In this document: in pieces, positions 1 to 40,490 of the stretch
How the letters are laid out: every line of letters starts with the position of its first letter
Numbering within the stretch: position 1 is the stretch's first letter
Origin: Anaerolineae bacterium
Lineage (GTDB): Bacteria; Chloroflexota; Anaerolineae; JAADDB01
Direction of reading: 5' to 3'
Length of the DNA stretch: 40,490 nt
NCBI GenBank assembly: GCA_015490995.1
Contig: WFWT01000032.1
Coordinates: 1-40,490, forward strand
The notes under the pieces: model-generated
Databases searched by the model: none
What the model was told of the DNA's origin: nothing
The model's input: only the letters and a program-made list of their open reading frames with translations
Program-made: the position numbers and the translations under genes

Positions 1-171
1 CCTACCCCCTGGCCTACATTGACACCAACTCCCCCTACTTTCTGGGACCGGGTCACTGTCTATCGACCTGAGCCGTTGAACACGCGCTGGCTTCCGCTGA
101 GCTTGCTGATCACAGCCGGTTTGCTGGGGCTCCTTACACTTCTAATCATGGGGCGGGAGCATACACGATGA
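1..171 (+). CDS. C-terminal end of a membrane-anchored protein (partial)
   Basis: Frame 1 is open from the window edge to a TGA at 169-171 and encodes 56 residues. It begins with a Pro/Thr-rich stretch (PTPWPTLTPTPP), then a short polar segment, then one hydrophobic helix (LPLSLLITAGLLGLLTLLIM) and a basic tail GREHTR. This is the pattern of a surface protein with a stalk and a C-terminal membrane anchor. The stop overlaps the start of the next gene in an ATGA, so the two are probably translationally coupled. The body of the protein lies outside the window, so no function can be given. Confidence 0.6.
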   Translation, partial: PTPWPTLTPTPPTFWDRVTVYRPEPLNTRWLPLSLLITAGLLGLLTLLIMGREHTR

Positions 172-1595
172 CCTCGACTCGAACCGTGATCAACGTACCT
201 CTCCCAGGGTCAAACCTTTTAAAACATCTTCGGACACCTTTAGGACAGGTGCTGATCCTTCTCGCGCTGGGGGCGGTGCACGTGCTCCTGTACCTCGTTT
301 TCGTCCCTCCCTGGCAGTTTCCCGACGAACCCCGGCACTTTGAATATGTGCGTCTGTACGCGGACTTGGGTCGCCGCCCCTATGGTCGGGACAGAGATCC
401 TGCCCTGGAAGAGGCCATTGTACACTCCATGGCTCAATTTGATTTCTGGCGCTTTGGATTTGCCAGTGTCAACTACGTACCCGAATCCCCGCCGCGTTTC
501 AGGGACCTCTGGGGGGCAGCATATGCCCATGCCCTGTTTCAACCACCATTATATTACGCGCTAACTCGATATGCTATCCAACCTTTCCTCCAGGATTCCC
601 TTATTCCTCAACTCTACGCAGCACGCCTGTTCTCGTGGCTTGTCGCTGTGTTCAATCTTGTTCTCATATACTTTATCGGCTATGCCCTGGGAAAACACCG
701 TCTGGGCACCTTGATGCTCCTGTTTGCAGCTTTGTTACCAGGCCACGCGTTTATCAACGCTGCTGTAATTAACGATGTTCTGGCCGAGTTATGGGTGCTC
801 TTCGCGCTACTGGCCGGCATAGTGCTTCTTGTCCGAGGTTGGCATCCCGTGCCTTTGGGCATTCTTTTGGTCAGCGTATTTCTGGGCCTCCTCACCAAGC
901 GCACCACCTTGGTAACCGTGCCCTGGACCGGTTACGTGCTGTTGTACCTTCTGATTACGACCGTTCGTCGCCACCACCGCCTTCGACTATGGCTTGTAGG
1001 AACGGTGTTTGTGGCAGCCCTGGTCGTGGGCGCTGCGTTTGTCTATGTCTGGCAACAAGGGTTGATAGGCCTCCCACGGGACGCGTGGGAAAAGCTGATC
1101 ACGGGCATCTATTGGCAAGAGGCGAAATCCCTACCTTGGGGACGATATTTCCACACCCTGTTCACCTCTTTTTGGGGACACTTTGGTTGGCTGAACGTTC
1201 CGTTGCCGAGCGTCGTTTACGTGATTCTCCTCCTGATGACAGGGGGCGCACTGGGGGGATGGGTCGTACATTGGTACGAGAGGGTTCGTGATGGCCGTCT
1301 GTGGACCCCGGGTGTAATCGTCGGGCTGGGCCTTATCCTGAGTGTGCTGGTTCAATGGGGCCTGGTGTTCGGCAAGGAGATTGTCTATGCTTACTTTGGA
1401 GGGCAGAGTTTGCCCCAAGGGCGCTATCTGTACCCCCTTCTGCCCGCCTACGCGCTCTTCTACCTCATTGGCTGGCGTCCCTGGTTACAACGCGTTCGGG
1501 TGCCGGAAGGCCTGTTCTGGAGCCTTGGTCTCCTCCTTCTGGCCACTTACGCGCTATTTCACCTCTTAAACACCTATTACACCATCCTTCCCTGA
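168..1595 (+). CDS. DUF2142-like polytopic membrane protein, probable GT-C type glycosyltransferase
   Basis: 475 residues with about ten or more hydrophobic segments. After the first transmembrane helix (about 27-47) comes an extracytoplasmic loop beginning PPWQFPDEPRHFEY (about 48-60). The PDEP.H motif is characteristic of DUF2142 proteins, which are distant relatives of GT39/GT83 glycosyltransferases that use lipid-linked sugars at the membrane. The start ATG overlaps the upstream stop, and a tyrosine autokinase for polysaccharide export follows, so a role in surface glycan assembly is likely. The family is inferred from one motif and topology; the sugar donor and acceptor cannot be read. 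Confidence 0.65.
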   Translation: MTSTRTVINVPLPGSNLLKHLRTPLGQVLILLALGAVHVLLYLVFVPPWQFPDEPRHFEYVRLYADLGRRPYGRDRDPALEEAIVHSMAQFDFWRFGFASVNYVPESPPRFRDLWGAAYAHALFQPPLYYALTRYAIQPFLQDSLIPQLYAARLFSWLVAVFNLVLIYFIGYALGKHRLGTLMLLFAALLPGHAFINAAVINDVLAELWVLFALLAGIVLLVRGWHPVPLGILLVSVFLGLLTKRTTLVTVPWTGYVLLYLLITTVRRHHRLRLWLVGTVFVAALVVGAAFVYVWQQGLIGLPRDAWEKLITGIYWQEAKSLPWGRYFHTLFTSFWGHFGWLNVPLPSVVYVILLLMTGGALGGWVVHWYERVRDGRLWTPGVIVGLGLILSVLVQWGLVFGKEIVYAYFGGQSLPQGRYLYPLLPAYALFYLIGWRPWLQRVRVPEGLFWSLGLLLLATYALFHLLNTYYTILP

Positions 1596-1627
1596 CCTTC
1601 CCAGAACGCCATTGTTTCGCTCGCCAT

Positions 1628-1656
1628 TTGTGCACGACCATTGAACGTGTTAAAAT
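1628..1656 (+). promoter_or_regulatory. Candidate sigma70-type promoter for the BY-kinase gene
   Basis: TTGTGC (1628-1633), a 17-base spacer and TAAAAT (1651-1656) lie in the 180-base gap before the kinase gene. This is a moderate match to the housekeeping consensus. Confidence 0.4.
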
Positions 1657-1773
1657 GGGACGTGGAGATACCCCCTTCCTTGGAGAGGCGTCTAGTCCGG
1701 TGGCAGGGCATATTTGACGACTCAAAACACTCAAGATAACTCACACCACCTCATCACACTGGGAGGACGTCAG

Positions 1774-3495
1774 ATGGACCCCATGCAGGACATGGAAATG
1801 GAGCTGGACCTGCGTCACTACTGGGCTGTTATCCGGCGCTCGATGCCCCTGATTATCGCTACGACTGTGCTCGCTACCCTCACCGCCCTGGTGGTAAGCC
1901 TGAACATGACCCCGGTGTACAAAGCGACCGCTCAAGTGCGCATTCAGCAGGCCTCATCCCCCGCTGCTGTAGATACATACTCTGAGATCATTGCCAGTGA
2001 ACGTCTTGCCCGCACGTATGCCAAACTGATGCTCGCCCGTCCCATCCTTGAACAAACGCTGGCCAAACTGGGCTTACAAGGGGCGGTGGATTTGGATACC
2101 TTGGAAGAGAACATCTCGGCCACACCTGTCCGGGACACCACACTCATCGAAATTTCGGTGGAGGATACCGACCCTCAGCGGGCAATTCTGCTGGCTAACA
2201 CCATTCCGGAAGTCTTTGCCCGACACAACGAGAGCCTTCAGCGCAGTCGATTTGCCGAATCCAAACGTAACTTGGAAGAGCAATTGCGTGCCCTGGAGGA
2301 GGAGTTAGCTACTGTCCAGACACAGCTGGCCCAGCTCCGCCAGGAAGAGAACGCCGATCCGGCGGAAATACTGCGGTTGGAAGCCCAGGTGACTTCCCTT
2401 CAGACAAGCTACGCAAACCTTCTCCGGCAGTTTGAGGAAGTCCGCCTGGCAGAAGCACAGGCAGTGGATACTATCGTGCTCAGCGAGCCGGCAGTGGACG
2501 CGAACCGGGTACGCCCCCGTACCTTCCGAAACACCCTCTTAGCAGCGATAGTGGGGCTTATGTTAGGTCTGGGAGCAGCCTTCCTCATCGAATACCTCGA
2601 CGACACGGTCAAAGTGCCGGATGAGATAGAACGGCGCTACAGAGTCCCTGTGCTGGCCGGCATTCCCAAAAGCGAGGAAAGTGAAGACGGTACCACCCAC
2701 GAACACGCTCTCGTCGCTCTGCACAATGGCCAATCCCCTTCACCGGTCGCAGAGGCATTTCGGGTCCTGCGCACCAACGTACAGTTCGCCAGCGTAGACA
2801 GCGATGCCCGTACGTTGATGATCACCAGCCCCGAACCTGTTGAAGGCAAATCCTTTACAACAGCAAACTTGGCCATCGTCATGAGCCAAATGGAGCAACG
2901 CGTCCTGGTGGTTGACGCCGACCTCCGCAAGCCTCGTCAGCATAAGCTGTTCGGCTTGCCTAACACCGTTGGTCTTACGACGGCTCTTCTGGCCAAAGAA
3001 GAGGAGCTCTCCCTCCACGTGCAGGAGACGGAGGTCGAAAACTTGTGGGTCATGACCTCAGGACCGAAACCGCCCAACCCCGCGGAACTCTTAGGGTCCC
3101 GCAAGATGCGGGAGCTGATCTCGGCCCTGGTCCAACAATGGGATGTGGTGCTGTTCGATACACCCCCCATACTCGCCGCCACGGACGCCGCTGTCCTCTC
3201 ACAGTACGTCGGGGGAGTGTTGGTTGTGTGTCGTTCGGGGGTCACCCGCCACCCAGCCTTGGAACACGCCCTGCAAGAGCTCGAACGGGTGAACGCGCGT
3301 ATCTATGGTGTGGTCCTCAATGCGTTGCCCTCGCGACGTGATGGGTACCATTATTACTATTACTACCGATACTACCCCTATCGGTATGAGTACTACAGTG
3401 AGGATGGCCAAGAACCACAGCGTGTCCGTCGTCACTCACGCCAACGGAAAGGGCCCTTAACGCTACTCAAACGCGCGTTTCAACGAGAGGGGTAG
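1774..3495 (+). CDS. Polysaccharide co-polymerase/tyrosine autokinase (Wzz-BY-kinase fusion)
   Basis: 573 residues from ATG 1774, chosen because GGGAGGA sits 6-7 bases upstream; the frame is open 20 codons further to a TTG without a good ribosome site. An N-terminal Wzz domain begins at DLRHYWAVIRRS with a first membrane helix. A coiled coil follows (LEEQLRALEEELATVQTQL and on), then a second helix (LLAAIVGLMLGLGAAFLIEY). The cytoplasmic BY-kinase domain has Walker A EPVEGKS, Walker A' VLVVDADLRKP and Walker B VVLFDTPP. The C-terminus carries a dense tyrosine cluster (YHYYYYYRYYPYRYEYY), the usual autophosphorylation site. Such proteins set chain length and export of exopolysaccharide or capsule. 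The upstream membrane glycosyltransferase-like gene fits this role. Confidence 0.9.
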   Translation: MDPMQDMEMELDLRHYWAVIRRSMPLIIATTVLATLTALVVSLNMTPVYKATAQVRIQQASSPAAVDTYSEIIASERLARTYAKLMLARPILEQTLAKLGLQGAVDLDTLEENISATPVRDTTLIEISVEDTDPQRAILLANTIPEVFARHNESLQRSRFAESKRNLEEQLRALEEELATVQTQLAQLRQEENADPAEILRLEAQVTSLQTSYANLLRQFEEVRLAEAQAVDTIVLSEPAVDANRVRPRTFRNTLLAAIVGLMLGLGAAFLIEYLDDTVKVPDEIERRYRVPVLAGIPKSEESEDGTTHEHALVALHNGQSPSPVAEAFRVLRTNVQFASVDSDARTLMITSPEPVEGKSFTTANLAIVMSQMEQRVLVVDADLRKPRQHKLFGLPNTVGLTTALLAKEEELSLHVQETEVENLWVMTSGPKPPNPAELLGSRKMRELISALVQQWDVVLFDTPPILAATDAAVLSQYVGGVLVVCRSGVTRHPALEHALQELERVNARIYGVVLNALPSRRDGYHYYYYYRYYPYRYEYYSEDGQEPQRVRRHSRQRKGPLTLLKRAFQREG

Positions 3496-3548
3496 GCCGC
3501 CGCGCGGTAGGCCCGCAGCATATGCGCGAGTGCTATGGCAACGACAGT

Positions 3549-5096
3549 TTAATGTCGAAAGTGACGTGTGCCGGTAAAGACCATAGCCACGCCTAAACGG
3601 TCTGCCGTTGCAATGACTTCGTCGTCACGCTTGGAACCGCCGGGCTGCACAACAGCCTTGACCCCCGCAGCGGCAGCCACCTCCACCCCATCGGGGAAGG
3701 GAAAGAACGCATCCGAGGCTAACACCGCACCGCGAGCACGGTCCCCTGCCTTCCACACGGCCAAGCGCACCGCGTCTACTCGACTCATCTGTCCCGCGCC
3801 AATACCCACTGTGGCCGTCCCCCGGGCCAACACAATCGCGTTGGACTTCACGTGTTTTACTACTCGCCAGGCAAAGCGCAGGCCCACCCACTCCTCTGGC
3901 GTAGGCGCACGTCGGGTTACAACCTGCCATTGCTCTCGGTGATCACTTTCATCTCCCTTATCGGACGTTTGCGCGAGCCATCCGGCCACGACGGTACGCC
4001 AGTTTACCTTTATATCAACCGGCCCAGCTTGCACCAACCGCAGGGAGCGTGATTTGCGTTGCAGAAGGGTCAAGGCTTCGGGCAAAAACTCAGGTGCCAC
4101 CAACACTTCGATGAACAATTCCCGCATGGCTTCCGCAGTGGGCACGTCAAGCGGTTGGTTGACAGCGACAATGGACCCAAACGCGGACACCGAATCGGAA
4201 GCGAGGGCTTGCCGGTATGCGTCACACAGCGTGTCCGCCACCGCAGCCCCACATGGATTGCCATGCTTAACGATCACCACGGCCGGTCGTTCGCTGTCGA
4301 ACTCTTGCACGGCCTGCCATGCCGCATCCAGATCCAGCCAATTGTTGTAAGACATCTCCTTACCGTGAAGCTGTCGAAAAGGTACAGGTACTCCCCAAGG
4401 GGTGTACAGGGCCGCCTGTTGGTGAGGATTTTCCCCGTAACGCAATGTTTGGGCTTTTTCCAATACAAGAATGAGCTCTTGAGGAAGGGAGGAAGCACCG
4501 TTACCGGTTTCCCCAAACCGCTCCAAATGTGCAGCGATCATCGCATCGTAGACGGCTGTGTGGTGAAAGGCTTTGGCGGCCAGTTTTCTCCGTTGTGTCT
4601 CATCCAGCGAATTCATGCTCAGAGCATCCGCCACCCACTCGTAATCGGCGGGATCGCACACCACCACCACGTGCTTATAATTCTTGGCCGCCGCGCGCAA
4701 CAGGGCCACTCCGCCAATATCTATGAGCTCAAGCGCCTCTTCAAGACGCACCTCCCCTGTCTCCCACACGGAGCGAAATGGATAGAGGTTCACCACCACC
4801 ACGTCAATGCGCGGAATATCATACCGCGCCATGACCTCGTTATCTTCCGGCGTACGACGGGAGAGGATCCCCCCATGAATGCGCGGGTGCAATGTCTTCA
4901 CCCGCCCACCCAAGATCTCGGGGAAACCGGTTACCTCGCTCACGTCCACTACAGGCAAGTGAGCAGCCCGCAGGGTCTGAGCCGTTCCCCCACTGGCTAA
5001 CAGGGTATATCCTAACCGGTGCAACTTCTGGGCGAAGGGAATTAACCCTTCCTTGTTGCTAACAGACAACAACGCCATACCCTGTTCGTGACACAT
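3549..5096 (-). CDS. purH: Bifunctional AICAR transformylase/IMP cyclohydrolase
   Basis: About 515 residues, the usual length for PurH, which performs the last two steps of purine nucleotide synthesis: formylation of AICAR with 10-formyl-THF, then ring closure to IMP. The N-terminal MGS-like cyclohydrolase domain starts at ALLSVSNKEGL and contains LASGGTAQTL and GGRVKTLHP. The C-terminal transformylase domain contains VKHGNPCGAA, with the family's Lys-His pair, and QPGGSKRDDEV near the end. The frame is open to a GTG at 5114, but ATG 5096 is preferred because GGAGGAGG lies just upstream; ATG 5078 is a further option. It stands alone, convergent with the kinase gene and divergent from scpA. 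Confidence 0.96.
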   Translation of the reverse strand: MCHEQGMALLSVSNKEGLIPFAQKLHRLGYTLLASGGTAQTLRAAHLPVVDVSEVTGFPEILGGRVKTLHPRIHGGILSRRTPEDNEVMARYDIPRIDVVVVNLYPFRSVWETGEVRLEEALELIDIGGVALLRAAAKNYKHVVVVCDPADYEWVADALSMNSLDETQRRKLAAKAFHHTAVYDAMIAAHLERFGETGNGASSLPQELILVLEKAQTLRYGENPHQQAALYTPWGVPVPFRQLHGKEMSYNNWLDLDAAWQAVQEFDSERPAVVIVKHGNPCGAAVADTLCDAYRQALASDSVSAFGSIVAVNQPLDVPTAEAMRELFIEVLVAPEFLPEALTLLQRKSRSLRLVQAGPVDIKVNWRTVVAGWLAQTSDKGDESDHREQWQVVTRRAPTPEEWVGLRFAWRVVKHVKSNAIVLARGTATVGIGAGQMSRVDAVRLAVWKAGDRARGAVLASDAFFPFPDGVEVAAAAGVKAVVQPGGSKRDDEVIATADRLGVAMVFTGTRHFRH

Positions 5097-5126
5097 GTCC
5101 TCCTCCACAATCACCGACGTTCAATT

Positions 5127-5156
5127 TTGCCATTCTAGTCTGTTCTCCACTACACT
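5127..5156 (+). promoter_or_regulatory. Candidate promoter for scpA
   Basis: TTGCCA (5127-5132), an 18-base spacer and TACACT (5151-5156). The -10 element is only eight bases from the scpA ATG, so the message would be almost leaderless if this promoter is used. Confidence 0.35.
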
Positions 5157-5164
5157 GAAGGACC

Positions 5165-6004
5165 ATGAAACTCGAAATGTCATCCCCCACAAGCGTTGCA
5201 CCATCGCCGGGGGCGGACTACGTGGTTCACTTAGACAACTTTGAAGGCCCCCTGGAACTGTTGCTTTACCTAATTGAACGCCAGGAACTGGACATCACCG
5301 CCGTCTCTATCGCCCGAGTAACCGACCAGTACCTGGAGTACCTGGCACAGGCTGAGGATGTATCTCCGGCCAAAATGGCCGACTTTGTAGCGATGGCGGC
5401 CCGGTTGCTGGTGATCAAATCACGCGCGCTGTTGCCCCAACCTCCAGCCCCGGAGGAAGCAGAAGAAGAAGATCCTGGCGACCTTTTAGCCCGTCAACTG
5501 CGGGAATACAAACGATTTCGCGACGTGGCCCAGTGGCTTCGCGAACGGGAGCGAGCACATCTTCGCTCCTTTGTGAGGGTGGCTCCCTTGCCCAAGGTGG
5601 AACGGCCTCTCGCGCTTGGAGCAACAGCAGTCACGGACCTAGCCCGTGCTTATCTGGAAGTGTTGGCCCGCCAGAACCCGGTCCCACCGGACACCACTGT
5701 AGTCACTCCGTACCCGATCACCATCGAGGATAAATTGGCTGAATTACGGACGCTCCTCCAACAACAGGGTCGCCTGGAATTTCGGCACATTTTACAACGC
5801 AGTCGTCACCGGCAAGAAATTATCGTCAGCTTTTTGGCGGTCCTAGAAATGGTGCGATTAGGTGAGGTCCACGTGGTTCAGGAAGGGCTCTTCCAACCCA
5901 TCGTCATTCTGTGGACCACCGCCAATGAGGACGCCACCGGGCCAGCATCGCCAACCAATAATGCCGTGTCCTCATCGCCAACCAGGCCCCAAGGGCATCC
6001 ATAG
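5165..6004 (+). CDS. scpA: Segregation and condensation protein A
   Basis: 279 residues. ScpA is the kleisin subunit that bridges SMC heads in the bacterial condensin. The N-terminal signature VHLDNFEGPLELLLYLIERQELDI is followed by MADFVAMAARLLVIKSRALLP. An acidic linker (PEEAEEEDPGDLL) comes next, then a C-terminal winged-helix region (FRHILQRSRHRQEIIVSFLAVLEMVRLGEVHVVQ). About 30 extra Ser/Thr/Pro-rich residues at the C-terminus are encoded where the gene overlaps the 3' end of the opposite-strand VanZ-like gene. scpB, often adjacent, is not in this window. The start is weakly supported: GAAGGA sits only 2 bases before the ATG. Confidence 0.93.
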   Translation: MKLEMSSPTSVAPSPGADYVVHLDNFEGPLELLLYLIERQELDITAVSIARVTDQYLEYLAQAEDVSPAKMADFVAMAARLLVIKSRALLPQPPAPEEAEEEDPGDLLARQLREYKRFRDVAQWLRERERAHLRSFVRVAPLPKVERPLALGATAVTDLARAYLEVLARQNPVPPDTTVVTPYPITIEDKLAELRTLLQQQGRLEFRHILQRSRHRQEIIVSFLAVLEMVRLGEVHVVQEGLFQPIVILWTTANEDATGPASPTNNAVSSSPTRPQGHP

Positions 6005-6305
6005 CCACATCTAGAAGACGCGGTGTTCGCCCCGGCACAAACGCTTGATGTATCTCATCGCTGATCCCGTACACCACACTGATAACGAAGGCCCAACGTG
6101 CCGCCCTGGAAGCGTCCATATCCCACACACGTAGAGCTTGCCACCACAACCCTGCCAGCACGGCGTACAACACCGCATGTCCCGCCTTCTTAAGGAACAC
6201 ATCCAGCCAGTACTCTGACACACCTGGCAGTTGGGGCTGCGCGGAAAGCCAGAAAATAAACCCCATCCACACCCAGGGCGCACCAATGCGTAACACCTTC
6301 ACCAT
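5904..6305 (-). CDS. VanZ-like family membrane protein
   Basis: 133 residues from ATG 6305, preceded by GGAAGG at good spacing; the frame is open 28 codons further upstream. There are about four hydrophobic segments. The family pattern is visible: WMGFIFWLSAQPQLPG, then KKAGHAVLYAVLAGLWW, then YGISDEIHQAFVPGRTPRLLDVAMDALGAW. VanZ itself is a teicoplanin-resistance accessory protein, but most relatives have no known biochemical role. Its last 101 bases overlap the last 101 bases of scpA on the other strand. Confidence 0.85.
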   Translation of the reverse strand: MVKVLRIGAPWVWMGFIFWLSAQPQLPGVSEYWLDVFLKKAGHAVLYAVLAGLWWQALRVWDMDASRAARWAFVISVVYGISDEIHQAFVPGRTPRLLDVAMDALGAWLAMRTRHYWLAMLARWRPHWRWSTE

Positions 6306-6683
6306 CTTTGCCTTCCTGTCACGCCCAATATAAGCGTTCAGAAACTTGCTTCTATGTCGCCTTTCAGCTCTCACCCCACTCCTTGGCACAGAACGGGACG
6401 ACCAGCTCCGTTGCCGAACGCTCTCCCAATGTCACAACGCGGATAGTGTATCCCACAAGCCGGTAAGCCACAAAGTGACCAGCCGCGACATAACGGCGAA
6501 CGCCCAACACACTGCACGGTTACCCCGACCAGGATGCCTTGACCGGCTCACGGCAACCACTCTTAGCCCCCCTGCGATTTGGAAATTTATCAGGCTTTTG
6601 GTAACCTTGGGACACAGGTGCGTCCGACAAACGTAGAACCTATTACAACACCGGCCTGCCTCGCCGCCGGAGGAGGGACATTA
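6306..6683 (+). other. Non-coding gap between divergent genes
   Basis: Region of 378 bases between the VanZ-like gene and the next gene on the plus strand. No convincing ORF, RNA gene or repeat was seen. A TATATT in the minus-strand sense at about 6330-6335 could serve as -10 for the VanZ-like gene, but no good -35 accompanies it. Confidence 0.4.
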
Positions 6684-6989
6684 GTGGACATGGTCAAGTT
6701 GATCATGAGCTGGAACATTCGCCCCGGGCGGGAGCAGCCTTATTTTGAGTTCGTCGTCCAGGAATTTGCACCCGGCTTGATGCGCCTGGGCCTGCAAACA
6801 GTGGAGGTTCTCTACACCATCCACGGAGATGCGCCACAAATTGTGACCTACGTGGTGGCAAAGGACCTGGATACGCTGGAGCAAACGTTAACCAGTCCGG
6901 AATGGCGTGAATTGCACGAAAAGCTCATGGAATACGTTACCGATTATCACCAGAAAGTGGTCACTGCCCGCGGGCGACTTCAATTCTAA
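6684..6989 (+). CDS. Small conserved-looking protein, possible dimeric alpha/beta-barrel fold
   Basis: 101 residues from GTG 6684, chosen because AGGAGG (6671-6676) is 7 bases upstream; ATG 6690 is the alternative. The sequence opens with a beta strand (VKLIMSWNIRPGREQPYFEFV), has a second half DAPQIVTYVVAKDLDTLEQTLTSPEWRELHEKL and ends in a helical stretch. The strand-helix pattern and the phrase IRPGRE resemble ferredoxin-like dimeric alpha/beta barrels (ABM/EthD-like), but no catalytic residue can be named. It stands alone between divergent and tandem neighbours. The function is unknown. Confidence 0.7.
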   Translation: MDMVKLIMSWNIRPGREQPYFEFVVQEFAPGLMRLGLQTVEVLYTIHGDAPQIVTYVVAKDLDTLEQTLTSPEWRELHEKLMEYVTDYHQKVVTARGRLQF

Positions 6990-7137
6990 GCGCTTTATCC
7001 ACCCGCAGATCGCCCCACACTGACCACCTGTTTTGTCAGCAAAATGTAAGGCCCCCATAACTCACTGTACTGCCCGACGTCCGTATATTATGACGTAGAG
7101 ATATCCAGCAACACCCGATGTCGTCGGGTACTTGCCG

Positions 7138-7161
7138 TTCAATGCGAGGTTCAATGCGAGG
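7138..7161 (+). repeat. 12-bp perfect tandem duplication over the start of the C25 peptidase gene
   Basis: TTCAATGCGAGG occurs twice in direct succession. Each copy carries an ATG and a GAGG, so the first copy's GAGG lies four bases before the second copy's ATG (7154). Confidence 0.8.
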
Positions 7162-10100
7162 ATTTAGGTGGGTAACGCCGTTTCTGTTAATGATTATCAG
7201 CATCCTGACCGCGCGCTATGCGCTGGCGGTGGACGTTGGCTCACCCACCGATGACCCTGTTCTCCAACAAACAACCGCGGAAAACGCTATCACCCTCCAA
7301 ATACGCCTCCCTACCCCCGAACAAGAGCTGGTCCCCGGTCCACAGGGCATCGTCACTGTCCTCCGCTTGCCAGGCTTTGAGCCCCTTTGGGTCCCCGGCA
7401 AGCCCCTCCTTCCTCATCGAACCGTCCTGTTAGGCATCCCACCGGGGGTGCAACCGGAACTGGAAATCCAAGTACAGGAGACGGAGACCATCGCCTTGCG
7501 CGCCGGTATCATGACAGCCCCTTGGCGCGCTCCTGAAGAACGTTCCGACGTTGCAGAACTAGAAGCCCTAGCCACGCCGTTGCGTTACGTGGGATCGGAA
7601 CTCACTTTCCAGCAACCCGCTGCCACGACACCCCTTCATCCGTGGTCACTGTGTGCCATGACCCGTGTGTGTACAGCTCAACGCGGGGTATACCCTGCTC
7701 AGGTGGCCGCACTGGCCGGCACCGGCTATTTGCGAGACCAACGCTTCGTGCGCGTGGCCATCACCCCGGTACAGGTGGATCTGCGCCGTAATCGCTTGCA
7801 GGTTGTGCGTTCCATGACCCTCGTCATACGCTGGCAAGACCCGCCGGGCCCAACCGTCACGCCTGCCGAAGAGGGACCTTTTGAAGGAGTGCTGCGCTCC
7901 TACATCTTCAACTACGAAGAAGCCCGCCAGTGGCGCGATCCTCAGCGTGGCGCGGCCACTGTACGCCGCTCACAGCAGGGTGCCGTGCTGCGTGGCACTG
8001 CAGTGGACGCTGTAGAAACCTACAAGATCGTGGTCAACCGGGATGGCATGGTGTGGGTTGACGTCCCCACACTACGGGCAGCCGGTTTTCCGGTGGACAC
8101 CGTTGACCCCCGTACCATTCACGTGCGCGAGGGAGAAACCGAAATCGCGATCTGGGTCGTCGGTGGGGAGGATGGGCGTTTGGATGACGAGGACGCCATC
8201 GTGTTTTATGGTCGGCGCACCCGCACCCGTTATACCGACGAGAACGTGTATTGGCTGTGGGCCGATGACACCCCAGGCCTACGTATGGAACAGCGCTTTC
8301 CTACCCCGGGTAACGGCAGAGCAGTCGATCGCTTCGCCTACCAAGCACACTTTGAGGAGGATAAAGTATATCTCAGCGAAGTGCCGCGTGAGGAAGGGGC
8401 AGATCATTGGTACTGGATGTACTACAGCGCCGGACGCCCCACCAGTCGCCCGGTGCGAGAAATTCCCTTCGATGCTCCTGGCCTGATTCCTGAGGGCACA
8501 GCTATCCTCCAACCCAACGTCCAGGCCACCACCTCCTCCTTCCTCATCAACCCGGACCATCACCTTCGCTTTTACATCAACGATGTGCTGGTAGGCGAGG
8601 CTTATTGGGATGGCGAACGTGCGTGGTCGGAACCGATGCCCTTCGATGCCTCTATCCTTCGGGAAGAGGGCAACATCTTCCGCCTGGAAAACGTGAACGA
8701 TACCGGCGTCCAGGAGGACGTGGGGTACCTCAACTGGTTCCGGATCACCTACCCGCGACGCCTGGAGGCCCAGGAAGACACACTGACCTTCACGCTTACC
8801 GAAGAGGGGCTTGTCACCTTTACGGTAGAAGGATTTTCATCTCCTCCGTGGCTCTTTGAGGTCACCGACCCCCGCATGCCCCGACGTGTTATGATCTCTC
8901 CCCAAGGAACTCCTGCCGACGGGTACGCCCTGAACGTCACCCTATCACTGGACGGACAACACACCTTCTGGGCGGGCACAGCGGAGGCCATGGTACGTCC
9001 TTTACGGGTGGAAAAGGACACGCCCTCCGCGTGGCGGCGCCCTGATCACCAGGCGGATTACATCATCATCGCCCACGACGAGACATGGGAGGCAGCGGAG
9101 AGGCTGGCCCAGTATCGTGCCCAACAGGGATATCGGGTCGCCCTCGTCAACGTACAGGATATCTACGACGAATTCAACGGAGGGGTTCTCGCTGCCGAAG
9201 CCATTCGGGACTTCCTGGCTTACACTTACTATGAGTGGCAACCCCCGGCCCCTACGTTTGTCCTATTGGTGGGCGACGGCACATATGATTTCAAAAACAA
9301 CGAAGGCACCAACACCCCTACCCTGGTACCCCCACTGCTCAAGTTGGTAGACCCCTTTATCGGCGAAACGGCCACCGACAACCGCTATGTCACCTTGAGC
9401 GGTGACGACCCCTTGCCCGACATGTTGATCGGTCGTCTGCCCGCTACCACCGCCGAAGAAGCGGACGTCATGGTGGATAAGATCATCCGATATGAAACGA
9501 ACCCACCTCCAGGAGACTGGCGGATGCGCCTGGTGTTCGTCGCGGATAACCCTGACCAAGCAGGAGACTTCATCGAGCTCTCCGAACGGGTGATCACCGG
9601 TCCGACGCCGGAAACTTACCTGCCTTACGTGGAACGGATCTACCTGGGGGAGACCTACACGGATGTCTTTGAGGCTCGAGAAGCGGTTCAAAACGCGTTT
9701 AACCGAGGTGCCCTTCTGTTCAACTATATCGGACACGCAACCATCCCGTGGTGGGCTGCCGAAGTGCTCCTGAGTACCCAAACTATTCCCACGCTGACCA
9801 ACGGTGACCGCATGCCCATCATGCTGGACCTTACCTGCTTGACCGGGTTTTTCCACGCAGCGGGTTTTGAGTCTTTGGCCGAAGTCGCGCTACAAACACC
9901 CGGTAGAGGGGCCGTGGCCAGCTGGGCCGCCACCGGTTTAGGGGTGGCACACGGTCATGACTACCTTCACCAGGGATTCTACCAAGCCCTATTTTTTGAA
10001 GACCAGCGCCTTCTTGGCCAAGCAACCCTGGCCGGGAAAATGAACCTGTTTGTCGGGGATACAGGCGGCTTCTTCCTCGATCTTATTGACACGTTTGTCA

Positions 10101-12367
10101 CCTTTGGTGATCCGGCCCTCCGCATCCTGAGCTACACTGCTGAACTCAAAGCGGGCTCTCCACGTTGGGATGAACCGGCCCAGTTGGGAGACCCGTTTAC
10201 CGTGGAAATCCCGCTACGCAACGAGGGGCTGGCCCCGGCCCCCGAAACGGTCATCACCATCACACTGCCGGCCGATGTAGAGCTGGTCGGCGCGTGGCTG
10301 GACGACACACCCTTACAGCCGGAAAACTTATCTCCCCTTATCTTCCAGGTAGGTACTATCCCACCGCAGGCTGAACGGCGCCTTACACTAACTATGCGCA
10401 CCGATCCAAATACCCCACCCCCCACCGTGGACATCCCCATTGGGGTGACAATGCGCACCCGCTGGACAGAGAGCAACCTTGACGACAACAAAGTTACCTT
10501 CTCAACGCGCTTGTTACCGGCCAACATACGTTTAACCCTCGATATCAACCCGGGCGGCCCCTTCTTCCCCGGCTCCCAGGTCACATTTTCCCTCTCCTAC
10601 CAAAATACAGGTCCGGGCCGTTCCGGACCCGCCCGGTTACGTTTCCCTCTCTTCGGCTTTGTCATGCCCACTTTTACGGCGACGGATCCCCGAGTCGTTC
10701 TGGAAGATGAGGCCCCCTACACCTGGCGTTTGCCCCCGCTGGACCCCGGCGCCGGCGGCAGGATCGTGGTCCAGGCGGTAGTGCACCCAGAGCTCTCAGT
10801 GCGCCAGAGCCCGTTGCGGGTGTACGCCCAGGTGGACCCAACCTTCGTGGACCTCAATCCCGGTGATAATTTCGTACCTGAAACGGTGCTACCCGTGCTC
10901 TTCCCGGACGCATACGAAACAGACGATAGCCCTGACCAGGCAACGCCCCTTTCCATTCCCGGCATCAGTCCTCAACACACCATCCACTACCCCGGCGATG
11001 AGGACTGGTTCGTGTTCACGGCCCAGGCAGGCCAAAGCTACATCTTCTCCACGCGCGATCTCGGCCCAGGAGGCAACACCACTCTAAGCCTCTACGATGC
11101 CCAGGGACGTCTCCTCTTGAAAAATGACGATGCCGGCCCCAATCAGCGGTGGTCCCTCTTGCGCTGGCGTGCGCCTGCGGATGGCACCTATTATCTTCGG
11201 GTTACCGGATGGTCCACCCGTTACGGCTGGTCGTACACCCTTGCTGCGGGGATAGCGCGTTTCCGGTACGTACCGGCCTTTGCAGCCGGCTACGCGCAGC
11301 CCCTCCCAACGCCGACGCCCACTCCCACCTTCACCCCAACACCTACCAGAACGCCTACCCCCACACCTACACCGTCGTGGACGCCCACACCTACACCCAC
11401 CTTCACGCCGACGCCTGTGCCTGCGCCCTCAACCCCAACACCCACCCCCACGCCGACGTTAACCGCACCGGTCGAGGCCTGTGTGCCTACCCTTCTCTGG
11501 GAAGTCCCGGTGGGTCCGGGCCCGCGCGGGCTGGCTACAGACGGCCAACGCCTCTATGTAGGCCTCCAAGCCACCGGAGAGATCCGGGTTCTGGAAGCCA
11601 CCACCGGCAACTTACTCGCCCGCTGGGAAAGCCCTGGCCTCGGTGCCAACGCGGTCGTCGTGGACTCGTCACGGGTGTACCTTGTTCACCGGGATAGCAA
11701 CAACGTGGCCGTCTTTGACCGCCGGACAGGCACGCTACAGGGCCTGTGGACTACAGGCATGTTGCCCTGGGGAGCAACGTTGACTGCCGGTTATCTCCAC
11801 GTGGCCAATTACGGCTCGGGCACGGTGAGCATCTTTGATGTCCGGACAGGTGTCCATGTGCGCGACGTCGTGGTGGGCTCCAAGCCTACCTTGCTTGCCA
11901 CCCTGGGATCGACGGTGTATGTCCCTCTCGTAGAAGGGGAGCCGGTCCGCTTGAACGCCCTGGGGACAGAACGCACCTTTATCACGCGCGTCGGGGTAGG
12001 TAATGTGGGGATAACCGTCAACCCGACCACCGGTGAGGTTTACGTGAGCAAACGTGACCTGAACACCGTCGTGGTTATCGACGACAATCAGCTGCGCCCT
12101 GTCAGCTATATCTACGTGCCGGCCCGACTGGTGGGCCTAGCCCTGTCCCCTAACGGTCGCTGGCTGTACGGCATCGACCCATACACAAGCCAATTGCACA
12201 TTATCGATACCGTTCAACGCAAGTGGGTACGCGCAATCTCTCTGCCGTTACAAGGCGGTGACGAAGGTGGCCAAAATCTCCTAATAGCCAACGGGACGCT
12301 GTACCTGACCAACTACGCCGCCGGAACGCTCAGCGCCTACCGTTTACCGGCATGTGCCCTCCAGTGA
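7154..12367 (+). CDS. Secreted C25-family (gingipain-like) peptidase with PPC domain, Pro/Thr stalk and beta-propeller
   Basis: 1737 residues from ATG 7154. This start gives a clean signal peptide (MRGFRWVTPFLLMIISILTARYALA) and a GAGG four bases upstream; ATGs at 7118 and 7142 are possible. After an N-terminal propeptide/C25-associated region, the catalytic domain starts near residue 636 (DYIIIAHDETWEAAERLAQY). The candidate dyad is His861 in NYIGHATIPWW and Cys895 in LDLTCLTGFF, matching the gingipain His/Cys arrangement. CARDB-like beta domains (about 1000-1230) follow. Next are a PPC domain (about 1252-1370, DAYETDDSPDQA to GTYYLRVTGW), a Pro/Thr-rich linker (1385-1439) and a C-terminal YVTN-type beta-propeller (about 1443-1737). 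It is probably exported and acts on extracellular proteins. There is no C-terminal anchor or type IX sorting domain that I recognise. Confidence 0.88.
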   Translation: MRGFRWVTPFLLMIISILTARYALAVDVGSPTDDPVLQQTTAENAITLQIRLPTPEQELVPGPQGIVTVLRLPGFEPLWVPGKPLLPHRTVLLGIPPGVQPELEIQVQETETIALRAGIMTAPWRAPEERSDVAELEALATPLRYVGSELTFQQPAATTPLHPWSLCAMTRVCTAQRGVYPAQVAALAGTGYLRDQRFVRVAITPVQVDLRRNRLQVVRSMTLVIRWQDPPGPTVTPAEEGPFEGVLRSYIFNYEEARQWRDPQRGAATVRRSQQGAVLRGTAVDAVETYKIVVNRDGMVWVDVPTLRAAGFPVDTVDPRTIHVREGETEIAIWVVGGEDGRLDDEDAIVFYGRRTRTRYTDENVYWLWADDTPGLRMEQRFPTPGNGRAVDRFAYQAHFEEDKVYLSEVPREEGADHWYWMYYSAGRPTSRPVREIPFDAPGLIPEGTAILQPNVQATTSSFLINPDHHLRFYINDVLVGEAYWDGERAWSEPMPFDASILREEGNIFRLENVNDTGVQEDVGYLNWFRITYPRRLEAQEDTLTFTLTEEGLVTFTVEGFSSPPWLFEVTDPRMPRRVMISPQGTPADGYALNVTLSLDGQHTFWAGTAEAMVRPLRVEKDTPSAWRRPDHQADYIIIAHDETWEAAERLAQYRAQQGYRVALVNVQDIYDEFNGGVLAAEAIRDFLAYTYYEWQPPAPTFVLLVGDGTYDFKNNEGTNTPTLVPPLLKLVDPFIGETATDNRYVTLSGDDPLPDMLIGRLPATTAEEADVMVDKIIRYETNPPPGDWRMRLVFVADNPDQAGDFIELSERVITGPTPETYLPYVERIYLGETYTDVFEAREAVQNAFNRGALLFNYIGHATIPWWAAEVLLSTQTIPTLTNGDRMPIMLDLTCLTGFFHAAGFESLAEVALQTPGRGAVASWAATGLGVAHGHDYLHQGFYQALFFEDQRLLGQATLAGKMNLFVGDTGGFFLDLIDTFVTFGDPALRILSYTAELKAGSPRWDEPAQLGDPFTVEIPLRNEGLAPAPETVITITLPADVELVGAWLDDTPLQPENLSPLIFQVGTIPPQAERRLTLTMRTDPNTPPPTVDIPIGVTMRTRWTESNLDDNKVTFSTRLLPANIRLTLDINPGGPFFPGSQVTFSLSYQNTGPGRSGPARLRFPLFGFVMPTFTATDPRVVLEDEAPYTWRLPPLDPGAGGRIVVQAVVHPELSVRQSPLRVYAQVDPTFVDLNPGDNFVPETVLPVLFPDAYETDDSPDQATPLSIPGISPQHTIHYPGDEDWFVFTAQAGQSYIFSTRDLGPGGNTTLSLYDAQGRLLLKNDDAGPNQRWSLLRWRAPADGTYYLRVTGWSTRYGWSYTLAAGIARFRYVPAFAAGYAQPLPTPTPTPTFTPTPTRTPTPTPTPSWTPTPTPTFTPTPVPAPSTPTPTPTPTLTAPVEACVPTLLWEVPVGPGPRGLATDGQRLYVGLQATGEIRVLEATTGNLLARWESPGLGANAVVVDSSRVYLVHRDSNNVAVFDRRTGTLQGLWTTGMLPWGATLTAGYLHVANYGSGTVSIFDVRTGVHVRDVVVGSKPTLLATLGSTVYVPLVEGEPVRLNALGTERTFITRVGVGNVGITVNPTTGEVYVSKRDLNTVVVIDDNQLRPVSYIYVPARLVGLALSPNGRWLYGIDPYTSQLHIIDTVQRKWVRAISLPLQGGDEGGQNLLIANGTLYLTNYAAGTLSAYRLPACALQ
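11306..11470 (+). repeat. Low-complexity PT-repeat coding stretch
   Basis: Imperfect hexanucleotide-like repeats (variants of ACGCCC and ACACCT) encode a run of alternating Pro-Thr with Phe, Trp, Ser and Arg interruptions, about 55 residues. It links the PPC domain to the propeller and is probably an extended, glycosylated stalk. Confidence 0.85.
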
Positions 12368-12404
12368 CCTGCCGAGACAACCACCCTCCCTCCTTGCTTG
12401 CCCG

Positions 12405-12421
12405 GGAAGGCACTTCCTTTT
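12405..12421 (+). terminator. Weak intrinsic terminator after the C25 peptidase gene
   Basis: GGAAG, loop GCA, CTTCC, followed by TTTT. The stem is short (5-6 bp), so this is tentative. Confidence 0.35.
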
Positions 12422-12490
12422 CCCTCGCCTGTAAGGGGCAAACGGCCGGAGCCGCTCCCGAATCCCCTGAAAAATAGCACTGATGGCCTA

Positions 12491-12519
12491 TAGCCAAAGC
12501 ATTAAGGGGCTGCTACACT
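12491..12519 (+). promoter_or_regulatory. Possible promoter of the IS630-type HTH gene
   Basis: TAGCCA (12491-12496), a 17-base spacer and TACACT (12514-12519). The -35 match is poor. A hairpin (GATTCCG 12534-12540 with CGGAATC 12555-12561, nested CCA/TGG) would be in the leader. Confidence 0.3.
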
Positions 12520-12655
12520 CAAAAATGGAGCGAGATTCCGGTCCACACTTTGGTCGGAATCCGAAGCTGCCGGGGAAATCGCGGGGAGATAAAAGCCCGT
12601 CTTCCGCGGTGCGGTGGCTTGTAATCAAGATTCTGGAACACATGGAGGGTAACCC

Positions 12656-13129
12656 ATGCCGAAGATTATCTTTGCGAGGCCGCTTTTGCCGGACGAACGA
12701 CGGGAACTCGTGCGCATGGCCGAAGGCGGCGATCCTGAACTGGCTCAACGGGCACGGGTGATTCTGCTTTCGGCAGAAGAACGCTACCGAGTCCCGGAGA
12801 TTGCCCAAATGGTGGGGTTAGGTGCGGATAAAGTGCGCAAGTGGATTCACCGGTTTAACCAGTACGGCATCAACGGCCTGCAGAAACGGGGCACGAAACC
12901 TGGGCCGCCCCCGAAATTTCGGGGGGATGTGAGAAAGAAGATCGTCTCCATCGCCCGTACCCCACCACGTCACCTGGGCCTCCTGTTCAGTACCTGGACG
13001 CTACACAACCTGCAACAATATCTCATGGATCAGGGCATTGTAGATCACATCAGTCACGAAACGTTGCGTAAGATCTTGCGTGAGGAAGGTGTGGACTGGC
13101 GTCGTTCCTTTATTACCCCCTGGCAGTAA
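12656..13129 (+). CDS. Stand-alone IS630-type helix-turn-helix protein (transposase N-terminal half)
   Basis: 157 residues, with GGAGG eight bases before the ATG. The first part (LLPDERRELVRMAEGGDPELAQRARVILLSAEERYRVPEIAQMVGLGADKVRKWIHRF) is the homeodomain-like HTH found at the N-terminus of IS630/Tc1-mariner transposases. The second (GLQKRGTKPGPPPKF and PPRHLGLLFSTWTLHNLQQYL) is the second DNA-binding module, and SHETLRKILREEGVDWRR is the segment that normally precedes the DDE domain. The frame then stops at ITPWQ. No DDE catalytic domain follows in any frame and no terminal repeats were recognised. It could be an IS remnant or a domesticated DNA-binding protein; the good ribosome site and intact reading frame favour expression. 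Confidence 0.8.
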   Translation: MPKIIFARPLLPDERRELVRMAEGGDPELAQRARVILLSAEERYRVPEIAQMVGLGADKVRKWIHRFNQYGINGLQKRGTKPGPPPKFRGDVRKKIVSIARTPPRHLGLLFSTWTLHNLQQYLMDQGIVDHISHETLRKILREEGVDWRRSFITPWQ

Positions 13130-13221
13130 CAGAGCACGCTCTACTCCTCATCGGTAAGTTCACACCCCCCACTTTTCCCCCCCACCTCTCTGTTTCACCT
13201 GAAGCGTCTCCATAACACACC

Positions 13222-13245
13222 ATCCCATTTATGATCCCATTTATG
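13222..13245 (+). repeat. 12-bp perfect tandem duplication in the lspA upstream region
   Basis: ATCCCATTTATG is present twice head to tail, in non-coding sequence just upstream of the candidate lspA promoter. Confidence 0.8.
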
Positions 13246-13264
13246 ACGACACATGGCATGGGGT

Positions 13265-13292
13265 TTGGCCTCTCGTCCACCCTACGTATAAT
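13265..13292 (+). promoter_or_regulatory. Promoter for lspA-rluD
   Basis: TTGGCC (13265-13270), a 16-base spacer and a consensus TATAAT (13287-13292), about 90 bases ahead of lspA. Confidence 0.55.
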
Positions 13293-13381
13293 CTGGCAGG
13301 AGCACGTGTACATCGCGCGTTGCACCGACACAGGTACACCATCGCGACGAACACGAATCAACGTTCACGGGAGGAATGTGG

Positions 13382-13921
13382 GTGCGGACAGAGCAGGTGA
13401 TTCTACTTCGGGTGACGTTGATAGCTGCGCTAGTGTGGGCCATCGATCAGGCGATTAAAGCCTGGGTGCGCACGAACATCCCCCTCTACGGTGCTATATA
13501 TCCTATTCCGCAAGCCGCAGGTTTTTTCCGCCTTACACACCTGACCAACTCAGGGGTCGCTTTTGGCCTGTTACAGGGCGTTGAGATAGTGGATGTGCTT
13601 GTCGTTGGCGTGCTCATCGCCGCCATTGTTTTCTACGTGCGTCACCTGCCGTGGCGTCACCCGCTGGTGCAGTGCGCTGCCGGCATCCAGTTGGGAGGCG
13701 CTCTGGGCAACATCACAGACCGAATAGTGCGGGGATACGTTACCGACTACCTGGACTTCTTCATTCGACTTGGAAATCGCGAACTCCACTACCCGTCCTT
13801 TAACCTAGCGGACACAGCCATTGTCACCGGTGTCATCTTGCTCTTGTGGGCACTACGACAACAGGAACCCTCTGTACAGCACCCTTCCTCGGAAACACCG
13901 TTTTCCGATACCTTGCCTTAA
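13382..13921 (+). CDS. lspA: Lipoprotein signal peptidase (signal peptidase II)
   Basis: 179 residues with four transmembrane helices. This membrane aspartic protease removes signal peptides from diacylglyceryl-modified prolipoproteins. Conserved boxes are visible: AIDQAIKAWV, TNSGVAFG, GGALGNITDR, GYVTDYLDF and PSFNLADTAI. By alignment with family signatures the catalytic pair is Asp123 (VTDY) and Asp145 (NLAD). Start choice: GGAGG (13370-13374) is 7 bases before GTG 13382 but only one base before ATG 13376, so GTG is preferred. rluD follows 52 bases later, a common lspA-rluD pairing. The copper-chaperone lipoprotein downstream is a likely local substrate. Confidence 0.94.
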   Translation: MRTEQVILLRVTLIAALVWAIDQAIKAWVRTNIPLYGAIYPIPQAAGFFRLTHLTNSGVAFGLLQGVEIVDVLVVGVLIAAIVFYVRHLPWRHPLVQCAAGIQLGGALGNITDRIVRGYVTDYLDFFIRLGNRELHYPSFNLADTAIVTGVILLLWALRQQEPSVQHPSSETPFSDTLP

Positions 13922-13973
13922 TACCTGACAATATGTCAACGGATGTGAATTTCTCCGTCAATCCAAGTGAGGT

Positions 13974-14948
13974 GTGAACGCTTCCATGGACTGGCAGAAC
14001 TGGCCGGAAGAACCTGAGCCAACGGTTGAAACCACCCTACGCTTCACCGACATCACACCCGGCGAGCGCCTCGATAAATGGCTCACACATCAACTCCCGG
14101 ACCGCTCCCGCACGGAGATTCAGCGCTGGATTAAAGAAGGTCGGGTACGGGTAAACGGACGGGAAAGCAAGCCCGGCTACAAACTGGAACCCGGAGACGT
14201 CGTAGAAGTGGACATCCCCACTCCCACCCCATACCTTAAGGTTGCCCCGGAACCCATCCCTATTACCATTCTCTACGAGGACGAAGATCTCCTCGTCATC
14301 GATAAACCTGCCGGTATGGTTGTCCACCCTGCGCCCGGCCATACCAGCGGCACCCTTGTCAACGCCCTGCTCTATCACTGCCCCGACCTCCAGGGCATCG
14401 GCGGCGTAGAACGTCCCGGCATCGTTCACCGGCTGGACAAGGACACTTCCGGCCTTATCCTGGTGGCCAAAAACGACCGAACACACCGCGAATTGCAACG
14501 TCAATTCCAGGAACGCGTGGTGGAAAAGGCTTACATCGCCCTGGTGGAAGGGGAACTCCAGCCCCCATTGGGCCGCATTGAGGCCCCCATCGGGCGAGAT
14601 AAACGCCATCGCAAACGCATGATGGTCACACCGGAGGGACGGGAAGCCATTACCGAGTACAAGGTACTCCGACACTATCCAGAATATACCTTGGTGGAGG
14701 TCCGTCCTCTTACGGGACGCACCCATCAAATTCGCGTGCACTTTGCGTTTATTGGCTACCCGCTGGCAGGGGACACCGTCTATGGCCGCCGCAAACAACG
14801 CCTGAAACCCTGGCTCCGACGCCACTTCCTTCACGCTCATCGTCTGTCCTTTATCCTGCCGCGGACGGGTGAACGCGTCACCTTTACCTCCCCTTTGCCC
14901 CGCGACCTGGAAGCGGTGCTCCAGCGTTTGGAATCCATCTCAGGCTAA
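13974..14948 (+). CDS. rluD: 23S rRNA pseudouridine synthase, RluA/RluD family
   Basis: 324 residues. An N-terminal S4 RNA-binding domain (about 30-90, ERLDKWLTHQLPDRSRTEIQ, IKEGRVRVNG) is followed by the catalytic domain with VIDKPAGMVVHP and HRLDKDTSGL, in which Asp155 is the catalytic aspartate. The downstream motif GRTHQIRVHF is also conserved. It isomerises specific uridines of large-subunit rRNA (helix 69 in RluD). Start: GTG 13974 or ATG 13986; neither has ideal spacing to the GTGAGG just upstream. It belongs to the lspA operon by position. The exact member (RluD rather than RluA or RluC) is inferred from the S4 domain and operon context. Confidence 0.92.
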   Translation: MNASMDWQNWPEEPEPTVETTLRFTDITPGERLDKWLTHQLPDRSRTEIQRWIKEGRVRVNGRESKPGYKLEPGDVVEVDIPTPTPYLKVAPEPIPITILYEDEDLLVIDKPAGMVVHPAPGHTSGTLVNALLYHCPDLQGIGGVERPGIVHRLDKDTSGLILVAKNDRTHRELQRQFQERVVEKAYIALVEGELQPPLGRIEAPIGRDKRHRKRMMVTPEGREAITEYKVLRHYPEYTLVEVRPLTGRTHQIRVHFAFIGYPLAGDTVYGRRKQRLKPWLRRHFLHAHRLSFILPRTGERVTFTSPLPRDLEAVLQRLESISG

Positions 14949-15101
14949 GGGCAAGGGTGCGTAAAAGCGGGCGCCATGTTCGCTCGGAAGGGGAGCTGCG
15001 GGGTACACTTGGACAAAACTTCAGGCGCGGCCCTTTGCTTCGGGTGAAACCCGGCCTTCTCAACACAAACCATTCTTTTTCTCTAACTCGGAGGCAACAC
15101 C

Positions 15102-15557
15102 ATGAGAGCCCAAAAAGGATATCTTCTTCTCATCGCGATCGGTATCCTCCTCGTCGTCAGCGGGTGTCAACGCCGTCCTTCCGGACCTCAGTTACGGGTG
15201 GAAGACGCATGGGCTCGGCCGGCAGAAATGGGAACAATGGCCGGTAAAAGCATGACCGCAGTTTACTTCACCGTTGTCAACGAGGGTAACGAGGCCGATC
15301 GGCTGGTGCGAGTGGAGAGTGACATCGCGGCGACGGCAGAAATTCACCAGACGACTTTCGAAGACAACATCGCCCGCATGAAACCTGTCCGAGAAGGCGT
15401 CCGTATCCCTGCCGCAGGACAGGCAACGTTCAGCCCAGGGGGCTATCACGTGATGTTGGTCGGTCTGCGACAACCGTTGCGCTCCGGCGACCGGTTTACC
15501 TTGACTCTGTACTTCGAAAAGAGCCCCCCTATAACGGTGGAGGTGGACGTGCGCTAA
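15102..15557 (+). CDS. PCu(A)C-type periplasmic/extracellular copper chaperone lipoprotein
   Basis: 151 residues. The signal sequence ends in a lipobox LVVSGC, with Cys22 as the lipidated residue. The DUF461 (PCuAC) domain starts at LRVEDAWARP. Its copper-binding pattern is seen as His82, Met93, His116 and Met118 (HQTTFEDNIARM, then GGYHVM). Family members bind Cu(I) and help load the CuA centre of cytochrome oxidase. GGAGG is 7 bases before the ATG. No oxidase or other copper gene is adjacent in this window, so the partner is unknown. An upstream CGGGT-GAA-ACCCG hairpin (15041-15053) is in the leader region. Confidence 0.92.
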   Translation: MRAQKGYLLLIAIGILLVVSGCQRRPSGPQLRVEDAWARPAEMGTMAGKSMTAVYFTVVNEGNEADRLVRVESDIAATAEIHQTTFEDNIARMKPVREGVRIPAAGQATFSPGGYHVMLVGLRQPLRSGDRFTLTLYFEKSPPITVEVDVR

Positions 15558-15687
15558 ACCAAACGGCCGTTCCGACCTCCATCGACCGGTGTCGCGAGGC
15601 ATCGATATTTCTGCCTCATCTCGCATTTGCGCTACAATGCCCGGAGTAACACGCTAATCCCAAATCCCAAGCGCGGCGGTCGAACCG

Positions 15688-16497
15688 ATGTTGCCCCGAG
15701 TTCCATCCATACCGATGCATGTGCTGGCCGAAGGAGCGGAGGAACTGGGTTTCTCCCTGAGTGAGCTACAGGTCCAGCAGTTCACCCTGTTCTATCACCT
15801 GCTGGTTACCTGGAACCAACGCTTGAACCTCACAACCATTACCCAATTGGAGGACGTGCAACGTAAACACTTTCTGGACTCCCTAGCGCCGCTGCCGGTG
15901 CTGGCAGAAGAGGTGGCGCGGGTGGCCGCGGAACAGGGAACCAGTCCGGTTACGACACCGCTGAACTACCTATTGCACCTGTCCTGGCGAGCCATCGACG
16001 TGGGCACCGGCGCAGGACTGCCTGGATTAGCGGTAAAAATTGTGTGGCCCTCCCTGCGCTTAACCCTTCTGGACAGTACCCTGAAAAAGGTGCGTTTCGT
16101 CAACGAAGCTATTCGACGCTTACGCCTCGGCCAAGCCCTGGCCATTCATGGACGGGCCGAAACATTGGGACAGGATCCCGCCTTTCGTGAACAATTTGAT
16201 CTTGTGTTAGCCCGGGGCTTAGCTCGGTTGCACACGCTGGCGGAGTACACGTTGCCCTTCGCCAAAGTGGGAGGCTGGGTTCTCGCGTATAAAGGTCCCC
16301 AGGCTCCGGAGGAGTTGCGGGAGGCTTTCCGGGCCATCGAAACGCTGGGTGGGTTTGTGGAAAGGGCGGCCCCCATTGTTGTACCCGGTCTGGCTGAAGG
16401 ACGTTTTGCCATCCTGATCCGTAAAGTTGAGCCCACCCCTCCCACCTATCCCCGTCCGCGAGGTAAAGCGCGCAAACGACCGTTGATCGGCGCATAA
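15688..16497 (+). CDS. rsmG: 16S rRNA (guanine527-N7)-methyltransferase
   Basis: 269 residues, longer than the usual 210-240. RsmG methylates G527 in the 530 loop of 16S rRNA using SAM. Signatures: WNQRLNLTTI, KHFLDSLAP, the SAM motif AIDVGTGAGLPGLAVKI, and FDLVLARGLARL with AYKGP. The extra length is partly an insertion of about 29 residues (about 73-101) between the DSL box and the SAM motif, and partly a basic C-terminal tail (RPRGKARKRPL). A TACAAT at 15633-15638 may be its -10 element. No clear Shine-Dalgarno precedes ATG 15688; later in-frame starts such as ATG 15715 are possible. Confidence 0.93.
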   Translation: MLPRVPSIPMHVLAEGAEELGFSLSELQVQQFTLFYHLLVTWNQRLNLTTITQLEDVQRKHFLDSLAPLPVLAEEVARVAAEQGTSPVTTPLNYLLHLSWRAIDVGTGAGLPGLAVKIVWPSLRLTLLDSTLKKVRFVNEAIRRLRLGQALAIHGRAETLGQDPAFREQFDLVLARGLARLHTLAEYTLPFAKVGGWVLAYKGPQAPEELREAFRAIETLGGFVERAAPIVVPGLAEGRFAILIRKVEPTPPTYPRPRGKARKRPLIGA

Positions 16498-16516
16498 ATC
16501 CGGCGTCCTGAGACCT

Positions 16517-17749
16517 GTGTACTTACAACATCTTTCGCTCAAAAACTTTCGCAACTACTTGCGCCTGGAACTCTCCCTGTCCGCGGGCATAACCGTCCTC
16601 CAGGGGGACAACGCCCAGGGCAAGACCAACTTGCTGGAGGCCATTGTCTTCCTGGCCACCAGTAAATCTTTGCGCGCCCACAGCGATCGCGAACTGATTC
16701 ACTGGTTGGCCCACGAACGGGAGGCGATTCCCTTCGCGGAAGTGAGCGGGGAGATACAACACAATGGAGATGTGACGCGCTTGCGCCTGGTGCTCACCCA
16801 ACAACAGCGCGCCAACGCGCAGCCCAGCATCCGCAAGACGGTTGCCATCAACGGCGTACGGAAACGCGTGCTGGACCTTCTCGGCATTCTGCCGGTGGTC
16901 ATCTTTATGCCGGAGGATGTCCTCTTAATCGCCGGCTCACCTTCCTTACGTCGTCGCTACCTGAACATCCTCCTGTGCCAGATCGACCGGGAGTACTGTC
17001 GCCACCTGGAAGCGTACAACAAAGTGCTTGTGCGTCGTAACGCTCAACTGCGGGACCTTCAGGGACGTCAGCCCGACCCTCACCTGCTGGCGTACTGGGA
17101 TGAAGCTCTCATCAACCACGGCGCTTATCTCTTGCACAAGCGTCAGGCCGTCCTCAGCCGGCTGGATGAGCTGGCCCGCGCCCATCACACCACACTGGCC
17201 CCTCAACAGGGTCGCCTGCGGGTCGTTTACAGACCAGCGCTTCCCATCGAGAACACCCCTGCAGCCGAAGCACACCAATTATCCCTCCCCCTCCCACAGG
17301 AGCTCGCCCATCCTCCTCACCCCGTCTGGTCGGTGGAGCAGTGGCGCGCGCTGTTCACCACCGCCCTTGAGAATGCCCGCAAGGAGGAATTATCCGCCGG
17401 GGTTACCCTTCTCGGCCCCCACCGAGACGATGTCATGTTCCTCCTGGACGGGCAAGACGTTCGGTTGTATGGCTCTCGCGGCCAACAGCGGACCGTCGCC
17501 TTGGCTTTGAAGTTGGCCGAAGTTCAGGTCATCACTGAAGCTTTGAACACATCCCCCATCCTGCTGCTGGATGACGTCATGTCAGAGCTCGATGCCCAAC
17601 GCCGTCACCGGGTGCTGGACCTCGTCGCTCAGGTGCCACAGGCGATATTAACCACTACCGATTGGGCCGACTTCACGCCCGAATTCCTTGCCCAAGCTCA
17701 ATGCCTGGAAGTGCACGACGGCGTCCTGAGGCCCGTAACCCCTGTGTAA
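16517..17749 (+). CDS. recF: DNA replication/repair protein RecF
   Basis: 410 residues from GTG 16517. RecF is an SMC-like ATPase that helps load RecA at single-strand gaps. The sequence starts YLQHLSLKNFRNY, with Walker A GDNAQGKTN at 30-38. The ABC signature is YGSRGQQRTVALALKLAE and Walker B plus D-loop is PILLLDDVMSELDAQRR. A segment of about 25 residues rich in Pro and Leu near residues 250-275 looks like a lineage-specific insert. recF lies away from dnaA/dnaN, directly after rsmG (19-base gap), so the two may be co-transcribed. Confidence 0.95.
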   Translation: MYLQHLSLKNFRNYLRLELSLSAGITVLQGDNAQGKTNLLEAIVFLATSKSLRAHSDRELIHWLAHEREAIPFAEVSGEIQHNGDVTRLRLVLTQQQRANAQPSIRKTVAINGVRKRVLDLLGILPVVIFMPEDVLLIAGSPSLRRRYLNILLCQIDREYCRHLEAYNKVLVRRNAQLRDLQGRQPDPHLLAYWDEALINHGAYLLHKRQAVLSRLDELARAHHTTLAPQQGRLRVVYRPALPIENTPAAEAHQLSLPLPQELAHPPHPVWSVEQWRALFTTALENARKEELSAGVTLLGPHRDDVMFLLDGQDVRLYGSRGQQRTVALALKLAEVQVITEALNTSPILLLDDVMSELDAQRRHRVLDLVAQVPQAILTTTDWADFTPEFLAQAQCLEVHDGVLRPVTPV

Positions 17750-17816
17750 GCACGCTGTGCGTGCAGCTGCTTGACGTTCCCCGAAAGATGACGGAGTCAC
17801 ATTCATTGTGGCAAGA

Positions 17817-17896
17817 TCTCCTTTCAGACCCGCCCCTGCGGGTCTGCTATTGCTTGCCCGGGGAGAACACCCCAACACATCCTGTGAGCAAGGAGA
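17817..17896 (+). promoter_or_regulatory. Foldable leader of the queuosine-precursor transporter gene (anti-SD plus hairpins)
   Basis: TCTCCTT (17817-17823) is the exact complement of AAGGAGA (17890-17896), the ribosome site of the next gene. Between them lie a perfect 8-bp hairpin, AGACCCGC/GCGGGTCT (17826-17845, loop CCCT), and a small GGGG/CCCC hairpin (about 17860-17873). It could switch translation on and off. It does not match the preQ1-I or preQ1-II consensus that I know. Confidence 0.4.
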
Positions 17897-17904
17897 AGGC
17901 TATA

Positions 17905-18537
17905 ATGAAGGCGCCGTTACGATTCGGGGATGTGTTGATTCTCGGGATGTACATCACGTGCGAGATCATCGCCAACACTACCGCGGCCAAACAGGTCATG
18001 GTAGCCGGCATCGTAGTGCCAGCAGCCGTGTTCATTTACGCTCTGACGTTTACGCTCATTGACCTGGTGAACGAACGCTTCGGCAAACAGGGCGCCCGTT
18101 ACGTGGTGTACACCGCGTTCCTGGCCAACGTGCTGCTGGCAACCTACACGCAGTTTGCCATCTGGCTCCCTCCGGCCCCCTTCTACCAGGGTCAAGAAGC
18201 GTTTGCCTCCGTGTTGGGCAGCACACCGCGCATTGTCGTCGCGAGTTTGATGGCGTACCTTGTTGCCTCGCTGGTGGACACCGAGATATTTGCCTGGTGG
18301 AGAGAGCACGTGGGAGGCTATCGGTGGTTGCGGGTGTTGGTGAGCAACGCTATCTCCACACTGGTGGACAGTGCCGTATTCATCACGCTGGCCTTTGCCG
18401 GGGTATTTCCACTTCTGCCGCTAATCCGCGGGCAATACATCGTCAAAATGGCCGTCACCCTGGTCAGCATCCCTCTGATCTACCTCGTGCGTTCCCGGTA
18501 CACCCGAGACCCGCTTCCGGCCAGTCCCACAGTCTAA
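17905..18537 (+). CDS. yhhQ: Queuosine precursor transporter, VUT/YhhQ family
   Basis: 210 residues with about six membrane helices. AAGGAG is 9 bases before ATG 17905; the upstream-open frame has no support. Family features include ANTTAAKQV, the phrase YALTFTLIDLVNERFGKQGAR and the paired VASLVDTEIFAWWR ... LVSNAISTLVDSAVFITLAFAG. The family imports preQ0/preQ1, precursors of the queuosine modification of tRNAs with GUN anticodons, which include the tRNA-Asp(GUC) at the end of this window. It follows recF by 155 bases, and the gap holds a foldable leader that may sense a pathway intermediate (inference). Confidence 0.87.
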   Translation: MKAPLRFGDVLILGMYITCEIIANTTAAKQVMVAGIVVPAAVFIYALTFTLIDLVNERFGKQGARYVVYTAFLANVLLATYTQFAIWLPPAPFYQGQEAFASVLGSTPRIVVASLMAYLVASLVDTEIFAWWREHVGGYRWLRVLVSNAISTLVDSAVFITLAFAGVFPLLPLIRGQYIVKMAVTLVSIPLIYLVRSRYTRDPLPASPTV

Positions 18538-18708
18538 CGCCCGAAGCCCCCTGGCTGGTACTCGACTCGAACACAATGATCCTTTGGGCAAAGGTGATGG
18601 CGAGCAGAAGTAGCTGGGTAAAGGGAGAAAGGGGAGAAAACTGTATATTGTTTCGGGCTACGCCTACACACGAGCGGTCAAGGGTTAGGCCCTCCCCGGG
18701 ACGGGAAT

Positions 18709-18737
18709 TTGCTCCTGGTGCGAGGGCACGTTATAAT
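18709..18737 (+). promoter_or_regulatory. Promoter of the nusA operon
   Basis: TTGCTC (18709-18714), a 17-base spacer and a perfect TATAAT (18732-18737). It is one of the best promoter matches in the window. Confidence 0.7.
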
Positions 18738-18785
18738 GGAAGCGGTGGGGTGAAGGTGAAAGGTGGAGATGGCATGGTGTGGACG

Positions 18786-18808
18786 AAAAGTGGGGTTTCC
18801 CCACTTTT
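18786..18808 (+). terminator. Intrinsic terminator/attenuator in the nusA leader
   Basis: AAAAGTGGGG, loop TTT, CCCCACTTTT: a perfect 10-bp stem followed by CTTATTGTT. It lies about 50 bases after the promoter and 140 before nusA. GTGGGG at 18745-18750 could pair with the CCCCAC of the 3' arm as a competing structure. Confidence 0.65.
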
Positions 18809-18949
18809 CTTATTGTTGGGACCTTGCCAGGTCAATGAAGGTAATTGTGACGGACAACACATCGCACTGCCGACCCTGTTCCGTCGGCGAGCTCGGCAGG
18901 CGTATTCTGAACACGTGTCTACACCACATTGCTAAGGAAGTGGTATCCG

Positions 18950-20371
18950 ATGCGGCAGAGTGACCTGATTCTGGCGGTTAATCAAGTGTGCGCAGAGCGT
19001 GGCCTGGACCCGCAAATGGTCCTGAAGGCCATCGAACAGGCCCTGGTGATCGCGTACCGGAAAAAGTTTGGCGCGGCCCAAAACGTGGAAGCGCGCATTG
19101 ATCCCAAGACAGGGGATATTCGCATCTTGGCCCGCATGGAGGTAGTGGAAAAGGTACGTGACCGGCGCCTGCAAATCAGCCTTGAGGAAGCACGACGTTA
19201 TAAACCGGACGTCCAGGTGGGTGAAACCATCGTTATCGAAGCGACGCCGAAGGACTTTGGCCGCATCGCGGCCCAGACGGCCAAACAGGTGATGCTCCAG
19301 CGGATTCGCGAGGCGGAACGGGAAACTGCTTATCAGGAGCTCCTCAAGGTCGAGCACGAGGTCGTGCAAGGGTTGATTCAGCGGGTCGACCGTAAAACCG
19401 GTGAGGTGTTTGTCAACCTTGGCCGCGCGGAGGGCATCCTCCCCCGGGAGGAACAGATCCCACGCGAGCGATACCGGCGACAGGACCGTATGTACTTCTA
19501 CGTGTTGCGGGTGGAAAAAACCCCGCGCGGACCATACGCCATCCTTTCCCGCACACACCCGCACTTCGTCCGCCGTCTCCTGGAAAGGGAGGTGCCTGAA
19601 ATTCGAACCGGCGCGGTGGAGATCAAAGCCATCGCCCGGGAAGCCGGTAGCCGAACCAAAATCGCCGTCGCCGCGGTTCAGCCGGGGGTGGACCCGGTGG
19701 GTTCGTGTGTTGGTGTGCGCGGCACCCGCATTCAGGCTGTCGTCAACGCGCTGGGTGGGGAAAAGATCGATGTCATTGAGTGGGACAAAGACCCACAAAA
19801 GTTTATCGCCAACGCGTTGAGCCCGGCGCGGGTTATCGACGTGCTCTTGATCGAAACCAAACAGGAGAAACGGGCACTCGTTATTGTGCCCGACGACCAG
19901 CTTTCCCTGGCCATCGGCAGGGAAGGGCAAAACGCGCGCTTGGCAGCAAAGCTCACCGGATGGCACATTGACATCAAGAGCGAATCGGAGGCGAGAGATG
20001 CCGGCCTGGACGCGGCCGCACGTGACCGTCTGCGCCAGGCCTACGCGGCCCGTGAGGTGGACATCCTCGCCCAGGCCGAAGCCATTTTACGAGAAGGCAA
20101 GCTGGATGAGCTCAAGCACATGCTGGAAGGGGAAGGCGCTCCCCAGACAGCCGAAGCACCGGCCGCCGTCCCCACCGGTGACGGCCCTCCTGAGACGGCC
20201 TCCGGCACTGCTGCCGAGGCCCAGGAGGTCGATACCCCTGCAACATCAGGGGAACCCACGACACCCGAAGAAGAGGACTACGTGGACACCGATTACCTTG
20301 ATGAACTCGCCCTCCAGCAAATTATGAGCGAGGAAGAATCCGAGGCCGACAGCACCGGCCGGGAACCCTAA
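18950..20371 (+). CDS. nusA: Transcription termination/antitermination factor NusA
   Basis: 473 residues from ATG 18950, preceded by AAGGAAG. The frame is open seven codons further to a TTG. The N-terminal RNA polymerase-binding domain ([36 protein letters not shown]) is followed by an S1 domain (about 130-200, [25 protein letters not shown]) and two KH domains (about 200-340, including [20 protein letters not shown] and [19 protein letters not shown]). The tail is acidic and Ala/Pro/Thr-rich (about 385-473) in place of the E. coli acidic repeats. NusA binds RNA polymerase and stimulates hairpin-dependent pausing and termination. This is relevant because its own operon contains two terminator hairpins. 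Confidence 0.96.
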
Positions 20372-20430
20372 ATGGCCGGGAAATGTATATGCTTGAGTTG
20401 GAGGGTTGTATCCTGATTTACGACGACCCG

Positions 20431-20439
20431 TGTTATAAT
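20431..20439 (+). promoter_or_regulatory. Extended -10 promoter for ylxR
   Basis: TGTTATAAT: a TG extension and a perfect TATAAT (20434-20439), 40 bases before the ylxR start. No good -35 hexamer is visible. It would supply transcripts starting after nusA. Confidence 0.5.
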
Positions 20440-20478
20440 GGTGCAGGACCGAAGAGCAACAACGAGGTGAACCTGGCC

Positions 20479-20790
20479 ATGGCCAAAAAGCACGTGCCTG
20501 TTCGGACATGTGTCGCCTGTGGCACCTCCCGTCCTAAACGGGAGCTCATCCGCATCGTGCGCACTCCGGAAGGCCAGGTGGAGCTGGATTTAACAGGGAA
20601 GAAACCGGGGCGGGGAGCGTACCTGTGTCCCCGCGCCGAATGTTGGGACTTAAAAGTCGCTATCCCGCGGCTACAGCGTTCACTGCGAGCCACAATCGAT
20701 GAAACAGCGCGGGCATCTCTCGAAGCGTATGCCCAAAGCCTACGCGGCGCTAACGCGCCACAACCGGCGACGGTCGAGGAAACGTCATGA
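20479..20790 (+). CDS. ylxR: YlxR/RnpM family RNA-binding protein
   Basis: 103 residues from ATG 20479, with GAGGTG upstream; the frame is open further but the family's conserved part starts here. Signature: PVRTCVACG (Cys pair), KRELIRIVRTPEG, then LTGKKPGRGAYLCPRAECW. The family (DUF448) sits between nusA and infB in most bacteria; in firmicutes it binds RNase P RNA and modulates it. The last codons of the gene form one arm of a long-range stem that overlaps the downstream terminator. Confidence 0.92.
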   Translation: MAKKHVPVRTCVACGTSRPKRELIRIVRTPEGQVELDLTGKKPGRGAYLCPRAECWDLKVAIPRLQRSLRATIDETARASLEAYAQSLRGANAPQPATVEETS

Positions 20791-20925
20791 GGCCTAAGCC
20801 GCAGGAAGGTCGGTGGGTGACAACCGCCCACACGGGGAGTGGCCAATGATGAGGCGCTGAGATAAGGCCCTCACGTGGATCGCGTTTCCTCAACCGCCGC
20901 CGGGGTAAATGGCGGCGGTTTTTTT
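20771..20925 (+). promoter_or_regulatory. Candidate attenuator RNA between ylxR and infB
   Basis: GAGGAAACG (20776-20784, last codons of ylxR) is exactly complementary to CGTTTCCTC (20883-20891). Beyond one mismatch, CGGT (20771-20774) pairs with ACCG (20893-20896). The latter falls inside the 5' arm of the terminator at 20892-20920, so the two folds exclude each other. Inside the enclosed loop are smaller hairpins: GTGGG/CCCAC (about 20813-20832) and TGAGG/CCTCA (about 20850-20873). This is an antiterminator/terminator layout typical of regulated attenuation. The ligand or factor is unknown. Confidence 0.5.
20892..20925 (+). terminator. Strong intrinsic terminator between ylxR and infB
   Basis: AACCGCCGCC, nine-base loop GGGGTAAAT, GGCGGCGGTT, then seven T residues. 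It has a perfect 10-bp GC-rich stem and a T tract, the clearest terminator in the window, although it lies inside an operon that is usually continuous. Confidence 0.85.
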
Positions 20926-21017
20926 CGTCTTCATAATGGCCTTATAGCGTAGAACCTACTATGACAGAAAGCAAACATGTAAAGTCCGAGAAGCACACCA
21001 GAAGGGAGGCACTTCGG

Positions 21018-22994
21018 ATGACACGAAAGTACATACACCTGCCAGGGCGCCGTACCGCATCCCCCTACGCAGCGAAAAAGAAGCGCAAAGGGAAGGGTGG
21101 CAATGCCCAGGGACGCGGTAAACAGCGTGCTTTTCACGACTACACCCGGGACGAGCCCCCTGCCGCGGTGGCTACCGCCGAAAGCCCAGACGGTCCTCCC
21201 GCGCCGGGGTCTGAAATCGAGCTCCCACCCCACATCACCGTGCGCGAACTGGGCGACCTTATCGGGCGCAGTCCCATTGACGTCATTAAAGCGCTCATGA
21301 ACCTAGGGGTTATGGCCCACATCAACCAGACCCTGGACTACGACACCGCAGCCATTGTGCTGGAGGAGATGGGTTACAAGGTACGAGAAGAAAAACCCGC
21401 TGTGCTGGAAGAAGAAGCCAAAGAAGAAGAGGAAGAAGCCCCCGTCAAGACACTGCGCCAGCGCATCCTTGAAGTGGAGGATGAAGGCAAACTCCAACCC
21501 CGGCCGCCTGTGGTGGCCGTACTAGGACACGTCGATCACGGGAAAACAACCCTTCTAGACGCGATCCGGGAAACCAACGTGGTAGCACGCGAGGCAGGGG
21601 GTATCACCCAGCACATTGGGGCCTATCAGGTCACCTTGCCCGACGGCCGACGCATCACGTTCCTTGATACCCCAGGGCACGAAGCGTTCACCTCCCTGCG
21701 CGCCCGAGGCGCGCAGGTAACCGACGTGGCCATTCTGGTAGTGGCCGCCGACGACGGCGTCATGCCCCAGACCATTGAGGCCATCAACCATATTCGTGCT
21801 GCCCAGGTGCCCATGGTTGTGGCTATCAACAAGATCGACAAACCCGGCGCCAACCCGGAACGGGTGAAGAGTCAGCTGGCGGAACTGGGCATCGTTGTGG
21901 AAGACTACGGCGGTGATATTATGGCCGTGCCCATCTCGGCGAAACAACGTATCGGCATCGAGGACTTGCTGGAGGCCGTGCTCCTGGTCGCGGAGGATAT
22001 CGGCGTGCGTGCTAACCCGGAAGGACAGTGCGTCGGCACCGTCATCGAAAGCAAGCTAGATCGCTTCCGGGGGCCCATGGCCACCCTCTTGGTCCAGAAC
22101 GGCACGCTGCGGGTGGGCGACGTCATTGTTATCGACGAAATGTGGGGCCGGGTGCGGGCAATGTTCGACGACCAGGGCCGTCCTATCCAGGAAGCCCCCC
22201 CCGCTACGCCGGTACAAATTCTAGGTCTGCCGGAGGTCCCCCCGGCCGGCAGCATCTTCCAAGTCGTGGCGAACGAACAGATTGCCCGCGCGATCACCGA
22301 GGAACGGGCCGAGGCCAAGCGCAGAGAAGAAGAGCAGCGGCAGCGCCTGACACTGGAGCAGATGTTCGCCAAAATCCAGAAGGGTGAAATCAAAACTCTG
22401 AACTTAATCGTGAAAACCGATGTCCAAGGCTCCTTAGAAGCAATTATCAGCTCGCTCAACAAGTTGAACGAACAAGTCGAGGAAGTGGAACTGGAAATCC
22501 TCCACCAGGGAGTGGGTAATGTCAACGAATCAGACGTGATGTTAGCGGCCACCTCTCACGCGGTGGTGCTCGGTTTCAACGTCAAAGTAGATGCCGCTGC
22601 AGAGCGCCTGGCCGAACAGGAAGGGGTGGACATCCGGCTATACAATGTGATCTACACCCTCCTGGAAGACGTAGAAAAGGCGATGCGCGGTCTCCTGGAA
22701 CCGGAACGGAGGGAGGTCGTGCTCGGCCAGGCAGAGGTGCGCGCGATCTTCCGGGTACGTCAAGGCCGCGTCGCCGGATGTTACGTGCTTTCCGGCGTGA
22801 TCCGGCGCAACGCTCGGGCACGACTCCGCCGTGGCGATAAGGTCATCTACGAAGGCCGCCTTGCCTCTCTCCGCCGCTACCAGGAAGACGTCACCGAAGT
22901 TCGTCAGGGCTATGAATGTGGTATCCGTCTGGACGGCTTCGACGACTTCCAGGAGGGAGATATCATCGAAGCATACCAGGTCGAGGAAGGATAA
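21018..22994 (+). CDS. infB: Translation initiation factor IF-2
   Basis: 658 residues from ATG 21018, which has GGGAGG 8 bases upstream; ATG 20961 in frame is less likely. A short basic/Ala-rich N-terminus leads to an IF2_N helix domain (about 73-122). The GTPase domain follows, with G1 GHVDHGKTT (170-178), G3 DTPGHEAF, G4 NKID and G5 SAK; then domain II, the IF-2 linker and the C-terminal fMet-tRNA-binding domain. IF-2 places initiator tRNA on the 30S subunit and promotes 50S joining. The short N-terminus resembles the IF2-gamma type. infB follows a strong terminator, so read-through or its own promoter is needed; none is convincing in 20926-21017. Confidence 0.97.
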
Positions 22995-22997
22995 CCC

Positions 22998-23438
22998 ATG
23001 AAAATGAAGACCACTTACCAATACAAGGTCGCAGACCTCATCCAGCGGGTGCTCAGTACCGTGCTACAGCAGGAAAGCCGGGACCCGCGGCTGAACGGGG
23101 TCACCATCACCGACGTGGAGGTTTCGCAAGACCTCCAGTTCGCGGACATCTACTACACCCACCTGGGCGACCCCTCCGAAACGCCCGAGGTGCAAAAGGC
23201 ACTGGAACGGGCCGCCGGCTTCCTGCGCACCGAGCTGGCACAACGCACCCGCCTGCGACGGACACCCCAGCTTCGGTTTAAGTTCGATGACACTCTCATC
23301 CGGGCGCGACGCATTGATGAACTGCTGGAACAGATAGCCCGTGAACGGGCCGCCCAAGAAGGCACACGTCCTGCGGAAAACGTCCCCAGCTCAACAGAAC
23401 AATCCACCCAAGAGGAGGATCAACATTCCAATGGATAA
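22998..23438 (+). CDS. rbfA: 30S ribosome-binding factor A
   Basis: 146 residues; the ATG is 3 bases after the infB stop, with GAGGAAGGA inside the end of infB as ribosome site. It has the KH-like RbfA fold: YKVADLIQRVLSTVLQQESRDPRLNGVTITDVEVSQDLQFADIYY, with the C-terminal core FDDTLIRARRIDELL. It is needed for late 16S rRNA 5'-end maturation. The last 35 residues are charged and variable. Its end overlaps the start of nrnA by 8 bases. Confidence 0.95.
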   Translation: MKMKTTYQYKVADLIQRVLSTVLQQESRDPRLNGVTITDVEVSQDLQFADIYYTHLGDPSETPEVQKALERAAGFLRTELAQRTRLRRTPQLRFKFDDTLIRARRIDELLEQIARERAAQEGTRPAENVPSSTEQSTQEEDQHSNG

Positions 23439-24474
23439 AGGTATCACGACACCTACAACCGATCCTAATGGCCTGCTTCCGGTACCGGAGGCCGTCCGAC
23501 AGGCCATAGCACAGGCCGACCGCATTGCGGTCATCACCCACATTGCCCCCGATGGCGATGCCATTGGCTCGTGCCTGGGCCTGACTCACCTCCTTCGCCA
23601 GCAGGGCAAAGAGGTCATCCCTGTATGTCAGGACCCGGTACCCTTCCAGGTCAACTGGTTTCCCGGCCTTGAGGACCTGGTCACCCGGGCCCCAACAGAA
23701 GTTGACCTGTTGATCAGCGTCGATCTCAGCTCACCCGACCGCATGGGCGACGCGTACTCCCCGGAGGAACACGGGCAGATTCCCCTGCTTAACATCGATC
23801 ACCACATTACCAACACATACTTTGGTACCGTCAACTGGGTGGCGCCCGAAGCTGTCGCTGCCTGTGAAATGGTGTACCACATGGCCCAGGCGTTTCATTA
23901 CCCCATCACCCCTCGTATCGCTACCTACCTGCTCACCGGGCTGCTGACCGACACGCGGGGGTTACGTACGGCCAACGTCACCACCCGTGTCCTGCGGGTT
24001 GTGACCCACTTGGTAGAACTGGGAGCCCCCCTGGCCGAAATCATGGAGCAAACCTTTAACCGTAAACCCCTTGCCCTTATTCAGCTGTGGGGCATGGCCC
24101 TTAACCACCTTCGACTGGAACCCGAGGGCATCATCTGGACGCGCATCACTCAAGCGATGCGCGAAGCCGCCGGCTACGAGGAGGAAAACGACGGCGGGTT
24201 GGTGTCCTTCATCCTGGCAGCGGAAGAAGCCCGAGTCAGCGCGGTGTTTATTGAACGGGCTAACGGCCAGGTGAGTGTGAGTCTTCGCTCTCGACCTGGG
24301 TATGACGTTGCCCAAGTGGCCTTTGCGCTGGGCGGTGGTGGTCACCCCCAGGCAGCCGGAGCCACCCTGGAAGGATCGCTGGACGCGGTCCAACACCGGG
24401 TGCTGGAAGCACTGCGCGCCCACCTCCAGGGCGCGCTCCTCCCCTCACCGGTACCCTCATCGGGAGGGAGCTAA
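23431..24474 (+). CDS. nrnA: DHH/DHHA1 phosphoesterase, NrnA-type oligoribonuclease / pAp phosphatase
   Basis: 347 residues from ATG 23431; the AGGAGG upstream is 12 bases away, somewhat long. DHH-domain motifs: IAPDGDAIGS (about 39-47, metal binding), LISVDLSSPDR and NIDHHITN (about 121-128). The DHHA1 domain ends with GGGHPQAAGA (about 301-310). NrnA removes residues from very short RNAs (2-5 nt) and dephosphorylates 3'-phosphoadenosine 5'-phosphate. Position between rbfA and truB is common in many phyla. Dinucleotide hydrolysis (pApA, pGpG) is also possible for this family. Confidence 0.9.
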   Translation: MDKGITTPTTDPNGLLPVPEAVRQAIAQADRIAVITHIAPDGDAIGSCLGLTHLLRQQGKEVIPVCQDPVPFQVNWFPGLEDLVTRAPTEVDLLISVDLSSPDRMGDAYSPEEHGQIPLLNIDHHITNTYFGTVNWVAPEAVAACEMVYHMAQAFHYPITPRIATYLLTGLLTDTRGLRTANVTTRVLRVVTHLVELGAPLAEIMEQTFNRKPLALIQLWGMALNHLRLEPEGIIWTRITQAMREAAGYEEENDGGLVSFILAAEEARVSAVFIERANGQVSVSLRSRPGYDVAQVAFALGGGGHPQAAGATLEGSLDAVQHRVLEALRAHLQGALLPSPVPSSGGS

Positions 24475-24475
24475 C

Positions 24476-25411
24476 GTGGCCAAACGCCAGGCGCGGGTCC
24501 ACGGCCTGTTCGTTATCGACAAACCATCCGGGATAACGTCCCACGACGTGGTGGACGCCATCCGCCGTCGAATCCACGAACGTCAAGTAGGACATGCAGG
24601 AACCCTGGATCCCTTGGCGACGGGAGTATTGGTCGTGGTCGTCGGGGCCGCCACCCGCCTGGCAGAGTTCATGGTAGGACATCCCAAAACATATCGCTTT
24701 ACCGTGCGCTTAGGCGTTCAGACAGACACAGACGACGCGACAGGCCAGGTCGTTGAGGAACGTCCGGTGCCCTCCCTTTCTCCGGAAGCTATTGTGCGCG
24801 TGCTCACCACCTTTGAAGGCACCCAGGAACAGATCCCACCCCGGTACGCGGCCATTCGTCATCAGGGCAAGCGCCTCTACGAATGGGCGCGAGAAGGCGT
24901 CACGGTGGATCCACCCCCCAGGACCGTCACCATTTACCGGCTGACTCTCCTAAAGTGGGAGCCACCGGAACTTCACCTGGAAGTGACCTGCAGCGCGGGC
25001 ACTTATGTGCGCGCGCTGGCGCGTGACCTGGCTCAAGCTCTCGGCACCGTGGGCCACGTCACGGCCTTGCGCCGGATGGCCAGCGGTCCTTTCCGGGTAG
25101 AGGACGCAGTCCCCTTAACCGAGCTCTTGAAGGCCTCCGACTGGCGCCGTTACCTTCATCCCCCGGATGCAGGACTGGTGGACATCAAAATCGTCGATCT
25201 TACCCCTGAGCACGCCCAGGCTATGTTGCACGGTCGTCTCTTACACGGGTTGCCCCCTGGCGACGATGACCAGGCATGGGCACGGGCCTACCTCCACGGC
25301 CATTTCATCGGCATGATCCAGTGGGACGCGCAACAGCACGCCTGGCGTCCTCGCAAAGTATTCCCGGCCCTGATCACACAGGCCATCACGCGGGCCATGA
25401 GCCAACCATAA
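24476..25411 (+). CDS. truB: tRNA pseudouridine(55) synthase
   Basis: 311 residues from GTG 24476, one base after the nrnA stop; GGGAGGGAG lies directly upstream and VAKRQARVHG begins the homologous region. Motifs: GLFVIDKPSGITSHDVV and GHAGTLDPLATGVL with catalytic Asp45, then TYRFTVRLGVQTDTDDATG, QIPPRYAAIRHQGKRLYEWAREG and CSAGTYVRALARDLAQALG. It converts U55 in the T-loop of all elongator tRNAs. A C-terminal PUA-like region of about 70 residues (LTPEHAQAMLHGRLL and on) is present. Confidence 0.95.
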   Translation: MAKRQARVHGLFVIDKPSGITSHDVVDAIRRRIHERQVGHAGTLDPLATGVLVVVVGAATRLAEFMVGHPKTYRFTVRLGVQTDTDDATGQVVEERPVPSLSPEAIVRVLTTFEGTQEQIPPRYAAIRHQGKRLYEWAREGVTVDPPPRTVTIYRLTLLKWEPPELHLEVTCSAGTYVRALARDLAQALGTVGHVTALRRMASGPFRVEDAVPLTELLKASDWRRYLHPPDAGLVDIKIVDLTPEHAQAMLHGRLLHGLPPGDDDQAWARAYLHGHFIGMIQWDAQQHAWRPRKVFPALITQAITRAMSQP

Positions 25412-25432
25412 ACACAACCTTGGACATCGGCC

Positions 25433-26389
25433 ATGCGCATCATACACAACCTGTTTGCGGAACAATTTACCCACCCAACGGCGGTCACCATTGGCAATTT
25501 TGACGGTGTGCACCTGGGCCACCGTCACCTCCTCCAACACGTGGTCAACGATGCTCGACGGCACGGTTGGACACCCACTGTGGTTACCTTTCAACCCCAC
25601 CCGCGACGAGTGCTCCAGCCAGGTGCCCGTATGGTGTACATTTCCTCGTGGGAGGAACGGCTGGCCCTTCTGGAGCAGGCGGGCATAGACCTGGTGGCTG
25701 TGGTGCGCTTCAGCCAGGAGGTAGCCCGCATGCAGGCAAGGGACTTTGTGCGCGCCCTTGTAGAACGCCTACACATGCGTTCCCTCTGGGTCGGACCGGA
25801 CTTTGCCCTGGGATATCAACGAGAGGGCGATGTCCGCTTCCTGAAAAGGGTGGGGCCAGAACTGGGCTTTGCCTTTCACGTCGTTCAACCTTTTACCCTG
25901 GACGGGGAAGAAGTGCGCAGCAGCCGCATCCGGGAACTGATCGGCCAGGCAGGAGATGTGCGAAGCGCGGCGCGGCTGTTGGGGCGCTACTTCTCCCTGA
26001 GCGGGCTGGTTGTTCACGGCGATGGCCGAGGACGGCACATCGGGGTTCCTACCGCCAACCTGGCCATTGCGCCAACCCGTCTCATCCCGGCCAACGGTGT
26101 GTACGCTACCTGGGCCTGGCTCGACGGGCAGCGGTGGCCCAGCGCGACCAACATCGGCGTGCGACCAACCGTCTCCGGCGCAAACCCTACGCGTACGGTG
26201 GAAACCCATATCATCGGGTTTCAGGGCAACATCTACCACCATTACCTACGCCTGGAATTCGTCCAACGCCTGCGTGATGAACAACGTTTCCCTGATCTGA
26301 ACGCCCTGCTTGCTCAAATACGGCGGGACATCACTCAGGCCGCAGCCCTGTTGGCCGAGGAGGAAAGCCATGCCTGGGGAAAGACGTGA
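25433..26389 (+). CDS. ribF: Bifunctional riboflavin kinase/FAD synthetase
   Basis: 318 residues. The N-terminal FMN adenylyltransferase domain has GNFDGVHLGH (21-30), VVTFQPHPRR, WVGPDFALGYQREGDV and VRSSRIRELI. The C-terminal riboflavin kinase domain has HGDGRGRHIGVPTANL and ATNIGVRPTV, then VETHIIGFQGNIY. It makes FMN and FAD from riboflavin and ATP. The truB-ribF pairing is widespread. Its last 20 bases overlap the archease gene. Confidence 0.95.
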   Translation: MRIIHNLFAEQFTHPTAVTIGNFDGVHLGHRHLLQHVVNDARRHGWTPTVVTFQPHPRRVLQPGARMVYISSWEERLALLEQAGIDLVAVVRFSQEVARMQARDFVRALVERLHMRSLWVGPDFALGYQREGDVRFLKRVGPELGFAFHVVQPFTLDGEEVRSSRIRELIGQAGDVRSAARLLGRYFSLSGLVVHGDGRGRHIGVPTANLAIAPTRLIPANGVYATWAWLDGQRWPSATNIGVRPTVSGANPTRTVETHIIGFQGNIYHHYLRLEFVQRLRDEQRFPDLNALLAQIRRDITQAAALLAEEESHAWGKT

Positions 26390-26795
26390 CCCTATCCCCT
26401 ACGAGGAACTGGAACACACCGCTGACTGGAAAATTCGCGTGTGGGGCAAGGACTACGCGGACCTCTTTCGCAACGCGGCCTTGGCCATGTATGCGATGAT
26501 GGGTCACAAAGAGCAAACCGGCCCCGAAATCACACGCCATATCACCGTGGAGGCTGTGGATTACCCCTCGCTCCTGGTAGCGTGGCTCAACGAGCTGCTG
26601 TTTTACTCAGAGGTGTACGGAGAACTTTTCACCGACGTGGAAGTACACGACATTCGACCAGAATATCTACGGGCCACCGTGCGCGGCTTTGTGGGCCGCG
26701 CGGAGATCTCCAAAATAAAAGCAGCGACCTATCACGAACTGGCACTTCAGGAAACCGCAGACGGTGTCGAAGCCACCATCGTGTTCGACGTGTAA
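26370..26795 (+). CDS. Archease (RNA ligase cofactor family)
   Basis: 141 residues from ATG 26370, with GAGGAGGAAAG upstream inside the end of ribF. Family features: YEELEHTADWKIRVWGKDYADLFRNAALAMYAMM at the N-terminus, WLNELLFYSE in the middle, the K.ATYHEL phrase and an acidic C-terminus ending VFDV. Archease drives multiple-turnover guanylation of the tRNA-splicing ligase RtcB and binds divalent metal through conserved Asp residues. No rtcB is in the window. It is the last gene of the nusA-ribF block and lies 2.7 kb before an unrelated Pab1020-type RNA ligase operon. Confidence 0.9.
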   Translation: MPGERRDPIPYEELEHTADWKIRVWGKDYADLFRNAALAMYAMMGHKEQTGPEITRHITVEAVDYPSLLVAWLNELLFYSEVYGELFTDVEVHDIRPEYLRATVRGFVGRAEISKIKAATYHELALQETADGVEATIVFDV

Positions 26796-26809
26796 CACCG
26801 ACATTCCTT

Positions 26810-27511
26810 CTAGACCGGCTCGGCCAACTGAACGGGAATCCGGGAAGCCAAGGTAATGGATTGTTCCGTCACGTAACAGGTATATGCATATACTTCGACC
26901 CCAGCCGCCACCGCTGCACGTAACGCCCGGCCGAACGCGGGGTCTGATGCGTCATGGGGCCGAAAACGGACAGCGTCCGACCGTTGTACAATAAAAACGA
27001 CAGCCGCCCGGTCGCCCTGCTGAACAGCTTGCACCAAACTTTCCACGTGACGCCGCCCACGTGCCGTGACCGCGTCCGGAAAAAGCCCCGTCCCGTCACA
27101 CACCAGCGTCACGGACTTGGTTTCCACCCAACACCTTCCTACCGTCCCCTCCAGCAGGAGGTCCAACCGGCTGTTGCCCAGGGGAACCTCTCGGCGAGCC
27201 CGGGTATAGTCTGCAAACTCCGCGAGACGTCGGGCACGCCACGCCTCCAGGAAGATCGGGGCAGGCAAACGCGCGTCCAGCGACACCCACCGGCCATCCA
27301 CTTGTACTAGTACCAGATCATATGCGGTTTTGCGCTGCAGGTTCTGAACCGGCCGTACCATCACCGGTCGTCCCGGGACAAACAGCTCATGCAGTCGACC
27401 GGAATTGGGCACGTGCGCGGCCTGTAACCGGCCTGCCACCTCCACCAACGCCCGAAAACGGTTCTCCCGCCGCACAAAACGGGCTGGAACCAGTGGCCCT
27501 GCGATTTCCAT
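26810..27511 (-). CDS. sfsA: Sugar fermentation stimulation protein SfsA
   Basis: 233 residues from ATG 27511, with GGGAGG four bases upstream. It has the SfsA signature: RFRALVEV at the N-terminus and AHVPNSGRLHELFVPGRPV, then AYDLVLVQVDGRWVSLDARLP, with the nuclease-like core GNSRLDLLLEG, WVETKSVTL and FPDAVTARGRRHVESL (Asp, Glu and Lys of a PD-(D/E)XK-type fold). Its biological role is poorly defined; it binds DNA in E. coli. The start codon overlaps the stop of the upstream oxidoreductase gene in TGATG, so it is translationally coupled to it. It converges with archease across 14 bases. Confidence 0.92.
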   Translation of the reverse strand: MEIAGPLVPARFVRRENRFRALVEVAGRLQAAHVPNSGRLHELFVPGRPVMVRPVQNLQRKTAYDLVLVQVDGRWVSLDARLPAPIFLEAWRARRLAEFADYTRARREVPLGNSRLDLLLEGTVGRCWVETKSVTLVCDGTGLFPDAVTARGRRHVESLVQAVQQGDRAAVVFIVQRSDAVRFRPHDASDPAFGRALRAAVAAGVEVYAYTCYVTEQSITLASRIPVQLAEPV

Positions 27512-28128
27512 CAATCCTCCCAGTACCGTTGTTCCTTCCAGGGATCTCCCTCATTGTGATACCCCGCCTGTTCCCAAAAACCAGGCTTATCCTCGGCCAT
27601 GAACTCGATGCCGCGCACCCACTTGGCACTCTTCCAAAAGTACCGTTTAGGTACTACCAGACGCAGTGGATAACCATGCTCGGGCGTTAAAGGTTTTCCG
27701 TCGTAGTGGGTGGCCAGGAGCACATCATCGTCCATCAACACGTCCAACGGTAGGTTAGTGGTATACCCATATTCCGCGTGAATCATCACAAAACGGGCTT
27801 CCGGTAAAGGCTCAACCCCTGCATAACGGATAAAATCACGGAATCGAACCCCCTCCCATACCGTGTCCAGCTTGCTCCAACGGGTAACACAGTGAATGTC
27901 CGCTACAATGCGGACACGTGGCAGGCGATTGAACTCCTCCCACGACAGACGCTTTTCCTCTTTGACCAACCCAAAGACGCGCAAGTCCCACTGGGACAGG
28001 TCTGGGTAGTGCGGCACCGGCCCATAGTGAAGAACCGGGAACTTTTCCGTCAGGGACTGTCCGGGGGGCAAACGACCCTCCCGGCGTGCTTGCTCCTCAC
28101 GCATCCGTCGTCGTTGATAGGAGAACAT
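27511..28128 (-). CDS. YedY/sulfite oxidase-like molybdopterin oxidoreductase, small soluble form
   Basis: 205 residues with GGAGGAGGG just before the ATG. It contains the sulfite-oxidase-fold molybdopterin domain: [23 protein letters not shown], then [19 protein letters not shown] with Cys80 as the likely molybdenum ligand, then [38 protein letters not shown]. There is no twin-arginine or other signal sequence, although the N-terminus is very basic ([19 protein letters not shown]), and no membrane haem partner gene is adjacent. The substrate is unknown; MsrP-type methionine sulfoxide reduction is possible only if it is exported. Confidence 0.88.
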
Positions 28129-28372
28129 GGCCCTCCTCCCTATATCCCTCTATCCAGCTCACTGATCACACCGTTCAGTGTTGCTTAAGATTCCCACCAG
28201 ACCACGTACTAACAGTCACCGAGGTGCCAGTGCAAAGAGCCTCTGCCCTTACCCTCGATAGCCTCCCCGAGGTATTGTGGAGCAGACCTGGGATGGCGTC
28301 AAAAATCGGAGAGCTTATATCCAAATTGCCGTCCCTCCCCTACCATCCACATAGCCCAACCGTTGAAGCGTT

Positions 28373-28401
28373 TTGTCGCACGTCCGATACGAGATTATAA
28401 T
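28373..28401 (+). promoter_or_regulatory. Promoter of the mevalonate kinase-RNA ligase operon
   Basis: TTGTCG (28373-28378), a 17-base spacer and a perfect TATAAT (28396-28401). The leader to the first gene would be about 115 bases. Confidence 0.65.
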
Positions 28402-28453
28402 ATGGTGGCAACGGTCATATAGTTAGGCAACCGGGCCAGCCTCATCGAGTAAG

Positions 28454-28484
28454 GTGCCACTTCGCGGCCGACATGAAGTGGCAC
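28454..28484 (+). promoter_or_regulatory. Perfect 10-bp hairpin in the mevalonate kinase leader
   Basis: GTGCCACTTC, 11-base loop, GAAGTGGCAC. It is followed by GATTAATTCTAG, not a T tract, so it is more likely an mRNA-stabilising or regulatory structure than a terminator. Confidence 0.5.
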
Positions 28485-28524
28485 GATTAATTCTAGCATC
28501 ACGGTATCATCTTGCAGGCGCAGT

Positions 28525-29511
28525 GTGAAACATATGGGCACACCCGCGCAAGATACACAACATCAGCACACCACTCTCCAGGGTGATGTTGTCACCGCCT
28601 CCGCCCCCGCCAAGGTTATCCTCTGTGGCGAGCACGCGGTGGTCTACGGGCGTCCTGCTATCGCCGTCCCGGTTCACGGCATCCGAGCACAAGCTACCTT
28701 CACGGCAGGATCGGAACCCGGGGTCCGCGTGCACCTGCCCGACATTGATCAAACCTGGGTATGGCCTCCCGGACCGCCTGACCATCCCCTCGTGGCCATC
28801 TTGGAACACTTTGCTCAGCAGGGCGGCCGTCCTCTTCAGGGCACGTTACAGGTGCGTTCCACCATTCCCATCGCTGCCGGTCTGGGAAGCAGCGCGGCGG
28901 TAGCCGTAGCCGTCGTACGGGTGTTGGCCCGCGCCCTAAACCTTTCCCTCACCCCCGCGCAGGTCTCCGCCATCGCCTACAAGGCGGAAACGATAACCCA
29001 CGGCACACCCAGCGGGGTGGACAATACCGTCATCGCCTATGAACAGCCCGTGTGGTTTGTCAGAGGTGGCCCCCCTGAGCCCTTTTCCATTGATCGGCCC
29101 TTTACCTTGATCATCGCCCACAGCGGCATTCAGGCTTCTACCCGGGAGGTCGTCGCGGGTGTACGGGCCCGCTGGCAAGAAGATCGGTCTCGCTATGAAG
29201 CCATCTTCGACGCTATTGCCGATCTTGTACATCGCGTGCGTGACGCTTTAGAACGTGGTGCCATTGAGGCAGCGGGAAGGCTTATGACGGAAAACCACCG
29301 CCAATTGCAAGCCCTTGGCGTCTCCATTCCCCGGCTGGATGCCATGGTCCAGGCAGCGTTGGCCGCCGGCGCGTGGGGAGCCAAGTTGGCAGGTGCAGGC
29401 TGTGGTGGTAATATAGTGATCCTTACCCCAAAGGAACGGGTTCAACCTATCACAGTAGCGGTGCGCCGGGCGGGCGCTCGCGACATTTGGGTAACGACCG
29501 TGGAGACGTAG
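28525..29511 (+). CDS. Mevalonate kinase (GHMP kinase family)
   Basis: 328 residues from GTG 28525 (GCAGG six bases upstream); ATG 28534 is an equal candidate. GHMP signatures: VTASAPAKVILCGEHAVVYGRPAIA, the ATP loop PIAAGLGSSAA (115-125), GTPSGVDN with catalytic Asp166, and the C-terminal GAKLAGAGCGGNIVIL. It phosphorylates mevalonate on the route to isopentenyl diphosphate, a pathway found in archaea and in part of the Chloroflexota. No other isoprenoid gene is adjacent; the following three genes concern RNA. The promoter upstream is strong, and the gap to the next gene is 11 bases. Confidence 0.9.
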   Translation: MKHMGTPAQDTQHQHTTLQGDVVTASAPAKVILCGEHAVVYGRPAIAVPVHGIRAQATFTAGSEPGVRVHLPDIDQTWVWPPGPPDHPLVAILEHFAQQGGRPLQGTLQVRSTIPIAAGLGSSAAVAVAVVRVLARALNLSLTPAQVSAIAYKAETITHGTPSGVDNTVIAYEQPVWFVRGGPPEPFSIDRPFTLIIAHSGIQASTREVVAGVRARWQEDRSRYEAIFDAIADLVHRVRDALERGAIEAAGRLMTENHRQLQALGVSIPRLDAMVQAALAAGAWGAKLAGAGCGGNIVILTPKERVQPITVAVRRAGARDIWVTTVET

Positions 29512-29522
29512 GAGATGGCGTG

Positions 29523-30140
29523 ATGACCCAAACCCACCCCGCCGATCCCGCCCATACACTGGTCATTGACACCAGTATCTTTGTCAACCCAGATACCCAG
29601 ACCCTGTTGGGCCCCTCGGTGGACGCGGCGGTGGAAACCTTTCTCGCTCTGGCCCGGCACCACCAATTACACATTTACATTCCGACCAGTATCTTTCGGG
29701 AAATGGGGCACTTTGTTTCCCCTCACGTGTTGGACAAACTCCGCACCTACGCGACGGTCCGCTCACCGGACCTGTTTAACTTACACGTGCCCGCGGCCGT
29801 ACTTCACTTCTTCATTCGTGACATTCGGCAACGCATCGACCGAGGACTGCGGGTGGCCGAACAGGCCGCGCGCGCTGAAAATAGCGATGAAACCCTCCGC
29901 CACCTGCGTAAAAAATACCGGGAAGTGGTGCGGACCGGCATCGTGGACAGCGTCGAAGACCTCGACGTGGTGCTGCTGGCCAAGGAAACCGGAGGCACCA
30001 TTCTGACCGCGGACGAAGGTATACGCAACATGGCCCAGGTGCTGGGCATCCAGGTCCTCTCGGTACGTGAATTTCTGTTGAAATTCACGCAGGCGGAGAT
30101 GAACATCCACAGCGAACACTCGACGGACACGCCACCATGA
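29523..30140 (+). CDS. RNA ligase partner protein, MJ1237-type PIN domain nuclease
   Basis: 205 residues from ATG 29523, with AGGAG eight bases upstream. The PIN fold shows its four acidic residues: Asp16 (LVIDTSIF), Glu60 (SIFREMGHF), Asp148 (VEDLDVVLLAKE) and Asp164 (TILTADEGIRNMA), so nuclease activity is likely retained. The arrangement, length and tight coupling to the next gene (ATGA overlap at 30137-30140) fit the RNA ligase partner family that co-occurs with Pab1020-type ligases, mainly in thermophiles. The substrate is unknown; a PIN domain cuts single-stranded RNA and would supply ends for the ligase. Confidence 0.88.
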   Translation: MTQTHPADPAHTLVIDTSIFVNPDTQTLLGPSVDAAVETFLALARHHQLHIYIPTSIFREMGHFVSPHVLDKLRTYATVRSPDLFNLHVPAAVLHFFIRDIRQRIDRGLRVAEQAARAENSDETLRHLRKKYREVVRTGIVDSVEDLDVVLLAKETGGTILTADEGIRNMAQVLGIQVLSVREFLLKFTQAEMNIHSEHSTDTPP

Positions 30141-31228
30141 GGGTTGTACAACAGCACACAGAAGAACGGTCTTTTCAAAGCGTACGATACATTCGCATCA
30201 CCGACGATACCCCCACGCACTCACGCGGCACGGTGATCTTTCCCGACGCTGTGGATCGCGAGGGGCATATTTTCACGGTATGGGGATTTCCTCGCATCAA
30301 GCGCATCTACGTGTTCAAGCGCGGCATTCAACGCTATTTCAAGGATGCCCCCTTTGTGGCGGAGGAGAAAATCGACGGATATAACGTGCGCCTGGTGTCA
30401 GTCCAGGGACGTTTGTTGGCCCTCACGCGAGGGGGCTTTGTCTGTCCCTACACTACCGAGTGGGCGGAAACCTGGGCCGAGGAGATGGGGTTGCAGGAAT
30501 TTTTTCAAGATTATCCTGATTACGTCTTGTGTGGTGAGGCTATCGGAGCCAGCCCGTATAACGTCCAACGCATTTACGACGTGCCGCCGGGACTCCATTT
30601 TCGCCTGTTTGACATCGCGGACTATCGGGGCCGCTTGATGCCCCCCGAACAGAAATACCTGCTCGCCGCGCAGTACGGCATCCCCACCGTTCCTCAGTTG
30701 GGCCGGTTTGACGTGGGTCAACTGGCCGCACTGAGAGACATTCTTTTAGAGATCAACGCTCGCGGGGGCGAGGGTGTAGTCCTTAAAAGCTTGGATGGCA
30801 CACGTCTGGTAAAGTATGTCACCCCGCTTTCCGACCTGACGGACATCCAGGACAATTTGGGCGTTTTGTTCGACGTGAACAGCGGCTATTTCACCAACCG
30901 CTTGCTGCGGGTGGCCCTCTTCGTGCAGGAATTCGGGCTGGACCCTGAAGTGTACGCCCAGCACATTGGCCAGGCCATCCTGGCGGGGTTCTCCCCCTTG
31001 CAGGACTTTCACCAAGCTGCCGAAGAATATACCATCCTGGTCCGCAACATCACCACCTGGCACGCGCTGCGAGCGCTGGTCAGTGATCGGGTCCGCGTAG
31101 AGGAAGTTTACACCCGTCCGGTGGTTCTGAACCGCCGCCCGTACATTCAGGTAGGGTTTAAACGGGTATTTCAGAAGAGTACCAAGCGATTCCGCACCCT
31201 CCTCAAGGGGTATGGCCATTATGACTGA
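30137..31228 (+). CDS. ATP-dependent RNA ligase, Pab1020 (Rnl3) family
   Basis: 363 residues. Nucleotidyltransferase motifs: motif I EEKIDGYNVRL, with Lys78 as the adenylated residue; LCGEAIG around Glu134; motif IV GGEGVVLK around Glu212; motif V LVKYV around Lys226. The N-terminal segment (about 1-70) and the C-terminal helical region (about 240-363, FDVNSGYFTNRLLRVALFVQEFGL) match the extra domains of the Pyrococcus abyssi enzyme, which dimerises and can circularise RNA by joining 5'-phosphate and 3'-OH ends. In bacteria the family is rare and mostly thermophilic. It is tightly packed between the PIN partner (4-base overlap) and thpR (17-base overlap), so the three are surely co-translated. 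The natural RNA substrate is not known. Confidence 0.92.
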   Translation: MRVVQQHTEERSFQSVRYIRITDDTPTHSRGTVIFPDAVDREGHIFTVWGFPRIKRIYVFKRGIQRYFKDAPFVAEEKIDGYNVRLVSVQGRLLALTRGGFVCPYTTEWAETWAEEMGLQEFFQDYPDYVLCGEAIGASPYNVQRIYDVPPGLHFRLFDIADYRGRLMPPEQKYLLAAQYGIPTVPQLGRFDVGQLAALRDILLEINARGGEGVVLKSLDGTRLVKYVTPLSDLTDIQDNLGVLFDVNSGYFTNRLLRVALFVQEFGLDPEVYAQHIGQAILAGFSPLQDFHQAAEEYTILVRNITTWHALRALVSDRVRVEEVYTRPVVLNRRPYIQVGFKRVFQKSTKRFRTLLKGYGHYD

Positions 31229-31832
31229 ACATACTTCGGGGCACGCGCCCTACTGGCGCTTGTTCTGGGCAATTCCTCTGCCGGGAGAACTGCACGAAGC
31301 CATCGCGGCCATCCAAATGGAACTGGCGCGCAAGATGCCGCTGGATGCAGTCCGGTGGATCCCGCCGGTCAACGTGCACTTGACCCTCACGTTTCTGGGC
31401 AACTGGCCTCAGGGGAGCGTCCCCCGGCTCGCGGCCAGCGTCGAGGAAGCCACCCGGAAAGTTCGCCCATTCCACCTGCGCCTCAGCAACCTGGGGGTCT
31501 TCCCCCACGTCCGTCACCCTCGCGTCATCTGGCTGGGTGTAGAAGGGGAATTGAACACGCTGCGAAAACTCCAAGAAGCCGTAGCCCAGGCGATGGTACA
31601 ACACGGATGGCAGCCGGACAGCCGACCTTACACACCTCACCTGACCATCGGTCGCGTACGAAAAGGGCTCAGCCGCACTACCCTCTCCGAGATTGGCCGG
31701 ATTGTGGAACGGACGAAGGTGGCATCCTTTGGCGGCCACCAGGTGCGGGAAATCATCCTGTTCAAGAGCGATCTCCGTCCTTCGGGCGCGGTGTACACCC
31801 CTGTCTCGCGCATTAAACTGACCGCCGGATGA
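31212..31832 (+). CDS. thpR: RNA 2',3'-cyclic phosphodiesterase (2'-5' RNA ligase family)
   Basis: 206 residues; ATG 31212 lies inside the ligase gene, and ATG 31221 has better spacing to AAGGGG. The 2H phosphoesterase fold has both HxTx motifs: His56-Leu-Thr58 (NVHLTLTFLG) and His143-Leu-Thr145 (TPHLTIGRV). The family opens 2',3'-cyclic phosphates to 2'-phosphates and can join or split 2'-5' linkages. Placement directly after an RNA ligase and a nuclease suggests end repair before sealing. However, a 2'-phosphate product would not be a standard 3'-OH substrate, so the order of action is open. Confidence 0.93.
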   Translation: MAIMTEHTSGHAPYWRLFWAIPLPGELHEAIAAIQMELARKMPLDAVRWIPPVNVHLTLTFLGNWPQGSVPRLAASVEEATRKVRPFHLRLSNLGVFPHVRHPRVIWLGVEGELNTLRKLQEAVAQAMVQHGWQPDSRPYTPHLTIGRVRKGLSRTTLSEIGRIVERTKVASFGGHQVREIILFKSDLRPSGAVYTPVSRIKLTAG

Positions 31833-31864
31833 CGCCACGACGTCCGCTTCTTCCTGAAAGCACG

Positions 31865-31900
31865 CCAACCCGGGAAGGTCTTCCCATCCTCCCGGGTTGG
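31865..31900. terminator. Hairpin between convergent thpR and the response regulator gene
   Basis: CCAACCCGGGA (31865-31875) and TCCCGGGTTGG (31890-31900) form a perfect 11-bp stem with a 14-base loop. Neither strand has a T tract, so termination is probable by position but not by sequence. Confidence 0.45.
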
Positions 31901-31943
31901 CCGAACGATTAATGTATCGAACGCAGCACTACGGTATGCCGGC

Positions 31944-32696
31944 TTATTCGATCTCCGAATAAGCCCGTTTCAACCCGGCACGGTTACGGGGGACAAACCG
32001 ATACCCCAAGCCGTACTCGGTACGGATGTAGGTAGGCCGTTTGGGGTCAGGCTCGATCTTACGGCGCAGATGCCAAATATAAATGCGGGGATATTCCATG
32101 TCGTTACGGGCTTCCCATCCCCACACCCGCTTCAACAGCTCCTTGTTGCTGACCACGTGGTCCGCATTTTCCAGCAGCGCGGTTAACAACCGGAACTCGG
32201 TGGGCGTCAGGTGGATCTCCTGTCCCTCTTTGAGCACGCGCCGTCCCTTTACATCAATGTACAGGTACTCGTCCTGATATACAATAGGGGGTTCCTGTTT
32301 GTAGGCCAGGTAACGGCGCAGAAGAGCCCGCATACGGGCCAGAAGTTCTTGTAACCGGTAGGGCTTCAGCACATAATCATCGGCGCCCACATCCAGCCCC
32401 CGGACTACATCCTCCTCTTCTCCGTAAGCGCTCAGGACCAGGATAGGGATGTCGGAGACTTCCCGGATACGGCTGATCAGGGTGTAACCGTCCATCTCGG
32501 CCATACGGGTATCGAGGATAACCAAGTCAGGCCGATAATCGTAGAATACCCGCAACGCTTCTCGACCGCTCTCCGCGGTGTACACTTCATATCCTGCATG
32601 TTCCAGCTGCTGCTGCAACATTAACAAGAGAGAGCGATCGTCATCCACCACCAACACTCGATACACCCGTGCACTCTCGTCCTTTCGTCGTGGCAT
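31944..32696 (-). CDS. OmpR/PhoB-family response regulator
   Basis: 250 residues. The receiver domain (about 12-125) has the acidic pair DD at 18-20, phospho-acceptor Asp62 in LVILDTRM and Lys111 in VLKPY. The C-terminal winged helix (about 140-240) has LTPTEFRLLTALLENADHVVSNKELL and the recognition region RIYIWHLRRKIEPD. The N-terminus is a short basic lead (MPRRKDESAR). No sensor kinase gene is adjacent, so the partner is elsewhere. AAGGGAGAG precedes the ATG. The tail RNRAGLKRAYSEIE extends beyond the usual domain end. Confidence 0.93.
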   Translation of the reverse strand: MPRRKDESARVYRVLVVDDDRSLLLMLQQQLEHAGYEVYTAESGREALRVFYDYRPDLVILDTRMAEMDGYTLISRIREVSDIPILVLSAYGEEEDVVRGLDVGADDYVLKPYRLQELLARMRALLRRYLAYKQEPPIVYQDEYLYIDVKGRRVLKEGQEIHLTPTEFRLLTALLENADHVVSNKELLKRVWGWEARNDMEYPRIYIWHLRRKIEPDPKRPTYIRTEYGLGYRFVPRNRAGLKRAYSEIE

Positions 32697-32877
32697 GGCT
32701 CTCCCTTCCTCCTTTCTGCACAGATCTTAACGGCCCTGCTGCATCCGTGGATGTCGTATTGTGTTGTTATGATACCCTACAAGCCGCCGTCAGACAAATT
32801 TTTCTTCAACGTGTGATTGTAGAGCGAACGTTTATCCCGCCCGCTCCAATGCGCATGGACGATGCACGATGGCCTGC

Positions 32878-32911
32878 TGTCCGGCCATGGTCCACTGCCC
32901 ATGGCCGGACA
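32878..32911. repeat. Perfect 13-bp inverted repeat
   Basis: TGTCCGGCCATGG (32878-32890), spacer TCCACTGC, CCATGGCCGGACA (32899-32911). No T tract is present on either side. It could be an operator, an RNA hairpin or a recombinase-like binding site for the adjacent Xer-like protein. Confidence 0.7.
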
Positions 32912-32954
32912 CACGCATAACCCTTCACCCGTTCCCCTCGCCACGAGGTCACAC

Positions 32955-32983
32955 TTGACAGCCCATGCCTTTCGGGTTACAAT
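32955..32983 (+). promoter_or_regulatory. Near-consensus promoter of the Xer-like gene
   Basis: A perfect TTGACA (32955-32960), a 17-base spacer and TACAAT (32978-32983). It is the best -35 on the plus strand of this window. Confidence 0.75.
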
Positions 32984-33046
32984 GAGCTCAGGCTACACGA
33001 AAAGGCCGTCATACCATTCACATCGCAGCTCACAAGGAGGACGACC

Positions 33047-34000
33047 ATGAGCGAACAGGGACAACCGGCTCTCTTTACCCCCCCGGAGGAAAATCCCCGA
33101 CCGCAGGAACCCGTCGTCAGCACCCCTTTGACCGAGGCTCTGAGCTTAAACGCAGCCCTTCCCGCCTTTGAACGCTACATGCGAACCCGCGGGTTTGCCG
33201 AAAACACCCGTAAAGCGTTTCTCGGCGACCTCCGGTTACTCATCCAATTTCTGGGAGGACACCGACTGGTCAGCACGATTGCCACCGAGGATCTGGAAGG
33301 ATTTCTCAACTGGTTGTACCACCGCCAGGAGCCTCCCCCGAAGCCTAAAACCATGGCCCGCCGCATTACCACGTTGAAGGTCTTCTTCGGCTTTCTTCAA
33401 GCAGAGAAGCTCATCGCCACCAACCCCGCGGAAGAGATCCCTCAAGTGCGGGCCCGTACGCCGCTGCCGCGCATCCTGCACGACGACGAGGTAGAACGTC
33501 TGTTGGAAGTCACTCAGAACAAGCTGTGGGGGCGCCACCCGGATCCTCGCCCCCACTTGTTGGTCACGCTGGTGCTTTCCACCGGCATTAAGAAAGGCGA
33601 AGCCGTTAACATCAAATTATCCCACATTGACCGCTCTAACCCACGACGGCCTGTCCTGGAAATTCGTTACGATAACCCTCGCATGCGCCACAAGGAACGT
33701 AACATCGCCCTGCCGGCATCGTGGTTACCCGTGTTGGACCAATACCTGGCCATTTATCGTCCCAAGGAACGGCTCTTTGAGTGCACCGCCCGTAACCTGG
33801 AATATGTGTTGGCCGACGTGGCCGAAGAGGCGGGGATTGAGGATGGGGTATCCTTTGAATGTTTGCGCTGGACCTGTGCCGTGCGTGATTACCGACGGGG
33901 CATGCCGGAAGAACAGTTACGGCAGAAGTTAGGCCTCTCACCCATTACTTGGCGGGAAACCCTGGAAAAGATCCGCAAGCTGGCCTCTCCCGGCCTTTGA
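33047..34000 (+). CDS. Tyrosine recombinase-like (XerC/D fold) protein lacking catalytic residues
   Basis: 317 residues, with AAGGAGG six bases before the ATG. A disordered 30-residue N-terminus precedes a core-binding SAM-like domain (about 33-128, FERYMRTRGFAENTRKAFLGDLRLLIQFL) and a catalytic-type domain (about 140-310). Of the catalytic set, Lys216 (HKERNI) and Arg274 (CLRWT) remain. The first Arg is Lys182 (STGIKKGEAV), the His before LR is Glu271, the second His is Trp275, the LGH His is Leu297 and the position of the Tyr nucleophile is Leu306. Recombination is therefore unlikely, but the frame is intact and the promoter is strong. It may act as a DNA-binding protein. Position assignments are by eye against the XerD pattern. 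Confidence 0.82.
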   Translation: MSEQGQPALFTPPEENPRPQEPVVSTPLTEALSLNAALPAFERYMRTRGFAENTRKAFLGDLRLLIQFLGGHRLVSTIATEDLEGFLNWLYHRQEPPPKPKTMARRITTLKVFFGFLQAEKLIATNPAEEIPQVRARTPLPRILHDDEVERLLEVTQNKLWGRHPDPRPHLLVTLVLSTGIKKGEAVNIKLSHIDRSNPRRPVLEIRYDNPRMRHKERNIALPASWLPVLDQYLAIYRPKERLFECTARNLEYVLADVAEEAGIEDGVSFECLRWTCAVRDYRRGMPEEQLRQKLGLSPITWRETLEKIRKLASPGL

Positions 34001-34010
34001 GCCAGGACCA

Positions 34011-34079
34011 GGCCGGGCTTCCCGGTCCCACTGTGCCGTGTGTGATGTGAAGGGCACGAGAGGACAGGGAACCCCGGCC
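34011..34079. terminator. Large nested inverted repeat between convergent genes
   Basis: GGCCGGGCTTCCC (34011-34023) pairs with GGGAACCCCGGCC (34067-34079) with 12 of 13 matches. GTGCC/GGCAC pairs inside the loop. It probably acts as a shared transcription stop for the Xer-like and iolN genes; there is no T tract. Confidence 0.4.
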
Positions 34080-34091
34080 CGATGTTGTCCC

Positions 34092-35222
34092 TTACGAGGA
34101 ATAATACTGTCCTATGACCGGCAACGCGTACACCGGCCGCCAACCGTCGCTCATGGGTTCCTTGAGGAAAGGTGCCAGCTCCTCCTCGGTGCGAAGGGTC
34201 ACCTCCTCCACGGGGGGCAGCTTGCCGGACGGGAACGCGTCCATGACGTCTTTGATGAACAAGGTGAGATAGCGAAGAATCGCGGCCAGGGGCCGTTTGG
34301 CCTTCCACGCTTCAGCGTCTGCCGCGTGCCCCACCACCCCTTCGGGCGTGGCAGCCAGCTCAATCGCAAAATGCCCTTCCCCTTCTGACCACCGGCTGGG
34401 CCGGTGATACGGATCTACCGACTTGTCAAAATGTCCCTCAGGCAAGTACCCCTTGCCCTCGGTGTTTACCGCGTAGTTCATGTCCACCATGTCCGGGTTC
34501 AATAGTAACATCAGGGATGTTTCGGCCTCTTCGGCGTGCACAAAGTCGGTGTTCCAGGGACCACCCCGCTCCCGCGTGTAGAAGAACTCCCGAACCGCCC
34601 GATGCCAATCCAACACGCGGAAAATGCCGGGCAGCTGGTACCGTTTCTGGAACTCCTGCACCGCAGATTCAAGGACCCACAATTGGCCGTGGTTGTTCAG
34701 GATCAACTGCTTGCGGTACCCGTCGTTCCACAACCCCAGCATCACGTCGATCATCAACTCCCGCACGACCTCCTCCCGCACCGGTACCGTGCCCGGCATG
34801 CCGTAATGGTGGTACGGATGGGCGCCAAAATTGAGGGGAGGTAAGGATAAAGCCACCGGCAGGTCCATCTTGGCCTTCATGTACCGGCGCACAGCCTCGG
34901 CAATCTGGCTCACAAACAGGGTATCCACCGCGCTGACCATGTGCAGGCCGTGGTTTTCCGTACATCCTACCGGGATGATGACAAAATCACACTTCCGGCG
35001 CTCCTCAATAAGCTGAGCGCGAACGGTGGTCTGAATGTACGATCCAGGTTTACCCCATTCCACCGGTGAGGGAACGCCGTATTCGGCCAGGATGCGGTCG
35101 ATCTCCTCATCACTGGCCTCCCAGATCTCCTTCTTCATCCGCCCGACGGCGTTGTCCTCAAAATACACGCCGGGCGTCTTGGTGGCCAACCAGCCTTTGG
35201 GTGCCTGTGCATTTCCACTCAT
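34092..35222 (-). CDS. iolN: Creatininase-family hydrolase, probable 3-dehydro-scyllo-inosose hydrolase
   Basis: 376 residues, longer than typical creatininases (about 250) because of an N-terminal extension of 70 residues. Family metal ligands are visible: Glu89 and His91 in GCTENHGLHM, Asp100 in SAVDT, His178 in LNNHGQ and Glu234 in HAEEAETS. In Thermotoga maritima a member of this family (IolN) hydrolyses the diketo-inositol ring to 5-keto-L-gluconate. Here it is the last gene of an operon with IolG- and IolM-like dehydrogenases, which supports the same role. It starts 42 bases after iolG. Activity on another cyclic ketone or amide cannot be excluded. Confidence 0.8.
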   Translation of the reverse strand: MSGNAQAPKGWLATKTPGVYFEDNAVGRMKKEIWEASDEEIDRILAEYGVPSPVEWGKPGSYIQTTVRAQLIEERRKCDFVIIPVGCTENHGLHMVSAVDTLFVSQIAEAVRRYMKAKMDLPVALSLPPLNFGAHPYHHYGMPGTVPVREEVVRELMIDVMLGLWNDGYRKQLILNNHGQLWVLESAVQEFQKRYQLPGIFRVLDWHRAVREFFYTRERGGPWNTDFVHAEEAETSLMLLLNPDMVDMNYAVNTEGKGYLPEGHFDKSVDPYHRPSRWSEGEGHFAIELAATPEGVVGHAADAEAWKAKRPLAAILRYLTLFIKDVMDAFPSGKLPPVEEVTLRTEEELAPFLKEPMSDGWRPVYALPVIGQYYSS

Positions 35223-35264
35223 GGTTCATTGCCTCCTGCATTATTGTATGATGGTGTGTGTCCC

Positions 35265-36293
35265 TCAAGTCGAAGCTTCCTGAGCACCACCGACGGGCAC
35301 GGGACGTCCTTCCGTGTACGACCGTTTAACGGCCAAAGCCACTGCCAGCGCGCGTCGACTGTCCTCACCCGAAGGGGAGAGGGGTTTGTCCGCCAACACC
35401 CCGGTTACAAAAGCGAGCATTTCGTTCCGAAACGCGGTTGCAAAGCGTTCCGGAAACCAGGGATACACATCGTGTCGCACACCGGTGCGGTCCAGCACCA
35501 ACAGAGGCGTCTGCTGTATCGTTCCGATCCACAGAGCGCCTTCATCGCCCAGAATTTCGGTGCGAATGTCATACCCATACCGGGCGTTACGGCTTACATC
35601 GATGTTGCCCACTGCACCGCTCGCGAACTCCACGTTCACCAGGCCATTATCCACGTCGCCTACGGTGGCCAACTGGGGATACACTAAGGCGCCCCCAATG
35701 GCGTGCACCCGCACAATGGGGCTGTCCATCAACCACCAGGCAAGGTCATAGTCGTGCACCCCCATGTCCACGAAAAACCCCCCGCTCACTGCGGGATCAT
35801 CGTCCTCGTGGGCGGGCCACCGTGGATCGCGATTCACCCCTTTGTACATGACCGGCCGTCCAATAGCCCCGGCCTCGATGAGCTCTTTGGCCCGCGCATA
35901 CGGGGGGTCAAAGCGGCGCATGAAGCCCACCATCAGGGGTACCCCGGCCCGCCGCACTGCGTCCAGGGCACGATCGGTATCTTCCAGGGTTAGAGCGATA
36001 GGCTTCTCACAAAAAATAGCCCGCCCCCTTTCGGCGGCGTGTATCACATGGCTCACATGTTCACAGGTAGCCGTCGCGATCACGACCGCATCGAGATCTC
36101 GGCGTTCGAGCACCGCTTCGTAACTGTCGGCCCATTCCACCCCCAGCTCTCTGGCCAATCGCTCTGCCACCGCCGGACGGCGACTGCCCACCACGACGAG
36201 TTCTGCTTGTGGCAGTTCCGCCAGATGACGCGCGTGGATCTGGCCCATTCTTCCCAGCCCGATAACACCGACCCGCAAACGCGCCGTGCCCAT
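35265..36293 (-). CDS. iolG: Inositol 2-dehydrogenase, Gfo/Idh/MocA family
   Basis: 342 residues. Rossmann motif VGVIGLGRMG (GxGxxG at 12-17), then the family's FCEKPIALTLEDTD with Lys97. The substrate-binding loop is VGFMRRFDPPYARAK, and GGFFVDMGVHDYDLAWWLM contains Asp176 and His180 of the catalytic set. YGYDIRTEILGDEGALWIG is typical of IolG. It oxidises myo-inositol (or a stereoisomer) at C2 to scyllo-inosose with NAD(P)+. It lies between iolM and iolN in a five-gene operon, giving the first step of the proposed pathway. Confidence 0.87.
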   Translation of the reverse strand: MGTARLRVGVIGLGRMGQIHARHLAELPQAELVVVGSRRPAVAERLARELGVEWADSYEAVLERRDLDAVVIATATCEHVSHVIHAAERGRAIFCEKPIALTLEDTDRALDAVRRAGVPLMVGFMRRFDPPYARAKELIEAGAIGRPVMYKGVNRDPRWPAHEDDDPAVSGGFFVDMGVHDYDLAWWLMDSPIVRVHAIGGALVYPQLATVGDVDNGLVNVEFASGAVGNIDVSRNARYGYDIRTEILGDEGALWIGTIQQTPLLVLDRTGVRHDVYPWFPERFATAFRNEMLAFVTGVLADKPLSPSGEDSRRALAVALAVKRSYTEGRPVPVGGAQEAST

Positions 36294-36380
36294 CCTTTAC
36301 TCCCTGTTCGGTATTACACGCCCGGACATCCCGGCCGATAAGCGGGGGAATGTCCGGGCGTACCGGGTGCCGGTGTGCCC

Positions 36381-37583
36381 TTACGCAACTGTGACCGCAT
36401 CCTGCTCTGTCGGAGTGGTACTCCGGGTTTGATCGGGGCGGATGATGATCTTGCCGTCCTCGCGACGGGTTAGCCGCTCAATAGCAGCCACCGCGTCGTC
36501 CAGGGAGAAACGGGCCGTAATAATGGGGCTGAGGTCCAACCGCCCAGCCGCTACCATACGGATAACGTTGGGGAAGTTCTGGTGCCCCGAATGGCCCTGG
36601 GCGCCGAACACCTGTGCCCGTCGCACCTGCAGGGTCTCCAAGTACATGGGGACGCGCTTTGGCGCGCGGCCGATTTGTACGATCTTGCCGTTGATGGCCA
36701 GGGCTTTTTCCATCTCCGGCACCGTGATGTGGGGCACGCCCGCGGCTTCCACGTGAACATCAAAACCCTCGCCCTGGCTCAACGTCAACAGAACCTCATG
36801 GGGGGACACGTCCCGCGGGTCGAACACGTGGTCTGCACCCACCTGCTGTGCCAGCTCACGGCGCTTCTGAGAGGTCTCAAAGGCTACGACCATACCTGCC
36901 CCGGCGGCGGCGGCCAAGCCAATGGCTGCCAGCCCAATGGGCCCTGCCCCATAGACGGCTACATACGCGCCAGGCTTAAACCCGCCCGCGCGGGTGAACA
37001 GCGCGTTATAAGAGACGGTGGTCGGTTCGGTCATCGCAGCCACCTCATAACCCTTCTCCTCGCCGAACCGCTCCAGGATCCCATCAATCCGCCAGCAGTA
37101 CTTGGCCCCAATAGCGATGTACTGGGCCATAGCGCCGTCGATGGTGAAGCCAATCTCTTCCAGGTTTGTACAATGGTTGGGGAAGCCGTTACGGCACGGA
37201 ATGCAATGACCGCACCAGATCATCTCCTCACAGGTGACAGGATCCCCCGGTTTCAGGTCCGTTACGTTACGCCCTACCTCCACCACCCGACCGGAGAACT
37301 CGTGGCCGATCACGACCGGAAACCGGGTCAATCCGGGGTAAAGGATGTACCCGTCCTCATCCGTCTCATAGAAATGCATATCAGAGCCACAGATGCCCAC
37401 AGCCTTCACTTCCAGGAGCACATCGTCGGGGCCGATCTCCGGCACCGGCTTTTCGGTGATGGTCAACTGCGGGTGACGCCAAACGCTGCTGCCGGTAATG
37501 GCCTTCCCCGTTTGACGCTCCCACTCTGACACGGCATAATCTGGGCGTGGATCCCACTGTGCTTGTAACACGAGCGCTTTCAT
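36381..37583 (-). CDS. iolM: Zinc-dependent dehydrogenase, probable scyllo-inosose 3-dehydrogenase
   Basis: 400 residues from ATG 37583, with GGAGG seven bases upstream; the frame is open 56 codons further but without support. MDR/alcohol dehydrogenase fold: catalytic zinc ligands Cys65 (GICGSDMHFYE) and His94-Glu95 (GHEFSG); structural zinc cysteines 124, 127, 130 and 138 (WCGHCIPCRNGFPNHC); NAD site YGAGPIGLAA at 211-220. The N-terminus (MKALVLQAQW, ITGSSVWRHP) and the phrase DEDGYILYPGLTRFPVVIGHEFSG match my memory of the T. maritima IolM group. It would oxidise scyllo-inosose to the diketo form that IolN opens. Confidence 0.82.
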   Translation of the reverse strand: MKALVLQAQWDPRPDYAVSEWERQTGKAITGSSVWRHPQLTITEKPVPEIGPDDVLLEVKAVGICGSDMHFYETDEDGYILYPGLTRFPVVIGHEFSGRVVEVGRNVTDLKPGDPVTCEEMIWCGHCIPCRNGFPNHCTNLEEIGFTIDGAMAQYIAIGAKYCWRIDGILERFGEEKGYEVAAMTEPTTVSYNALFTRAGGFKPGAYVAVYGAGPIGLAAIGLAAAAGAGMVVAFETSQKRRELAQQVGADHVFDPRDVSPHEVLLTLSQGEGFDVHVEAAGVPHITVPEMEKALAINGKIVQIGRAPKRVPMYLETLQVRRAQVFGAQGHSGHQNFPNVIRMVAAGRLDLSPIITARFSLDDAVAAIERLTRREDGKIIIRPDQTRSTTPTEQDAVTVA

Positions 37584-37629
37584 GATGTCGCCTCCTTTTT
37601 TAGCATAAACCCTGTTACGAACGTGCGGT

Positions 37630-39171
37630 TTACCCGTCGAAGGGTGCAAGGTGCCGATGGAAATGTTCGGCCAACGCCGCGCTGTACGCCTCCTCGTGGG
37701 CGCGCAATACCGCCAGTAAACGGTGACGGAAACGGAAGTTTCCCCCCTCATCGCGAGCTGTGAGGACCGAACCGAACGTCACGTGCAACACTTGCCGCCC
37801 ATCCACCTCGTGGAGCACCCGGGGCAGATCCGCGTCGGAAAGGGCCTCTGGCGACGGGACCTGGCTTAACCGCGCCGATACGTGGTACGTCGCCCGATCC
37901 GTAGCGTATCGCTCCCGGGCGAAGGCGAGGATCTCGCGGAACAGGCGGGGCTCGTGTTGGGCCACCACCTCCAACGCGACCAAATACGAGGTCCCGGCCG
38001 TCTTTAAGTGGATTAAGTCGCCGGCCAAGCGGGCCACGATGGGGTAAATGCTGAATTTGTCCGAACCGGAATGGAGGCTCAGCTTGTACGGTCCAAGGGC
38101 TTGAGCCACGGCCACGTGTTGCCGAAAGGCGCGCTCGAATGCGGCCAGATCACCGATGTAGTCGATACCCTTTTCAAAGCGTCCCACAAAGCGAGGGGCT
38201 AAACTGACCCATTGAACCCCGAGCCGCCGCAACTCGCTGGCCACGTAAATGTGTTCTGCCACTCGGGTGGGCGTCTCGGTCTCGTCCACGGACATTTCCA
38301 GTTCAAAGGGGGTATTCCCCATGCGCTCTTGAAGATAACGGTACATTCGCACCGTGTGGGCGATGGCTGCCCCGTACTTGGCTGCTGCCCGCCACACATC
38401 CTCCTCGCTCAGGGTACACGCGGTATCCCCCAGGTCAAAGGTGCGTCCAACGTAGAGGGCCCGCAGCTTTTCTGGGGATGCGTCCAGGACATCCCAGGGC
38501 AACGTAGCCACCTTGGCCCGTATGTCAGCTTCGGGCGCCTCATCGGCGGTGTGGTCCACGTAGTCGCTGGGGTCTATGGTGAAAAAAGTGAACCCTGCAG
38601 CCACACAGCGATCCACGTGTTCAAACGTCTTCAGGTGATCTGCATCCGCGCCGAACCCCTCATGCCACCCCTCCTGAAACACACCCCAGAGCGCGTCGTC
38701 CATGACCTCCTGCGGCGAACGTCCGGTGCGTTCCATTTCGCGAATGGACTGTTGGGCGAACACAGGTCGCATGGTGTGCTGTCGCACTGCCCGCACGTGA
38801 CCGGGCGTAGCCAGGCCCAGGCGGTCTCCCAGCCCAACGGATTTAACCATGCCCAACGGCTGCGGTCGCAGAAACGGCACGTGTGCCCGCAGGGCAGCGG
38901 CATTGGTGGCGTCGGTTGGACCTTCCAGCAGGTAACCTGTGCGCCGCTCGATGGTAACCTGATGCCACGTGCCCGAGAATTCGGTCAGGGGCTTTGGGGC
39001 GAAAACGCCTACCCGTTTTTCCTGGCCCTTTCGGGCCAAGAAAAACAAGGTGTCCTGGACGACGGTCACCGAGCGGGGAAAGATATCCCAACCGGTGGCA
39101 TCGGCTAACTGCTGGCGCCACCGGGAGAGCGTGACGTCACTGTACTCTGTCCGATCAGCCCATGGCGTCAT
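37630..39171 (-). CDS. uxaE: Tagaturonate epimerase family protein
   Basis: 513 residues; the start overlaps the stop of the regulator gene (ATGA), with AGGAG just upstream. Family-typical phrases: HEGFGADADHLKT (170-182), MSVDETETPT, SLAPRFVGRFEKGIDYIGD (323-341) and KLSLHSGSDKFSIYP (363-377). These carry Asp, His and Glu residues expected for a TIM-barrel metal-dependent epimerase. UxaE of Thermotoga interconverts D-tagaturonate and D-fructuronate. In this operon it would connect the product of inositol ring opening to the hexuronate route, although the intermediate enzyme IolO is not present here. Confidence 0.82.
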   Translation of the reverse strand: MTPWADRTEYSDVTLSRWRQQLADATGWDIFPRSVTVVQDTLFFLARKGQEKRVGVFAPKPLTEFSGTWHQVTIERRTGYLLEGPTDATNAAALRAHVPFLRPQPLGMVKSVGLGDRLGLATPGHVRAVRQHTMRPVFAQQSIREMERTGRSPQEVMDDALWGVFQEGWHEGFGADADHLKTFEHVDRCVAAGFTFFTIDPSDYVDHTADEAPEADIRAKVATLPWDVLDASPEKLRALYVGRTFDLGDTACTLSEEDVWRAAAKYGAAIAHTVRMYRYLQERMGNTPFELEMSVDETETPTRVAEHIYVASELRRLGVQWVSLAPRFVGRFEKGIDYIGDLAAFERAFRQHVAVAQALGPYKLSLHSGSDKFSIYPIVARLAGDLIHLKTAGTSYLVALEVVAQHEPRLFREILAFARERYATDRATYHVSARLSQVPSPEALSDADLPRVLHEVDGRQVLHVTFGSVLTARDEGGNFRFRHRLLAVLRAHEEAYSAALAEHFHRHLAPFDG

Positions 39172-40205
39172 GTTCTCCTATCTCCCGGAGGTGTTGTGGA
39201 CTCACGCACGACCAACTGGCACGGAAACACCCGGTCGGAGACCTCCTCCCCCGCCAGGAGGGCCAGGAGCATCTCCGCTGCCGCGTGGCCCATCTCAAAA
39301 CGAGGCTGGCGTAAGGTGGTTAACGCGGGGGACACGTACCAGCTGGCTTCGATGTCGTCGAAACCGACCACACTCACATCGTCCGGAATGCGTACCCCCT
39401 GTTCCCGAGCCCGGGTCATCAGACCGATGGCCGTTCGGTCGTTGTAGCAGAGGACCCCGGTCGCGCCGGCGGCGACCAGCTGGTCCAGAGCCTGACGTCC
39501 GTTCTCAATGTCTGAAAACGTGCGGGGGTGCACCACCAGGTCGGACAGGTAAGGCAACCCCGCCCGACGCAGAGCCTGGCGATACCCTTCGAGGCGTCGC
39601 CGGTTGGAGGGTGGACGGAAGTGACAGCCCACATACCCGATCCGACGATGTCCCAGGTCGAGCAGGTGTTGCACGCCGGCCAGGGCACCGCTTTCGTCGT
39701 CCACACTCACCGAGTAAATGTACTCACCTTCTGCCTGGTTGTTGATCAGCACGATGGGGACTTGCAATTCCTGGAGCCGCTCAGTGTACAGGCTCCCCAC
39801 GCGGGAAGCGATCACGATCATGCCGTCCACGCGGCGACGGTGAAAGCTTTCCACTACGGCGATCTCTCGACCGGGGTCCGCGTGGGAGGAGCACAAAAAC
39901 ACACTGTAGCCCTCACGTGTGGCCAGGTCCTCAATCCCTTCTACGATGCGGTCAATGAAGGGATCCGAGATGGAGGTAACGATGACCCCGATGGTGTAGG
40001 TGCGCTGGGTCACGAGGCTTTGCGCGATCACGTTGGGGATATAGCCCATTTCCTGGGCCAGTTGTCGGATGTACGCCGCCGTTTCAGGGTTCACGAGGGG
40101 ACTATTGCGCAGCGCTCGCGACACCGTGGAGTGGGACACTCCCGCTGCCCGGGCGATATCCTTAATGGAGACACGGGACTTTTTTGGGTCTGGCTTGGTG
40201 GCCAT
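39168..40205 (-). CDS. LacI-family transcriptional regulator of the inositol operon
   Basis: 345 residues from ATG 40205, with AAGGGA upstream. The N-terminal HTH and hinge (VSIKDIARAAGVSHSTVSRALRNSPLVNPETAAYIRQLAQEMGYIPNVIAQSL) are followed by a periplasmic-binding-protein-like sensor domain (TYTIGVIVTSISDPFIDRIVEGIE to VVGFDDIEASWYVSPALTTLRQP). It is the first gene of the operon and overlaps uxaE by 4 bases, so it represses its own operon, most likely through the palindrome at 40218-40231. The effector is unknown; inositol or a ring-opened keto acid is a reasonable guess. Confidence 0.93.
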   Translation of the reverse strand: MATKPDPKKSRVSIKDIARAAGVSHSTVSRALRNSPLVNPETAAYIRQLAQEMGYIPNVIAQSLVTQRTYTIGVIVTSISDPFIDRIVEGIEDLATREGYSVFLCSSHADPGREIAVVESFHRRRVDGMIVIASRVGSLYTERLQELQVPIVLINNQAEGEYIYSVSVDDESGALAGVQHLLDLGHRRIGYVGCHFRPPSNRRRLEGYRQALRRAGLPYLSDLVVHPRTFSDIENGRQALDQLVAAGATGVLCYNDRTAIGLMTRAREQGVRIPDDVSVVGFDDIEASWYVSPALTTLRQPRFEMGHAAAEMLLALLAGEEVSDRVFPCQLVVRESTTPPGDRRT

Positions 40206-40217
40206 ACATTTATCCCT

Positions 40218-40231
40218 TGCACACGTGTGCA
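40218..40231. promoter_or_regulatory. LacI-type operator palindrome
   Basis: TGCACACGTGTGCA, a perfect 14-bp palindrome with the central CG typical of LacI-family operators. It sits just downstream of the -10 element (minus strand) and 13 bases upstream of the regulator's ATG. Confidence 0.75.
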
Positions 40232-40241
40232 CCCACGGGAT

Positions 40242-40271
40242 AATGTACCACAGTCTATCCAAAATTGTCAA
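40242..40271 (-). promoter_or_regulatory. Promoter of the lacI-uxaE-iolM-iolG-iolN operon
   Basis: On the minus strand: TTGACA (40271-40266), an 18-base spacer and TACATT (40247-40242). Transcription would start near 40235, placing the palindrome in the first bases of the transcript. Confidence 0.65.
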
Positions 40272-40332
40272 ACCCTCTGCGGGATGGAGAAGCGGGTTGA
40301 GGGGAGGATTGGCGGGCATACCGTCTTTTGTC

Positions 40333-40349
40333 CTGTGCCCGTGGCACAG
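40333..40349. repeat. Short 7-bp hairpin between the divergent operon and tRNA
   Basis: CTGTGCC, loop CGT, GGCACAG. It lies upstream of both the minus-strand operon promoter and the tRNA promoter. There is no T tract; its role is unknown. Confidence 0.4.
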
Positions 40350-40369
40350 CGCCGAGGGCGTTTGCGGAT

Positions 40370-40397
40370 TTGACGCGGTGAAGCACGTATATATAAT
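40370..40397 (+). promoter_or_regulatory. Promoter of the tRNA-Asp gene
   Basis: TTGACG (40370-40375), a 16-base spacer and a perfect TATAAT (40392-40397), 14 bases before the tRNA 5' end. Confidence 0.65.
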
Positions 40398-40411
40398 GGG
40401 GAAGCGAGCGA

Positions 40412-40485
40412 GGGCCCGTGGTGTAGTTGGCTAACATACCGGCCTGTCAAGCCGGAGATCGCGGGTTCAAGTCCCGTCGGGCCCG
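40412..40485 (+). tRNA. tRNA-Asp(GUC)
   Basis: 74 bases with a full cloverleaf. Acceptor stem GGGCCCG/CGGGCCC has discriminator G. The D-loop contains AGTTGG, and the anticodon stem CCGGC/GCCGG encloses loop CTGTCAA (anticodon GTC at 40446-40448). T stem GCGGG/CCCGT encloses TTCAAGT. The 3' CCA is not encoded directly (CTCCA follows). A GUC anticodon is a target of queuosine modification, whose precursor transporter is encoded at 17905-18537. Confidence 0.96.
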
Positions 40486-40490
40486 CTCCA

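Follow-up and report, generated by a model that had tools for sequence, protein, structure and literature searches.

A tandem HARP-Rnl3 gene pair probably replaced a UbiD-family decarboxylase gene between mevalonate kinase and ThpR in an Anaerolineae lineage

The window, which is the whole 40,490-nt stretch of Anaerolineae DNA analysed here, encodes a protein-only RNase P (HARP) and an RNA ligase (Rnl3) between mevalonate kinase (MK) and the phosphoesterase ThpR. We consider it probable that a mobile HARP-Rnl3 cut-and-seal module replaced a UbiD-family decarboxylase gene between MK and ThpR, and that ThpR was already resident there. The core of this finding, the link between HARP and Rnl3, is already known and was published in 2025. 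New here, as judged from sequence comparison, is the extension of the tandem HARP→Rnl3 arrangement to a clade that spans several phyla.

The four ORFs are all on the plus strand and are tightly packed between positions 28525 and 31832, as follows.

28525..29511, plus strand: mevalonate kinase (MK), operon gene 1, resident context; TIGR00549, 243.9 bits, above cut-off
29523..30140, plus strand: HARP (PIN protein); TIGR03875, 160.9 bits, and PF08745, 158.1 bits
30137..30140, plus strand: 4-nt overlap ATGA of the HARP and ligase genes, read from the sequence and typical of translational coupling
30137..31228, plus strand: Rnl3, ATP-dependent RNA ligase of the Pab1020 family; TIGR01209, 255.5 bits
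31221..31832, plus strand: ThpR, LigT-type 2H phosphoesterase, downstream resident; TIGR02258, 149.1 bits

Each of the TIGR00549, TIGR03875, TIGR01209 and TIGR02258 matches was above the curated cut-off of its model. For HARP, the ATG at 29523, which lies 11 nt past the MK stop and after a ggag, is a more likely start than the TTG at 29487 in the program's ORF list, with which HARP would overlap MK. ThpR more likely starts at the ATG at 31221 (MTE...), since all three relatives start at the matching residue, and its overlap with the ligase gene would then be 8 nt. A preliminary description had given overlaps of 4 and 17 bases; the first is the ATGA above, whereas the second came from the ATG at 31212 in the ORF list. 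That description had also stated that the active-site residues of all three proteins are kept, and we found the ligase motifs, the HARP Asp and Arg residues and the ThpR motifs in place. The order MK-HARP-Rnl3-ThpR is not due to chance, for all four HARP-positive family members share it, with proteins 53-69% identical and differing flanking genes. Upstream in the window, NrnA-like, TruB and RibF genes (23341-26389, plus strand), separated by overlaps or short gaps, lead into an archease gene (26310-26795, plus strand; PF01951, 121 bits) 2 kb before the operon, which makes this an RNA-metabolism-rich stretch. Archease is the usual partner of RtcB, the gene for which is on a separate contig of this genome (G000:C11:1211-2515).

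By its sequence, the PIN protein is a HARP. It scored above the PIN_5/TIGR03875 cut-off, its best PDB match was a HARP, and all seven matches in a PDB sequence search at the default threshold were 'RNA-free ribonuclease P', including 7e8j (6.6e-37) and Aquifex Aq880 (7f3e, 2.3e-35), so the earlier statement that this PIN partner has no described function was wrong. When aligned with 57 locus HARPs, the window protein has the Asp equivalents of Aq880 D7, D138 and D142 and the SADEG Asp; Aq880 D161 (PMC8266387) maps one position off in the alignment numbering, and the neighbouring Asp is present in the window protein. The spike-helix Arg residues needed for pre-tRNA (Aq880 R125, R129; PbHARP R116, R138, R142) were also found, including the tRNA-elbow equivalents of Aq880 R125 and R129, the loss of which strongly reduces or abolishes pre-tRNA cleavage (PMC8266387). 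The catalytic Asp residues and R125/R129 are invariant or nearly so across the alignment. The spike-helix hairpin of the HARPs in the tandem clade described below (window 29860-29910) is ∼3-8 residues shorter in the alignment than that of HARPs from Aquificaceae and Thermococcus, and this may affect how RNA is recognised.

The ligase was assigned to Rnl3 by its TIGR01209 score above the cut-off and its C-terminal Lig_C domain; the match to PF18330 ('Ligase Pab1020 C-terminal') was weak, yet above cut-off. Its PDB matches included 8uce (1.8e-64) and PAB1020 (2vug, 6.4e-55). Motif I reads EEKIDGYN, the KxDG nucleotidyl-lysine and motifs Ia, IV and V were recovered in the alignment, and the RGG, EGVVLKS and KYVTP motifs are also intact. 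Joining of 5'-phosphate to 3'-OH ends, or circularisation, is known from homologues of this ligase. Rnl3 is the only PF09414 match genome-wide, and just 1 of 400 sampled genomes of the phylum had an Rnl3 above the cut-off.

HARP is not the sole RNase P of this genome, because both components of the RNA-based enzyme are present: rnpB matched RF00010 over the full model length (73 bits, E 3.5e-22, below the Rfam gathering score of 100) and rnpA scored 96.6 bits. The housekeeping RNase P of the cell is the RNA enzyme, and HARP is an extra. RtcB is encoded as well. At L013:1501-2576, a cluster of six tRNA genes lies within 25 nt after rnpB.

Seshadri & Gopalan (mBio 2025) reported the co-occurrence of HARP and Rnl3 and proposed a process-then-circularise role for them (PMC12153264). 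According to the available text of that paper, Rnl3 is co-present in 89% of HARP genomes, and both genes lie within 5 kb of each other, typically bidirectionally, in ∼80% of the bacterial ligase-positive HARP genomes; tandem pairs are rare, with 10 cases including one bacterium. Its main text makes no mention of ThpR, LigT or Chloroflexota. With its 4-nt overlap, the window pair falls within the published adjacency criterion (<5 kb).

We scanned 84,980 species genomes for relatives of the ligase and obtained 310, the best 80 of which were taken for loci and trees; three were the window's own relatives, and the remaining 77 were loci outside its family. HARP was located ≤300 bp from Rnl3 in 50 of these 77 loci (best 80 of 310), 11 of them tandem with HARP before the ligase and 39 convergent, and three further loci had HARP elsewhere in the locus. 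The adjacency is not obligatory, given that 20 of the 77 loci had Rnl3 without HARP in the examined stretch, where a contig end was not obviously the cause. The co-directional tandem arrangement was found at the 11 loci, all non-Chloroflexota, and in the four genomes of the window's family. Tandem loci formed one clade in each of the two trees, ligase and HARP (SH-aLRT 99 in both), with matching main subclades, comprising the Chloroflexota family, HR37, Dadabacteria, Desulfobacterota-type and Spirochaetota MAGs, and one Spirochaetaceae pair was nested among Desulfobacterota in both trees. One tandem clade and shared cross-phylum placement argue that HARP and Rnl3 were inherited or transferred as a unit, although the trees were quick ones built without bootstrap and many loci came from metagenome bins, where a mis-binned contig could mimic transfer. 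In a census of 84 neighbouring proteins, the neighbours of HARP-Rnl3 differed among loci and no third gene recurred, and Rfam scans of the window and six HARP-Rnl3 loci gave tRNAs only and no RNA common to the surroundings of the pair. In a Deltaproteobacteria MAG, RtcA (RNA 3'-terminal phosphate cyclase) is convergent with Rnl3 and ∼20 nt from its end (L037:11112-12149, minus strand). On a WOR-3 contig (L082:1719-5247), ThpR precedes Rnl3 by ∼1.8 kb, and the 8 kb examined contain no HARP; the stretch of its close relative L080 begins too near Rnl3 to reveal an upstream ThpR.

These results bear on a reading that we regard as unlikely, in which HARP backs up the RNA-based RNase P, Rnl3 repairs RNA in general, and the two serve stress tolerance on separate RNA targets. 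It agrees with the RNA-based RNase P in the genome and with the archaeal HARP knockouts that had no growth phenotype, and the available text of PMC12153264 and PMC10941002 leaves this option open. Translational coupling and the joint cross-phylum transfer of exactly two genes are, however, hard to explain in that way.

ThpR, the sole copy in the genome, has intact HLTL and HLTI motifs. It stands beside the ligase in all four HARP-positive genomes of the family but at none of the 77 other Rnl3 loci (best 80 of 310), and at least 191 of the 219 class genomes have it, independently of Rnl3. The window's GTDB family has six genomes, and the four that carry HARP and Rnl3 all have them as MK-HARP-Rnl3-ThpR (in G001, ThpR is split by a contig end, its remainder lying on contig C393). 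Of the two HARP-negative members, G003 has MK-UbiD-ThpR with overlapping genes and G004 has MK-UbiD with ThpR at another site, so that the old MK-UbiD-ThpR operon was not universal. Positions of ThpR and MK were compared by hand in the 219 class genomes, and the resulting counts are lower bounds. At least five further co-directional MK...ThpR pairs with a gap of ∼1.5 kb were found, in families f20 (two), f23, f31 and f32, and the gap gene was UbiD in all five. MK-UbiD-ThpR was accordingly present at no fewer than six HARP-negative loci in five families, headed by the same MK gene, and neither HARP nor Rnl3 was found in these six genomes. HARP-Rnl3 occupies the exact UbiD slot between MK and ThpR. 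The operon UbiD, 73% identical between the two HARP-negative family genomes, was absent from all four HARP-positive ones, where only a ∼30% identical paralog remains. A UbiD-family decarboxylase gene overlaps or directly follows MK in many Anaerolineae (L140:6295-7653, L141, L144-L149) and possibly has an isoprenoid- or quinone-related role there.

The simplest history is that HARP-Rnl3 replaced UbiD inside an older MK-UbiD-ThpR operon, a direction we infer from the wider distribution of the latter. Because the slot exists without HARP-Rnl3 and ThpR is missing from the 77 other loci, ThpR is probably a resident neighbour and not a recruited third component. The preliminary description had proposed a three-part RNA system; its nuclease-ligase pair stands, with 50 of the 77 loci adjacent and one tandem clade, whereas the inclusion of ThpR rested on an adjacency that is conserved in one family only. 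The neighbourhood test that it had set for ThpR fails outside this family, and class genomes lacking HARP and Rnl3 have the same ThpR slot. Its suggestion that the link to MK may be mere shared transcription is borne out by the older operon context. The ThpR tree was poorly resolved, with the ThpRs of HARP-positive genomes on a long stem and weakly grouped with other families; their grouping with those of G003 and G004 was not rejected (p-AU 0.388), so this tree does not contradict the replacement but is too weak to prove that they are vertically inherited copies. We also considered the arrival of ThpR together with HARP-Rnl3 and judged it unlikely, as the 11 other tandem loci have no ThpR. 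Among plasmids, a search for relatives of ThpR yielded distant matches only.

In the replacement that we favour, HARP-Rnl3 would be a horizontally mobile two-gene module in tandem, translationally coupled form, swapped in for the UbiD-family decarboxylase of the MK-UbiD-ThpR operon in an ancestor shared by two genera of the window's family. Cleavage by RNase P gives rise to 5'-phosphate and 3'-OH ends. MthRnl, an Rnl3, joins 5'-phosphate to 3'-OH (PMC5599603), so the ends left by HARP would suit Rnl3 without a healing step, and most likely HARP makes the ends that Rnl3 seals. HARP would cut structured tRNA-like or other RNA precursors to give a product with a 5'-phosphate and a leader with a 3'-OH, and Rnl3, which requires both ends, would seal or circularise selected RNAs. 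Archaeal C/D-box RNAs are not expected as substrates in the window's bacterium. LigT/ThpR converts 2',3'-cyclic phosphate to 2'-phosphate (PMC5283653); on chemical grounds, 2',3'-cyclic phosphates appear to be the product of no HARP step, and the conversion is not known to be required anywhere in the reactions of HARP and Rnl3. The one bridge between the chemistries of Rnl3 and ThpR would be the 2',3'-cyclic ends that MthRnl makes in removing a 3'-terminal adenosine (PMC5599603).

A three-component repair or circularisation system, in which HARP cuts, ThpR resolves 2',3'-cyclic phosphates and Rnl3 seals, seems improbable to us. The overlapping HARP-Rnl3-ThpR genes of the four family genomes speak for it, as do the 3'-deadenylation and 3'-phosphate cyclisation by which MthRnl makes cyclic ends that ThpR could open (PMC5599603), the long ThpR stem, which would fit a role change, and the RtcA gene adjoining Rnl3 at one other locus (L037). 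Against these stand the absence of ThpR next to the pair at the other loci among the best 80, its slot without HARP-Rnl3 in several families and its unlinked presence across the class; moreover, HARP leaves 3'-OH, and the 2'-phosphate product of LigT is not a known Rnl3 substrate. A slightly less probable variant is later co-option, in which HARP-Rnl3 captured the resident ThpR to open 2',3'-cyclic ends made by Rnl3, possibly as an RNA end-editing cycle of all three proteins with tRNA CCA ends as target; the long ThpR stem in HARP-positive genomes would then be the trace of a role change. We give very little credence to a toxin-antitoxin-like pair, proposed in the available text of PMC12153264, in which HARP damages tRNA as a VapC-like PIN protein and Rnl3 repairs it: PIN_5 does belong to a VapC-like group and the coupled two-gene operon has spread horizontally, but the RNase P-specific elbow Arg residues are conserved in HARPs, a Thermococcus ligase knockout had no growth defect (PMC12153264, available text) and PADLOC gave no defence match. 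A defence-system reading was dropped after the same PADLOC search.

The HARP-Rnl3 pair bears on why cells with an RNA-based RNase P retain a protein RNase P and on what bacterial RNA ligases circularise. The movement of a coupled HARP-Rnl3 operon from phylum to phylum, both genes together, is strong evidence of joint action, and tandem HARP-Rnl3 bacteria lacking archaeal C/D-box RNAs are systems for a substrate search. The UbiD replacement also cautions that gene neighbourhood alone is no proof of function, since the tempting ThpR was probably there first.

Among known systems, Aquifex Aq880 (PDB 7f3e) has the PIN_5 family, catalytic Asp residues and elbow Arg residues in common with the window HARP, the genome of which additionally carries an RNA-based RNase P. 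The ligase has TIGR01209, all motifs and the C-terminal domain in common with the Pab1020/Rnl3 ligases (PDB 2vug, 8uce; MthRnl, 5d1o), but is bacterial and 35-38% identical to the two aligned archaeal enzymes of the Pab1020 family. Compared with the MK-UbiD-ThpR operon of Anaerolineae, the first and last genes are alike and the genes overlap or are closely spaced, while the window's clade has HARP-Rnl3 in place of UbiD. The HARP-Rnl3 pairs described in the available text of PMC12153264 involve the same two families in close genomic linkage and are mostly bidirectional, whereas the pair here is tandem and overlapping inside an MK operon and belongs to a tandem clade that crosses phyla.
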